This document shows positions 1-64,000 of a stretch of 64,000 bases of DNA, piece after piece (position 1 is the stretch's first letter; each line of letters begins with the position of its first letter). A program made the translations under genes and the position numbers. The stretch is taken from positions 1 through 64,000 of the forward strand of contig PKED01000030.1 of the NCBI GenBank assembly GCA_002863155.1, in the 5' to 3' direction. The DNA comes from Sphingomonadaceae bacterium (GTDB lineage: Bacteria; Pseudomonadota; Alphaproteobacteria; Sphingomonadales; Sphingomonadaceae). Below the pieces are notes generated by a model. The model was not told where the DNA came from and did not search any database. It worked only from the letters and a program-made list of their open reading frames with translations.

Positions 1-117
1 TGTCGGCTTACCCAAACAATGCGGCTCCATCTTCGCCCATTGGGCGTCCGTCAAAATATCGCGATCCATCCACAGCGTGAATCACATCCGCGCTCAAATG
101 TGAATCCCCACAGTCCC
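1..117 (-). mobile_element. End of an IS5-family-like insertion sequence, truncated by the window edge: transposase N-terminus (1..69, MDRDILTDAQWAKMEPHCLGKPT) plus outer terminal region
   Basis: Minus-strand reading gives LTDAQWAKMEPHCLGK, typical of IS5-type transposase N-termini; GGGACTGTGGGGATTCACATTTGAGCGCG lies upstream as a candidate terminal inverted repeat next to CTAG. Confidence 0.72.
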
Positions 118-124
118 TAGTCGC

Positions 125-157
125 AAAAAAGTCGCCCCGATGGGAAACCGGGGCGAC
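125..157 (-). terminator. Rho-independent terminator for the 193..744 gene
   Basis: GTCGCCCCG/CGGGGCGAC 9-bp stem followed on the minus strand by a T6 run. Confidence 0.8.
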
Positions 158-192
158 CCATCAACCCTCTACCTTGCGGGGAAGACGAAGGC

Positions 193-744
193 TCAACGGC
201 CGTCGACGGCCGCCAGGATCGTCGCATTGCTCGGGCGGACCTTGTAGTCCTCGGTGGTCAGCTTTTTCTTGACCACGCCGTTCGCGCCAATGATGAGCAC
301 GGTCGCCTTCGGCACGCCATAGGCGAAATTGCCCTTGGGATAGGCCGGATCGCGCAGACCGAACGCATCGATCATCTTCGAATCCTTGTCCGACAGCAGC
401 GTGTAGTTGATCGACTGGCGCGAGGTGAATTCGGCCAGCTTTTCCGGCGCGTCATAGCTGATCGCGGCAAGGCTGTAGCCGCGCTTGGCGAGTTCGGCGG
501 GAAGCGCACGCACATCCTTCAGCTGCGCCTGGCAATAGGGGCACCAGCTCGCCGAACGGAAAAAGATGAGCACGGTGCCCTTCTTGCCCGCGATCGAGGC
601 GAAGTTGCGCGTCTTGCCGGCCGTGTCGACCGCCGAGAAATTGCCCGGAACCTGCGCACCGACCGCGATCGGGGCGGCCGCCTGCGCGATCGAGGCTGCA
701 GCGATGACGGCGGGAACGGCGAACAACGAAAGGGCAGAGCGCAT
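193..744 (-). CDS. Peroxiredoxin-like / AhpC-TSA family thioredoxin-fold protein, signal peptide
   Basis: FFRSASWCPYCQAQL redox motif; signal peptide MRSALSLFAVPAVIAAASIAQA; start trimmed from 831 to internal Met. Confidence 0.8.
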   Translation of the reverse strand: MRSALSLFAVPAVIAAASIAQAAAPIAVGAQVPGNFSAVDTAGKTRNFASIAGKKGTVLIFFRSASWCPYCQAQLKDVRALPAELAKRGYSLAAISYDAPEKLAEFTSRQSINYTLLSDKDSKMIDAFGLRDPAYPKGNFAYGVPKATVLIIGANGVVKKKLTTEDYKVRPSNATILAAVDGR

Positions 745-891
745 CAAGATTCTCCTTTTGGGGATGGCGTTACCGCCCCATACGGCACGCGCGCGCGATC
801 GGTTACGTCCCGGGACGATAAAGTACCGCAATGCTCCATAATCGTCCGCAACTGCCGCCGACGTGCTGCCTTCACGCTGGGCGCCCGCCGA

Positions 892-2682
892 TCAGCCCTT
901 GTAAAGCGCGTCGAGCCGCGCGCCGTACACCTGCTTGAGCACATGCCGCCTGATCTTGAGCGAAGGCGTCAGCTGTTCATTCTCGATCGCAAAAGGCGCA
1001 TCGGCGATGATGAAGCGCCGCACGCGTTCGATCACCGACAGATCCTTGTTGACCCGGTCGACGGCTTCGCCAAGCGCCATGCGATAAGCAGGATTGTCGG
1101 CCAGCGCCGCGAAATCGCAGACGGTGCCGGTCTTCGCGCAGAATTCCTGCGTCCACTCGGGATCGGGGACCAGCACCGCGACCATATATGGCTTGCGGTC
1201 GCCCGTGATCATCGCCTGCAGGATTTCGGGCTGGAGGGTCAGCATCCCCTCCACTTTTTGCGGCGCGACATTGTCGCCCTTGTCGTTGATGATCAGGTCT
1301 TTCTTGCGATCGGTGATCTTGATCCGACCCTTGGCGTCGATTTCGCCGATGTCGCCGGTGTGGAGCCAGCCGTCCTTCAGAACCCGCCGGGTTTCCTCCT
1401 CATTATGCCAATAGCCGTGCATGACGAGCTCGCCGCGCACCAGGATTTCGCCGTCGTCGGCGATTCTGACTTCGGTGTTGGCGAGCGGCGGACCGACCGT
1501 GTCGTGCTTCAGCCCCACCGACGGGCGGTTGCACGAAATGACCGGTGCGGCCTCGGTCTGGCCATAGCCCTGCAGGAAGGTGATGCCCAATGAGTCGAAG
1601 AAGATGCCGATTTCGGGGTTGAGCGGTGCGCCGCCCGAAACCATCGCCTTGATCCGGCCGCCGAAGCGCTTGCCGATGCGCGGCTTGATCGTCGCCCCGA
1701 GCAGTGCGTCCATCGGCATGTCGAGCATGCCCCGCTTGCCAGCCGCCTTACGGCTGCCGATTCCGACCGCCTGGTTCATCATGAAGCTCGCGAGCTTGCC
1801 CTGCTTCTCGACCTGCTTGACGATGCGCTGGCGCAGCACTTCGAACAGGCGCGGCACCACGACCATGATTGTGGGCCGCGTCTCCTCGATATTGGAGGCG
1901 AGCTTGTCGAGCCCTTCCGCGTAATAGATCTGCGCGCCGAGCCCGATCGGGAAATGCTGGCCGCCGGTATGTTCGTAAGCGTGGCTGAGCGGCAGGAACG
2001 ACAGGAAGACTTCGTCCTCCCAGCCGAAATCCTCGCTGATGACGGTGCAGCAGCCATTGACGTTGTGCAGGATCGCGCCGTGGTGCTGCACGACCCCGCG
2101 CGGCGCGCCGCCGGTGCCGCTGGTGTAGATGATGCAGGCGGGGTCCTCGCGCTTGAAGGGGGCGGCGGCCTCGGCAGCTTCGGGGTTGGTAGGGTGGTCG
2201 GCGATCAGCTTGTCCCAGTTGTGGAATACGACCGCGCCCGACTGGCCGACGCGCAGGTCCTCCAGCCCGATCACGATCCGCGCCTGGCTTGACCGGAGCA
2301 CCGCGGGCAGCAATGTCTTGGCGAGCTTCGCGTTCGAGACGATGACCGCCCGCGCGCCGCTGTTTTCCAGGATGTGCGCGTGATCGCGTTCGGTATTGGT
2401 GGTGTAAGTCGGGACGGTGATACAACCCGCAGCCATGATGCCTAGGTCGCTGATGCACCATTCGGGGCGGTTTTCGCTGACCAGCATCACCCGGTCGCCG
2501 GGTTGCAGGCCGATCGCCTTCAACCCTGCCGACAGCCCCGCGACGCGCTCGGCGGCTTCGCGCCAGCTGATCGATCGCCACTTGCCGCCCGATTTCGCCC
2601 ACAGGAACGGCTTGTCGCCACCGGCGCGGGCGCGCGCGAAGAACATCGCGACGAGGTTGGGAAAATGTTCGAGCTTGCGCAT
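892..2682 (-). CDS. AMP-dependent long-chain acyl-CoA synthetase
   Basis: IIYTSGTGGAPRGVV, GYGQTEAAPVIS and GWLHTGDIGEID adenylate-forming motifs. Confidence 0.92.
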   Translation of the reverse strand: MRKLEHFPNLVAMFFARARAGGDKPFLWAKSGGKWRSISWREAAERVAGLSAGLKAIGLQPGDRVMLVSENRPEWCISDLGIMAAGCITVPTYTTNTERDHAHILENSGARAVIVSNAKLAKTLLPAVLRSSQARIVIGLEDLRVGQSGAVVFHNWDKLIADHPTNPEAAEAAAPFKREDPACIIYTSGTGGAPRGVVQHHGAILHNVNGCCTVISEDFGWEDEVFLSFLPLSHAYEHTGGQHFPIGLGAQIYYAEGLDKLASNIEETRPTIMVVVPRLFEVLRQRIVKQVEKQGKLASFMMNQAVGIGSRKAAGKRGMLDMPMDALLGATIKPRIGKRFGGRIKAMVSGGAPLNPEIGIFFDSLGITFLQGYGQTEAAPVISCNRPSVGLKHDTVGPPLANTEVRIADDGEILVRGELVMHGYWHNEEETRRVLKDGWLHTGDIGEIDAKGRIKITDRKKDLIINDKGDNVAPQKVEGMLTLQPEILQAMITGDRKPYMVAVLVPDPEWTQEFCAKTGTVCDFAALADNPAYRMALGEAVDRVNKDLSVIERVRRFIIADAPFAIENEQLTPSLKIRRHVLKQVYGARLDALYKG

Positions 2683-2723
2683 CTTCTCTCCAGCAAGCGC
2701 GGCTGCCCGTTGGCAGTCCGCGG

Positions 2724-4421
2724 TTATTCGGTCAGCGCCACCCCGACGCTGCGCGGATCGGCCGCGCCGACCCAGCCCCTTTTCGTCCGCTGGGCGGCAT
2801 TGGCCTTCAGCCCCAGCTTGGCGACCGATACCTTGTGCCCCAGCGCCTCGATCGCGGGCTTCATCGGCGGCAGGCTGGTGCCTTCCTCCAGGATCAGCGT
2901 CGTCCCGCTGAAATAGACAAGGCCCTGGCCGATCGCCGCACGCGCATCCATGCCCCAGTCGATGTGCGCGATCAGCGCCTTGGCGACCTGCATGATGATG
3001 GTCTTGCCGCCTGCCGCGCCGACGGTGAAGACCGGGCGGCCCTTTGCATCATAGACGATCGTCGGCGACATCGACGACAAGGGACGCTTGCCGCCTTCGA
3101 CACGGTTGGCGACCGGCGCGCCGTTCTTTTCGGGCGCGAAGGTGAAGTCGGTCAGCTCGTTGTTGAGAACGAAGCCGCCGGCCAGCAACTGGCTGCCGAA
3201 CGGCCCTTCGACAGTCGAGGTCATCGTCCCGACATTGCCCGCGCGGTCGACGGCGACGAAGTGCGTCGTGCCGGCGACTTCGCTCGATATCGCGGCGGTG
3301 CGCGGTTCGGCACCCGGCGGCGTGCCGGCCTCATAGACGCCGAGCGCCTTGTCCGGGGAGATCGTCATCGACCGCGCCTTCAGATAGGCCTTGTCGGTCA
3401 TGCCCTTCAACGGGATCGACACGAAATCGCTGTCGCCGAGATATTTTTCGCGGTCGGCATAGGCGAGCAGCATCGCTTCGCCGATCAGATGCCATGACAC
3501 CGGATTGTCGGCGCCGAGCTTTTTCATGTCGAAGCGTTCGAGCATGCCCAGGATCTGGAGCACCGTCACCGCGCCCGACGACGGCGGCCCCATGCCGCAG
3601 ATCTTGTAGCCGCGATAGCTGCCGCAGATCGGCGGGCGCTCCTTGGCCTGATAGGCGGCAAGATCGGCGAGCGTGATGTCGCTCGGGTTGCGCGGTGCGG
3701 TCGTCGCTGCCGTGACGATCGCCTGCGCCACCTCGCCGGTGTAGAACGCGTCGGGGCCCTTGTCGGCGATCAGCCGCAGCGTCTTTGCGAGATCGGGATT
3801 CTTCACGAGCGCGCCTTCGGCGACCGGCTTGCCGTCGCGGGTATATTGCGCGCTGATCGCGGGGAAGGCGCCCCAGACCTGGCTGACGAAGCCCATGCCC
3901 GCCGCCATCGGCCGCGTGACGGTGTAGCCCTGTTCGGCGAGCCTGATCGCAGGGGCGAACAGCGCCTTCCACGGCAGCTTGCCGAACCGCTTGTGCACCA
4001 TCGCCATCAGCCGGATATTGCCCGGCACGCCGACCGACTTGCCGCCCGGTGCCGCCTGGAACATCGACATCGGCTTGCCCTCGGCGCCGAGGAAGCGGGT
4101 GGCTGTGGCCGATGCCGGTGCCTTTTCGCGCCCGTCGATCGTCACCAGCTTGCCACCTGCCTGCTGATAGACGAAGAAGCCGCCGCCGCCGATGCCGCTC
4201 GATTGCGGCTCGACCACGGTCAGCGCCAGCATCATCGCCATTTCGGCGTCGGCCGCGCTGCCGCCGGCGCGCAGGATTTCGCGGCCCGCTTCGGACGCGC
4301 GCGGGTCCGCCGACGACACGATGCCCCGCGCCGCGGCGGCGGGCTTGTGCTTTACGGGATGGGCAAACGCCGCAGTGGGCGCGAGCAGCAGCGCCGTCAG
4401 CGCGATCAGTGACGTTCTCAT
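2724..4421 (-). CDS. ggt: Gamma-glutamyltransferase
   Basis: GTTHFVAVDRAGNVGTMTSTVEGPFGS catalytic Thr region; SMSPTIVYD; signal peptide. Confidence 0.92.
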   Translation of the reverse strand: MRTSLIALTALLLAPTAAFAHPVKHKPAAAARGIVSSADPRASEAGREILRAGGSAADAEMAMMLALTVVEPQSSGIGGGGFFVYQQAGGKLVTIDGREKAPASATATRFLGAEGKPMSMFQAAPGGKSVGVPGNIRLMAMVHKRFGKLPWKALFAPAIRLAEQGYTVTRPMAAGMGFVSQVWGAFPAISAQYTRDGKPVAEGALVKNPDLAKTLRLIADKGPDAFYTGEVAQAIVTAATTAPRNPSDITLADLAAYQAKERPPICGSYRGYKICGMGPPSSGAVTVLQILGMLERFDMKKLGADNPVSWHLIGEAMLLAYADREKYLGDSDFVSIPLKGMTDKAYLKARSMTISPDKALGVYEAGTPPGAEPRTAAISSEVAGTTHFVAVDRAGNVGTMTSTVEGPFGSQLLAGGFVLNNELTDFTFAPEKNGAPVANRVEGGKRPLSSMSPTIVYDAKGRPVFTVGAAGGKTIIMQVAKALIAHIDWGMDARAAIGQGLVYFSGTTLILEEGTSLPPMKPAIEALGHKVSVAKLGLKANAAQRTKRGWVGAADPRSVGVALTE

Positions 4422-4452
4422 GCGATCGACCCTAGCCAGATTTGCCGTAGCG

Positions 4453-5490
4453 TCAAAGCGCTTTGGCGGCGCGTGCCTCGGCCAGCGAGGCGAAGCCGTC
4501 GCGGCGGAGCAGCGCCGCCAGCCCTGCGTTGATCGCCCGCGCAAGGCCGGGTCCGCGATAGACCAGAGCCGAATAGAGCTGGACGAGCGATGCGCCGCCC
4601 GTCAGCCGGGCATAGGCCTCCCCCGCACTGCCGATGCCGCCGACCGAGATCAGTGGCATCTGTCCGCCGGTCGCCGCGCGCGCTTCCGCCAACTTGGCCC
4701 GGGCAAGCGCGGCAAGCGGCGCGCCCGACAGCCCGCCGGTCTCGCCCGCGTTGCCCGATCGCAACGGCGGGCGGCTGATCGTCGTGTTGCTGACGATCAG
4801 CGCGTCGATCTTCGCGTCGATTGCGGCGCGGGCAACTTGATCGATCCCGGCGGCGTCGAGATCGGGCGCGATCTTCAGGAACAGCGGCGTCGCGCCCCGC
4901 GCCTCGGCGCAGGCGGCGAGCAGTTCGGCGAGCGCTGCGCCGTGCTGCAGATCGCGCAGGCCCGGCGTGTTGGGCGAGCTGATGTTGATCGTGACGTAAT
5001 CGGCAACCGGCGCGGCCTTTGTGACGCCGGCGCGATAATCGGCGATGCGGTCGGCCGCATCCTTGTTCGCGCCGACGTTGATGCCGAGCACGCCCTTGCG
5101 CCGAGCGGCCTTCGCGCGAGGGAGCGCCGCGTCGATCCCGCCATTGTTGAACCCCAGCCGGTTGATGACGCCTTCGTCCTCGACAAGGCGGAAGATGCGC
5201 GGTTTCGGATTGCCCGGTTGCGGCAGCGGGGTGAGCGTGCCGACTTCGACGCTTCCGAAGCCGAGCGCGAACCAGCCGTCGATCGCCTCCGCGTTCTTGT
5301 CGACCCCGGCGGCAAGGCCGAGCGGCGAGGCGAAATCGAGCCCGGCGACTTGGGTGCGCAGCACAGGGTCCGGTGCAGGCGCGGCAAAGGGTGTCCCGAG
5401 CTTTGCCCAAGCCGCCAACGCATCGATGGTGAAGCCATGCGCACGCTCGGCATCAAGGGCGAACAGGGCAGGGCGCAAGAGCGAAGACAT
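4453..5490 (-). CDS. pyrD: Dihydroorotate dehydrogenase (quinone), class 2
   Basis: SPLGLAAGVDKNAEA, GFGSVEVGTLTP, NISSPNTPGLRDLQ, ISVGGIGSAGEAY. Confidence 0.93.
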   Translation of the reverse strand: MSSLLRPALFALDAERAHGFTIDALAAWAKLGTPFAAPAPDPVLRTQVAGLDFASPLGLAAGVDKNAEAIDGWFALGFGSVEVGTLTPLPQPGNPKPRIFRLVEDEGVINRLGFNNGGIDAALPRAKAARRKGVLGINVGANKDAADRIADYRAGVTKAAPVADYVTINISSPNTPGLRDLQHGAALAELLAACAEARGATPLFLKIAPDLDAAGIDQVARAAIDAKIDALIVSNTTISRPPLRSGNAGETGGLSGAPLAALARAKLAEARAATGGQMPLISVGGIGSAGEAYARLTGGASLVQLYSALVYRGPGLARAINAGLAALLRRDGFASLAEARAAKAL

Positions 5491-5638
5491 GGCTTCCGCT
5501 TTGGCAGGCGCTGCAAGGGTGAGCAACTCTTCGCGCCCTTCGCGTGAACCAATCTTCCTTTCGCGTGAAGAACGCGGACAAGAAGGCGATCTGGCCGCGC
5601 GGGTCGGTTGACGTAGGCTGCGCGAAGGCCCATTTGAC

Positions 5639-5661
5639 AATCGGATCAAAATCGTCCGATT
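5639..5661. promoter_or_regulatory. Inverted repeat AATCGGA-N9-TCCGATT immediately upstream of the Rrf2-type regulator; candidate autoregulatory operator
   Basis: Perfect 7-bp arms ending 8 nt before the ATG at 5669; TTGACA hexamer overlaps its left edge. Confidence 0.45.
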
Positions 5662-5668
5662 GGAACCC

Positions 5669-6241
5669 ATGCGCCTGACTGCCCAAGCTGATTATGCCGT
5701 CGTGATGCTGTCGGCTGCTGCACGGCAGTGTGGTGTGCGGGGCGGCGTCAGCGGGCGGCTGAACGCGACGCTGCTGTCGGAGGAGACGGGCATTCCGCTG
5801 CCGACGGTGCAGAAGCTCGTCAGTCGCCTGTCGAGCGCGGGGCTGATCGAAAGCGCGCGCGGCACGGGCGGCGGCTTCCGCCTCGCGCGGCCGGCGGCGG
5901 CGATTTCGCTCGCCGACATCATCGAGGCGATCGAAGGGCCGATCGCGATGACGACCTGCGTCGACGAAGGCGGCCGCCACGACTGCGCGATCGAGGAGAA
6001 TTGCCGGGTGAAACCGCACTGGAATATTGTGAACGGCGCGGTGCGCGGGGCGCTGGCGGGCGTGAGCCTCGCTTCGCTTTCCGCCTCGCTCCCGTTCGTC
6101 CCGAGCGAAGTCGAGGGACGGGCCGCGGGCGGATCGCGCGGTGTCTCGACATCGGCGCTTCGCGCCGAAGCCTGTCCTGAGCGGCTGGCTTGCCAGCCAG
6201 CCGAAGGGCTCGACACGAACGGTTTGGGTGTGGGAGCGTAA
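5669..6241 (+). CDS. sufR: Rrf2-family Fe-S cluster regulator (SufR/IscR-like) with repeat-derived C-terminal extension
   Basis: Rrf2 winged-helix and Cys motif ([19 protein letters not shown]), first gene of suf operon; the last ~50 aa are encoded by a palindromic repeat. Confidence 0.85.
6092..6223. repeat. Family A palindromic (REP-like) element, copy A1, forming the 3' end of sufR
   Basis: CCGTTCGTCCCGAGCGAAGTCGAGGGACGGGCCGCGGGC ... GGGCTCGACACGAACGG inverted ends; matches copy A2 at 18219-18289. Confidence 0.85.
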
Positions 6242-6245
6242 CGCC

Positions 6246-7730
6246 ATGGCCACCAAGAACGCCGAGGCGATTGCCGCCGCCAACAAGAAGTATGAATGGG
6301 GTTTCAGCTCGGACATTGAACAGGAATTCGCGCCCAAGGGGCTGAGCGAGGACACCGTCCGTTTCATCTCCGCGAAGAAGGGCGAGCCCAAATGGATGCT
6401 CGACTGGCGGCTGAAGGCGTATCGCCACTGGCTGACGATGGAGAGCCCGGACTGGGCGAAGCTCGACCTCGCGCCGATCGATTATCAGGACGCCTATTAT
6501 TACGCCGAGCCCAAGGCCAAGCCGAAGCTGGGCAGCCTTGACGAGGTCGACCCGGAAATCCTGCGCGTGTACGAAAAGCTTGGCATCCCGATCGCCGAGC
6601 AGAAGCTGCTGGCGGGCGTCGAGGGCGGGGAGGAAGGCGGCCTGCCGCAGCGGCGTGTCGCGGTGGATGCGGTGTTCGACAGCGTGTCGGTCGCGACCAC
6701 CTTCCGCAAGGAGCTGGAGGCCGCCGGCGTCATCTTCCGCAGCATCAGCGAGGCGATCCGTGAATATCCGGAGCTGGTGAAGAAGTGGCTGGGGAAGGTC
6801 GTCCCCATGCACGATAACTACTTCGCCGCGCTCAACTGCGCGGTCTTCAGCGACGGGACGTTCGTCTATATTCCAGAGGGCGTGCGCTGCCCGATGGAGC
6901 TTTCGACCTATTTCCGCATCAACGCCGAGAATACCGGCCAGTTCGAACGCACGCTGATCGTCGCCGACAAGGGCGCCTATGTCAGCTATCTCGAAGGCTG
7001 CACCGCGCCGATGCGCGACGAGAACCAGCTGCATGCCGCCGTGGTCGAACTGGTCGCGCTCGACGATGCCGAGATCAAATATTCGACCGTGCAGAACTGG
7101 TATCCAGGCGACGAGAACGGCGTCGGCGGCATCTATAATTTCGTGACCAAGCGGGCGCTGTGCCAGGGCCGGAACAGCAAGGTCAGCTGGACGCAGGTCG
7201 AAACCGGCAGCGCGATCACCTGGAAATACCCGAGCTGCGTGTTGGCGGGCGAGAACAGCGTCGGCGAATTCTATTCGGTCGCGGTCACCAACAACCGCCA
7301 GCAGGCCGATACCGGCACCAAGATGATCCATCTCGGCAAGGGTTCGCGCTCGACGATCGTCTCCAAGGGCATTTCGGCGGGGCACAGCGACAACACCTAT
7401 CGCGGGCTGGTGCGCGTGAGCCCGACTGCGGAGGGCGTGCGCAACTTCACCCAGTGCGACAGCCTGCTGCTGGGCGATCAGTGCGGCGCGCATACCGTGC
7501 CCTATATCGAGGTGCGCAATCCCAGCGCGCAGATCGAGCATGAGGCGACGACGTCGAAGATCAGCGACGACCAGCTGTTCTACGCGATGCAGCGCGGGCT
7601 GGATCAGGAGGCGGCGGTGGCGCTGATCGTCAACGGGTTTGCACGCGAAGTGCTGCAGCAGCTGCCGATGGAATTCGCGGTCGAGGCGCAGAAGCTGCTT
7701 GGGATTTCGTTGGAAGGCTCGGTTGGATGA
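6246..7730 (+). CDS. sufB: Fe-S cluster assembly protein SufB
   Basis: Canonical SufB sequence incl. [42 protein letters not shown] and C-terminus [19 protein letters not shown]. Confidence 0.97.
7680..7730 (+). repeat. sufB 3'-end copy 1 (17 codons [16 protein letters not shown]-stop)
   Basis: Same peptide as 8195-8245; 11/51 nt differences, all synonymous. Confidence 0.95.
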
Positions 7731-8245
7731 ATCTGACGCCGACCGACGATGCGAAACGCCTTCAAACCCCTCCCCTCCAGGGGAGGGGCAAGGGGTGGGG
7801 CCTATCCGCAAACACCCTCGCTGAATTAAACAAACGCGCCCACCAAATGCGCAACGACCCCACCGAGCCGGAAAAGCGGTTGTGGCGCAACCTGTCGAAT
7901 AGCCAGCTTGGCGGATGGAAGTTCCGCCGCCAGCAGGTGATTGGCTGGTTCATCGCCGATTTCGTTTGCCCGTCGGCCAAGCTGATTGTGGAAGTCGATG
8001 GCGATACGCATGATGCAGAGGCAGATGAGGTTCGTGATGCTGCGTTGATGCGACGAGGCTACCGGGTGCTGCGGGTCACGAACGAGGATGTGATGCGCAA
8101 TGTCGAGGGCGTGAAGCTCGCGATCCTTCGGGCGTTGGAGAATGTGGACAGCCCCCACCCCAACCCCTCCCCTGAAGGGGAGGGGCTTGAGAAGGTCGAG
8201 GCGCAGAAGCTGTTGGGGATTTCGCTTGAGGGGAGCGTGGGGTGA
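7727..8245 (+). CDS. DUF559-type endonuclease-domain protein (PD-(D/E)XK/VSR-like) embedded in the suf operon
   Basis: [48 protein letters not shown]...[17 protein letters not shown] overlaps sufB stop (ATGA); an internal ATG at 7847 is an alternative start. Confidence 0.85.
7764..7800 (+). repeat. Family C palindromic repeat, copy C1, left flank of DUF559 gene 1
   Basis: AACCCCTCCCCTCCAGGGGAGGGGCAAGGGGTGGGG; inverted relative at 8152-8188. Confidence 0.8.
8152..8188 (-). repeat. Family C palindromic repeat, copy C2 (inverted), right flank of DUF559 gene 1
   Basis: Reverse complement AAGCCCCTCCCCTTCAGGGGAGGGGTTGGGGTGGGG closely matches C1. Confidence 0.8.
8195..8245 (+). repeat. sufB 3'-end copy 2, in frame with the DUF559 ORF and ending in a GTGA overlap with the next gene
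   Basis: Encodes [16 protein letters not shown]-stop again, 515 bp downstream of copy 1. Confidence 0.95.
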
Positions 8246-8583
8246 GCTTCGCCGGGGCCATGATTGTGGCGGTTGCGGCTCCGGCTGCGGGGCAGGCGGT
8301 CATCCCGTCGCGCTTTGCGGGCGAATGGCAACGCGCGATTACGCAATGCGGCGGCGACCAGGAAAACACACTCCGTATCTCCAGTAGCAGCCTGACTTTT
8401 TACGAAGCTGTATTCGAACCGCGGAAGGTGCGGCGCAGTACGTCGAGCGTGCTGGTGGCAGATGGGATGTGGCATGAGGATAGGAACGTCCGCGTGCGGT
8501 TGACGCTAACCTTGTCGCACGACCGCAAGCACCTCGTCGTCCGTTCGCCCTGGTGGACGAATCACTTGGTCAAATGCGCTTGA
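8242..8583 (+). CDS. Hypothetical exported protein within the suf operon
   Basis: GTG start overlapping the previous stop; signal-like N-terminus; stop 1 nt before the sufC ATG. Confidence 0.6.
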   Translation: MSFAGAMIVAVAAPAAGQAVIPSRFAGEWQRAITQCGGDQENTLRISSSSLTFYEAVFEPRKVRRSTSSVLVADGMWHEDRNVRVRLTLTLSHDRKHLVVRSPWWTNHLVKCA

Positions 8584-8584
8584 G

Positions 8585-9435
<851 letters not shown>

Positions 9436-9439
<4 letters not shown>

Positions 9440-10194
9440 GCTTTGCGCTAGCCCTTCCCACGCGACGTGACGAAAGCTGGCGGTACAGCGATCTCGAAGC
9501 GGTCGCCTCGGTCTGGCCGATCGCCGCGCCCGAGCGGATCGAGGTCGCGGCGGGCGAGGAGATCGCCCGCGTCATCGTGCAGGATGCCGCGCCCGATGCC
9601 GTCGCGATCTGCGACTATGCAGTGGTGCTCGGCGCGGGCGCGCGCGCGACCTTTCATGTGCTCAACACCGGCGGGCGGCTCGGGCGAGTGACGATCGACG
9701 TCACGCTCCATGAGGGCGCGCATTTCGAGCTTGGCGCGGCGATGCTCGGCGGTGGCGAGCAGACGCTGGAGATCGTGACGACGATGCGTCACGTCGAGCC
9801 GCACGCGACCAGCAATCAGGTCGTGCGGTCGGTGCTCGGCGGCAAGGCGACGGGCTCCTATCTCGGCAAGGTCGCGGTGGCGCGGCATGCGCAGAAGACC
9901 GATGCGTCGCAATCGGTGAAGGCGATGCTGCTCGCGCGCACCGCGACCGCGAACGCCAAGCCCGAGCTGGAAATCTATGCCGACGACGTGAAGTGCGCGC
10001 ACGGCGCGACGGTCGGCGAACTCGATGCCAACGCGCTGTTCTATCTGATGAGCCGTGGCATCGCGCCCGTCGAGGCGAAGGCGCTGCTCCTGCGCGGATT
10101 CATCGCGGGCGTGTTCGACGATGTCGCGGACGAGGCTGCGCGGGAATCGCTGGATGCAGCCGCGAGCGGGGCGCTCGAAAGGCTGCTTGCGTGA
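9436..10194 (+). CDS. sufD: Fe-S assembly protein SufD
   Basis: KTDASQSVKAMLL, YADDVKCAHGATVGELD, LFYLMSRGI. Confidence 0.93.
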
Positions 10195-10196
10195 CG

Positions 10197-11414
10197 ATGG
10201 CCGCGATTTTGCCCTCAGAAGCCCGGCTCGCTGTCCGGAATGATTTTCCGGGCCTGACCCCCGGGTGGCACTATCTGGACAGCGCCGCGACCGCCCAGAA
10301 GCCAAAGGCGGTGATCGACGCCATCGCCCGCGCTTATGGCGAAGATTACGCAACCGTGCATCGCGGGGTGTACAAGCGCTCCGCCGATATGACGCTGGCG
10401 TATGAAGCGGCGCGGCGGCGAGCGGCGGGGTTTATCGGCGCGGGCAGCGCGGACGAGATCGTTTTCGTGCGCGGCGCGACCGAGGGCATCAATCTCGTCG
10501 CGACCTGCTGGGCTGGCGAACAGCTGAAAGCCGGTGATCGTATCCTGCTGAGTCAGCTCGAACATCACAGCAACATCGTGCCGTGGCAGATGATCGCGCA
10601 GAAGATGGGCGCACAGGTCGATGTCGTGCCACTGACCGACGATCACCGGATCGATCTGGACGCGATGGCCGCGATGATCACGCCCGCGCACAAGATCGTT
10701 GCGCTGGCGCATGTGTCGAACGTGCTCGGCTCGGTGCTCGATGCGCGCCGCGCCGCCGATATCGCGCATAGCGTGGGGGCGAAGCTGCTGCTCGATGGCT
10801 GCCAGGCGGTGCCGCGCATGGCGGTCGACGTCGCGGCACTCGATTGCGATTTCTACGTCTTCTCGGCGCACAAGCTCTATGGCCCGACCGGCTTCGGCGT
10901 GCTCTGGGCGCGGCCCGAGCTGCTCGAGGCGATGCCCCCCTATCAGGGCGGTGGTGCAATGATCGACCGCGTGTCGTTCGCGGGGACTACCTATGCCCCG
11001 CCGCCGGGCCGGTTCGAGGCGGGGACGCCGCATATCGTCGGCGCGGTCGGGCTGCACGCGGCGATCGATTATGTCGAGGCGATCGAGCTGGCGCGTATCC
11101 ACGCGATCGAAACCGATCTGGTGCGGCAGACCCGCGAGGCGCTGTCGCAGATCAACTCGGTCCGGCTGTTCGGGCCCGAGGATGCCGCCGGGATCGTCAG
11201 TTTTGTGATCGAGGGGGTGCATCCGCACGACATCGGTACCATCTTGGACGAGGAAGGCGTGGCGATCCGCGCCGGCCACCATTGCGCGCAGCCGCTGATG
11301 GACGCCCTCGGCGTGCCGGCGACGGCGCGGGCGAGCTTTGGCGTGCATAGCGATGCGAGCGACGTTGCGGCGCTGATCCGGGGGATCGAGCGCGTGACAC
11401 GGATTTTCGGATGA
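10197..11414 (+). CDS. sufS: Cysteine desulfurase SufS
   Basis: YLDSAATAQKP, EHHSNIVPWQ, VFSAHKLYGPTGFGVLW, IRAGHHCAQPLM. Confidence 0.95.
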   Translation: MAAILPSEARLAVRNDFPGLTPGWHYLDSAATAQKPKAVIDAIARAYGEDYATVHRGVYKRSADMTLAYEAARRRAAGFIGAGSADEIVFVRGATEGINLVATCWAGEQLKAGDRILLSQLEHHSNIVPWQMIAQKMGAQVDVVPLTDDHRIDLDAMAAMITPAHKIVALAHVSNVLGSVLDARRAADIAHSVGAKLLLDGCQAVPRMAVDVAALDCDFYVFSAHKLYGPTGFGVLWARPELLEAMPPYQGGGAMIDRVSFAGTTYAPPPGRFEAGTPHIVGAVGLHAAIDYVEAIELARIHAIETDLVRQTREALSQINSVRLFGPEDAAGIVSFVIEGVHPHDIGTILDEEGVAIRAGHHCAQPLMDALGVPATARASFGVHSDASDVAALIRGIERVTRIFG

Positions 11415-11424
11415 GGATGGACGG

Positions 11425-11880
11425 ATGAGCGGTTTCGAAGTGGAGCAGGTCGATTCGGTGCCCACGCCCCCCAAGGCGCGGGTCGAGACGGCGGCCGAGA
11501 CGTTCGAGCGCAAGCGCGATTATCTCGACGGGTTCCTGAAGCAGCAGCCGCAGGGGACGTCGTCGGGCGAGCCGGGCGGCGAAACCTATGAAGCGGTCGT
11601 CGCGGCGCTGAAGGACATCTATGACCCCGAAATTCCGGTCAACATCTACGATCTCGGGCTGATCTATGGCGTCGACGTTACGGCCGATGGTCACGCGGTG
11701 ATCACGATGACGCTGACGACGCCGCACTGCCCCGTCGCCGAATCGATGCCCGCCGAAGTCGAGCTGCGCGTCGGCGCGGTGCCGGGGGTCGGATCGGCCG
11801 AGGTCAATCTGGTGTGGGATCCGGCGTGGGATCCCAGCAAGATGAGCGACGAGGCGCGGCTCGAAATGGGAATGCTGTAG
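11425..11880 (+). CDS. SUF-associated DUF59/MIP18-family protein (SufT-like)
   Basis: LKDIYDPEIPVNIYDLGLIYGVDV ... MTLTTPHCPVAESMP. Confidence 0.9.
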   Translation: MSGFEVEQVDSVPTPPKARVETAAETFERKRDYLDGFLKQQPQGTSSGEPGGETYEAVVAALKDIYDPEIPVNIYDLGLIYGVDVTADGHAVITMTLTTPHCPVAESMPAEVELRVGAVPGVGSAEVNLVWDPAWDPSKMSDEARLEMGML

Positions 11881-11930
11881 GTTTCGATCAAAGCGGTACT
11901 TTGACCGAGGTTGATTCTTCGAAGAACCAG

Positions 11931-12003
11931 CCCGTTAGTTTCGAGCGAAGTCGAGAAACGGGTTGCGGTGCTTACGCTTCTCGACTGCGCTCGAAGCGAA
12001 CGG
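11931..12003. repeat. Family A-related palindromic repeat doublet, copy A3
   Basis: CCCGTTAGTTTCGAGCGAAGTCGAGAAACGGG ... CTTCTCGACTGCGCTCGAAGCGAACGG between sufT-like gene and sufA. Confidence 0.75.
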
Positions 12004-12013
12004 ATGACATGAT

Positions 12014-12367
12014 ATGACGACGAACACCCGCCCGCGCCCCGCTGCGCTGAACCTGACACCCGCTGCCGAGGCGCGGATTGCCGCGCTGATGGCAAAAGCA
12101 CCCGACGGCGCGATCGGGGTCAAATTGTCGACGCCGCGGCGGGGCTGTTCGGGCCTCGCCTATTCGGTCGATTATGTGAGCGACGCCAAACCGTTCGACG
12201 AACGCATCGATACGCCCGGCGGTACGCTGTTCATCGATGGCGGGTCGATCCTGTACCTTGTCGGCAGCAAGATGGACTGGGTGGAGGATGATTTCGCTGC
12301 CGGTTTCACCTTCGAAAACCCCAACGCCAAGGGCGCGTGCGGGTGCGGAGAGAGTTTCACCGTCTAG
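12014..12367 (+). CDS. sufA: A-type Fe-S carrier / HesB-IscA-family protein
   Basis: LTPAAEARIAAL, GVKLSTPRRGCSGLAYSVDYV, NPNAKGACGCGESF. Confidence 0.92.
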   Translation: MTTNTRPRPAALNLTPAAEARIAALMAKAPDGAIGVKLSTPRRGCSGLAYSVDYVSDAKPFDERIDTPGGTLFIDGGSILYLVGSKMDWVEDDFAAGFTFENPNAKGACGCGESFTV

Positions 12368-12461
12368 GCCCTCACGCATCGTGGAGCGGAACGATTCCGC
12401 GTCCGCCAGCGTTCCCAAACAGACGATGCCGCAATGAAGCGGCAATTTTGGGAGAGGTTCG

Positions 12462-12611
12462 ATGCTCTGGACTCTGGTCGGTATTCTTGTCGTGCTGTGG
12501 CTGCTCGGCTTTTCGGTGTTTCACGTCGCCGGTGGCCTGATCCATCTGCTGCTGGTCGCCGCCGTGATCGTCGTGCTGTTCCAGCTGATCACCGGGCGCC
12601 GCGCCGTCTGA
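12462..12611 (+). CDS. Lmo0937-type small membrane protein (49 aa)
   Basis: MLWTLVGILVVLWLLGFSVFHVAGGLIHLLLVAAVIVVLFQLITGRRAV; not in the ORF track because of its length. Confidence 0.75.
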   Translation: MLWTLVGILVVLWLLGFSVFHVAGGLIHLLLVAAVIVVLFQLITGRRAV

Positions 12612-12615
12612 ACGC

Positions 12616-13095
12616 TCAGGCGCTGCTCTTCTTGAGCAGTGCGGTACGCATACATTCGCACACGACTTCGCCGCGCTGGTTGATCATGCGGTGCTTCCAC
12701 GTCACCAGCCCGGCGTCCGGTCGCGACCGGCTGTCGCGCAACTCGACCACTTCGCTGGTGGCGTGGAGCGTGTCGCCGATGAACACGGGCTTCGGCATCA
12801 CCAGCTTGTCGTAACCCAGGTTGGCAACAAGCGTGCCCATCGTCGTCTCCGCCACCGTCAGCCCGACCATCAGGCTGAAGGTGAAGGTGCCATTGACGAG
12901 GATTTGCCCGAATTCGCTCGCCCGCGCCGCCTCGGCATCGAGGTGTAGCGGTTGCGGGTTATGCGTCATCGTCGACCAGAGCAGATTGTCGGTCTCGGTC
13001 ACGGTGCGGCGCAGCGGATGGTCGAAGGTTTCGCCAACCTGCCATTCGTCGTAAAATTTGCCGGGCACGATTGTCTCCTGTCGGATCGGCGTCAT
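12616..13095 (-). CDS. MaoC-family dehydratase (hotdog fold)
   Basis: [49 protein letters not shown]. Confidence 0.88.
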
Positions 13096-13104
13096 GCTGG
13101 CCTA

Positions 13105-13635
13105 ATGAACCAGCCTGTCCCCGCTGTCACGATCGTCATGGGCGTCAGCGGCTGCGGCAAGTCGACCTATGCGCGCGTCTTCGCCGCCAAATATGCCGCG
13201 CGCTTCGTCGAAGGCGATGATCTGCACGGTCCGGCGAACCTCGCAAAAATGCGCGCCGGGATCGCACTCGACGACGATAACCGTGCTCCGTGGCTCGACC
13301 GGATCGCTGCGGCGGTGAACGATGCCGCGCGCACGGGCCGCCCCGTCGTTGCAACCTGTTCGGCGCTGAGGCGTGCCTATCGCGACCGGCTGCGGGATGC
13401 GATCGACGAGCCGGTTCATTTCATCCTGCTCGACATGCCGATCGAGGAATTGCGGCGCCGCTTGGCCATGCGCGCGAACCATTTCATGCCGCCCGCCCTG
13501 CTCGACAGCCAGCTCGCGACGCTCGAATGGCCCGATGACGATGAGGCGGTCGAGATCGTTCAGCCGCCGAGCGCGCCGAATCCGCGCCCTGCCGTCCAGC
13601 CGCCATCGGCGGGCAGCACCACGCCCGACACATAG
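13105..13635 (+). CDS. Gluconokinase, with C-terminus overlapping the convergent SDR gene
   Basis: VMGVSGCGKSTYARVFA, VEGDDLHGPANLAKMRAGIALDDDNRAPWL. Confidence 0.88.
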   Translation: MNQPVPAVTIVMGVSGCGKSTYARVFAAKYAARFVEGDDLHGPANLAKMRAGIALDDDNRAPWLDRIAAAVNDAARTGRPVVATCSALRRAYRDRLRDAIDEPVHFILLDMPIEELRRRLAMRANHFMPPALLDSQLATLEWPDDDEAVEIVQPPSAPNPRPAVQPPSAGSTTPDT

Positions 13636-14336
13636 CGGGCGTAATCGCTCGCCAGGAACAGGCAGACATCGGCGACATCATCGACCGTGCCGAGCCGTCC
13701 GAGCGGTACAGCGCGTGCCGACGCTGCCTTGGCCTCGGGCGTGGGGGCGAGCCGATCCATCCCCTCGGTGCCGTCGATCGGGCCGGGCGAAACGCTGTTC
13801 ACGCGCACGCCCTCACGCCCCCATTCGATCGCGAGTGTCCGGGTGATCATGTCGACGCCTGCCTTCGCCGCGCAGACATGGACTTGCAGCGCCATCGGGA
13901 TCCAGGCCTGCGGGGCGGAGATGTTGATGACGCTCGCGCCAGGCTTGGTCAGGTGCTCATACGCCGCCCGCATGACGTGGAATGTGCCGAGCGCGTCGAT
14001 CTCCATCACCGATCGGAAACCATTGGGCGACAGGCCCGCAGCGGGCACGGGGAAATTCCCGGCGGCGCCCGAGACGAGCACGTCGATCGTGCCGCGTTCG
14101 GCGCGGAATTGCTCAATCGCCGCCTTCACCGCATCGAAATCGCGCACGTCGAGGCTGAAGCCGAGCGCTTGCTTTTGGCCATGGAGAGAGGCGACGGCGG
14201 CGTCCACCTTGTCCTGGCTGCGGCTGGCGACCGCCAGATTGGCCCCGGCGCGCGCGAAGGATTTGGCGATGCCGAGATTGATGCCGCTGGTGCCGCCGAA
14301 GACGAAGACGTTCTTGTTGGTGAAATCGAAGGGCAT
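13560..14336 (-). CDS. SDR-family oxidoreductase (2,4-dienoyl-CoA reductase-like)
   Basis: FVFGGTSGINLGIA, VSGAAGNFPVPA, VNSVSPGPIDGTEGMDRL. Confidence 0.88.
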   Translation of the reverse strand: MPFDFTNKNVFVFGGTSGINLGIAKSFARAGANLAVASRSQDKVDAAVASLHGQKQALGFSLDVRDFDAVKAAIEQFRAERGTIDVLVSGAAGNFPVPAAGLSPNGFRSVMEIDALGTFHVMRAAYEHLTKPGASVINISAPQAWIPMALQVHVCAAKAGVDMITRTLAIEWGREGVRVNSVSPGPIDGTEGMDRLAPTPEAKAASARAVPLGRLGTVDDVADVCLFLASDYARYVSGVVLPADGGWTAGRGFGALGG

Positions 14337-14358
14337 TGGCTCTCTCCCTCATTCATCT

Positions 14359-14442
14359 GTCACCCCGGACTTGAGCCGGGGTCCCGCTGTCCGATCCCCT
14401 ACCCGCCAAGAAGCGGGACCCCGGCTCAAGGCCGGGGTGACG
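14359..14442. repeat. Family B palindromic repeat doublet, copy B2 (intergenic)
   Basis: GTCACCCCGGACTTGAGCCGGGGTCCCGC ... GCGGGACCCCGGCTCAAGGCCGGGGTGAC. Confidence 0.9.
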
Positions 14443-14449
14443 GGTATGA

Positions 14450-16405
14450 TTAGCCTGTCGCCTCCACCGCCTTCACCTTCACCAGCAGCGCCTCGACCTG
14501 CACCTGCGCGCCAGCGGTGGCGTTCAATTCCTCGACCACCCCGTCGAACGGCGCGGTCAGGCTGTGCTCCATCTTCATCGCCTCGAGCGTCACGAGCCGC
14601 TGGCCCTTGGTGACGGTGTCGCCGGGCGCGACCTCGACCGCAGTTATCCGGCCCGGCATAGGGGCGAGGACGGCGCCGTCGGCCGTGGCGCCGAGCATTG
14701 ACGGGCGAACGGCGAGCGTCGCGTAGTGCGGTACGCCATTTTCGAAGAGTACCGCACCCTCGTCGACATAGACAAATTCTGTGTGCTCGTACCCAGCTTG
14801 GCTGCGAAGCCATCCCTCTGGCATACGTGCAATCACAACCTTGCCGTCGATGCATACCGCCGCCCGATCGCATTTTTCAGCATTTAGCCGAAAATTGTCC
14901 AGCCCATTGTCGATAGGCCAGCTGCGATTGATGCCGCCTCGCACCGCCAGCGCGCCGATCGCATAGCTTGCCAGCGCTGCGCTCGCGGGTATTGGTTCCA
15001 CGAGATCGTCGATGTTAAGGCTGATGTAGCCAGTATCGAGAGAGCCCGCGCGGAAGGCGTCGGTCCGGAGCAGGCGAGCTAGAAACGCTGCGTTCGTCTT
15101 GACTGGCCAGACCTGGACCTTCTCGCACGTCTTGACCAAACGCTCTACCGCCTCGGCGCGCATCGAACCCTTGCAAACCAATTTAGCGATCATCGGATCA
15201 TAGAAGGGCGAAACGTCGGAGCTTTGCTCCACTCCGGTCTCGATACGCGGTTGGATTGGTAATTCCCAGACGTGGTCCGGCGAGGTTAGTGCCGCCCGGC
15301 CGCCTTGTGAAAGTCGGAGATGATCTAGCGATCCAATGCTCGGCAAAAACCCCTTCGCCGGATCCTCTGCATACAACCTTGCCTCGATCGCCCAGCCATT
15401 GATCTCCAGCTCATCCTGCCGCTTCGGCAGCGGCTCCCCGCTCGCCACGCGCAGTTGCCACTCCACCAGATCGACGCCGGTGATTTCCTCGGTCACCGGG
15501 TGTTCCACCTGAAGCCGCGTGTTCATTTCCATGAACCAGATGCGGTCGGCGCGGAGGCCCTCGCTGGCGTCGGCGATGAACTCGATCGTGCCCGCGCCGA
15601 CATAATCGACCGCCTTCGCCGCGCGCACCGCCGCCGCGCACAGTTCCTCGCGCGTTTCCTCGGACATGCCGGGGGCGGGGGCTTCCTCGATCACTTTCTG
15701 GTGACGGCGCTGGAGCGAGCAGTCGCGTTCGAACAGGTGGACGACATTGCCGTGCGTGTCGCCGAACACTTGCACTTCGATGTGGCGCGGCGAGAGGATG
15801 TATTTCTCGATCAGCACGCGGTCGTCGCCGAAGCTGGAGGCCGCCTCGCGCTTGCAGCTGGCGAGCGCGTCTAGGAAATCGGCCGAGGCTTCCACCCGCC
15901 GCATCCCCTTGCCGCCGCCGCCTGCGACCGCCTTGATGAGGACGGGATAGCCGATCGAATCGGCTTCGGCATGAAGGCGCTCGGGCGTCTGGTCTTCGCC
16001 CAGATAGCCGGGCGTGGTGGCGACGCCCGCGTCCTGCATCAGTTTCTTGGCGGCGTCCTTCAGCCCCATCGCGCGGATCGAGTGCGGGGTCGCCCCGACC
16101 CAGATGAGCCCTGCGTCCATCACTCCTTGCGCGAAATCGGCGTTTTCGGACAGGAAGCCATAGCCGGGGTGGATCGCCTCGGCGCCGGTCGCCTTGGCCG
16201 CGGCGATGATCTTGTCGCCCACCAAGTAGCTTTCGCGCGCGGGGGATGGGCCGATGTGGACCGCCTCATCCGCCTGGCGCACATGCAGCGCCTTGGCATC
16301 GGCATCCGAATAGACCGCGACGGTGCGGATGCCCATCGCACGGCAGGTGCGGATGATGCGGCAGGCAATCTCGCCGCGATTGGCGATGAGGAGGGACTTG
16401 ATCAT
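14450..16405 (-). CDS. mccA: Biotin-dependent acyl-CoA carboxylase alpha subunit (probably methylcrotonoyl-CoA carboxylase)
   Basis: Biotin carboxylase domain (KAVAGGGGKGMR, MNTRLQVEHPVTE), C-terminal biotinyl motif LEAMKMEHSL; adjacent to carboxyltransferase and ivd genes. Confidence 0.85.
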   Translation of the reverse strand: MIKSLLIANRGEIACRIIRTCRAMGIRTVAVYSDADAKALHVRQADEAVHIGPSPARESYLVGDKIIAAAKATGAEAIHPGYGFLSENADFAQGVMDAGLIWVGATPHSIRAMGLKDAAKKLMQDAGVATTPGYLGEDQTPERLHAEADSIGYPVLIKAVAGGGGKGMRRVEASADFLDALASCKREAASSFGDDRVLIEKYILSPRHIEVQVFGDTHGNVVHLFERDCSLQRRHQKVIEEAPAPGMSEETREELCAAAVRAAKAVDYVGAGTIEFIADASEGLRADRIWFMEMNTRLQVEHPVTEEITGVDLVEWQLRVASGEPLPKRQDELEINGWAIEARLYAEDPAKGFLPSIGSLDHLRLSQGGRAALTSPDHVWELPIQPRIETGVEQSSDVSPFYDPMIAKLVCKGSMRAEAVERLVKTCEKVQVWPVKTNAAFLARLLRTDAFRAGSLDTGYISLNIDDLVEPIPASAALASYAIGALAVRGGINRSWPIDNGLDNFRLNAEKCDRAAVCIDGKVVIARMPEGWLRSQAGYEHTEFVYVDEGAVLFENGVPHYATLAVRPSMLGATADGAVLAPMPGRITAVEVAPGDTVTKGQRLVTLEAMKMEHSLTAPFDGVVEELNATAGAQVQVEALLVKVKAVEATG

Positions 16406-16406
16406 C

Positions 16407-16883
16407 CTATTCGCTGCATCCCGTCGTGCGGCTCGAATAGCTGATGTTGGCGACCTTCCAGGTGCCGCCTTCGCGGACCAGGTCGAACAAGTCATAGCCG
16501 CAATGGTGGATCTTGCCGTCGATGTAGAAATTGTACCGGCCCCAGACGAACGCGACATCGCCGTCGACCTCGATCGCGGGATCGTAGAGGCGCTCTTCGA
16601 ACTTCTCCGGGCCCGGCTTCAGTCCGCCGAAGAATTCGCTCATCGGGCGACGGACGATCTTGCGCGTGCCGTCGGCGGCAACGCTCGCAATGAACAGATT
16701 GCCGTCCTCGCGCGCGAGTGGCCGCAGCAATTCGCCGTTGCGCGCAGCGATGGCGGCAAAGGTGGCGTTGACCGGCACCAGCACGGCCGCCGCTTCATCC
16801 TGCGGGGCGGGCGGCAGCCCGGTCCCCTTGGGCAGCGGCGGGGTGGGCGTGATCTGGAGGAGGAGAGAGAGGAGGATGGGCAT
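16407..16883 (-). CDS. NTF2/SnoaL-like (DUF4440-type) exported protein
   Basis: AAAVLVPVNATFAAIAARNGELLRPLAREDGN ... WKVANISYSSRTTGC. Confidence 0.65.
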   Translation of the reverse strand: MPILLSLLLQITPTPPLPKGTGLPPAPQDEAAAVLVPVNATFAAIAARNGELLRPLAREDGNLFIASVAADGTRKIVRRPMSEFFGGLKPGPEKFEERLYDPAIEVDGDVAFVWGRYNFYIDGKIHHCGYDLFDLVREGGTWKVANISYSSRTTGCSE

Positions 16884-16886
16884 GGG

Positions 16887-17375
16887 CTACTCCGCTGCAA
16901 ATACCTCCCCGATGCGGGGAGGGGGACCGCCCGCAGGGCGGTGGAGGGGTGATCGCGCATCGCATTTCGCGACGATCATTCGGATGACGGCGTCAAGGTG
17001 GGTCAGCACGTCTCTTGCCGGAATCCGCAAGGTGCTGAAACCCAGCCGAGCAAGCGTCTGATCGCGATGTTGATCGCGTTCCGGCCTGTCGCCGCGTGAA
17101 TGCGCCTCGCCGTCGATCTCGATCGCGAGCCGCGCCTCGAGACAGGCAAAGTCGAGGCTGAAATCGCCGATAGGGTGCTGGCGACGGAATTTGAATCCGC
17201 GGGGGCCTTTGCGGAATTCGCGCCAGAGCACGACTTCGGGGAGGTTTCCGGAACGGCGTTCGCGCTTCGCCAGCTTGAAGGCGGCTGGGCTTGCGGCGAG
17301 CACCCCTCCACCACGCGGCGTTGCCACGCGGTCCCCCTCCCCGTGTCGGGGAGGTGTTTGAGACCGATCGCCCAC
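16887..17375 (-). CDS. DUF559-type endonuclease-domain protein, second copy in window
   Basis: VVLWREFRKGPRGFKFRRQHPIGDFSLDFACLEARLAIEIDGEAHSRGD...RLGFSTLRIPARDVL; both ORF ends lie in palindromic repeats. Confidence 0.85.
   Translation of the reverse strand: MGDRSQTPPRHGEGDRVATPRGGGVLAASPAAFKLAKRERRSGNLPEVVLWREFRKGPRGFKFRRQHPIGDFSLDFACLEARLAIEIDGEAHSRGDRPERDQHRDQTLARLGFSTLRIPARDVLTHLDAVIRMIVAKCDARSPLHRPAGGPPPRIGEVFAAE
16900..16951 (+). repeat. Family D palindromic repeat, copy D1
   Basis: AATACCTCCCCGATGCGGGGAGGGGGACCGCCCGCAGGGCGGTGGAGGGGTG. Confidence 0.85.
17301..17359 (-). repeat. Family D palindromic repeat, copy D2 (inverted)
   Basis: Reverse complement AAACACCTCCCCGACACGGGGAGGGGGACCGCGTGGCAACGCCGCGTGGTGGAGGGGTG. 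Confidence 0.85.
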
Positions 17376-17379
17376 CGCT

Positions 17380-17437
17380 CAATACCTCCCCGGAACGGGG
17401 AGGGGGACCATCGCGTCAGCGATGGTGGAGGGGTCAT
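17380..17437 (+). repeat. Family D palindromic repeat, copy D3
   Basis: CAATACCTCCCCGGAACGGGGAGGGGGACCATCGCGTCAGCGATGGTGGAGGGGTCA; forms an inverted doublet with D2. Confidence 0.85.
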
Positions 17438-17446
17438 CTCCCCAGC

Positions 17447-19099
17447 TCACATCCGGAACACCCCGAAGCGGGGCGCCTCCGGGATCGGGGCGTTGAGGCA
17501 CGCCGCAAGGCTCAACGCCAGCACATCACGCGTCTGCACCGGATCGATAATGCCGTCATCCCACAGCCGGGCGGTGGCGTGCCAGGGGTTGCCTTCGTCT
17601 TCGTATTTCTGGCGGATAGGGGCTTTAAAGGCTTCGGCCTCTTCCGGCGTCCACTTGTCCGCGTCGCGGTGGACGGTCGCGAGCACGCTCGCCGCCTGTT
17701 CGCCACCCATCACGCTGATCCGCGCGTTGGGCCAGCTGAACAGGAAGCGCGGGGCATAGGCGCGCCCGCACATGCCGTAATTGCCCGCGCCGAAGCTGCC
17801 GCCGATCAGGACGGTGATCTTGGGCACGCTCGCGGTTGCGACGGCGGTGACAAGCTTGGCGCCGTGCTTGGCGATCCCCTCCGCCTCATATTTGCCGCCG
17901 ACCATGAAGCCCGAGATGTTCTGGAGGAACAGGAGCGGCACGCGGCGCTGACACGCCAGTTCGATGAAGTGCGCGCCCTTGACCGCGCTTTCGCTGAACA
18001 GCACGCCGTTGTTGGCAAGGATCGCGACCGGCATGCCCCAGATATGCGCGAAACCGCAGACAAGGCTGGAGCCGTATAGCGCCTTGAACTCGTGAAACTC
18101 GCTGCCGTCGACCAGCCGCGCGATGACTTCATGGACGTCGTAGGGCGCGCGGACGTCGGTGGGGATGATGCCGTAGAGGTCTTCTGCCGGGTATTTGGGT
18201 GGTCGCGGACTCCTCAACCCGTTCGTGCCGAGCGCAGTCGAGGCACCATAGCCCGCGGCCCGTCCCTCGACTTCGCTCGGGACGAACGGAGAGCCAAGGT
18301 TCGAGACGATATCGCGCACGATCGTCAGCGCATGCTCGTCATTCTCCGCCAGGTGATCGACCACGCCCGATTTGCGCGCGTGCAGATCGCCGCCGCCCAG
18401 ATCCTCGGCGCTGATTTCCTCGCCCGTCGCGGCCTTTACCAACGGAGGGCCGGCGAGGAAGATCGTGCCCTGTTCGCGCACGATCACCGTCTCGTCGCTC
18501 ATCGCGGGGACGTATGCGCCGCCCGCGGTGCAGCTGCCCATCACGCACGCGATCTGCGGAATGCCTTTGGCCGACATATTGGCCTGGTTGAAGAAGATGC
18601 GCCCGAAATGATCGCGGTCGGGGAACACCTCGGCCTGGTGCGGCAGGTTGGCGCCGCCCGAATCGACGAGGTAGATGCACGGCAGCCGATTGGCCTCGGC
18701 AATCTCCTGCGCGCGCAGATGCTTCTTGACGGTGAGCGGATAATAGGTGCCGCCCTTCACCGTCGCATCGTTGCACAGGATCATGCACTGACGACCCGAA
18801 ACGCGGCCGATGCCCGCGATCATCCCTGCGCCGGGGATGTCCTCTCCATAAACATCATGCGCCGCCAGCTGGCCAATCTCGAGGAAGGGCGAACCCGGAT
18901 CGAGGAGCCGTTCGACGCGGTCGCGCGGCAGCAGCTTGCCGCGCGACGTGTGGCGTTCGCGGCTCTTTTCGTTCCCGCCGAGCGCTGCCTTCGCCACATC
19001 GGCGCGCAGCCGTTCCGCAAGCGCGCGGTTGTGCGCGGCATTGGCGCGGAACAGGTCGCTCTCGACCGAAATCTTGGTGTCGAGCACCGGGGCGCTCAT
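17447..19099 (-). CDS. mccB: Acyl-CoA carboxylase beta (carboxyltransferase) subunit, probably methylcrotonoyl-CoA carboxylase, with in-frame repeat insertion
   Basis: [54 protein letters not shown]; insertion [30 protein letters not shown]. Confidence 0.87.
18219..18289. repeat. Family A palindromic repeat doublet, copy A2, inside the carboxyltransferase gene
   Basis: CCGTTCGTGCCGAGCGCAGTCGAGGCA ... TCCCTCGACTTCGCTCGGGACGAACGG inverted pair. Confidence 0.9.
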
Positions 19100-19213
19100 G
19101 CGGCTTCCTCTCTCGTTTCGTCGAGCCTGACTAGCGGGGCGTGTCGCGGTTGGGAAGCTGGCGCGCGCCGCGACGCCGGTGTAATGACGGCGCACAAATA
19201 TCGGAGGTGCAGG

Positions 19214-21295
19214 ATGAAGCGTCGGATGTTGGCGGCAGGACTTTTGCTGGCAGGTGCAGGAGCGGGAGCCATGGCGCTGGCGGTGCCGGCCAAGCCGCCT
19301 GCCAAGACGCCGACGGTGCGGCCTGCCGGTATCGACCTCGCCGGCATCGACCAGACTGTCCGGCCCGGCGACGATTTCGACGGCCATGCCAGCGGACGAT
19401 GGTACAAGCAGACCGAAATCCCCGCCGACCGCGCGTTCACGGGCATTTTCCTCCAAGTCTTCAACCTGGCCGAGGCGCGCAACCGAGCGATCATCGATGC
19501 GGCGCTCGCGGCCAAGGCGCCGGCGGGCAGCGACCAACAGAGGATTGCCGATTTCTATCGCGGCTATGCCGATATCGCGGCGATCGAGGGACGCGGGCTC
19601 GCGCCCGTCAGGCCCGAGCTCGACGCGATCGCCGCGCTTCCCGACAAGCGCGCCTTGTCGGCGATGCTCGGTGCCGACCTGCGCGCCGATGTCGACCCGC
19701 TCAACGCCACCGATTTCCAGACCCCGAACCTGTTTGGCGTGTTCGTCGCGCAGGGGTTGGAAGCGCCGGGCACCGCCATGCCCTATCTGCTGCAGGGTGG
19801 CCTCGGCATGCCCGAGCGCGATTATTATCTGTCGAGCGCGAAGGAGACGGTGGCGGTTCGCGCCGCCTATCGCGATTATGTCGCGCGACTGTTCACGCTC
19901 GCGGGCATGAGCGATCCGGCGACGCGCGCCGATCGCGTGCTTGCGCTTGAAACCAAGATCGCCGCTGCGCATCTCGACAATGTCGCCGCGCAGGACGTGC
20001 ACAAGGCGAACAATCCCTGGAAGCGCGCCGATTTCGACACCAAGGCGCCGGGCATCGACTGGGGGGCCTTTTTCGGCGCCGCACAGCTCGGCACGCGCCA
20101 GGACTTCATCGTCTGGATGCCCGACGCGACGACCAAGCTGTCGGCGCTGGTCGCGAGCGAGCCGCTGGCGAGCTGGCAGGACTGGCTGGCATTCCATCAT
20201 ATCGATGCCGTCACCGCGGTCCTGCCCAAGGCGTATGACGCCGCTTCGTTCGACTTTTACGGTCGGGCGCTGTCGGGCACGACGCAGCCGCGCCCGCGCG
20301 ACAAGCGCGCGATCGCCGCCGTCAACGGCTCGCTCGGCGACGCGGTCGGGCGGATTTATGCCGCGCGCTATTTCCCGGCATCGTCGAAGCGCGATATCCA
20401 GAACATGGTCACCAACATCCTGGCGGCCTTCGACAAGCGGGTCGCCGCGCTCGCGTGGATGGCGCCCGCGACCAAGGCCGAGGCGCGGCGCAAGATCGCG
20501 ACGATGCGGGTGAGTATCGGTTATCCCGAGGTGTGGCGCGACTATGCGGGGATGGAGGTCAAGGCCGACGATCCGGTCGGCAATCTGCAGCGCGCGCGTG
20601 CCGCCGAATATCGCTGGCAGCTCGCCAAGCTCGATCATGCGCCGGACAAGGGCGAATGGTGGATGACGCCGCAAACCGTCAACGCGGTCAACCTCCCACT
20701 CCAGAACGCGCTCAACTTTCCGGCCGCGATCCTTGAAGCGCCCTTCTACGACCCCAAGCGCGATCCGGCCGCGAATTACGGCGCGATCGGTGCGGTGATC
20801 GGGCATGAGATCAGCCACGGCTTCGACAATACCGGCGCCGAATTCGATGCCGAAGGTCGGCTGCGCAACTGGTGGACGACGGAGGACCAGGCGCATTTCA
20901 AACAGCAAAGCGCGGCATTGGTCGCGCAATACAGCGCCTATGAGGCATTGCCCGGCCTCCACCTGAACGGGGCACAGACGCTGGGCGAGAATATCGCGGA
21001 TGTCGCCGGGCTCGCCGCTGCCTATGACGCCTATCACGCATCGTTGAAGGGGAAACCCGCGCCGGTGATCGGCGGGCTGACGGGCGACCAGCGCTTCTTC
21101 CTGGCCTTTGCGCAAAGCTGGCGGCTGAAGATGCGCGATCAGGCGTTGCGGGGGCAGGTGGCAACCGACGGCCATTCGCCCGGCCCGTTCCGGGCGCAGA
21201 CGGTGCGCAATCTCGATGCCTGGTACGCGGCATTCGGCGTCAAGCCGGGCAGCAAGCTGTACCTGCCCCCCGACAAGCGCGTGAAGGTCTGGTAG
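19214..21295 (+). CDS. M13-family (neprilysin-like) metallopeptidase
   Basis: [28 protein letters not shown] zinc site; [15 protein letters not shown]; start trimmed to the Met before the signal peptide. Confidence 0.93.
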
Positions 21296-21321
21296 GCGAT
21301 TGCGACGCGCCGATCATCCGG

Positions 21322-21343
21322 TTATGTAGCGATCACTACATAA
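21322..21343. promoter_or_regulatory. Near-perfect palindrome TTATGTAGCGATCACTACATAA, candidate operator (ATGT-N10-ACAT)
   Basis: 8-bp arms around a GATC core, 14 nt upstream of the 21357 start codon. Confidence 0.55.
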
Positions 21344-21356
21344 TTGGAGAACGGGG

Positions 21357-21710
21357 ATGACGGCGTTTCGCTTGCTGCTGGTGGTGATGTTCCTGGGCAT
21401 CACCGCATACACGGTGCCGGTCGGCATCGCCGATGGCTGGAATCTGGTGCCGCTCTTCTTCGGCGCCATTGCCGACCACAACTGGCAGGGGCAGTTCAAT
21501 CTCGACTTTATGTGCATGCTGGCATTGTCGGGGCTGTGGACGGCTTGGCGCTGCCGGTTTTCGCTTGCCGGGATCGGCCTTGGCGTTGTGGCCTTGTTCA
21601 TGGGGACGCCGTTCCAGGCGATCCACCTGCTGGTGCTGATGGCGCGCGCCAGGGGCGATATGGTCCGCGTGCTGATCGGGGCGGATCGGGCAGCGCATCC
21701 GGCCCGCTAG
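21357..21710 (+). CDS. Hypothetical small membrane protein
   Basis: Hydrophobic segments; preceded by GGAGAACGGGG. Confidence 0.6.
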   Translation: MTAFRLLLVVMFLGITAYTVPVGIADGWNLVPLFFGAIADHNWQGQFNLDFMCMLALSGLWTAWRCRFSLAGIGLGVVALFMGTPFQAIHLLVLMARARGDMVRVLIGADRAAHPAR

Positions 21711-21837
21711 ATTGTTCAGCTCAGTCAAGCACTTGTAAATTTCGGCGCGCGCGCCGGGATGAAAATCCTGCCGATATTCGTTGTCCCACATGAACCGCAC
21801 CCCCGACTTGGAGGGCGGATCGTTCATGGAGGAAACG

Positions 21838-22203
21838 ATGATCAAGCCGCTCAAGACCCATTTGCTCATCGCCGCTGCGATCGCGACGACCGCGATTGCC
21901 GCCAGCGCGAGCGCGACACTGCCGATGCTGTTCGAAGAACAGGTTGCGCATGCCGAGGAAGCGCGGATTCTCCGCGCGCCGATCGACGGCATCCAGAATC
22001 ATTTCTGGTTCGACTACCGGGTCAATGTCGTCGAGGCACAGAAAGAGCTTGCGAGCGACCTGCGCCACGCCCGCAGCATCCGCAAGCAGCGCCATGCCTG
22101 GGACGAATATGGTCAGCAGCTGCGCGGCGAGCGCCGCCATTATATCAGGGAAATGGCGGAGCGCGGCCACCGATATGCGGTGGTGACCGCCGAAGAAGAG
22201 TAA
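21838..22203 (+). CDS. Hypothetical exported protein
   Basis: GAGGAAACG ribosome-binding site then ATG; signal-like N-terminus. Confidence 0.6.
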   Translation: MIKPLKTHLLIAAAIATTAIAASASATLPMLFEEQVAHAEEARILRAPIDGIQNHFWFDYRVNVVEAQKELASDLRHARSIRKQRHAWDEYGQQLRGERRHYIREMAERGHRYAVVTAEEE

Positions 22204-22211
22204 GCCGATGT

Positions 22212-22240
22212 GCGGGGGGCGGCCTTCGCCAGCCCCCCGC
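22212..22240. terminator. GC-rich hairpin between convergent genes
   Basis: GCGGGGGGC / GCCCCCCGC stem. Confidence 0.5.
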
Positions 22241-22257
22241 TGCCATCGCGAAACGGA

Positions 22258-23418
22258 TTAGCCCGCGCCGATCAGCTCGCGACCGATCAGGAACCGCCGG
22301 ATTTCGTTCGTCCCGGCGCCGATGTCGTACAGCTTTGCATCGCGCAGGAAGCGTTCGACCGGCCATTCCTTGGTGTACCCCGCGCCGCCGAGCGCCTGAA
22401 TCGCCTCCAGCGATACCTTTACCGCATTTTCGCTCGCGAGCAGGATCGCGCCTGCCGCATCGAAGCGGGTGGTCTTGCCGGCGTCGCACGCGCGCGCGAC
22501 CGCATAGACATAGGCCCGCGCGGAATTAAGCGCGACGTACATGTCGGCGACCTTGGCCTGGATCAGCTGGAACTGGCCGATCGACTGGCCGAATTGCTTG
22601 CGATCGCGCACATAGGGCAGCACGACGTCCAGACACGCCTGCATGATCCCGAGCGGCCCGGCAGCGAGCACCGCGCGCTCGTAATCCAGCCCCGACATCA
22701 GCACGCCGACCCCGCCATTGGTCGGCCCCATCACATTTTCGGCCGGCACCTCGCAATCCTCGAATACCAGTTCGGCGGTGTCCGATCCGCGCATGCCCAT
22801 CTTGTCGAGCTTCTTCGACACGCTAAAACCCGCCATGCCCTTTTCGATCAGAAAGGCGGTGATGCCGCGCGATCCCGCTTCGGGTTCGGTCTTGGCATAG
22901 ACGACCAGCGTGTCGGCTTCGGTCGAGTTGGTGATCCAGAATTTGGTGCCGTTCAGGACATAGCGATCATTGCCGCGCAGTTCGGCTTTCAGCTTCATCG
23001 ATACCACGTCCGAACCGGCACCCGCTTCGGACATCGCGAGTGATCCCACATGTTCGCCCGAAATCAGCTTCGGCAAATACTTTGCCTTCTGCGCATCGTT
23101 GCCCCAGCGGCGGATCTGGTTGATGCACAGGTTCGAATGGGCGCCATAGGACAGCCCGATCGACGCCGACGCGCGGCTCACTTCCTCCATCGCGACGCAG
23201 TGGTCGAGATAGCCGAGGCCCAGCCCGCCCCATTCCTCCTCTACCGTGATGCCGTGCAGGCCGAGTTCACCCATCGCCGGCCACAACGATCGGTCGAACT
23301 TGTTCTCGGCGTCGATCGCGGCGGCCTTGGGCGCGATTTCGGCGGCGGCAAAACGCTGCGTCGTGTCGCGGATCATGTCGGCGGTGTCGCCGAGCGCGAA
23401 ATCGAGGGCGGTATCCAT
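22258..23418 (-). CDS. ivd: Isovaleryl-CoA dehydrogenase-like acyl-CoA dehydrogenase
   Basis: [60 protein letters not shown]. Confidence 0.9.
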
Positions 23419-23561
23419 CGGGGAAAGTCTCTCCACAGGCTTGTTTCACCTGCTACTAGTCACTTCCGATCGTCCTGAGTAGCCGTGGCGCGCTGTCGGT
23501 ACGGGTCGTCGACAAGCTCGAGCCTCTGTTCGGGGCGACCGGGGCGTAGCGGGGGAAATAG

Positions 23562-24971
23562 ATGGCCAGCCTTTTCAAGATCAAGACGATCCTCCACGAC
23601 GATGATCGTCCGCCCGAACACCGCATGGCGCGCACGCTCGGCTGGCCGAGCCTGGTCGCGCTCGGCGTCGGGGCGATCGTCGGCACCGGCATCCTGACGC
23701 TGATCGGGGTCGGGGCCGACCGCGCGGGGCCTGCGGTACTGCTGAGTTTCGTGGTGGCCGGCATCATCTGTGCCTGCGCAGCGCTGTGCTACGCCGAAAT
23801 GGCGACGATGATCCCTGCCTCGGGCAGCGCCTATACCTACAGCTATGCGGTGCTCGGCGAGATTTTCGCCTGGGTCGTTGGATGGAGCCTCATCCTCGAA
23901 TATTCGCTGGTCGTCTCGACGGTCGCAGTGGGATGGTCGGGCTATGCCGTCGGCTTTCTCAAAGGTCTCGGCGTCATCGTCCCCGCCGCACTCGCCAACG
24001 GTCCGGCGCTTGGCGGCGTGGTCAACCTGCCGGCGATTGCCATCATCGCGGTGGTTGCCGGGCTGCTGATGCTGGGCACGCGCGAAAGTGCGCGGCTCAA
24101 CATGGTGCTGGTGATCCTGAAGATCGTCACGCTGGCGCTGTTCGTCGCGGTCGCGCTGCCGCATTTCGACGCGGGCAATTTCGATCCGTTCGCGCCGCAT
24201 GGCTATGGCAGCGTGGATGGTGCGGACGGGGTCAAATACGGCGTGATGGGGGCCGCCGCGATCATCTTTTTCGCCTTCTACGGATTCGACGCGATCTCGA
24301 CCGCCGCAGAAGAAGCGAAAAGGCCCGAACGCGATCTGGCGATCGGCATCATCGGGTCGATGGTGGCCTGCACGATTATCTACCTGGTGGTGGCGGCGGT
24401 TGCCGTCGGGGCACTGCCCGTCGCGCAGTTCGGCAAGAGCCCGGAACCGCTCGCGCTGATCCTCCGATCGATCGGGCAGGGCCAGGTCGCAACGATCGTC
24501 GCGGCGGCGGCAGCGATCGCGCTCCCGACGGTGCTGCTGGCGTTCCTCTATGGCCAGAGCCGGATTTTCCTCGTGATGGCCCGCGACGGCTTTCTGCCGC
24601 TGGGCCTGGCGAAGATATCCGCGCGCGGTACCCCGGTGCGGATCACCTTGTTGACCGCGGTGCTGGTGGCGATCGTCGCCGGACTGATGCCGCTCGACGA
24701 GATTGCGAGCCTCGCCAATGCGGGCACGCTGATCGCCTTTATCGCCGTGGCGGCCTGTGTCCTGGTGTCGAGGAGACGCGATTCGGACGCTCGGCGACCG
24801 TTTCGCACGCCTTTGCCGTGGCTGATCGCGCCTCTGGCGATCCTTGGCTGCATTTATTTGTTCGGCAGCCTTCAGTCCAAGACTCAGATTGCATTCGCGA
24901 TTTGGAACGCGATCGGGCTCGGCGTCTATTTTCTGAACGTTCTATGGCGGACACGCGCTGGCAGGGCGTGA
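23562..24971 (+). CDS. APC-family amino acid permease
   Basis: LVALGVGAIVGTGILTLIGV, AGPAVLLSFVVAGIICACAALCYAEMATMIPASGSAYTYSY. Confidence 0.92.
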   Translation: MASLFKIKTILHDDDRPPEHRMARTLGWPSLVALGVGAIVGTGILTLIGVGADRAGPAVLLSFVVAGIICACAALCYAEMATMIPASGSAYTYSYAVLGEIFAWVVGWSLILEYSLVVSTVAVGWSGYAVGFLKGLGVIVPAALANGPALGGVVNLPAIAIIAVVAGLLMLGTRESARLNMVLVILKIVTLALFVAVALPHFDAGNFDPFAPHGYGSVDGADGVKYGVMGAAAIIFFAFYGFDAISTAAEEAKRPERDLAIGIIGSMVACTIIYLVVAAVAVGALPVAQFGKSPEPLALILRSIGQGQVATIVAAAAAIALPTVLLAFLYGQSRIFLVMARDGFLPLGLAKISARGTPVRITLLTAVLVAIVAGLMPLDEIASLANAGTLIAFIAVAACVLVSRRRDSDARRPFRTPLPWLIAPLAILGCIYLFGSLQSKTQIAFAIWNAIGLGVYFLNVLWRTRAGRA

Positions 24972-25019
24972 GGAATTGGGTTACGAAAATATTTCAGGGA
25001 GAGCTTAGGGGGAATTAAC

Positions 25020-25490
25020 GTGACAGAGGGCGAGACCTCGCGCCGGGAGCTGATCAAATCGGCACTGGTGAGCGCGACGCTGATCGGCCCCTTCGGGCTT
25101 CTCGCCGGTTGCAAGGAGGACGGCGCGACAGGCAGCGGCCTGACCGTCGTGGCCGGAAAGCCGGCAAGTTTCGGTGCCGCCGCGATCGCTGCCGGCAAGG
25201 CTGAAATCGATTATTGGCGTGCGGCGGTCGGCCAGATGTTCAAGGTGACGGGGCCGGAGGGTCCGATGTACGCCACCCTCGCCGCCGTCTCGGCACTTGT
25301 GGTCCAGGGGGACCGTCCAAAGGGTCTGCGCGCCCAGCCGATGGTGGCGACTTTTACGCTCGATCGCGGATACAAGCCGGTCGGCGATGCGCTCTATTCG
25401 CTCGTGAAGGGTCAGGAAAGCGAAACGCCGCTGTTCCTGCAGCGCGCGGGCACGGTCGATGCGCCCACGCTGATCGCCCAGTTCAACTAG
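25020..25490 (+). CDS. Hypothetical exported/lipoprotein-like protein
   Basis: GTG start; RRELIKSALVSATLIGPFGLLAGCK export-signal-like N-terminus. Confidence 0.55.
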   Translation: MTEGETSRRELIKSALVSATLIGPFGLLAGCKEDGATGSGLTVVAGKPASFGAAAIAAGKAEIDYWRAAVGQMFKVTGPEGPMYATLAAVSALVVQGDRPKGLRAQPMVATFTLDRGYKPVGDALYSLVKGQESETPLFLQRAGTVDAPTLIAQFN

Positions 25491-25499
25491 GCGCCGCGT

Positions 25500-26120
25500 T
25501 CAGGGCAGAATGCCCTCCCACGCCGCGCTGTGATCGCCGTCGTGATTGTCCATCCCCGGCTTGGTCAGATAGCCGCGGCTGTCGGGCACGTGCGAAAAGA
25601 TCGCGCGTACGGGCCGTTCGTGCCAGCCGATATTGAATGCGAACCGAACCGGAAAAAACTCCATCGTCGCATAGGGCAGATGGTCGTGGATCCACCACGC
25701 AAGCCGCCGCCAGTCGCCGGGGGCGTCGAAGCGATTGACGAAGCCGGGTACCACGATGCACGCGGTAGCACCCATATGCCCGCCCGCGTCGCGCATGTCC
25801 CAGATATGATGGGCCGCGTTGCGTTCGTTCGACGCGCAGTTATGCCCCTTGGCATGGCCGAATGCGTTGACCTCGGCCGAGCGATAGGCCGACCGGATCG
25901 CGATCCGGCCGAACGCGTCCTGCAGCGGCTCCAGAATATCCTCGCACAGCCGGGTCCCGGCGGCGATGGCGAGCTCGGGGTCGCTCGGCAGGTTGGACAG
26001 GCCGTGGATCGCGGCGATGTCCGAATAGAGGAAGTCGCGCATGAAAAAGGTCCGCGACAGCTGGGCCCGGCCCAGCTCGGTCGCCTGCGCGACCGTCATT
26101 GGCTTCTTCATCCTCGGCAT
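25500..26120 (-). CDS. Hypothetical protein, possibly peptidase M15-like
   Basis: LSNLPSDPELAIAAGTRLCEDILEPLQDAFGRIAIRSAYRSAEVN resembles M15/phage-associated proteins; exact start uncertain. Confidence 0.5.
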   Translation of the reverse strand: MPRMKKPMTVAQATELGRAQLSRTFFMRDFLYSDIAAIHGLSNLPSDPELAIAAGTRLCEDILEPLQDAFGRIAIRSAYRSAEVNAFGHAKGHNCASNERNAAHHIWDMRDAGGHMGATACIVVPGFVNRFDAPGDWRRLAWWIHDHLPYATMEFFPVRFAFNIGWHERPVRAIFSHVPDSRGYLTKPGMDNHDGDHSAAWEGILP

Positions 26121-26222
26121 TGTTGCTGCCCCTGCCATGCCGCAAAGGGAGCGGCATAACCGATTGCGCGCGCAAGAAAAGCCACGCCCGCATCGAATAT
26201 GTCTCGTTTCGGGAGGCGAAAA

Positions 26223-26471
26223 TCAGCGCATTCGCCGCTTTGCCAGCGAGAAAAGCGTCGCCAGGCCGATCGCCATCCACGCGATATTGAGCACCGTCGA
26301 TGGCCAGGCATGATGCCAGCCGCTGTTGACGATGAAGCCGGCCGCCCCGGCGACGTTCATCCACTGGAACGTCGCTGACGTGCCCGAGAGCCGCTCGGTC
26401 GACACCAGCAGATAGGATGCAAGGATCAGCAGTGCCCCGGCCCAGCCGATGACTTCAATAAGGATGGTCAT
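26223..26471 (-). CDS. CBU_0592-type small membrane protein
   Basis: EVIGWAGALLILASYLLVSTERLSGTSATFQWMNVAGAAGFIVNS. Confidence 0.7.
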   Translation of the reverse strand: MTILIEVIGWAGALLILASYLLVSTERLSGTSATFQWMNVAGAAGFIVNSGWHHAWPSTVLNIAWMAIGLATLFSLAKRRMR

Positions 26472-26473
26472 GC

Positions 26474-26830
26474 TCAGCCGTTCCAGCTTTTGCCGTCGAC
26501 CGCGCGGATCTCGACATCGGCATAGGTCTCGGGCGCGAACAGCAGCATGTTGACGCCCATGCGGTCATAGGCCGGGTCGAAGGCGGCCCAGTGGGTGGTC
26601 GTCCCGCAATTGGCGCACCAATGCGTGCCGAGCGCGGCCTCGGGCAGGTCGCTCCGGATGTACCGATGCGTCTCGCCGCTCACCTTTACATCCCGCGGCG
26701 AGAAATAGCCCCAGATCGCGCGGCGCGTCATGCACAGCGAGCAGTTGCAGTCGTTGATATAGTCCGGCGCGGCGGGGATCGTCACCCGCACCGCGCCGCA
26801 GTGGCAGCTGCCGGTCAGACTTTCGGTCAC
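26474..26830 (-). CDS. GFA-family (glutathione-dependent formaldehyde-activating-like) protein
   Basis: [39 protein letters not shown]. Confidence 0.88.
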
Positions 26831-29508
26831 GCCGCCGCCAGGTTCCTCAGCACATAATGCAGGATGCCGCCGTTGAGGAAATACTCCAGCTCGTTGATCG
26901 TATCGATCCGGCAGAGCGCCTGGAAGGTACCGGTCGTCCCGTCGGCGCGGGTCACGGTGACCTCGACGGTCTGGCGCGGCTTCAGGTCGGCGACGCCGGT
27001 GATCGTGAAAGTCTCGGAGCCGTCCAAGCCAAGTGTCTTGCGATCGGTGCCTTCGGCGAACTGGAGCGGCAGCACGCCCATGCCGACCAGGTTCGACCGG
27101 TGAATGCGTTCGAAGCTTTCGACGATTACCGCGCGGACGCCGAGCAGATTGGTGCCCTTCGCCGCCCAGTCGCGTGACGATCCGGTGCCATATTCCTTGC
27201 CGCCGATCACGACGAGCGGCGTGCCGTCCGCCTTGTAGCGCATCGCCGCGTCATAGATCGGCATGACTTCGCCGGTCGGCACATATTTGGTCACGCCGCC
27301 TTCGATGCCGGGCGTCATCTCGTTCTTGATGCGGATATTGGCGAAGGTGCCGCGCATCATCACGTCGTGGTTGCCGCGCCGCGCGCCATAGCTGTTGAAA
27401 TCGGCTTTCGAGACCTGATGCTCCTGCAGAAACTTGCCTGCCGGGCTGTCCGCCTTGATCGAGCCTGCGGGCGAAATGTGATCGGTGGTGATCGAGTCTG
27501 CAAACTGTGCGAGCGGGCGCGCGTCGATGATGTCCATCACCGGCGCGGGCGTCATTGTCATGCCCTCGAAATAGGGCGGGTTGGCGATGTAGGTGGACCC
27601 TGCGCGCCACGTGTAGGTGTCCGACCCCGTCACATCGATCGCCTGCCATTTGGCGTCGCCCGAAAAGACATGGGCGTAGCGCGACTGGAACATGTCGCGG
27701 TCGATGTTCGCGTCCATGACCGAGCGGACCTCGGCATTGGTCGGCCAGATGTCCTTCAGGTACACGTCCTGCCCGTCGCTGCCCTGGCCGATCGGCGTTT
27801 CGACGAAATCGGTCGTCACGCTGCCTTTGAGCGCATAGGCGACGACGAGCGGCGGCGACGCGAGAAAGTTCGCGCGCACATCGGGCGACACACGGCCTTC
27901 GAAGTTGCGGTTGCCCGACAGTACCGAGGCGGCGACGATGTCGTTGTCGTTGATCGCCGAGGAGATGGCGGGGGCGAGCGGCCCCGAATTGCCGATGCAG
28001 GTAGTGCAACCATAGCCGACCAGGTTGAAGCCGACCGCGTTCAGATCCTCGGTCAGGCCCGCCTTGTCGAGATAATCGGTCACCACCTGCGATCCGGGGG
28101 CGAGCGACGTCTTGACCCAGGGCTTGGGCTTCAGCCCCAGCGCATTGGCCTTGCGGGCGACGAGGCCCGCGGCGACCAGCACCGAGGGGTTGGAGGTGTT
28201 GGTACAGCTGGTGATCGCGGCGATGACGACGTCGCCGTCGCCGATGTCGTGATCCTTGCCCGCGACCGCGACGCGCTTCGGCTCGGCATGCTTGTAGACG
28301 CCGGCCAGATCGTCGTTGAAGACGTTGTCGACCTGGGTCAGGATCACCTTGTCCTGCGGGCGCTTGGGGCCGGCGAGCGACGGGACGACGCTCCCCATGT
28401 CGAGCTCGAGCGTGTCGGTGAAGACGGGATCGGGCGCATCGGCCAGCCGCCACATGCCCTGCGCCCGCGCATAGGCCTCGGTCAGCGCGAGCTGTTCGTC
28501 GCTGCGGCCGGTCAGGCGCATATAATCGATCGTCTTTTCATCGATCGGGAAGAAACCGCAGGTCGCGCCATATTCGGGCGCCATGTTGGCGATCGTCGCG
28601 CGGTCGGCGAGGCTCAGCGCGTCGAGGCCGGGGCCGTAAAACTCCACGAAGCGGCCAACGACGCCCTTGGCGCGCAGCATCTGGGTCACGGTCAGCACCA
28701 GATCGGTCGCCGTGATCCCTTCGGCGAGATTGCCGGTGAGCTTGAAGCCGACGACTTCGGGGATCAGCATCGATACCGGCTGGCCGAGCATCGCCGCTTC
28801 CGCCTCGATTCCGCCGACGCCCCAGCCGAGCACGCCGAGGCCATTGACCATCGTCGTGTGGCTGTCGGTGCCGACGCAGGTGTCGGGATAGGCGATCATG
28901 TCGCCGCCATTCGCGGACGACCACACCGCCTGCGCGATATTTTCAAGATTGACCTGATGGCAGATGCCGGTGCCGGGCGGCACGACCTTGAAATTGTCGA
29001 GCGCCTTCGATCCCCATTTCAGGAATTCATAGCGTTCGTTGTTGCGTTGGTATTCCAGCTCGACATTGTCCTCGAACGCCTGCGGCGTGCCGAATTCGTC
29101 AACCATCACCGAGTGATCGATGACGAGATGGACGGGTACGAGCGGATTGATCTTCTGCGCGTTGCCGCCCAGCCGGGTGATCGCGTCGCGCATTGCCGCC
29201 AGATCGACGACGCAGGGCACACCGGTGAAATCCTGCATCAGCACCCGCGCCGGGCGATACTGGATCTCGCGATCGGGGCTGTTCGGGTTCTTCTGCCAGT
29301 CGATGATCGCCTGGATGTCGTCGACATTGACGGTCTTGTCGTCTTCGAAGCGCAGCAGATTTTCGAGCAGCACTTTCATCGAAAAGGGCAGGCGGCTGAT
29401 ATCGCCGAGCTTGGCCGCCGCCTTGGACAGGCTGAAATAGCTGTAGGTCTTGCCGCCCGCGACCAGCGTGTCGCGCGTCCCGAGGCTGTCCTGTCCGATG
29501 GCCGTCAT
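26827..29508 (-). CDS. acnA: Aconitate hydratase
   Basis: [67 protein letters not shown]. Confidence 0.97.
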
Positions 29509-29679
29509 AGCATGTCCCTTCCTTGTGAGCCCGGATGCGGCGGGGAGGCGGCAGAGAGCCGCACGCGCGCGGGCGTCGTTCGCGAGCGCCTTAGCAAGCG
29601 CGTTCGCGGTGGGGAAGGGCCGCGCTTTCCCCGATGCGTGCCGGAATGAAAGTATCGCCGGAGCGCGATTGCGACGGCG

Positions 29680-30816
29680 CTACAAAAAGGCGGCGCGGCT
29701 GTCGTCGCGATGACGGGCGAGATAGGTCAGGAACGGGGTGCCGCCGGTGCCGGTCTCGCCGTCGATCCCGGCCGTGGCCGCCTGCGCGCTGATATAGATC
29801 GCGGCGAGGCGCAGATGCGCGGTGCGGAACTGCGCCAGCTGAGACAGGCAGCCATTATAAGCGTCGCGTAGCGCCGGGCGACGGCCGGCGACGTCGCGCA
29901 CGCGGCTGGTCCGCAGATCGTCGATGAACGCGCGGTGGCGCGGCGGGCGATAGCCGTGGATTTCGTCGAGAAAGGCGCTCAGTGCGCTGGCGCCGTGCGG
30001 AACGCCCAGCGCGGCGTCGATCGCCGGCACGATGCTGCTCTGCGATCCGGTCTGGCCGCGCAACGCGACCGGCTTGCCGCCAAAGGCCGCGACGCCTTCG
30101 TAGATCAGCCCGGCGCCCGGCCATCCGAACATATAGGGGCGCACGCGGTGGAAATAGACGTGCGGATCGCACGCCGTCGCCATCGGATCGAGCCCGGCGT
30201 TGATTGCCGCCAATGCGCTTTCCAGTCGGCCGAGCAGCTGTTCCACCTGCGCATCGTCGTCCCGATCGGCGGCATTGACCAGATCGACGGCGATCGCGAT
30301 CGCCGCACCCGCGATTGCCTCGATCGCGACATGGACCAGAATGAACCCGCTTTCGTCGCGCCCGCCCGCGAAATGCTGGTCGATCGCCAGGTTGCCGAGC
30401 GCGATCGGCCCCGCCTTGTCGAGCCGGAACCAGTTATCGAGGACATAATGCTGATAGGTCATGATCGGCTTGAGGCCGAGCCGATCCGCCAGCGTGACCA
30501 GCGGCACCGCGAGATTGGCGGGCAGCGTGTCGACCGGCGTCGGCTCGCCCCACACCCATGCCTGTGCCAGAAAGCCGTAACGCAACAGCGCGACGCCGAC
30601 CGCGGCCTCATCGGCCTGCGCCGCGAAGGACGCTATGTCGATCGGCGGCAGCTGCGCGAGCCAGTGCCGCACGCGACCGCTCGCGACATAATCGGGCAGC
30701 ATCGCGGCCGCCTCCACAGCGGCGTCGAGATCGGACGGCAGGGCGATCGTGTCGATCTCGCGCGGCGACAGAAAGCCATGCTGCGGGGACAGGCCGTAAT
30801 GGTGGAGCGGCTGCAT
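29680..30816 (-). CDS. Indoleamine 2,3-dioxygenase-like protein
   Basis: IHGYRPPRHRAFIDDL, LRDAYNGCLSQLAQFRTAHLRLAAIYI, GTGGTPFLTYL. Confidence 0.8.
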   Translation of the reverse strand: MQPLHHYGLSPQHGFLSPREIDTIALPSDLDAAVEAAAMLPDYVASGRVRHWLAQLPPIDIASFAAQADEAAVGVALLRYGFLAQAWVWGEPTPVDTLPANLAVPLVTLADRLGLKPIMTYQHYVLDNWFRLDKAGPIALGNLAIDQHFAGGRDESGFILVHVAIEAIAGAAIAIAVDLVNAADRDDDAQVEQLLGRLESALAAINAGLDPMATACDPHVYFHRVRPYMFGWPGAGLIYEGVAAFGGKPVALRGQTGSQSSIVPAIDAALGVPHGASALSAFLDEIHGYRPPRHRAFIDDLRTSRVRDVAGRRPALRDAYNGCLSQLAQFRTAHLRLAAIYISAQAATAGIDGETGTGGTPFLTYLARHRDDSRAAFL

Positions 30817-30834
30817 CGCCCAGCGTCTAGGCGC

Positions 30835-31287
30835 TCAGCCGAACGGCAGCAACGCCTCGTAATCGGCGCCCGGGGTTGCGCCCGAAGGACACACGCCGTG
30901 GCGAAGCAGAAACGCATGTCGGACAATTTCGCCCTGCTGCTCGATGCCATAGCGCGTGAACGGGCGGCCGGGTTCGATGGTGTAGCCATAACGGCAGAAG
31001 GGATGGCGCCGGAGCGGCAGGAACAAGCCGTTCTGATGCTGCCACACATGCACCAATTCGTGGATCAGCAGCCCTTGAGCCGATAGCGGTTCGCCCGAGA
31101 AATCGTCGCTGTAACGCGTGCCGAGTGGGTGGAAATGAATGTTGCCAAGCGGCGCCATGACGGTGTCGCGCGGCTGGAAAAACGCCCATTTCCGCCGCAC
31201 GATACGCGGCTGGCCGTAATCGATCGCATTGCCGAAAACCGCAAAGGCGATCGCGACTTCGCCGGATGTCAGCGGGCGTTCGCTCAA
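30835..31287 (-). CDS. Small HExxH-motif protein ('vgr-related'/DUF4157-like putative metallopeptidase)
   Basis: LLIHELVHVWQHQNG motif; probable TTG start overlapping the stop of the upstream PCuAC gene. Confidence 0.6.
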   Translation of the reverse strand: MSERPLTSGEVAIAFAVFGNAIDYGQPRIVRRKWAFFQPRDTVMAPLGNIHFHPLGTRYSDDFSGEPLSAQGLLIHELVHVWQHQNGLFLPLRRHPFCRYGYTIEPGRPFTRYGIEQQGEIVRHAFLLRHGVCPSGATPGADYEALLPFG

Positions 31288-31727
31288 GAAGCTGGCGCGG
31301 GGTCGCCCGCCGCAATCGCCGGCGCCTGAACGGTGATCCGGGCATTGTTCGAGAAGGTGAACAGCAGCTTCATGGTCGACCCCGGTTTCACCCGCTGGTT
31401 GATGTCGAACAGCATCACGTGCTTGCCGCCCGGTGCGAAGACCAGTTCGGCGCGCGCGGGAACGGGCACGTCGCGGATCGGCGCCATCGAGGACATCACG
31501 CCGCTCGTCATGCTTTCGTGCAGCTCGCTGCGGATCACCACCGGCGAGGTGACGCTGATCAGCTTCGTCGCCTCGGTCGCGCCGTGGACGGTGAAATAGG
31601 CGACGCCGGGACGGCCCGCGACGGCGGGCAGGCGGACATAGGCACCGTCGACCGTCAGCTCGGGCGGCTGGGTGCAGCCGGCCAGCGCTGCGGCGGCGGC
31701 GGGGATCAGAAGAGCGGGCAAGCGCAT
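31284..31727 (-). CDS. PCu(A)C copper chaperone
   Basis: YVRLPAVAGRPGVAYFTVHG, ELHESMTSGVMSSMAPI, GGKHVMLFDI. Confidence 0.9.
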   Translation of the reverse strand: MRLPALLIPAAAAALAGCTQPPELTVDGAYVRLPAVAGRPGVAYFTVHGATEATKLISVTSPVVIRSELHESMTSGVMSSMAPIRDVPVPARAELVFAPGGKHVMLFDINQRVKPGSTMKLLFTFSNNARITVQAPAIAAGDPAPAS

Positions 31728-31784
31728 CGTTGGGGTTTTCCGCAAAGGAGGAATTTGACTGTGCCATTCTAGAAACCGCGCAAT

Positions 31785-31812
31785 CTTGCGGCAAGCAAAA
31801 GCCCCCCTATAT
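31785..31812 (+). promoter_or_regulatory. RpoH (sigma-32) heat-shock promoter for dnaK
   Basis: CTTG-N17-CCTATAT, matching the alphaproteobacterial RpoH consensus CTTG-N17/18-CYTATNT, upstream of dnaK. Confidence 0.8.
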
Positions 31813-31895
31813 CGCGGACATTGGCATGGGGTTGGCGACATGCGGCCCTGTGACGGGGTTAACATTCATCTTTTGACGGGGGCCTACGGAGGACC

Positions 31896-33824
<1,929 letters not shown>

Positions 33825-33831
33825 TCGAACA

Positions 33832-33863
33832 TGGCCGGCGCGTCCCCGCGCGCCGGCCATTTT
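33832..33863 (+). terminator. Hairpin downstream of dnaK
   Basis: TGGCCGGCGCG / CGCGCCGGCCA stem then TTTT. Confidence 0.65.
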
Positions 33864-33878
33864 GCGGGTGGGTGCGCC

Positions 33879-34073
33879 ATGGCCGACGACATGATTCCGG
33901 AAGATGTCGCCTCCGGGCTCGGCACCGGATCGGCGCGGGCGGCCTTTGACGCGCTCGCACCGGCGCATCGCCGCGAATATCTGACCTGGATCAACGAAGC
34001 CAAGCGCGCCGAAACGCGCGCGCGCCGGATCGCGCAAACCGCCGAACGCCTCGGCGGTGCCAAGGATCATTGA
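33879..34073 (+). CDS. YdeI/OmpD-associated (OmdA)-type small protein
   Basis: AAFDALAPAHRREYLTWINEAKRAETRARRIAQTAERLGG. Confidence 0.7.
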   Translation: MADDMIPEDVASGLGTGSARAAFDALAPAHRREYLTWINEAKRAETRARRIAQTAERLGGAKDH

Positions 34074-35185
34074 TGACCACGCAAGTCGACTATTACGAAC
34101 TGCTCGAATGCGAGCGCGGCGCGGACGATGCGACGCTCAAATCCTCGTATCGCAAGCTCGCGATGCGCTGGCATCCTGATCGCAATCCTGGCGACGACGT
34201 GGCCGAAGCCAAGTTCAAGGCGATCAACGAAGCCTATGACTGTCTGAAAGACCCGCAGAAGCGCGCGGCCTATGACCGGTTCGGCCACGCCGCGTTCCAG
34301 CAGGGCGGCGGCGCAGGCCCGCAGGATTTCAGCGGCTTCAGCGATATCTTCGAGAATATCTTCGGCGAATTCATGGGCGGGCGCGGCGGCGGGCGTCCGT
34401 CCGCGCAGCGGGGTGCCGATCTGCGTTACGACATGGAGATCACGCTCGAGGATGCCTTTCATGGCCTCGCGCGCGAGATCACCGTCGACGTGTCCGGGGC
34501 GTGCGACCCCTGCGGCGGCTCGGGCGCGCGGCCCGGCACCGGCGCGCAAGGCTGCAAAACCTGTGGCGGCATCGGCAAGGTCCGGGCGCAACAGGGCTTT
34601 TTCGTCGTCGAGCGAACCTGCCCCACTTGTCATGGCATGGGGCAGGTGATTGCTGATCCTTGCCCCAATTGCCGCGGCGAGGGGCGCGTCGACAAGACCA
34701 AGACGCTCACCGTGAACATCCCGCCCGGGGTCGACGAAGGCACGCGTGTGCGCCTGACCGGTGAAGGCGAGGCGGGGATGCGCGGCGCCCCGCCCGGCGA
34801 CCTTTATATTTTCCTCCACATCGCCCGGCATTCGATTTTCGAGCGCGAGGGGACGACGCTTTATGCGCGCACGCCGATCAGCTTCACGACCGCGTCGCTT
34901 GGCGGAACGGTGACGATCCCGGGCTTTGACGGCGAGCGCCACGAGATACGGATCGCGCCCGGCATGCAGTCGGGCCGCGAGCTGCGGCAGCGCGGCGCCG
35001 GCATGCCCGTGCTGCAGGGTCGTGGCCGCGGCGACCTGGTCGTCCGGATCGAAGTCGAGACGCCGACGAGACTGACCGCGAAGCAGCGAGAACTTCTCGA
35101 AGCGTTTCGCGCGACCGAGACAGGGCACGAATGTCCGCAGACCAGCGGCTTCTTCCAGAAGGTGAAATCGGCGCTGGGCGGCTGA
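34073..35185 (+). CDS. dnaJ: Chaperone DnaJ
   Basis: DYYELLECERGADDATLKSSYRKLAMRWHPDRNPGD J-domain, four CxxCxGxG-type repeats. Confidence 0.95.
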   Translation: MTTQVDYYELLECERGADDATLKSSYRKLAMRWHPDRNPGDDVAEAKFKAINEAYDCLKDPQKRAAYDRFGHAAFQQGGGAGPQDFSGFSDIFENIFGEFMGGRGGGRPSAQRGADLRYDMEITLEDAFHGLAREITVDVSGACDPCGGSGARPGTGAQGCKTCGGIGKVRAQQGFFVVERTCPTCHGMGQVIADPCPNCRGEGRVDKTKTLTVNIPPGVDEGTRVRLTGEGEAGMRGAPPGDLYIFLHIARHSIFEREGTTLYARTPISFTTASLGGTVTIPGFDGERHEIRIAPGMQSGRELRQRGAGMPVLQGRGRGDLVVRIEVETPTRLTAKQRELLEAFRATETGHECPQTSGFFQKVKSALGG

Positions 35186-35212
35186 TGCGGGGCCGAGGCG
35201 CTCACGCGCAAC

Positions 35213-35239
35213 CCGCCCCTTGCGTTCAGGAAGGGGCGG
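35213..35239 (+). terminator. Hairpin downstream of dnaJ
   Basis: CCGCCCCTT / AAGGGGCGG stem, no strong T tract. Confidence 0.4.
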
Positions 35240-35252
35240 ACCGGCGAGTGGA

Positions 35253-35333
35253 CTAGAGGGTGAAGACCCCTGCCACCAGCACAAGCGCCGCAAGGGTCAG
35301 CGAAAGGCTGCCCACGGCATCGACATAGCGCAT
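35253..35333 (-). CDS. Possible 26-aa hydrophobic micropeptide MRYVDAVGSLSLTLAALVLVAGVFTL
   Basis: Intact short ORF with a single transmembrane-like stretch. Confidence 0.35.
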   Translation of the reverse strand: MRYVDAVGSLSLTLAALVLVAGVFTL

Positions 35334-35465
35334 GATGGTTCTCCATAACCGGATTGTTCCGGCACCGCATCATTTGTGTTTTATTGCGCCGGTTTGCAAT
35401 TTTGTTACGCGAAATCGCACATGCGTTTGGTGCAACGGCATTGTTGTGTTCGTTAACCAGTATTC

Positions 35466-36638
35466 TTGAGCCAAAATCAGACTGTTTCGCGCAAGTTCCG
35501 ACCCTTGGGGTTCGAGTGCTACGGGGAAGATCTGGTGGATTTCAGCAATCGAGACGACCGAAACGACGATTCGCTGGTCGCAGGCGACTGGCGGCGTCCC
35601 GGCACGGGGGGAGCGCCTTCGCCGCTGCGTCCGGCGCAGCGCAGCGGGATCGGCCCGGCCACCCTGCACTTGGGCGCGCGCCGCGCATCGCTTGCGCAGG
35701 AACGCAGCCGTGCCCGCGAAATCGTATCGGTCGCAAAGGAACGCATCTTCTCTACGTTCGACGACGTCCGCTTCGGTCGCAAGATCAACGTCGAGACGCT
35801 TTGGCCGCTGGTCAGCAGCATCACGGCGTCCGTCGAGCGGCATTCGGGCGCGATCATGGGGGTGACCCGGATCAAGGAACGCCACGAATACACGTACATG
35901 CATTCGGTCGCGGTTTGCGGGCTGATGATCAACCTGGCCCGGCACATGAAGCTCGACCCGACGCTGCATCATGCAATCGGCATGGCGGGCCTGCTCCACG
36001 ATATCGGGAAGGCCCGTGTACCGCCGAGCCTGCTCGACAAGCCCGGCGCGCTCACGCCCGACGAAATGGCGGTGATGCACAAGCATTGCGAATTCGGGCA
36101 CGACATGCTGGTCAACAATGACGAGAAGCTGCCCGACATCGTCCTCGACGTGGTACTGCACCATCATGAAAGACTCGACGGGTCGGGCTATCCCGACGCG
36201 AAAGCGGGCAGCAACGTGTCGCAATATGCGCGCATGACGGCGATATGCGATACCTATGACGCCTTGACCTCCGATCGCCCCTACAAGGAAGCATGGTCGC
36301 CGGCCGAAGCGATCGAATGGATGGTCGAACAGACCAACCTGCTGGATCAGGAAATTCTCAGCGTCTTTTCGGGGATGATCGGGATTTTTCCGGTTGGCTC
36401 GATGGTCCGGCTGCAAAGCAATCGCCTCGCGGTCGTCCTCGACGATCCCGAGGCCGATCCCGCGACACCGCCGGTTTGCCCCTTTTTCTGCATCATGACC
36501 AAGCAGTCCCTGCCATGGCGCGTCTCGCCGCCCGGCGTGGATCCGATCATCGGCGTCGAATCGCCCGCGCGCTGGCGGTTGGCGAACTGGCCGGACATGC
36601 GCAAGGGGATCCTCGCACAGTTTCCGGGCGGGGTCTGA
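35466..36638 (+). CDS. HD-GYP domain protein (putative c-di-GMP phosphodiesterase)
   Basis: GLLHDIGKARVP and HHHERLDGSGYPDA motifs; start codon uncertain (TTG). Confidence 0.9.
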   Translation: MSQNQTVSRKFRPLGFECYGEDLVDFSNRDDRNDDSLVAGDWRRPGTGGAPSPLRPAQRSGIGPATLHLGARRASLAQERSRAREIVSVAKERIFSTFDDVRFGRKINVETLWPLVSSITASVERHSGAIMGVTRIKERHEYTYMHSVAVCGLMINLARHMKLDPTLHHAIGMAGLLHDIGKARVPPSLLDKPGALTPDEMAVMHKHCEFGHDMLVNNDEKLPDIVLDVVLHHHERLDGSGYPDAKAGSNVSQYARMTAICDTYDALTSDRPYKEAWSPAEAIEWMVEQTNLLDQEILSVFSGMIGIFPVGSMVRLQSNRLAVVLDDPEADPATPPVCPFFCIMTKQSLPWRVSPPGVDPIIGVESPARWRLANWPDMRKGILAQFPGGV

Positions 36639-36662
36639 TCTGTCGGCGGCCGCGCCGCAGCG

Positions 36663-37982
36663 TCAGGCGTCGGGCCCGAACACCCGGTCGAAAATCGCAT
36701 CGATGTACCGATAATGGTAGCCGAGATCGAATTTCTCATCGATCTCGCTTTCGCTAAGCGCCGCCGTCACTTCCGGATCGGCGTGCAGCAGATCGCGTAG
36801 CGACAGCGCGCCGTCCGACTCCCATACCTTCATCGCATTGCGCTGGACGATCGCGTAGCTGGCCTCGCGGCTCAGCCCTGCCTGCGTGAGCGCGAGCAGC
36901 ACCCGCTGCGAATGGACAAGGCCACCCATCCGGTCGAGGTTGCGTTGCATCCGCGCGGGATAGACGAGCAGCTTGTCGATCACGCCGGTCAATCGCGCGA
37001 GCGCGAAGTCGAGCGTGATCGTCGCATCGGGCCCGACATAGCGTTCGACCGACGAATGGCTGATGTCGCGTTCATGCCACAGCGCGACATTTTCGAGCGC
37101 CGGTGTCACGTAACCGCGCACCATCCGGGCAAGCCCGGTCAGGTTTTCGGTCAGGACCGGATTGCGCTTGTGCGGCATGGCCGACGAGCCCTTTTGCCCG
37201 GGCGAGAAATATTCCTCGGCCTCAAGCACTTCGGTACGCTGTAGATGGCGAATTTCGACGGCGAGCCGCTCGATCGACGATGCGATCACGCCAAGTGTCG
37301 CAAAGAACATCGCGTGCCGGTCGCGCGGGATGACCTGAGTCGATATCGGCTCGACGGCCAGGCCGAGCTTGGCAGCGACATGTGCTTCCACGCGCGGATC
37401 GATATTGGCGAATGTGCCGACCGCGCCCGAAATCGCGCAGGTGGCGATGTCGGCGCGCGCCGCCACCAGTCGATCGCGGTTGCGCGCGAATTCGGCATGC
37501 GCCTGCGCAAGCTTCAACCCGAAGGTAACCGGCTCGGCATGGATGCCGTGGCTGCGACCAATGGTCGGCGTCAGCCTGTGCTCGACCGCGCGGCGCTTGA
37601 GCACGGTGAGCAAGGCGTCGATGTCCGCGATCAGCAGATCGGCGGCGCGGGCGAGCTGGACCGCGAGGCAGGTGTCGAGCATGTCGGACGAGGTCATGCC
37701 CTGGTGCATGAAACGCGCCTCGTCGCCGACCTGCTCCGCAACCCAGGTAAGGAAAGCGATGACGTCGTGCTTGGTCACGGCCTCAATCGCGTCGATGGCG
37801 GCGACGTCGATCACGGGCCTGGTTTCCCACCAGCGCCACAGCGCGGTCGCCGCCGATTGCGGCACCACGCCGAGCTGGGCGAGCGCATCGGTCGCATGGG
37901 CCTCGATCTCGAACCATATCGCGAAGCGTGCTTCGGGCGACCAGATCGCCGTCATTTCGGCGCGGGCATAACGGGGGACCAT
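36663..37982 (-). CDS. purB: Adenylosuccinate lyase
   Basis: GMTSSDMLDT, GQKGSSAMPHKRNPVLTENLTGLAR, HERDISHSSVER. Confidence 0.96.
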   Translation of the reverse strand: MVPRYARAEMTAIWSPEARFAIWFEIEAHATDALAQLGVVPQSAATALWRWWETRPVIDVAAIDAIEAVTKHDVIAFLTWVAEQVGDEARFMHQGMTSSDMLDTCLAVQLARAADLLIADIDALLTVLKRRAVEHRLTPTIGRSHGIHAEPVTFGLKLAQAHAEFARNRDRLVAARADIATCAISGAVGTFANIDPRVEAHVAAKLGLAVEPISTQVIPRDRHAMFFATLGVIASSIERLAVEIRHLQRTEVLEAEEYFSPGQKGSSAMPHKRNPVLTENLTGLARMVRGYVTPALENVALWHERDISHSSVERYVGPDATITLDFALARLTGVIDKLLVYPARMQRNLDRMGGLVHSQRVLLALTQAGLSREASYAIVQRNAMKVWESDGALSLRDLLHADPEVTAALSESEIDEKFDLGYHYRYIDAIFDRVFGPDA

Positions 37983-38186
37983 GGGGCAGTTCCTTGGGTT
38001 CGGCGATCGGCTTGTCGCAGACTTGGCGCGGAGTCGGGATGGCCCGTCCCCTAGCAAAGACGAACTGCACCGGCAAAACCTGGTGCAAGGGCGACCAAAA
38101 ATGCTTTCAGTCGTTGGCTTTGGTGGAAGGTTGCCTTGAAGGCAGCGCTTCCTGAACCGTCGCTATCAAGTGATTGGAGAGAAACG

Positions 38187-38630
38187 ATGATCAGATACGC
38201 AATTCTTGCGGGGGCCATGCTGGCTGCCGCTCCCGCCATGGCGCAGGACGCGCCCGCTGCGCCGCAACAGGCCAACCCCGCGCCGACGACGCCTGCACCG
38301 GCGCCTGAACCGGCCATGCCTGCGCCAGCAGATCAGGCGGCCCCGGTCGCGCAGCCGGCACCGGCGGCACCGCAATCGACCGCCGACAAGGTGGCCCAAG
38401 TCGTCGAGGCGCAGTTCCCGAATTATGATGCCGACGCGAACGGGTCGCTCAACAAGGCCGAGTTCGGCACCTGGATGGCGTCGCTTCGCGCCAACGATCC
38501 GGCCGCCAAGCCGGGGAGCGCCGAGCTGAAGAAATGGACGGAGCAAGCGTTCGCGCAGACCGACACCGACAAGAGCAAGTCGGTGACCAAGGCCGAGCTC
38601 GAAGCGTTTCTCGTGAAGGGCCAGGGTTGA
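38187..38630 (+). CDS. Exported EF-hand protein with Pro/Ala-rich linker
   Basis: DADANGSLNKAEF and DTDKSKSVTKAEL EF-hand loops; signal peptide. Confidence 0.85.
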   Translation: MIRYAILAGAMLAAAPAMAQDAPAAPQQANPAPTTPAPAPEPAMPAPADQAAPVAQPAPAAPQSTADKVAQVVEAQFPNYDADANGSLNKAEFGTWMASLRANDPAAKPGSAELKKWTEQAFAQTDTDKSKSVTKAELEAFLVKGQG

Positions 38631-38655
38631 TCGGCCATTAGCAGATAGGGACGGG

Positions 38656-38684
38656 GCCGGTCGTGATCGACCGGTCCTTTTTTG
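38656..38684 (+). terminator. Rho-independent terminator
   Basis: GGCCGGTCG / CGACCGGTCC stem followed by a T7 run. Confidence 0.85.
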
Positions 38685-38693
38685 TCGAGGGGA

Positions 38694-39404
38694 TCAGATC
38701 AGTCCCTGCGCGCGCAGGCTCACATGCCCCTGCGCACCCACGATGATATGGTCGTGGACGGCGATCCCCGGCGCTTTCAAGGCCGCAGCGATCGCGCGCG
38801 TCAGTTCGATATCGGCTCGGCTCGGCGACGGATCGCCGCCCGGGTGATTGTGCACGATGATGATCGCGGCCGAGCCTAGGTCCATCGCGCGTTTCAGCAC
38901 CTGGCGAACATGGACCGCCGCCTCGTCGATCGTCCCCTCGGCGATCAATTCGTCGCGGATCAGCATGTTGCGGGTGTTGAGGTGAAGGATGCGCACCCGC
39001 TCGACCGCATAATGGGCCATGTCGGCGCGCAGATAATCGAGCAGTGCCTGCCAGTTGGCGAGCACGGGGCGCGCGGCGACATCCTCGCGCAGCATCCGCA
39101 GCGCCGCCGCCTGGACGATCTTGATCGCCGCGACGCTTGTCTCCCCCATGCCCTTCACCCGCATCAGATCGTCCGGGGGTGCCGCCATCAGCCCGCCGAT
39201 CCCGCCGAATTCGGCCAGCAGCGCCTTGGCGAGCGGCTTGGTGTCGCGGCGTGGGATGGCGAGCGCGAGCAGATATTCGACAAGCTCGTAATCATGCATC
39301 CCGTCACCGCCATGCGTCACCAGCCGCTGGCGCAGCCGGGCGCGATGGCCGTGATGGCCGGGGGCCGGATCGTCAGCCCCGTTCCGATCGGCGGGAACAC
39401 TCAT
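38694..39404 (-). CDS. radC: RadC/JAB-domain protein
   Basis: HNHPGGDPSPSRADIELTRAI JAB motif; KGMGETSVAAIK. Confidence 0.92.
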   Translation of the reverse strand: MSVPADRNGADDPAPGHHGHRARLRQRLVTHGGDGMHDYELVEYLLALAIPRRDTKPLAKALLAEFGGIGGLMAAPPDDLMRVKGMGETSVAAIKIVQAAALRMLREDVAARPVLANWQALLDYLRADMAHYAVERVRILHLNTRNMLIRDELIAEGTIDEAAVHVRQVLKRAMDLGSAAIIIVHNHPGGDPSPSRADIELTRAIAAALKAPGIAVHDHIIVGAQGHVSLRAQGLI

Positions 39405-39499
39405 GCCTGTCGGGAATTAAGACGTGTTGGGCAGGGTGGCAATTGCGCGCTGGCCGGGGTGGCCTATGCTGGCAGTGCCTAATTGGGCTGGGAGCGCGC

Positions 39500-42400
39500 G
39501 TGACTGAAACGACCGGGGAGGAAGAGCGCCGGGACCGTGTGGCACGCCGCCGAATGCGGTGGATCGCCGCGCCGTTGACCGCGATAGCCGTCATTGGCGC
39601 CGGAATCTGGATCGAGCGCCGACCGATCGCGACCGGCTTCGTCGATCGCGAACTTGCCCGGCGCGGTGTGCCTGCGCGATATACGATCGCCGATCTGGGC
39701 TTTCGTACCCAGCGCCTGACCAATGTCGTGATCGGCGATCCAACGCGGCCCGATCTGGTCGCTGACTGGGTCGAACTGACCACCGATGTAAGCCTTTCGG
39801 GTGCACGGGTATCGGCGATCCGCGCAGGCCAAGTGCGGCTGCGCGGGCGCGTCATCGACGGCAAGCTCGCGCTCGGCGCGATCGACCGTCTGCTGCCTCC
39901 CGATCAGGGCAAGCCGTTCGCGCTGCCGAGTCTTTGGCTCGATGTCGCCGATGCCCGGCTCCGCCTCGACACGCCGATCGGCGTCGTCGGCGCCAAGCTG
40001 ACCGGGCAGGGGCAGCTGACCAATGGCTTTGCGGGTGCGCTGGCGCTCGTCGGGGAGCGGTTCGATAGCGGCGCCTGCCACGCCGAGCGGGTCGCGGCGG
40101 CGCTTCAACTGCGCATCACCGATCGCCAACCGATTTTGAAGGGACCGTTGCGCGCGGCCGGGGTCGAGTGCGAAACGGTGGCGGCCTCGAACGTCGCCGC
40201 CGATGTCGACCTGCGGCTCGATGCCCGGCTCGACCGGTGGCGCGGGCGCGCGGGCGTCATGCTTGCAACGCTGCGTAGCGCGCCGGGCCAGGTGTCGGCA
40301 GTCACCGGCACGGTCGATTTCGACGGTGGGCTTCGGCGCACCGCCGGGTCGGTCGATCTGGTGTCCGGCGCGATCGATTCGCCCCGTGCGCGTGCGAGCT
40401 CGCTCGGCCTGAGTGGGCGGTACCATATCGGTCGTGACGGCGCCGGTTTCGACGGGCAGGCGTCGGTCCAGCAGGCGTCGCTCGGGCCAGCATGGCGCGC
40501 GGCGATCGACCGGATCGGCAGCACGGGCGCGGGAACGCCGGTCGGCCCGCTGATGGCGAAGATCGGGCAGGCGGGCGGCGCGGCCGCGCGTTCCTTCGGC
40601 GGATCGGCCGACCTTCGCGTGGCGCCGGGGCCCAATGGTTATGAAGTGACGCTCGGGCGCGCCGATATCATGAGCCGCAGCGGCGCGCATGCGACGTTGA
40701 GCGGCGGGCAGGGGATCAGCGTGGACGCGCGCGGCATGCGCGTCGACGGCCTGCTCGCGCTGACCGGCGGCGGGCTGCCCGAAGCGGCGCTCCAGCTGCG
40801 GCAGTCAAGTGCCGGCGCACCGATCCGCGGCAGCGGCTTCGTGCGACCCTATGCGGCGGGCGGCGCGCAACTTGCGCTGGGTGATCTGGACTTCACCGCC
40901 GCCCGCGGCGCGACCCGGATCACGACTCGCGCTGTGCTGAGCGGTCCGGTCGCGGACGGGCGGATCGAGCGCGCCGCAGCGCCGATCGCCGCTTATTGGA
41001 ACGGCCAGAGCCTGCGCCTCAATCCCGGCTGCACGCCGCTCACGTTCGAACGGCTGCGGGTCGCCAGCCTCGCGCTCGGCGAGACGCGGGTGCGGGTTTG
41101 TGCGGAAGGGGACACGCTGCTCCGCGTCGACGGTAACCGGCTTTCGGGCGCGGCACGGCTGAGCGAGCATCGTTTCGTCGGCAAACTGGGCGATACGCCG
41201 TTCACGCTGGCGATCCAGTCGGCGCGCTATGGCTTTTTGGACAATCGCTTTGGTGCAAACGGGGTCGCCGCGCGGCTGGGCGACGGTGATCACATCACCC
41301 GCCTCGATCTGGCGACGCTGGACGGTCGGATTGCCAAAGGCGGCGCGGTCGGTGCCTTTGCCGGCGCCGATGGGCGGATCGCGCAGGTGCCCCTGCTGCT
41401 CAGCGACGGTCGCGGCGACTGGCGGTTCGATGGCGACAAGCTGACGCTCGGCGGCGCGCTGATGGTGGCCGATGCCGATCCCGAGCCCCGCTTTTATCCG
41501 CTGTCGAGCCGCGACGTCGCGCTGACGCTTGCCGATAATCGCATCGTCGCGACCGGCACGCTGACGCCGCCCGCCAGCGACCTGATCGTCGCCAAGGCCG
41601 CGATCGCGCATGATCTGGGTCGCGGTGTCGGCAGCGCCGATCTGGCCGTGCCGGGCATCGCCTTTTCCGAAGCGTTCCAGCCCAACAAGCTGACCCGGTT
41701 CACCTATGGCGTCATCGCCGGGGTCCAGGGCTTGGTGAGCGGCGACGGGCGTATCGACTGGAATCCCAAGGCGGTGACCAGCAGCGGCACGTTCCGCACG
41801 GCGGGGGCCAATCTGGAGGCGGCCTTCGGCCCGATAGAGGGGCTGACGAGCGAGATCCATTTCACGGACCTGCTCAATCTCGTGAGTGCGCCCGGGCAGG
41901 AGGTCGCGCTGGCCCGCGTCAATCCGGGCGTCGCGGTCGAAGGCGGCGTCATCCGGTATCAGACGCTCGCCGACCAGCGCGTGCGGATCGAGGGTGGGCG
42001 CTGGCCCTTCGCGGGCGGCATGCTGATCCTCGACCCGGCCGAGCTCGATCTCGCCACCGACCGCGAAAGGCGGCTGACCTTCCGGCTGGAAGGGGTCGAT
42101 GCCGCACAGTTCCTCCAGCAGCTCGATTTCAAGAATCTGAACGCCACCGGCACGTTTGACGGGGTACTGCCGATGATCTTCGACGCCAAGGGCGGTCGGA
42201 TCGAAGGCGGCGAGCTCAATGTCCGGCCCGGCGGCGGGACCATCGCCTATGTCGGCGAAGTCAGTCAGGAAAATCTCGGTTTCTGGGGCAATACGGCGTT
42301 CCAGGCGCTCAAATCGCTGCGCTACCGCAACCTGACGATCGCGATGAACGGATCGCTTGCGGGCGAGATGATCACCGAGGTGCGATTCGCCGGGCTCAGC

Positions 42401-42637
42401 CAGGGCGATGGGGCCAAGCGCAATTTCCTGGTCCGCCGCCTTCAGCAACTGCCCTTCGTGTTCAACGTGCGCATCAAGGCGCCGTTCCGGCAGCTGTTCG
42501 ACCTTGCCGACCCGGGCGGTTATGCCAAACGGGTCTTGTCACAGAGCATCGTTGCGCCGAACACGGGTTCGACCGTCGGCGCGACACCCGTTCAGCCGCG
42601 CGCAAGCGAGACTGTGCCAGAGGGAGAGCCGAAATGA
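39500..42637 (+). CDS. YdbH-family (AsmA-like) large envelope protein
   Basis: C-terminal GVLPMIFDAKGGRIEGGELNVRPGGGTIAYVG; followed by YnbE- and YdbL-like genes. Confidence 0.85.
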   Translation: MTETTGEEERRDRVARRRMRWIAAPLTAIAVIGAGIWIERRPIATGFVDRELARRGVPARYTIADLGFRTQRLTNVVIGDPTRPDLVADWVELTTDVSLSGARVSAIRAGQVRLRGRVIDGKLALGAIDRLLPPDQGKPFALPSLWLDVADARLRLDTPIGVVGAKLTGQGQLTNGFAGALALVGERFDSGACHAERVAAALQLRITDRQPILKGPLRAAGVECETVAASNVAADVDLRLDARLDRWRGRAGVMLATLRSAPGQVSAVTGTVDFDGGLRRTAGSVDLVSGAIDSPRARASSLGLSGRYHIGRDGAGFDGQASVQQASLGPAWRAAIDRIGSTGAGTPVGPLMAKIGQAGGAAARSFGGSADLRVAPGPNGYEVTLGRADIMSRSGAHATLSGGQGISVDARGMRVDGLLALTGGGLPEAALQLRQSSAGAPIRGSGFVRPYAAGGAQLALGDLDFTAARGATRITTRAVLSGPVADGRIERAAAPIAAYWNGQSLRLNPGCTPLTFERLRVASLALGETRVRVCAEGDTLLRVDGNRLSGAARLSEHRFVGKLGDTPFTLAIQSARYGFLDNRFGANGVAARLGDGDHITRLDLATLDGRIAKGGAVGAFAGADGRIAQVPLLLSDGRGDWRFDGDKLTLGGALMVADADPEPRFYPLSSRDVALTLADNRIVATGTLTPPASDLIVAKAAIAHDLGRGVGSADLAVPGIAFSEAFQPNKLTRFTYGVIAGVQGLVSGDGRIDWNPKAVTSSGTFRTAGANLEAAFGPIEGLTSEIHFTDLLNLVSAPGQEVALARVNPGVAVEGGVIRYQTLADQRVRIEGGRWPFAGGMLILDPAELDLATDRERRLTFRLEGVDAAQFLQQLDFKNLNATGTFDGVLPMIFDAKGGRIEGGELNVRPGGGTIAYVGEVSQENLGFWGNTAFQALKSLRYRNLTIAMNGSLAGEMITEVRFAGLSQGDGAKRNFLVRRLQQLPFVFNVRIKAPFRQLFDLADPGGYAKRVLSQSIVAPNTGSTVGATPVQPRASETVPEGEPK

Positions 42638-42819
42638 AGCGATGGTATGTCGGGATGATGATGGCCGGGTTGGGCACAGGATTGGGCGGCTGCGTCAATG
42701 TGACGGCGCCCGACAAGCCGATCGTCATCAATCTCAACATCAATGTGACGGCGCAGGTCGTGCTGAAGCTTGATGGCGAAGCGAAGAAGGTCATCGAACA
42801 GAATCCGGGAATTTTTTAA
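42634..42819 (+). CDS. YnbE-family lipoprotein
   Basis: GGCVNVTAPDKPIVINLNINVTAQVVLKLD; ATGA overlap with upstream gene. Confidence 0.85.
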   Translation: MKRWYVGMMMAGLGTGLGGCVNVTAPDKPIVINLNINVTAQVVLKLDGEAKKVIEQNPGIF

Positions 42820-42820
42820 C

Positions 42821-43207
42821 ATGAAGAAGATCCTGATTTCCGCCCTTGCCGTCGCGTCCGTCGCCTTGCTGACCGGCGGTCCGATTGCTGCCGCGGCTGC
42901 CCCGGCGGGTGACTGGAAGGCGGCGCGTGCCGCTGGCCTGATCGGCGAACAGGCCGACGGCTATCTGGGCATTGTCGGCACGCCGACGCCCGAACTGCGC
43001 GCGATGGTCAACGACGTGAACATCCAGCGAAAGTCGGTCTACACCCGGCAAAGCGCCGCCAACGACACGACGGTGGAGGCTTTCGCGCTGACAGCGGGGT
43101 GCAATCTGATCCTGAATTCGCCCGCCGGTAGCAAATATCAGGCGCCCGATGGAAGCTGGAAGACGCGCACGGCGGCACCCCCGGAACGCGACTCACGCTG
43201 CATCTGA
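42821..43207 (+). CDS. YdbL-family (DUF1318) protein
   Basis: KAARAAGLIGEQADGYLGIV ... VNDVNIQRKSVYTRQSA. Confidence 0.85.
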   Translation: MKKILISALAVASVALLTGGPIAAAAAPAGDWKAARAAGLIGEQADGYLGIVGTPTPELRAMVNDVNIQRKSVYTRQSAANDTTVEAFALTAGCNLILNSPAGSKYQAPDGSWKTRTAAPPERDSRCI

Positions 43208-43379
43208 TCGACGGGCGCGACCGGGGCTTAGGCTGTACAGCCACGCCCCCGGTCGCGTCGCGGTTGACTTGACAGATTGGGCTTTCTAAACGGGCGCCGC
43301 AACGCGGGGCTCGTGCTTCCGCGTCGCTCAACCGTCGCCCGCACCGATGCGCGGCGGCGTTTCTTTATCAGGATGGGCT

Positions 43380-43703
43380 GTGAGCTTCGCGTTGGCCGAT
43401 AATCGCCACAACGGACATGATGATCTCGACGCCCGCATTGCGCGTGCGAAGGCCGAGCATCAGCGCCCGTCGTCGGCGAAGCGGCTGGCCGAAACGCGCG
43501 GCTGGTCGGTCGCGATCGAATTTGTCGGCATGGTGCTCGTGTCGGCGGCGATCGGCTATGGGATCGACACCTATGCCGGGCTCGGCACGCGGCCGTTCGC
43601 GATGATCGGCATGCTGGTGCTGGGCTTTGCCGGCGCGGTCTATCGCGCGGTGCAGGATTCGCCGCAGTTCGACGCTGCCCCCGACAACGACTTGAAGGAT
43701 TGA
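43380..43703 (+). CDS. AtpI-like ATP synthase accessory protein
   Basis: GWSVAIEFVGMVLVSAAIGYGIDTYAGLGTRPFAMIGMLVLGFAGAVY, immediately upstream of atpB. Confidence 0.87.
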   Translation: MSFALADNRHNGHDDLDARIARAKAEHQRPSSAKRLAETRGWSVAIEFVGMVLVSAAIGYGIDTYAGLGTRPFAMIGMLVLGFAGAVYRAVQDSPQFDAAPDNDLKD

Positions 43704-43713
43704 GGCGACCGAC

Positions 43714-44463
43714 ATGGCCGGCCCGATGGAACAGTTTGCGCTGAAGACGCTCAAGCCGCTCGCGGTTGCGGGCTATGACGTCTCGTTCACCAATTCGTCG
43801 CTGTGGATGGCGGTGGCTACGGTCGCGATCGCGATTTTCCTGTTCGTCGGTACCGCCAAGCCCCAGCTGGTGCCGGGGCGCTGGCAGGCAGCGGTCGAAT
43901 ATCTCTATGATTTCGTGCGCAACATGCTCGACGAAAATGTGGGGCCCGAGGGGCGCCGCTACACGCCGCTGATCTTCACGATCTTCATCTTCGTGCTGGT
44001 TTGCAACCTGCTGGGCCTGATCCCTTGGGTCGGGGCCTTCACCCCGACCAGCCATGTGTCGGTGACGCTCGGCCTCGCGCTGATCGTGTTCGTTACGGTT
44101 TGCGTGGTCGGTTTCGCACGGCATGGCCTGCACTTCTTCTCGCTGTTCTGGCCGCACGGCTCGGGCGTGGCGCTGGGTGCCTTCGTCTTCGTGATCGAGA
44201 TCCTCTCGTTCCTCAGCCGGCCGTTCACGCTCGCCATCCGACTGTTCGCCAACATGACGGCGGGCCACGTTCTGCTGAAGGTGTTCGGTACCTTCGTCGT
44301 CGCGCTCGGCTCGTTCGGGGCGCTGCCCTATGTGTTCGGCGTGCTGCCGCTGGCGGTGAACGTCGCCCTGTCGGCGCTCGAGGTGCTGATCGCGGTCGTG
44401 CAGGCCTATGTGTTCGCGCTGCTCGCCTCGCTCTATCTGAACGATGCGGTCAATCTTCACTGA
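43714..44463 (+). CDS. atpB: ATP synthase Fo subunit a
   Basis: FVLVCNLLGLIPWVGAFTPTSHVSVTLGLAL, LAIRLFANMTAGHVLL. Confidence 0.96.
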   Translation: MAGPMEQFALKTLKPLAVAGYDVSFTNSSLWMAVATVAIAIFLFVGTAKPQLVPGRWQAAVEYLYDFVRNMLDENVGPEGRRYTPLIFTIFIFVLVCNLLGLIPWVGAFTPTSHVSVTLGLALIVFVTVCVVGFARHGLHFFSLFWPHGSGVALGAFVFVIEILSFLSRPFTLAIRLFANMTAGHVLLKVFGTFVVALGSFGALPYVFGVLPLAVNVALSALEVLIAVVQAYVFALLASLYLNDAVNLH

Positions 44464-44507
44464 AGTTTCTTGTTCTGCTTACTGGTTTCAATCGAAAGGT
44501 TATGGAA

Positions 44508-44732
44508 ATGGACGTTGGTTCGGCAAAGGTTATCGGTGCAGGTCTCGCCGCGATTGGTGCGGGTCTGGCCGCGATCGGCGTGGGTTCGATCTTCGGTCAG
44601 TATCTGAACGGCGCGCTGCGCAATCCCGAAGCGGACGCCAAGATGGGCGGTCGCCTGATCTTCGGCTTCGCGGTGACCGAAGCGCTCGGCCTGATCGCGG
44701 CCGTCGTCGCGCTGGCGCTCGCCTTCTCGTAA
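44508..44732 (+). CDS. atpE: ATP synthase Fo subunit c
   Basis: GAGLAAIGVGSIFGQYLNGALRNPEADAKMGGRLIFGFAVTEALGLIAAVVALALAF. Confidence 0.96.
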   Translation: MDVGSAKVIGAGLAAIGAGLAAIGVGSIFGQYLNGALRNPEADAKMGGRLIFGFAVTEALGLIAAVVALALAFS

Positions 44733-44784
44733 GTCCGGGCCAGCGCCCGACATTCTCGCCTGATTTGGGGAGGCCGCCCAGGCC

Positions 44785-45270
44785 ATGCCGCAGTTTGATT
44801 TCACCCATGTCTTCTGGCCGCAGATCGCGTGGCTGGCTGTGTTCTTCGCGATCCTGTATTTCGGGATCGTCGGCCCCACCTTGCCCAAGCTTGGCAAGGT
44901 GATCGGCGAGCGCGAGGGCAAGGTCATGGGTGACATCGCCTCTGCGGAAACGGCCAAGGCGGCTTCGGACCAGCTGGCGGCGGATTATGAAGCCGGCGTG
45001 GCGACCGCGCAGGACGAAGCGCGCGGGCGTCTCGTCAAGGCGCGGGCGGACGCAGCGGCCTCGCTCGAGGCGCGGCTGAAGGACACCAATGCCGCGCTCG
45101 ACGCCCGGGCTCAGTCGGCCGAAGCGGCACTTGCTGCGGCGCGTGCTAATGCCATGGCCGAGATCGAGTCGGTCGCAGCCGATGCGGCGGCAACCATCGT
45201 CGAGAAGCTGACCGGCACCCGCCCCGTCGACACGGCGGCGGCCAGCGCCGTCCGCTCGGCACTGGCATAA
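44785..45270 (+). CDS. ATP synthase Fo subunit b'
   Basis: FDFTHVFWPQIAWLAVFFAILYFGIVGPTLPKLGKVI. Confidence 0.9.
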   Translation: MPQFDFTHVFWPQIAWLAVFFAILYFGIVGPTLPKLGKVIGEREGKVMGDIASAETAKAASDQLAADYEAGVATAQDEARGRLVKARADAAASLEARLKDTNAALDARAQSAEAALAAARANAMAEIESVAADAAATIVEKLTGTRPVDTAAASAVRSALA

Positions 45271-45283
45271 GGGAGCGGAACCG

Positions 45284-45832
45284 ATGACGCTGACCCTGTT
45301 GGCCCTGGCGGCCGAAGCTGCTGGAGAGGAACATGGCCCGACCCTGTTGGGGTTGAGCGCCGAAGGCTGGGTCTATGTCGGCCTGACGATCTTCTTCCTG
45401 CTGGCGATCTTCGTTGCCAAGGCGCCGCAAAAGATCGCCCAGGCACTCGACGCGCGGATCGCCGACACCCGGCGCCAGCTCGACGAGGCGGCCCGGCTTC
45501 GTGCCGAAGCCGAAGCGATGCTGGCCGATGCCAAGGCGCGCACGGCGGCGAGCGCAGGAGACGCGGCTGCAATCATCGCCCAGGCCGAAACCGAAGCCAA
45601 GGCGATGCTCGCCAAGGCAGAGGCCGACGCCGCCGACCTCACCGCCCGCCGTGCCCGGATGGCCGAGGACAAGATCGCGGCCGCCGAACGCGCGGCGATC
45701 GCCGATGTGCGAGCGGTTGCGGCACGGGCCGCGGCGCAGGCGGCTGGGGCGATCATTGCCCAGCAACACGGCGCCGATGCCGATCGCGCACTGATCGATC
45801 GCACGATTTCGGGCCTTTCGCGGCCGAATTGA
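45284..45832 (+). CDS. atpF: ATP synthase Fo subunit b
   Basis: WVYVGLTIFFLLAIFVAKAPQKIAQALDARIADTRRQLDEAARLRAEAEAML. Confidence 0.92.
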   Translation: MTLTLLALAAEAAGEEHGPTLLGLSAEGWVYVGLTIFFLLAIFVAKAPQKIAQALDARIADTRRQLDEAARLRAEAEAMLADAKARTAASAGDAAAIIAQAETEAKAMLAKAEADAADLTARRARMAEDKIAAAERAAIADVRAVAARAAAQAAGAIIAQQHGADADRALIDRTISGLSRPN

Positions 45833-45927
45833 TCGCGCCCGCGCGCAATAGCGCTGGCATTGGCTTTGAAAATCGAGTGAGATTGCCGCGCGGTCGTTTC
45901 GTGATCGCGCCATGCCTAGAGGTTTGT

Positions 45928-46263
45928 ATGAAGCTTATCGCCTTTGCCGCGCTGGTCTCGTTCGCCGCTGTTCCGGCCCTTGCCCAAACCGCCCCGACGC
46001 CTGCACCGCCCGCCGCCGCTCCTGCACCGATGGCGACGACGGAAACTGCCAAGTTCACGGTCGACACGCCGATCGAACAGCTTGTCGCCAATGAGCAGGC
46101 CAAGGCCGTCCTGATGACGGTTCTCGGCGCCGACATCACGCAGAATCCCTTTTACGACCAGATCAAGGCGATGAGCTTCGCGCAGGTGCAGCCCCTGTCG
46201 CAGGGTCAGATCACCGACGAGACGATGAAGAAGCTCGCCGACGGGCTCGCTGCCATCAAATGA
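45928..46263 (+). CDS. Hypothetical exported protein
   Basis: Signal peptide MKLIAFAALVSFAAVPALAQ; TPIEQLVANEQAKAVLMTVLGADITQNPFYDQIKAMSFAQVQPLS. Confidence 0.7.
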   Translation: MKLIAFAALVSFAAVPALAQTAPTPAPPAAAPAPMATTETAKFTVDTPIEQLVANEQAKAVLMTVLGADITQNPFYDQIKAMSFAQVQPLSQGQITDETMKKLADGLAAIK

Positions 46264-46267
46264 GCGT

Positions 46268-46288
46268 CGGGGGGCCTCGCCCCCTTTT
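46268..46288 (+). terminator. Rho-independent terminator
   Basis: GGGGG-CCTCG-CCCCC then TTTT. Confidence 0.65.
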
Positions 46289-46373
46289 GTCGCCGACCGC
46301 CAGCACTGCCGGAATGCCCCGGCGACGCTGGCGGCGGTAGCGTCGCGAGGCAGTTGCGCCTAGATCAACCGCG

Positions 46374-48296
46374 ATGTCCAAGCCGTCCGCACCCGACCGT
46401 TTCAACGAGGAACAGGCGACCTATGCCGTGCGCGGCGCCGACGCCCCCGACCTTGCCGGTGGGGTGGCGGCGATTCGCAACGTTCTGAAGACGCTGCCGG
46501 CCCGGCCCGGCGTCTACCGAATGCAGGACGCACGCGGCGACGTGCTCTATGTGGGCAAAGCGCGCGCGCTGAAGAACCGCGTCACCAACTATACCCAGGT
46601 CGATCGCCTGCCCAAGCGGCTCCAGCGCATGGTCGCGCTCACCCGATCGATGACGATCGTGACCACCAACAACGAGGCGGAGGCGCTGCTGCTCGAAGCG
46701 CAGCTGATCAAGCGCTATCGCCCAGCCTACAACGTCCTGCTGCGCGACGACAAAAGCTTTCCCTTCATCCTGTTGCGCGCCGACCACGAATTTCCGCGCA
46801 TCCAGAAGCATCGCGGTGCCAGGCGGGCGAAGGGCAATTATTACGGTCCCTTCGCCAGCGCCGGATCGGTCAACACCACGCTCAATGCGCTGCAAAAGCT
46901 GTTTCTGCTCAGGAGCTGCACCGACGGTTTCATGAAGCGGCGCGACCGCCCATGCCTGTTGTACCAGATCAAGCGCTGCTCGGCGCCTTGCGTCGGTCGC
47001 ATCTCGCCCGCCGATTATGCCGAGCTCGTTGCCGATGCGAAGGCCTTTCTGGCGGGCAAATCGACCGAGGTACAGGCCAAGCTCGGCGCGCAGATGCAGG
47101 CAGCGGCGGCGGCGATGGATTTCGAACTCGCGGCAATCCTGCGCGATCGCCTGCGCGCGCTGACTTTCATCCAGGGCAGCCAGGCGATCAACGCCGATGG
47201 GGTGGGCGACGCCGACATCTTCGCGATGGCCAACAAGAATGGCGTGATCGGCATCCAGGCTTTCTTCATACGCGGCGGACAGAATTGGGGGCATCGCAGC
47301 TTCTTTCCCGCGCACACGGCGGACGTGCCGGAGGATGAAGTGCTGAGCAGCTTCCTCGGCCAATTCTATGAGGAAGTGCCGCCGCCGCGCACCATCCTGC
47401 TCGACCGGGCGCTGGGCGAGGCAGATTTGCTGGGCGAGGCGCTTGGCCGCCATGTCGGGCACAAGGTGAGCCTGTCGGTGCCGATGCGCGGCGCGCGTCG
47501 CAAGCTGCTCGATCAGGCGAAGCGCAATGCCGAGGAAGCGCTCGACCGCCGTCTCGCCGAATCGACGACGCAGGCAAAGCTGCTGCGCGAGGTTGCCGAA
47601 CTGTTCGACCTGCCCGAGCCGCCCGACCGGATCGAAATTTACGACAACAGCCATATCCAGGGCACCAACGCACTCGGCGCGATGGTCGTCGCCGGGCCGG
47701 AGGGTTTCCGCAAAGGCCAGTACCGCAAGTTCAACATCAAGAACCCGGACACCAATCCGGGCGACGACTTCGCGATGATGCGCGAAGTGCTGACGCGCCG
47801 GTTCGCGCGCGCGCTCGACGAGGATCCCGATCGCGACGCGGGCGACTGGCCCGATCTGGTGTTGCTGGACGGCGGTCGCGGCCAGCTCAATGCCGCTAGA
47901 AGCGTGCTGGAGGAACTGGGGATCGAGGATGTCTGCCTGGTCGGCATCGCCAAGGGGCCGCATCATGGCCGCGACGGCCGCGAGGTTTTCCACCTGATGG
48001 ACGGCCGCGAGTTCCAACTGCCGGTCAATGCGCCGGTGCTGTTCTACCTCCAGCGGCTGCGCGACGAGGTTCACCGCTTCGCGATCGGCGCCCACCGCGC
48101 GAAACGGTCCAAGGCGATCGGCGCGAGCCCGCTCGACGATGTGCCGGGCATCGGTCCGGCACGCAAAAAGGCGTTGCTGATGCATTTTGGCACCGCGCGG
48201 GCGGTGCGGGGTGCCAGCCTGGAGGATCTGCAGAAAGCCCCCGGCGTCAGCGAAGCGGTCGCGCGACAGATCCACGATTTTTTCCACGCCCGCTGA
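46374..48296 (+). CDS. uvrC: Excinuclease ABC subunit C
   Basis: PARPGVYRMQDARGDVLYVGKA GIY-YIG domain; IEIYDNSHIQGTNALGAMVV; C-terminal HhH. Confidence 0.97.
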   Translation: MSKPSAPDRFNEEQATYAVRGADAPDLAGGVAAIRNVLKTLPARPGVYRMQDARGDVLYVGKARALKNRVTNYTQVDRLPKRLQRMVALTRSMTIVTTNNEAEALLLEAQLIKRYRPAYNVLLRDDKSFPFILLRADHEFPRIQKHRGARRAKGNYYGPFASAGSVNTTLNALQKLFLLRSCTDGFMKRRDRPCLLYQIKRCSAPCVGRISPADYAELVADAKAFLAGKSTEVQAKLGAQMQAAAAAMDFELAAILRDRLRALTFIQGSQAINADGVGDADIFAMANKNGVIGIQAFFIRGGQNWGHRSFFPAHTADVPEDEVLSSFLGQFYEEVPPPRTILLDRALGEADLLGEALGRHVGHKVSLSVPMRGARRKLLDQAKRNAEEALDRRLAESTTQAKLLREVAELFDLPEPPDRIEIYDNSHIQGTNALGAMVVAGPEGFRKGQYRKFNIKNPDTNPGDDFAMMREVLTRRFARALDEDPDRDAGDWPDLVLLDGGRGQLNAARSVLEELGIEDVCLVGIAKGPHHGRDGREVFHLMDGREFQLPVNAPVLFYLQRLRDEVHRFAIGAHRAKRSKAIGASPLDDVPGIGPARKKALLMHFGTARAVRGASLEDLQKAPGVSEAVARQIHDFFHAR

Positions 48297-48374
48297 TGTT
48301 TAGCCGGCGCTTTGCCGCGGCGTTTGCCCCGTCTAGTTTGGGGAATGTTCATTTTCTTGATCTAGGTCACGGGC

Positions 48375-49328
48375 ATGGCGGCGCCCGTTTTCCTGACGAT
48401 CGACACCGAGCTGGTCTGGCGACATCATGCCGCCGGTCTGGACATCGCGACCCAGTATGAACGGTCGTTCGAGCCGGCGGGCGTCGGCATTTCCTTTCAG
48501 CTTTCGCGGCTGCGCGACCACGGTCTGAAGGCGGTTTTCTTCGTCGATCCGATGCCGGCGCTGATCCATGGCCTTGATCCGATCAAGCGGGTCGTGGCGA
48601 CGATCCTGGAAGCAGGGCAGGATGTTCAGCTTCACCTCCACCCCAATTGGACGGGCGCCCGGGGCGATGACGGCGGCGCGCATGGGCGGTTCAACCTTCC
48701 CGAATATGATCGCGCCGAACAGGAAGCGCTGATCGCCGGCGCGCGCGAACTGCTGGTTGCGGCCGGGGCGCAGGCGCCGATTGCTTTTCGCGCCGGCAAT
48801 TATGCCGCCAATCCCGATACGCTGGACGCGCTCGCCGCACTCGGCTTTCGCTATGACAGCAGCCATAACGGCTCGATGCAGCCTTGGCCCGGTATGATCG
48901 ATCTTCCGGAAGACCGGATCGCCCCGATCGCGCATCGCGGGCTGATCGAGGTGCCGGTGTCGCTGATCGAGGAGCGCCCAGGCAAGCGGCGGACATTCCA
49001 GATCTGCGCGCTGTCGGCAGGCGAGATGCGCGACGCGCTCGATCATGCCGTCGCCGAAAGCCATGCGGTGGTGACGATCGTCAGCCATGGCTTCGAACTC
49101 GCCAACCGGACCGGAACCGGCGCCAACGCGATTCATGTCCGCCGGTTCAACGCGCTGTGCGCGATGCTCGAGGAAATGTCCGACCGGCTGCCGACAGCCC
49201 ATTTCGGCGATGCACCCACGCTGATCCTCGGCCAGAATGATCGGCCGCTGCCGCCCAGTCCGGTGCGAACCTATTGGCGCCAGGCGGAGCAACTCTGGTC
49301 GAATATGGTCGCCGAGCGCGCGGCATGA
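48375..49328 (+). CDS. Polysaccharide deacetylase-like (WalW-type) protein
   Basis: FLTIDTELVWRHH, VQLHLHPNWTGA, FRAGNYAANPDTLDALAALGFRYDSSHN. Confidence 0.75.
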   Translation: MAAPVFLTIDTELVWRHHAAGLDIATQYERSFEPAGVGISFQLSRLRDHGLKAVFFVDPMPALIHGLDPIKRVVATILEAGQDVQLHLHPNWTGARGDDGGAHGRFNLPEYDRAEQEALIAGARELLVAAGAQAPIAFRAGNYAANPDTLDALAALGFRYDSSHNGSMQPWPGMIDLPEDRIAPIAHRGLIEVPVSLIEERPGKRRTFQICALSAGEMRDALDHAVAESHAVVTIVSHGFELANRTGTGANAIHVRRFNALCAMLEEMSDRLPTAHFGDAPTLILGQNDRPLPPSPVRTYWRQAEQLWSNMVAERAA

Positions 49329-50230
49329 GCGCGACGTCATTGCCGTTGCGCTTTCAGATCGGCGCGCGCACTCTCTTCGCCATTCGCCGCAGGCTGGTGC
49401 GGGTGCCGCTGTCGCTGGACGATGCCGAAGCCGGCCATGCCCCCGTGCTGCCGCCCATCGAACGCGGCGACGATGGTTATGCGATCACTTCGCTGCCCAC
49501 CGCCCGGCTCGACGCGATAACGCGGGGCGGGATGCTGGCCTTTGTCCGCCAGCGCTACACGCGCCATTTCATTGACCTGACCGGCGACCATGACGGCTAT
49601 CTGGCCGCGCTCAGCGCCAACACCCGATCGGGCATTAGGCGTAAGACCAGGCGGCTTGCTGAGGCATCGGGCGGCATGCTCGATGTCCGACGTTTTCGCA
49701 CGCCGCCCGAGCTTGAGGCGTTCCATGCAGCGGCGCGGATGCTGTCGCGCAAGACCTATCAGGAACGGCTGCTCGACAATGGCCTGCCGGACGGCGAGCG
49801 CTTCGTGGCGCAGATGCTGGCAATGGCGGCGGCGGGGTCGGTGCGCGCATGGCTGCTTTATCTTGGCGACGCGCCGATTGCCTATCTCTACTGCTCGGTG
49901 GCGGGCGGCACGGTCCGCTACGATCATGTCGGCCACGATCCGGCTTTTGCTGATCTGTCCCCCGGCAGCGTGCTGCAGATGGAGGCGATCCGCGACCTGT
50001 TCGCCGAGGGCATGCATCGCCGCTTCGACTTCACCGAGGGAGAGGGGCAGCACAAGCGCCAATTCGCGACCGGCGGGATCGCGTGCACCGATCTCCTGCT
50101 GCTGCGCCCGACGCTTGCCAACCGCGCGACGCTGGCCGCACTGGCGGCGTTCGAGGGCGGCCTGGCACTGGGAAAGCACGCCGCGAACCGGCTTGGCCTG
50201 GAGCCGATGGCGCGGCGGCTGCGGCGCTGA
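49325..50230 (+). CDS. FemAB/BioF2-like GNAT acyltransferase
   Basis: NTRSGIRRKTRRLAE ... YCSVAGGTVRYDHVGHDPAFADLSPGSVLQMEAIRDLF. Confidence 0.75.
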   Translation: MSATSLPLRFQIGARTLFAIRRRLVRVPLSLDDAEAGHAPVLPPIERGDDGYAITSLPTARLDAITRGGMLAFVRQRYTRHFIDLTGDHDGYLAALSANTRSGIRRKTRRLAEASGGMLDVRRFRTPPELEAFHAAARMLSRKTYQERLLDNGLPDGERFVAQMLAMAAAGSVRAWLLYLGDAPIAYLYCSVAGGTVRYDHVGHDPAFADLSPGSVLQMEAIRDLFAEGMHRRFDFTEGEGQHKRQFATGGIACTDLLLLRPTLANRATLAALAAFEGGLALGKHAANRLGLEPMARRLRR

Positions 50231-50266
50231 CTTCGCGCCTGCGCGCCTGCGCGCTATAGCCCTGCG

Positions 50267-50998
50267 ATGCACATCCGCGCCGAGGCCCTGATCCTTGCCG
50301 TGCGCATGCATGGCGAACATGGCGCGGTGGTCCGCTGCCTGACGGCCGAGCATGGCCTGCAGCCCGGCTATGTCCGGGGCGGCCGGTCGACGCGGCTGCG
50401 CCCGGTGCTTCAGCCCGGCAATCTGGTGCTCGGCGATTGGCGCGCGCGAACCGACAGCCAGCTCGCCGGCTTGACCGCCGAGCTGGTTCACAGTCGAGCC
50501 CCGCTGTTCGAACAACCATTGCCCGCCGCCGCGATCGATTGGGTGACCGCGCTGACAGCGGCCGCCCTGCCCGAAGCGCAACCCTATCCGGCGATCTTCG
50601 CGACGCTCTCGGCGATGCTGGCCGCCATCGAAGCGGCACCCGCCGCGCGCGGCTGGGCAGCCGCGCTGGTCCGGTATGAACTGCTGCTGATGGCCGAACT
50701 CGGCTTTGGGCTCGATCTCGGCCAGTGCGCGGCGACCGGGACCACCGACGACCTTGCTTGGGTCAGCCCCAATAGCGGGGCAGCGGTGAGCGCGGCTGCC
50801 GGCGCGCCCTATCGCCACCGGCTATTGCCGTTGCCGGCCTTCCTGCACGCGGGCGGCAGCGGAGACTGGCCGCAGATTATGGACGGACTGCGGCTGACCG
50901 GCCATTTCCTCGCGCGCGACGTGCTGACCGGGCGCCCCGCCGACGTCCTTGCGGCGCGGGCGCGGCTGGTCGACCGGCTGCACAGAGCGGTTGCGTGA
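50267..50998 (+). CDS. recO: DNA repair protein RecO
   Basis: [48 protein letters not shown]. Confidence 0.92.
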
Positions 50999-51026
50999 CG
51001 CATGCCGCCCCGGCAATGAGAGGGCG

Positions 51027-52160
51027 ATGCTCCAGACGGTAACCAGAAGCGACCAGGACGCCGGCCTGCTCGACCTCGCGGTCGTCATTCCGACGTTCAA
51101 CGAATCGGCGAACGTGCCCCGGCTGATCGAAAAGCTCGACGCGGCGCTGGCGGGTATCGCCTGGGAAGCGATCTTCGTCGATGACGACAGCCCGGACGGC
51201 ACCGCCGATGCCGCACGCGCGCTCGGTCGGTCGGACCAGCGCGTCAGGGTCATCCAGCGGATCGGGCGGCGCGGCCTGTCATCGGCCTGTATCGAGGGGA
51301 TGTGCGCGACCGCGGCGCCGCTCGTCGCGGTGATCGACGGCGACCTGCAGCATGACGAGACGCTGTTGCCGAAGATGCTGGCCGCGCTGCGATCCGATCC
51401 GGCGCTCGACGTGGCGATCGGCTCGCGGTTCGTTGCCGGCGGCGGGACCGGCGACTGGGACCGCGACCGGGTGGCCAAGTCCGCGCTTGCGACGCGGCTG
51501 TCGCGGCGCGTGCTGAAAGCCGACCTGACCGATCCGATGAGCGGCTTCTTCATGATCCGCAGCGAAGTCGTGCGGCGCATCATACCGGGGCTGAACGCGA
51601 TCGGGTTCAAGATCCTGCTCGACATCATGACCGCCAGCGCCACGCCGCTGCGCTTCGTCGAGCTGCCCTATACCTTCCGCACCCGCGACCTCGGCGAGAG
51701 CAAGCTCGACCATGTCGTCGCGATGGAGTTCCTGATCGCGCTGTACGACCGGATGTTCGGGCGGATCGTGCCGGTGCGCTTCGCGATGTTCTCGGGCATC
51801 GGACTGATCGGCGTCGGCGTGCATATGGCGGTGCTGTTCCCGGTCGTGCGGGTATGGGGTGAAGGGGTGTTCCTGACCGGCCAGATCCTTGCGGCGATGA
51901 CCGCGATGACTGCCAATTTCTTCCTCAACAACGCGCTCACCTACCGCGATCGTCGGCTGAAAGGTGTGCGTGCGCTGATCGACGGCTGGGTGTCGTTCTG
52001 CGTGGTCTGCTCGGTCGGGCTGGTCGCCAATATCGGCGTCGCCGGGTTCCTCCACGATGCGCGCGAGGGGAGCTGGGCGGTGTCTGCGCTGATGGGCGTG
52101 CTGGTCGGCGCGGTCTGGAACTACGCGCTGTCGTCGCGCTTTGTCTGGGGGCGTTACTGA
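51027..52160 (+). CDS. Dolichol-phosphate mannose synthase-like GT2 glycosyltransferase fused to GtrA-like domain
   Basis: VVIPTFNESANVPRLIEKLD, FVDDDSPDGTADAA, VIDGDLQHDE; C-terminal transmembrane GtrA-like region. Confidence 0.9.
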   Translation: MLQTVTRSDQDAGLLDLAVVIPTFNESANVPRLIEKLDAALAGIAWEAIFVDDDSPDGTADAARALGRSDQRVRVIQRIGRRGLSSACIEGMCATAAPLVAVIDGDLQHDETLLPKMLAALRSDPALDVAIGSRFVAGGGTGDWDRDRVAKSALATRLSRRVLKADLTDPMSGFFMIRSEVVRRIIPGLNAIGFKILLDIMTASATPLRFVELPYTFRTRDLGESKLDHVVAMEFLIALYDRMFGRIVPVRFAMFSGIGLIGVGVHMAVLFPVVRVWGEGVFLTGQILAAMTAMTANFFLNNALTYRDRRLKGVRALIDGWVSFCVVCSVGLVANIGVAGFLHDAREGSWAVSALMGVLVGAVWNYALSSRFVWGRY

Positions 52161-52163
52161 CCG

Positions 52164-53432
52164 CTAGCGCCAGCTGTCGAACCACATCCAGCGCAGGAAC
52201 GCCTGATCGCCGTCGAGCGGTGCCGCCGAGATGATCGGGAAGAACCCCGCAAACAGCGCCAGCGCGAGCGCCAGCCCCGCTTCGCTCGCGAATTTGAAGC
52301 GCGGCTCGGCATAGCGTTCGAGCGCGGCGGCGATCGCGAGACCCAGAAAGATGCTGGGCAGATAGTAATAATAGAAAAAGCCGACCTTCTTGGGGATGAC
52401 GATCCACACGCCGTAGGACCCCGCCCAGAGCAGCGCGATGGCGAGCATCGGCCGCACCCGATCGCGTATGCCAGCGTAGAAGCATGCCGCGACCGCGACC
52501 AGCCCGCCCCACATCACCGCCGGGTTTCCGAGCATCAGGATACCGCGCTGAACGCCGTCGACCGGTTCGTACAGATACCATATCGGCCGCAGGTCGAGCG
52601 GCCATGTCCACCAGGACGACTGATAGGGATGATGGGGCAGCGGCAGCAATTGCTGGCCCAGGATGCGAAACTGGAACGGGATCAGCGTCGCGAGCGTCAG
52701 CGGTTCATATTTGTAGAAAAAGGCGGGCACAAAGCTGATGAAATAGGTGCCGATGCTCACGGCGCCGAGCAGGCCAAGCGCCGGTGACAGGCTGAGGCCG
52801 CGGAAATAGCGATTGCCGCCGTCGTGGCGCTTGAGGGCGATCATCGCCAGCGCGGCGAACACGACGAACGGGATCGCGCTCCATTTCGCCGCGACGCCAA
52901 GTCCGAGCAGGATCGCGCTCGCGATCAGCCATAGCCGCGATCGACCGGCGGGTGCGCGGGCAGCGGCGATCATCGTCACGATCGCTACCATCACGAAGGC
53001 GGCCATATAGCCGTCGAGCATTGCGATCCGCGCCTGGATATAGACGGTGAAGTTCATCAGCACGAACAGCGCCGCGTAAAGCGCGGGGCGAATCCGGCCG
53101 AGCAATTGCCAGCCCAGCGCGAACACCGCCATGATCACCATCGCCCCGGCAAGGGTCGAGAAGAAGCGCCAGCCCAGCGGGTTGTCGCCAAAGATCACGA
53201 TACCCGCCGCCATGAACGTCTTTGCCAGCAGCGGATGCTCGATATTATAGGGTGCGTTCAGCCGTGCGAGCGTGCGGGCGGCCTCGGTATAATAGACCTC
53301 GTCGAACACCGGCTTGCCGGGGATGGTCAGGTTGGCGAGGAACAGCAGCTCAGCGGCGATGCCGAGTGCGATCGCGATCAGCCAGGGGCGTGGGCGGGTC
53401 GAATCGGGCGTCATCGCCCGCGCCTGTCTCAT
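52164..53432 (-). CDS. PMT-family phospholipid-carrier-dependent glycosyltransferase
   Basis: GKPVFDEVYYTEAARTLARLNAPYNIEHPLLAKTFMAAGI; multiple transmembrane segments. Confidence 0.85.
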   Translation of the reverse strand: MRQARAMTPDSTRPRPWLIAIALGIAAELLFLANLTIPGKPVFDEVYYTEAARTLARLNAPYNIEHPLLAKTFMAAGIVIFGDNPLGWRFFSTLAGAMVIMAVFALGWQLLGRIRPALYAALFVLMNFTVYIQARIAMLDGYMAAFVMVAIVTMIAAARAPAGRSRLWLIASAILLGLGVAAKWSAIPFVVFAALAMIALKRHDGGNRYFRGLSLSPALGLLGAVSIGTYFISFVPAFFYKYEPLTLATLIPFQFRILGQQLLPLPHHPYQSSWWTWPLDLRPIWYLYEPVDGVQRGILMLGNPAVMWGGLVAVAACFYAGIRDRVRPMLAIALLWAGSYGVWIVIPKKVGFFYYYYLPSIFLGLAIAAALERYAEPRFKFASEAGLALALALFAGFFPIISAAPLDGDQAFLRWMWFDSWR

Positions 53433-53514
53433 TTCGTCGGGACGGTTTCAAGCGCCGCTCCTCATTGCCATCGGCCATTGACGCGAGGGGCGCCGAACCG
53501 GCAAACGGTGGGTC

Positions 53515-54717
53515 ATGAAACGCCGCACCGGACAATCCGACGCCGCCCGGCACTGGCGCCCGGCAACGCAGGCCGTGCGCGGCGGCACCGCGCGCAGCGA
53601 ATGGGGGGAAACGAGCGAGGCGTTGTTCCTGACCTCGGGCTATGCCTATGACTGTGCGGGCGACGCCGCCGCGCGGTTCGCGGGCGAGCAGGCGGGCATG
53701 ACCTATTCGCGGTTGCAGAACCCGACCGTCGAGATGCTCGAACATCGCATCGCGCTGCTAGAAGGGGCGGAAGCTTGCCGGACGATGGCGACCGGCATGG
53801 CGGCGATGACCGCGGCGCTGCTGTGCCAGCTTCAGGCCGGCGATCACGTCGTCGCGGGCCGCGCCGCGTTCGGATCGTGCCGATGGCTGGTCGATACGCT
53901 GCTCCCCAAATTCGGGATCGAGACGGTGACCGTCGATGCGCGCGATCCGCAGGCATTTGCCGATGCGGCGAAGGCGAACACGAAGGTCTTCTTCTTCGAA
54001 ACCCCCGCCAATCCGACGATGGACATCGCCGATCTGCGCGCGATCTGCGATATCGCCCGCGCGCGGGGGATCACCACCATCGTCGACAATGCGTTTGCGA
54101 CGCCCGCGCTTCAGCGGCCAATGGATTTCGGCGCCGACGTCACCGCCTATAGCGCGACCAAGATGATGGACGGGCAGGGGCGCGTGCTGGCGGGCGCGGT
54201 ATGCGGCAGTGCCGCGTTCATCAACGATGTGCTGTTGCCCTTCACCCGCAACACCGGGCCGACGCTGTCGCCCTTCAACGCCTGGGTGGTGATGAAGGGG
54301 CTGGAGACGCTCGACCTGCGCATCATGCGGCAGAGCGAGAATGCGGTCACGGTCGGGCGCTTCGTAGAGCCGCGCGTTCCGCGCATCCTCCATCCCGGGC
54401 TGCCGAGCCATCCGCAGCACAATCTCGCCATGGCCCAGATGCGCGCCTGCGGGCCGATTTTCGCGTTTGAAGTCGAGGGGCGCGGCCAGGCGCATGCGCT
54501 GCTCGATGCGCTCGAGCTGATCGATATCTCGAACAATATCGGCGATTCGCGTTCATTGATGACGCATCCGGCCTCGACCACCCATTCGAGCGTCGCCGAG
54601 GACAAGCGGATCGAGATGGGCATCAGCGAAGGCATGCTGCGGATCAATGTCGGGCTGGAGGATCCGGCCGACCTGATCGACGATCTCGATCGCGCGCTGA
54701 GCTCGGTCGGGCTATAG
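53515..54717 (+). CDS. metZ: O-succinylhomoserine sulfhydrylase
   Basis: FFFETPANPTMDIADLRAICDIA, YSATKMMDGQGRVLAGAVCG PLP-lysine region. Confidence 0.92.
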   Translation: MKRRTGQSDAARHWRPATQAVRGGTARSEWGETSEALFLTSGYAYDCAGDAAARFAGEQAGMTYSRLQNPTVEMLEHRIALLEGAEACRTMATGMAAMTAALLCQLQAGDHVVAGRAAFGSCRWLVDTLLPKFGIETVTVDARDPQAFADAAKANTKVFFFETPANPTMDIADLRAICDIARARGITTIVDNAFATPALQRPMDFGADVTAYSATKMMDGQGRVLAGAVCGSAAFINDVLLPFTRNTGPTLSPFNAWVVMKGLETLDLRIMRQSENAVTVGRFVEPRVPRILHPGLPSHPQHNLAMAQMRACGPIFAFEVEGRGQAHALLDALELIDISNNIGDSRSLMTHPASTTHSSVAEDKRIEMGISEGMLRINVGLEDPADLIDDLDRALSSVGL

Positions 54718-54724
54718 CTTGCGC

Positions 54725-55123
54725 ATGAAAGCGCTTTTCCCCAACGTCGCCGAAACACGCGGCGTGATCGTGCGGGTATCGGTCAGCTATTTGCCCGAAC
54801 AGAGCGAGCCGCGGCGGGGGCGCTGGTTCTGGGCCTATCACATCCGTATCGAGAATGAGGGCGAGTTCGACGTCCAGCTGCTCACGCGCCACTGGATCAT
54901 CACCGATGGGCGCGGCGCCCGCCACACGGTCGAGGGCGAAGGCGTGATCGGCGAGCAGCCCCAGATTCCGCCCGGCGGCAGTTTCGACTATGTCTCGGGT
55001 TGCCCGCTCCAGACGCCGACCGGATCGATGCAGGGCAGCTATCACATGATCGGTGCCGATGGATCGGCGTTCGATGTCGACATCCCCAAATTCGCGCTGC
55101 TGGCGCCTGCCGTCGAGAGCTGA
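54725..55123 (+). CDS. apaG: ApaG protein
   Basis: WFWAYHIRIENEGEFDVQLLTRHWIITDGRG ... GEQPQIPPGGSFDYVSGCPL. Confidence 0.95.
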   Translation: MKALFPNVAETRGVIVRVSVSYLPEQSEPRRGRWFWAYHIRIENEGEFDVQLLTRHWIITDGRGARHTVEGEGVIGEQPQIPPGGSFDYVSGCPLQTPTGSMQGSYHMIGADGSAFDVDIPKFALLAPAVES

Positions 55124-55129
55124 CCGCCG

Positions 55130-55921
55130 ATGAAACGCACGCATCTGCCGCTCAATGGCCTGCGCGTGCTCGACGCGGCGGCGCGCCATCTGAGCTTCAC
55201 CCGCGCCGCCGATGAGCTTGCCGTCACGCCGGCGGCGGTCGGCCAGCAGATCCGCGCGCTCGAGGACACGCTCGGCGTCGTCCTGTTCCGGCGAACGACC
55301 AAGGGGCTGGAGCTCACGCCCGAAGGCGAAGCGGGGCTCGGCGCCTTGCGCAACGGCCTTCTCCAGTTCGAGGAATCGGTGCGGGCGATGCAGGCGGGCC
55401 AGTCGAGCAAGTCGCTGACGATCGCCGCGCCGCGCGACCTGACCGAGAAATGGCTGCTGCCGCGCCTCGCCGAGATCGCGCATGGCGATCCCGAATTGCG
55501 GTTCGCGCTCGTCAATGCCGATGAAGCGATCGATTTCACCGAGGCCAATCTCGATCTCGCGATCCGCTGGGGCGAAGGGCCCGGTGAACATGAAGGCGAA
55601 TCGCTCGAATCGGAGGGGATGGTCACCGTCGAGCGTCCGGGGGGCGGCGCCGATACGCGCATTTCCTGGCCCGGCTGCCTCAACGATCCCGAGGTGTCGC
55701 TGGTCCGCGTCGGCGACGCCGGCCTCGCGCTCGACGCGGCGGCGGCCGGGATTGGCCGTGCGACCGTGCCCGAATTGCTTGCGCGCGCCGACATCGCCTC
55801 GGGCCGGGTAGTCGTCCTCGGCGAGCCGCAGCCCTATCGGCTCGGCTATTGGCTCGTCGCCCCGCTGCCGCAGTGGCGGCAGAAGAAGGTGAAAGCGTTG
55901 GTGGAGGCGCTCTGCGCATGA
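55130..55921 (+). CDS. LysR-family (GcvA-like) transcriptional regulator
   Basis: LPLNGLRVLDAAARHLSFTRAADELAVTPAAVGQQIRALEDTLGVVLFRRT. Confidence 0.92.
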   Translation: MKRTHLPLNGLRVLDAAARHLSFTRAADELAVTPAAVGQQIRALEDTLGVVLFRRTTKGLELTPEGEAGLGALRNGLLQFEESVRAMQAGQSSKSLTIAAPRDLTEKWLLPRLAEIAHGDPELRFALVNADEAIDFTEANLDLAIRWGEGPGEHEGESLESEGMVTVERPGGGADTRISWPGCLNDPEVSLVRVGDAGLALDAAAAGIGRATVPELLARADIASGRVVVLGEPQPYRLGYWLVAPLPQWRQKKVKALVEALCA

Positions 55922-56793
55922 TGCCGCTTCGGTTGATCGGCGCCATGCTGGCCGTTCTGGCCATGGCCGCGCCTGCCCCGGCTGCGGCGAGCACCTTTTT
56001 CGAGGTGATTAAGAAATGCCCGGTCGGTGGCGAGAAGTTCAAGTTCCTCGACCAGGGAAGCTCGACAAGCTGGGGTGCATTGCCGGACGGAATGCCGACC
56101 GGCAGCGGTCCCTATCCCTATCGCTTGCCGCAATGTCCCAAAAACGGTCTGGTCATCTTTCGCGATTTTGACGGGCCTACCTTGGCAAGGCTCACCCCGG
56201 TCGTACTGGGTGCCGAGTATCAGGCCCTGCGCGCGACCGAAACGCCTTATTATCTCGCCTATTGGCTCGCCCGAAAGCTTGGCGATGCCGATGTGGCGGG
56301 GCTGTTGATCGCGGCCGGGTGGGAAGCCAAGAACGACGATCCCGAAAGCCCGCGCGCGCGGCGATATGCCGACGAGTTGATCGCGCTTGTCGCCGCGATG
56401 CCTGTCGACGGTTCATCCCTTGAATCGATCGCCTTGCGTGCACGCGCCGCCAATGCACTGCGCGAAAAGGGCGATTTTGCGGCTGCGGAAGCTTTGCGCG
56501 CATCGATCAAGATCGCGCCGGGCGCGGGCGGTGCGGGCGACGACGCCGCCGACAATCGCATGGGCTGGGCGGCATTTCTGACGGCATTGAGCGCACCGAT
56601 CGCGCGCAGCGATCGGTCGCGCGCGCCGATCGACATGATCGGCGAGCGTGAAGCGGCGACGCGCTGCGTGACGCCCGGTCTGTATCCGTCCCAGGTTCCG
56701 CCGCTTACCGAATTCGAGACCGCCTACTGCGCCCGGCCCGAGCTTGCGGAGATGCTCGCGACGCTGCGTGAAAGCCTGCGGCCCGCCAAGTGA
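55918..56793 (+). CDS. Hypothetical exported protein
   Basis: Signal peptide MMPLRLIGAMLAVLAMAAPAPAAAS; ATGA overlap with upstream gene. Confidence 0.7.
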   Translation: MMPLRLIGAMLAVLAMAAPAPAAASTFFEVIKKCPVGGEKFKFLDQGSSTSWGALPDGMPTGSGPYPYRLPQCPKNGLVIFRDFDGPTLARLTPVVLGAEYQALRATETPYYLAYWLARKLGDADVAGLLIAAGWEAKNDDPESPRARRYADELIALVAAMPVDGSSLESIALRARAANALREKGDFAAAEALRASIKIAPGAGGAGDDAADNRMGWAAFLTALSAPIARSDRSRAPIDMIGEREAATRCVTPGLYPSQVPPLTEFETAYCARPELAEMLATLRESLRPAK

Positions 56794-57338
56794 GCGACCG
56801 GTTCGAAAGCGCACGCCTGGCCATGCGTCCCCAATCGATCGGCGATGCCGAGGCGCTGTTCGAGGCTTTGTCCGATGTCGCGCTGATGCGGTACTGGTCG
56901 AGCGCGCCGCACACGGACGTGGCGGAGACGCGCGCCTATCTGGGCGAGCGGGTCGATTTCCCCAAATGGCGCGGCTGGTCGCTGACGCTCAAGGGTGACG
57001 ATCGTGCGATCGGGACGGTGGCCGCGGGCGAGGTACGGCCTGGCGTCGCCGAAATCGGCTATCTGCTCGCGCGGCGCCATTGGGGGCAGGGATTGGCGCG
57101 GGAGGCCGTGACCCGGCTGCTCGATCTGCTGTTCGTCGAGGAGGGCTGGCGCCGCGTCTGCGCCGACACCGATCCCGACAATGAAGCATCGAACAGGCTG
57201 CTCCGCTCGCTCGGCTTCACGCTTGAAGGGCGGCTGCGCGGCGAATGGGAAACGCATATCGGCGTCCGCGACAGCTATATCTGGGGCCTGCTGCGCGATG
57301 AATGGCCGGTTCGGCCGAAACGCTCGCCCACCTTGTAA
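56790..57338 (+). CDS. GNAT-family N-acetyltransferase (RimJ/RimL-like)
   Basis: IGYLLARRHWGQGLAREAVTRLLDLLF, DTDPDNEASNRLLRSLGFTLEG. Confidence 0.92.
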   Translation: MSDRFESARLAMRPQSIGDAEALFEALSDVALMRYWSSAPHTDVAETRAYLGERVDFPKWRGWSLTLKGDDRAIGTVAAGEVRPGVAEIGYLLARRHWGQGLAREAVTRLLDLLFVEEGWRRVCADTDPDNEASNRLLRSLGFTLEGRLRGEWETHIGVRDSYIWGLLRDEWPVRPKRSPTL

Positions 57339-57395
57339 CCATTCCCGCTGTCGCCTCGAAAGCGTCGCAATCGTCCAATTTCCGGGGGCTCGCCA

Positions 57396-57860
57396 ATGAC
57401 CAATCGTTATCCCGTTCCGTCGACCGACAGCGCGATCGCCGCGCTTCGCTGGGCGCTGGTGTTCATCTTCCTGTTCTTCGGTATCGCCAAGTTCGCGCAA
57501 TATGAGGCGGAGGGCGTCGCAAAGATCGCGAGCAACTATCCGCTGTTCGCTTGGATGTACCCGATCTGGGGCGTGCGCGGGGCGAGCAACGTCATCGGGA
57601 CGATCGAACTCGCGACCGGTGCAGCGCTTGCGCTGGGGGCTTTCTCGCCCCGGATCAGCCTGCTCGGCGGCCTGATGGGGATGTGCACCTTCATCATCAC
57701 GCTCAGCTTCACGCTCGGCGTGTCGCTGTGGGAACAGGGCTATGGCTTCCCGTTCATCGGCTCGATCGCGCAGTTCCTGTTCAAGGACGCCGGGCTGCTT
57801 GCGGGCTGCTACGCGATCGCGATCTTCTCGGCGCGCAAAGCCGGGTTCGCGCGCAGTTGA
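57396..57860 (+). CDS. DUF417/YkgB-family membrane protein
   Basis: LRWALVFIFLFFGIAKFAQYEAEGVAKIASNYPLFAWMYPIWGVRGASNVIGTIELATG. Confidence 0.87.
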   Translation: MTNRYPVPSTDSAIAALRWALVFIFLFFGIAKFAQYEAEGVAKIASNYPLFAWMYPIWGVRGASNVIGTIELATGAALALGAFSPRISLLGGLMGMCTFIITLSFTLGVSLWEQGYGFPFIGSIAQFLFKDAGLLAGCYAIAIFSARKAGFARS

Positions 57861-57863
57861 CGA

Positions 57864-59861
57864 TCACGCGTCGATCGCTTCCTCTTCCACGCGCGCGGCA
57901 TTTTCCTGGATGAAGGTGAAGCGGTGGGCGGGGTTGGTGCCCATCAGCCGGTCGACCAGATCCTTCACGAGCGCACGCTCTTCATATTCCTGCGGGAGCG
58001 TGATCCGCAGCAGCGAGCGCGTCTTCGGGTCCATTGTCGTCTCGCGCAGCTGCATCGGGTTCATTTCGCCGAGCCCCTTGAAGCGCGCGACCTCGACATT
58101 GCGGCCCTTGAACTCGGTCGATTCGATCCGCGCGCGATCGGCATCGTCCATGGCATAGAGGCTCTTGGTCCCCGCGGTCAGCCGGTACAGCGGCGGCTGC
58201 GCGAGATAGAGGTGCCCGCGTCGGACGATCTCGGGCATTTCCTGGAAGAAGAAGGTCATCAACAGCGTCGCGATATGCGCGCCGTCGACATCGGCGTCGG
58301 TCATGATGACGATGCGTTCGTAGCGCAGATTGTCGGGGCGGCAGTCCTTGCGGGTGCCGCAGCCGAGCGCCTGGATCAGGTCCGCGATTTCGGTGTTGGC
58401 GCCGATCTTGGCGGCAGTGGCGCTTGCGACGTTCAATATCTTGCCGCGGATCGGCAGGATCGCCTGGGTCTTGCGGTCGCGCGCCTGCTTGGCCGAGCCG
58501 CCGGCGCTGTCGCCTTCGACGATGAAGATTTCGGTTCCTTCGGGGCTGTCCGCAGAACAGTCGGTCAGCTTGCCGGGCAGCCGGAGCTTGCGCGCCGATG
58601 TCGCGGTCTTGCGCTTGACCTCACGCTCCGCCTTGCGCGCGAGCCGGTCGTCCATCCGTTCGAGGACATAGCCGAGCAGTGCCTTGCCGCGTTCCATGTT
58701 GTGGCTCAAGAAATGGTCGAAATGGTCGCGTACCGCACGCTCGACCAAGGTCGCCGCTTCGGGACTCGTCAGCCGGTCCTTGGTCTGGCTCTGGAATTGC
58801 GGGTCGCGGATGAACACGCTCAGCATCAGCTCGCTGCCGGTCATCACATCCTCGGCAGTGATGTCCTTCGCCTTTTTCTGCCCTGTCAGCTCGCCGAAGC
58901 CGCGAATGCCCTTGACGAGTGCGGCGCGTAAGCCCGCCTCATGCGTGCCGCCGTCGGGGGTGGGAATGGTGTTGCAATACCAGCTGTAGCTGCCGTCGCT
59001 CCATAGCGGCCAGCTGACCGCCCATTCGACGCGGCCGGCGATCTCGCCATTGGGGCCGGCGGGAAATTCCTGGGTGCCGGCAAAGAAATCGGCGGTCGCG
59101 CATTCGCGGGCCCCAATCTGTTCGCGCAGGTGATCGGCAAGGCCGCCGGGAAACTGGAACACCGCCTCGCTCGGCACGTCGCTGTCGCCGATCAGTTCGG
59201 CCGCGCAACGCCAGCGAATCTCGACGCCTGCGAACAGATAGGCCTTCGACCGCGCGAGCTTGTACAGCCGCTGCGGCTTGAAATGGAGTTCGGGGCCGAA
59301 AATCTCGGGGTCGGGGGTGAAGGCCACCGATGTCCCGCGCCGGTTCTGCACCGTCCCCAGCTCCTCGAGCGGCCCAAGCGTCACCCCGCGCGAAAAGCGC
59401 TGGCGGTAAAGCTGCTTGTTGCGTGCCACCTCGACCACTGTCTCCGCCGACAGCGCGTTGACGACGCTGACGCCGACGCCGTGCAGACCCCCGCTCGTCG
59501 CATATGCCTTGCCCTCGAACTTGCCGCCCGAATGGAGCGTCGACAGGATCACCTCGAGCGCCGACTTGCCCGGGAATTTGGGATGCGGGTCGACCGGAAT
59601 GCCGCGGCCATTGTCGGTGATGGTCAGCCGGTTGCCCGGCTCCAGCGTCACCTCGATACGGTTGGCATGGCCCGCGACGGCTTCGTCCATTGCGTTGTCG
59701 AGCACTTCGGCGGCGAGGTGGTGGAGCGCGCGCTCGTCGGTGCCGCCGACATACATGCCGGGGCGCCGCCGTACCGGCTCCAGCCCTTCAAGGACCTCGA
59801 TCGAGGAGGCGTCATAGGCGCCGGGCACGGCATTGGGAGCGGCAAACAGATCGTCGGACAT
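57864..59861 (-). CDS. parE: DNA topoisomerase IV subunit B
   Basis: LEGLEPVRRRPGMYVGGTDERALHHLAAEVLDNAMDEAVAGHA, SGGLHGVGVSVVNALS, EGDSAGGSAKQARDRKTQAILPIRGKILN. Confidence 0.96.
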   Translation of the reverse strand: MSDDLFAAPNAVPGAYDASSIEVLEGLEPVRRRPGMYVGGTDERALHHLAAEVLDNAMDEAVAGHANRIEVTLEPGNRLTITDNGRGIPVDPHPKFPGKSALEVILSTLHSGGKFEGKAYATSGGLHGVGVSVVNALSAETVVEVARNKQLYRQRFSRGVTLGPLEELGTVQNRRGTSVAFTPDPEIFGPELHFKPQRLYKLARSKAYLFAGVEIRWRCAAELIGDSDVPSEAVFQFPGGLADHLREQIGARECATADFFAGTQEFPAGPNGEIAGRVEWAVSWPLWSDGSYSWYCNTIPTPDGGTHEAGLRAALVKGIRGFGELTGQKKAKDITAEDVMTGSELMLSVFIRDPQFQSQTKDRLTSPEAATLVERAVRDHFDHFLSHNMERGKALLGYVLERMDDRLARKAEREVKRKTATSARKLRLPGKLTDCSADSPEGTEIFIVEGDSAGGSAKQARDRKTQAILPIRGKILNVASATAAKIGANTEIADLIQALGCGTRKDCRPDNLRYERIVIMTDADVDGAHIATLLMTFFFQEMPEIVRRGHLYLAQPPLYRLTAGTKSLYAMDDADRARIESTEFKGRNVEVARFKGLGEMNPMQLRETTMDPKTRSLLRITLPQEYEERALVKDLVDRLMGTNPAHRFTFIQENAARVEEEAIDA

Positions 59862-60272
59862 GCGCCAAGCTATAGGAGGGCGGGAGTCGCCCGCGCAAGC
59901 ATGGGCTGGTCGGGCGCGGTACGTCCGCTGGCGGACGCCCGGCCAGCGCGGTGCATACACATTGCGGTCTGGCCCGTTGCTGAGGTGTTGGCCAGGCTCG
60001 GTGCATCGCGCATCCAGCCACGCCCTCAGAAAACCGAGCTTCGAACGACCGAATTGTTACGGACTGCGATCAAAAAATCTCGACCTCGACCGGCCCGTCT
60101 TGGATGAAAGAGAATACAGAATCCGTTCATTCACGATAAATCTGAATATAACCCAGCAAAGAAGCGATAGTGTTGCTTTTTGGCAACGGACAGAAATCTT
60201 CGACCGGCTCCGGAACCGAACGTTGATCGAGAGACGTTGTGGCAGTCTTCAAATCATATCCTGGAGTAACCA

Positions 60273-61148
60273 ATGCGCAAATCGATCATGACTTCCCTGC
60301 TCGGTGTGACTGCCATCGTGCTGTCGGCGACGCCGGCCCTTGCCCAGAGCAGCGATCAGGCCGATCCGCAGTCGGCTCAGGCGGCAGCACCGCCACCGCC
60401 CGTCGACGAGCGACCTTTCCAGGGCCTCTATGTCGGCGGCTTTGTCGGTTATGCGGTACAGCCCAACGATCCGGGCGAAAGCGTGATCTTCAACCGCAAC
60501 GGCAGTGCGACGGTGACCACGGCGACCGGCGCGAATGCCTTTTCGCCGGGCTTCTGCAACGGCGCGGCCATCGGCAATAATCCCAACGCCGGCTGCCGCA
60601 ACGACCGCGACGGGATCAGCTATGGCGGACGGATCGGCTTTGACCTCCAGAAGGGCCCGCTCGTATTCGGTGCGCTTGCCGAATTCGGCGACAACCGCGT
60701 GAGCGACAGCGTGACCGCGTTCAGCACGACCCCGGCCAGCTACACGCTGACTCGGTCGGTCAGCTGGGAAGGCGGACTGCGTGGTCGCGTCGGCTTCGCG
60801 GCACGCAACACGCTGTTCTACGGCACCGGCGGCGCGGGTTATGCGCGGATCAGGAGCGATTTTGCCACGACCAACACCGCCAATGCGTTCGCGGTCACCG
60901 GCACGCGCAACAAATGGGGCGTCCAATATGGCGGCGGCATCGAGCAGAAGATCAGCCGCAACTTCTCGATCGGCCTCGAATATCTGTACCACGATTATGA
61001 CGCGCCCGATGCCCGCGTGACGGTGACGCAGGGGACGGCGCCGGCGACGAACCCCTTCGTGCTGGGCGGCACGACGACCACCTTCGCGCGCAGCGACAAC
61101 CGCTTCAACTGGCACTCGGTACGGTTGACGGCCGCGTTCCGCTTCTAA
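60273..61148 (+). CDS. Outer membrane beta-barrel protein (OmpA/Omp25-like)
   Basis: FQGLYVGGFVGYAV ... VQYGGGIEQKISRNFSIGLEYLYHDYDAP ... VRLTAAFRF. Confidence 0.85.
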   Translation: MRKSIMTSLLGVTAIVLSATPALAQSSDQADPQSAQAAAPPPPVDERPFQGLYVGGFVGYAVQPNDPGESVIFNRNGSATVTTATGANAFSPGFCNGAAIGNNPNAGCRNDRDGISYGGRIGFDLQKGPLVFGALAEFGDNRVSDSVTAFSTTPASYTLTRSVSWEGGLRGRVGFAARNTLFYGTGGAGYARIRSDFATTNTANAFAVTGTRNKWGVQYGGGIEQKISRNFSIGLEYLYHDYDAPDARVTVTQGTAPATNPFVLGGTTTTFARSDNRFNWHSVRLTAAFRF

Positions 61149-61173
61149 ACGCCAGACTTCATCGTGCATCGAA

Positions 61174-61204
61174 CCCCCGGCGTGCCCGCGCCGGGGGCTT
61201 TCGT
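61174..61204 (+). terminator. Hairpin downstream of the outer membrane protein gene
   Basis: CCCCCGGCG-TGCCCG-CGCCGGGGG then CTTTC. Confidence 0.7.
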
Positions 61205-61239
61205 GCGTCCTGCTTGCCTGATGGCCTCGCACGATTAGA

Positions 61240-61254
61240 GTTGCTATAAGCAAC
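61240..61254. promoter_or_regulatory. Short palindrome GTTGCT-ATA-AGCAAC, candidate operator for iorAB-like genes
   Basis: Perfect 6-bp arms, 40 nt upstream of the 61295 start. Confidence 0.4.
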
Positions 61255-61294
61255 CGATTGCGCGCCGATCGGGTCGGCAAGGAGAGAAGTTAGC

Positions 61295-61753
61295 ATGGCG
61301 ATTTCGGCCACGGTCAACGGCAAGCCAGTCACTTTCACGGCCGAACCCGATACCCCATTGCTGTGGGCGATCCGCGAAGAACTGGGCATGACCGGCACCA
61401 AATTCGGCTGCGGCATCGCGGCGTGCGGGGCGTGCAGCGTGCATATCGACGGCGAGGTGACGCGGTCCTGCAGCGTCCCGGTTGGCGACGTCGCGGGCAA
61501 GTCGATCACCACGATCGAGGGATTGCGCCAGCCCGACGGCACGCTTCATGCGCTGCAGGCGGCGTGGATCGAGCATCAGGTGCCGCAGTGCGGTTACTGC
61601 CAGTCGGGCCAGCTGATGGCGGCGGCGGCACTGCTCGCCGCGACGCCGCAGCCTACCGACGCGCAGATCGACGAGGCGATGACCAACATCTGCCGCTGCG
61701 GCACCTATCCCCGTATCCGCGCGGCGATCCACGCCGTCGCCGGCCAAGCCTGA
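61295..61753 (+). CDS. (2Fe-2S)-binding subunit of a xanthine-oxidase-family molybdenum hydroxylase (IorA-like)
   Basis: [51 protein letters not shown]. Confidence 0.93.
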
Positions 61754-61765
61754 GGAGCGGAAGCG

Positions 61766-63964
61766 ATGGGTATTGTCCGCAGAACTTTCCTGATCGGTGG
61801 CGCGGCCGTGGTCGGCGGCGGCATCTTTGCGATGAAATGGGCCGACGGCGCCGCGCGGTCGCATGCGGCCGAGCTGACCAACGGCAAGGACGGGCATAAC
61901 TTCGCGACTTGGCTGCGGATCGGCGAGGACGACCGGATCACCGTCTATTCGCCGCACACCGAAATCGGGCAGGGGTCGCATACCGGTCTCGCCCAGATGC
62001 TCGCCGACGAACTCGACGCCGACTGGTCGAAGGTCGAAATCGTGTCGGCACCCGCCGAATCGGCGTTCGCCAATGTCGCGCTCGGTCGCGGATTCCTCGG
62101 CGAAATGTCGGGCTATCCCGGCATCGTCGCCAATCTGCCGACATCGTTCGTGTCGCTCGTCACCCGCTCGCTCGACCTGCAGATCACCGGCGGGTCGTCG
62201 GCGATGCGCTTCACCGGGCAGCGCGGGTTCCGGGTCATCGGCGCGGCGACGCGGCAGGCGCTGGTCGATACCGCCGCGAGCCGCCTCGGCGTGCCGACGG
62301 CCGAACTGACCACCGGCGACAGCAAGGTCACGCATGCCAAGTCGGGCCGGTCGTTGCGCTACGGCGAACTGGCGGCGGAAGCGGCGGGGCGGTCGCTCGA
62401 CAGCGCACCCAGACTGAAGGACGCAAAGGATTTCCGCTTCATCGGCAAGCCCGTGCCGCGCCACGACATTCCGGGCAAGGTCGACGGCTCCGCGCAATAT
62501 GGCATGGACGTCGTCAAGCCGAACATGCGCGTCGCGACCGTGATTGCCGCGCCAATCCGGGGCGGCAAGCTCACCTCGGTCGATCCGGCGCCCGCAATGG
62601 CGGTGCCGGGCGTCGAAAAGGTCATCAAGCTCGACGGCGCGGTGGTTGTCGTCGCCAAGGGTTACTGGCAGGCGCTCAAAGGCGCGCGTGCGCTTGCGCC
62701 CAAGTTCAGCGACGGCGGGCATGGCGCGATTTCGACCGAGTCGATCTTCGCCGAACAGGCACGGCTGCGCGGCGGCAACAAGCCCGATGCGACGGCGGGC
62801 GGCGGCGACGTCGAGGCGGGGCTGAAAACGGCGGGCACAAAGCTGGTCGAGGCCGAATATCGGCTGCCCTTCCTGCATCATGCGATGATGGAGCCGTTCG
62901 CGCTGACCGCGCATCATCACGACGGTCGGCTCGACATCTGGGGCGGCATGCAGGATCCGCTCGCGTCCAAGATGGCCGCCGCGAAGGCCGCGGGCCTTGC
63001 CGCCGACAAGGTGACGTTCCACCCGATGCTGATCGGCGGCAGCTTCGGGCGGCGCCTGCCGATGTATATGGAAATCGTCGATCAGGTCGCGCGGGTGGCG
63101 ATGCAGACGCCCTATCCGGTCAAGCTGATCTGGGCGCGCGAGGAGGAATTCACCCAAGGCGCCTATCGCCCGCAAAGTTCCGCCCATCTGAAGGGCGCAG
63201 TCGGCAGCGACGGCCGGATCGCCGCCTTGCGCTATGATTTCGCGCAGCCCGAGGCGGGGCTCGCCGAAGTGCCGTTCTTCTACGACATCCCGGCCGCGAC
63301 CCGGCGCCATTTCAAGCAGGTGTCGAACCAGACGGTCGGCGCGTGGCGATCGGTCAATGCGACGCAGCACGGTTTCTACGCCGAAAGCTTCATGGATGAG
63401 CTCGCCCATGCCGCCGGGGTCGATCCGTTCGAATTCCGCAAGCGCCACCTGAAGCCGGGCTCGCGCCATCTGGCGGTGCTCGAACAGGCGGCGAAGCTCG
63501 GTGGCTGGGGCACGCCGCTGCCCGAAGGCGTGGGGCGCGGCATCGCGATCGTCGAATCGTTCAATACCATCGCCGCGCATGTCACCGAAGCGAGGTTGAA
63601 GGACGACGGCACGCCCAAGGTGCTGAAAGTGACAGCGGTGGTCGATTGCGGAACGGTGGTGAACCCGCGCAATGCCGAAGCGCAGGTGATGGGTGGCATC
63701 GTGATGGGCCTGTCGACCGCGATCGGCGAAGCGGTAACGCTCGACAAGGGCGCGGTCCAGCAGCAGAATTTCAGCGATTACGACGTGCTGAAACTTGCCG
63801 ATGCGCCCGCGATCGCCGTCCACTTCATCGACAGTGGCCACGACATGGGCGGGCTGGGCGAGCCGGGTCTGCCGCCCGCGGCGCCTGCGCTCGCCAATGC
63901 GCTGTTCGCGGTGACCGGCAAGCGCGTGCGCAACCTGCCGATCCGCGATCAGGCGAAAGTTTGA
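61766..63964 (+). CDS. Molybdopterin-binding subunit of a xanthine-oxidase-family hydroxylase (IorB-like)
   Basis: RRTFLIGGAAVVGGG export-type N-terminus; VYSPHTEIGQGSHTGLAQMLADELD; MGGLGEPGLPPAAPALANALF. Confidence 0.92.
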   Translation: MGIVRRTFLIGGAAVVGGGIFAMKWADGAARSHAAELTNGKDGHNFATWLRIGEDDRITVYSPHTEIGQGSHTGLAQMLADELDADWSKVEIVSAPAESAFANVALGRGFLGEMSGYPGIVANLPTSFVSLVTRSLDLQITGGSSAMRFTGQRGFRVIGAATRQALVDTAASRLGVPTAELTTGDSKVTHAKSGRSLRYGELAAEAAGRSLDSAPRLKDAKDFRFIGKPVPRHDIPGKVDGSAQYGMDVVKPNMRVATVIAAPIRGGKLTSVDPAPAMAVPGVEKVIKLDGAVVVVAKGYWQALKGARALAPKFSDGGHGAISTESIFAEQARLRGGNKPDATAGGGDVEAGLKTAGTKLVEAEYRLPFLHHAMMEPFALTAHHHDGRLDIWGGMQDPLASKMAAAKAAGLAADKVTFHPMLIGGSFGRRLPMYMEIVDQVARVAMQTPYPVKLIWAREEEFTQGAYRPQSSAHLKGAVGSDGRIAALRYDFAQPEAGLAEVPFFYDIPAATRRHFKQVSNQTVGAWRSVNATQHGFYAESFMDELAHAAGVDPFEFRKRHLKPGSRHLAVLEQAAKLGGWGTPLPEGVGRGIAIVESFNTIAAHVTEARLKDDGTPKVLKVTAVVDCGTVVNPRNAEAQVMGGIVMGLSTAIGEAVTLDKGAVQQQNFSDYDVLKLADAPAIAVHFIDSGHDMGGLGEPGLPPAAPALANALFAVTGKRVRNLPIRDQAKV

Positions 63965-64000
63965 TGGCCTACAGCGTTACCGTTGGGATGACTTCGACCT
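63964..64000 (+). CDS. Start of another gene, truncated by the window end (MAYSVTVGMTST...)
   Basis: TGATG overlap with the previous stop codon. Confidence 0.5.
   Translation, partial: MAYSVTVGMTST

Follow-up and report, generated by a model that had tools for sequence, protein, structure and literature searches.

Analysis of a 64,000-nucleotide stretch of contig PKED01000030.1 from a Sphingomonadaceae bacterium (the window), together with other bacterial genomes, suggests that a DUF559 gene and the two inverted repeats around it probably form a single mobile element, autonomous and some 460 bp long, with terminal inverted repeats (TIRs), and that repeats found without the gene are its non-autonomous, MITE- or REPIN-like offspring. 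The evidence, all of it read from sequence, consists of TIR architecture; a match between repeat class and enzyme clade; copy number that depends on the gene; several copies within one genome; a copy derived by deletion; filled, empty and solo sites; and purifying selection on the gene. On this reading the system would belong among autonomous palindrome-flanked elements with miniature derivatives.

A DUF559 gene enclosed by inverted repeats

The window contains two DUF559 loci with the following features:

16887..17375, minus strand: DUF559 gene 2 (PF04480, E 4.8e-23), encoding a PD-(D/E)XK protein resembling Vsr and homing endonucleases
16962-17276, minus strand: DUF559 domain of gene 2, by domain placement
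16900..16949, plus strand: repeat D1, the right-hand end on the gene strand, with an outer hairpin CCTCCCC/GGGGAGG, an inner hairpin and a mirror block GGAGGGG
17303..17358, minus strand: repeat D2, the opposite end, inverted relative to D1 and laid out in the same way
17381..17433, plus strand: repeat D3, an additional unit beyond the D1-D2 pair
16898..17360, minus strand: putative mobile unit of 463 bp comprising D1, the DUF559 gene and D2, with arms at 16898-16930 and 17328-17360
7765..8188, plus strand: second DUF559 element (gene 1; domain 7826-8140), enclosed by inverted repeats distinct from those of gene 2, directly after a SufB-like gene

The arrangement at gene 2, with D1 and D2 inverted around a minus-strand gene and D3 forming a further D2/D3 doublet, is as a preliminary description had it; the repeat cores are exact, and comparison bears out that their family is distinct from that of gene 1. 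D1 and D2 pair over 33 nt with 91% complementarity at a distance of 397 nt, and D2 and D3 over 29 nt with 90% complementarity at a distance of 22 nt. Homologous elements have a median length of 470 bp, and extra units like D3 occur in 20 of 111 of them. The first and last codons of gene 2 fall inside the repeats, so that the earlier statement that the repeats run into both ends of the reading frame holds for the translation; as a property of the gene it mostly looks like read-through, because an in-frame start at SD spacing within the repeat is found in only 12 of 100 homologues. A translation start supplied by the repeat, which the window gene would fit (GTG 8 nt after GGGGAGG), was rejected on the same count.

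Each G/C-rich repeat is more elaborate than the simple palindrome first supposed, comprising two hairpins and a tail: from outside to inside, AAAT, the CCTCCCC/GGGGAGG hairpin, GGGACC, a second hairpin and GGAGGGG, which in D1, D2 and D3 is the exact mirror of GGGGAGG. The orientation of the unit is constant, with the hairpin outermost and the tail toward the gene. One strand therefore carries a pyrimidine, a purine and a mirror purine block, as in the published PIT/TM repeats, and this block order is, on paper, how an intrastrand purine triplex is laid out (PMC4666352): a single strand could form a hairpin along which a third strand lies, the second hairpin serving as the loop. That second loop measures 20-26 nt in D1-D3 and contains a hairpin, against 1-6 nt in the published definition, which C-type repeats at other DUF559 genes match. 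No GTAG tag is present in D1-D3 or in the consensus of class-A ends.

The 3.29 Mb genome holds seven copies of the repeat core CCTCCCCGNNNCGGGGAGGGGGACC, of which three lie at the gene 2 locus with zero mismatches. The same pattern read backwards has no match in this genome or in 200 others, which argues that the repeat is not a chance occurrence, and the forward pattern is present in 79 of the 201 genomes, with a maximum of 119 copies (G068); genome-wide repeat statistics for the window genome (G000) come from pattern searches. The four remaining copies in the window genome make up two gene-less inverted doublets (L008, L010), one with a spacing of 95 bp between two genes resembling two parts of metH and the other with a spacing of 145 bp on contig 17.

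Generality of the association

All four DUF559 genes of the window genome lie between inverted repeats whose sequence varies by locus, which extends the earlier claim that the two window loci independently combine a nuclease with inverted, locus-specific palindromes. When both flanks of each gene were scored for inverted complementarity against control stretches, inverted repeats flanked 111 of 123 DUF559 loci in Sphingomonadaceae (0 of 239 controls) and 43 of 68 loci in a phylum-wide sample (0 of 135 controls); the remaining 25 phylum-level loci had no TIR by the flank complementarity score. DUF559 genes thus do not usually lack flanking palindromes. Among named loci, 34 of 41 pass the flank threshold, including all seven of Prevotella type (Prevotella, Hallella, Hoylesella) and one each from Armatimonadetes, WS1 and Reyranella. 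One genome (G170) has 14 DUF559 matches and is a possible place for recent activity.

Matching of repeat class, enzyme clade and copy number

The proposal that each DUF559 clade has its own palindrome family was borne out: on a tree of 130 DUF559 domains (about 107 columns, with weak support at many forks), repeat class changes 11 times, compared with 30.0 times when shuffled (0 of 200 shuffles as low). Copy number depends on the gene as well. Two or more copies of the class-A core are found in 48 of 66 genomes with the matching gene-2 clade versus 16 of 135 without it (OR 20, p=7e-18); comparisons within genera run 19:2 in the expected direction (p=2e-4); and 20 listed genomes without a DUF559 match contain 0-1 copies each. 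Palindromes equally abundant without DUF559, the outcome named beforehand as telling against the association, are accordingly not what is observed. The E. coli-type motif, considered across the phylum, reaches at least three copies in 17 of 41 genomes with DUF559 versus 7 of 153 without (OR 15, p=2e-8). Some genomes are rich in repeats that have no close matching DUF559 gene (G012, G173, G124, G401, G484, G542): G012 carries 93 cores without a close member of the clade, and G401, G484 and G542 contain the motif of E. coli type without any match to DUF559. Such orphans may reflect gene loss or another mobiliser.

Signs of mobility

Of 25 close repeat pairs, 23 have the heads outside and two are of the opposite kind; among the former, seven are spaced at 417-459 bp, as in gene-bearing elements, and 16 at 77-176 bp, too short for the gene. 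Genome G047 contains three dispersed whole-unit copies, two of which are 91.6% and 97.9% identical to the third over about 510-516 bp, with similarity stopping near the element ends; a fourth lacks part of its interior but retains both ends, so that TIRs are accompanied by internally deleted copies as in transposons and their MITEs, and there are many end-only copies besides. Rearrangement has also affected the site of one G047 copy, since its flanks lie at different places in two congeners. The site occupied in the window, between a carboxyltransferase gene (pccB-like) and a DUF4440-like gene, is empty in at least 11 relatives, where the gap measures 5 bp, holds a single hairpin in three and holds full elements in others; 15 of the elements here point the same way as the upstream gene and eight the opposite way. 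The gene names sufB, pccB, pntA and metH used here were read from translated products, only the carboxyltransferase domain being confirmed by Pfam.

Several observations stand against a mobile element: the absence of target duplication and of observed movement, the concentration of loci at 13 sites, the orphan-rich genomes, the loci without TIRs and the one-sided arrangement at E. coli ycjD (below). Duplications of 2-8 nt outside the ends are not in excess over shuffled pairs, which would be explained if entry proceeds, as proposed below, through repair and not through staggered-cut integration. Long flanking direct repeats were rejected as a general signature: they lie outside the TIRs at 7 of 111 loci only, the rest being extra palindrome copies. 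At one locus (L122 in G049), a 57-bp direct repeat of 96% identity starts 4 bp outside both element ends and is a rare candidate for a long target duplication.

The enzyme and alternative explanations

Purifying selection acts on the DUF559 gene, with dN/dS of 0.08-0.24 (median 0.17) among the most closely related pairs. The confident AlphaFold model of the protein (pLDDT 89.8) is nearest in structure to a Neisseria endonuclease-like protein and the homing endonuclease I-Bth0305I (fold matches 3hrl, 3r3p), and more weakly to Vsr; the match to I-Bth0305I (3r3p) has an E value of 6.7e-5 by sequence and 3.5e-4 by Foldseek. Residues D50, E61, D63 and H67 are invariant among 30 homologues and E22 is nearly so, so that both a related fold and conserved active-site residues link the family to homing endonucleases. 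A role as a defence system was discarded, PADLOC giving only marginal matches.

This kinship raises the alternative that cleavage by the nuclease at a small set of conserved operon junctions in element-free alleles is followed by copying of the locus into them through homologous recombination, the repeats being protection, terminators or by-products. The distribution of sites is in keeping with such homing: 101 of 130 DUF559 loci are concentrated at 13 sites, and insertion site follows the protein tree (25 changes versus 62), a pattern that resembles site-specific spread or inheritance more than free transposition. The count at the main site (34 loci) is inflated, since seven of the 34 were found by searching for its neighbour gene. 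The gene 1 locus is in keeping with it as well, because the tail of the SufB-like gene is duplicated on the far side of the element: its last 15 codons and stop (7684-7731) recur at 8198-8246 with synonymous differences only. Homing does not, however, account for gene-less doublets and end-only copies scattered elsewhere, for near-identical G047 copies at unrelated sites, for several repeat classes and both orientations at one site, or for a repeat class that tracks the enzyme, and we regard it as unlikely to be the main explanation.

Intercistronic hairpins may also be retained for their own sake. The metH-type junction (L301-L330) holds gene-less inverted triplex-type doublets in 22 of 30 species of the genus (five class A, ten C-type, seven E-type), other palindromes in six and a small reading frame in two; the other palindromes, such as GTCACCCCGGCGAAGGCCGGGGCC, are unrelated to the triplex type (L302, L306, L313, L317, L321, L327). 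The place is conserved and the repeat family is exchanged between species, so that these junctions are either insertion hot spots or sites of a useful hairpin. One could accordingly suppose that DUF559 is a Vsr-like mismatch nuclease of the host, that the repeats persist as intercistronic RNA hairpins, and that their association is a passenger effect. The metH junction, with its doublets in differing families, and the pntA site, where all 18 DUF559 genes are co-directional with the operon, lend themselves to selected hairpins, and Caulobacter crescentus VsrA, for which VSP repair has been proposed, carries DUF559 (PMC12907096). Host repair nevertheless leaves unexplained why DUF559 genes lie between inverted repeats in several phyla, why repeat class matches the enzyme and why copy number depends on the gene, and is highly improbable as a whole. 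Site concentration and the exchange of families at metH junctions keep both homing and selected hairpins alive as partial truths.

That the repeats are moved in trans by another transposase, whether a Y1/RAYT or an insertion sequence, with DUF559 as cargo, we consider extremely unlikely: Y1_Tnp has a match in 9 of 18 repeat-bearing genomes tested, but none in G000, G047, G068 (119 copies), G096, G044, G173, G055, G081 or G151, several of them repeat-rich, in a survey that covered Y1 transposases, and the recurrence of one gene between matched repeats in different phyla does not look like chance cargo.

Comparison with known repeat systems

The mobile-element reading invites comparison with the RAYT/REP/REPIN systems or REPtrons (Bertels and Rainey 2011, PMC3116915; PMC3733652), a parallel already drawn in the preliminary description, which stands for the architecture and fails for the enzyme family and the palindrome sequence. 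In both systems a small nuclease-type gene lies between inverted palindromes, the palindrome class is specific to the gene lineage (here repeats flank 111 of 123 and 43 of 68 loci, and class follows the tree), and gene-less inverted doublets are built of the gene's own repeats. RAYTs are Y1 HUH tyrosine transposases, whereas the enzyme here is a PD-(D/E)XK nuclease, and the GTAG tag of REPs contrasts with a triplex-type unit that lacks GTAG and has a mirror purine block. A further difference is how strongly DUF559 elements recur at a small number of operon sites. On the differences in enzyme family and tag, the DUF559 element may be said to work like RAYT/REPIN without being a member of that system.

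I-Bth0305I (EDxHD/Vsr-like) is related to DUF559 in fold and sequence but is intron-encoded, in contrast to the free-standing gene with terminal inverted repeats described here. C. crescentus VsrA and E. coli Vsr share the PD-(D/E)XK fold, and VsrA the DUF559 domain, but a repair role is proposed or known for them and repeats are not described.

More than 260 bacterial genomes contain triplex-type repeats in many copies, and these repeats have been tied to genome instability (PMC4666352); Holder et al. 2015 described these PIT/TM repeats without an associated mobility gene and called their origin unclear (PMC4666352). Like the repeats at DUF559 genes, they consist of pyrimidine, purine and mirror purine blocks, are intergenic and often form inverted pairs; they differ in having been published as orphans, and the second loop of class A exceeds their published limit. 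The published motif itself is nevertheless associated with DUF559: its exact, E. coli-type form brackets DUF559 genes at two loci in G410, in G502 and around the broken gene of G437, and it adjoins ycjD, an annotated DUF559 gene, in E. coli. Motif no. 9 of E. coli K-12 (1351204-1351239) lies 168 bp downstream of ycjD, and a second, degenerate unit, complete in strain KE40, touches the end of the gene. This locus (L211, L287, L288) is weaker evidence, because both units are on the one, downstream side. The gene is present in 3335 of 5426 genomes (at least 80% coverage). Its absence was rejected as a clean empty site, fabI being followed in two strains without ycjD by a TetR regulator and RND efflux genes. 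No link between DUF559 or COG2852 and repeats was found in the titles, abstract openings and passages of a literature sample in which subscription journals are thinly covered.

Proposed mechanism and implications

If it is the nuclease that mobilises or processes the repeats, as we infer, the DUF559 protein would recognise ends of its cognate class in the form of a folded strand, for instance while the DNA is being replicated or transcribed, and would nick at or beside their outer boundary (consensus AAAT|CCTCC). Once released or copied, the unit would then enter a gap, usually right after a stop codon within an operon, by repair, and recombination or deletion between the ends would yield doublets and solos.

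The broader proposition, that DUF559 (COG2852) proteins represent a new type of mobilising enzyme, in which one PD-(D/E)XK nuclease acts on ends able to form triplexes, and that together with their non-autonomous derivatives they are the source of bacterial PIT/TM repeats including those of E. coli K-12 (ycjD), seems to us evenly balanced between true and false. DUF559, a common family of unknown function, acquires a specific, testable link to triplex-type repeats in at least Pseudomonadota and Bacteroidota, and a widespread class of bacterial repeats without a known enzyme would gain a candidate for its mobilisation. If DUF559 does mobilise repeats, REP-type systems would have arisen twice, with unrelated enzymes and palindromes, and the orphan repeats of E. 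coli together with ycjD would provide a laboratory model.
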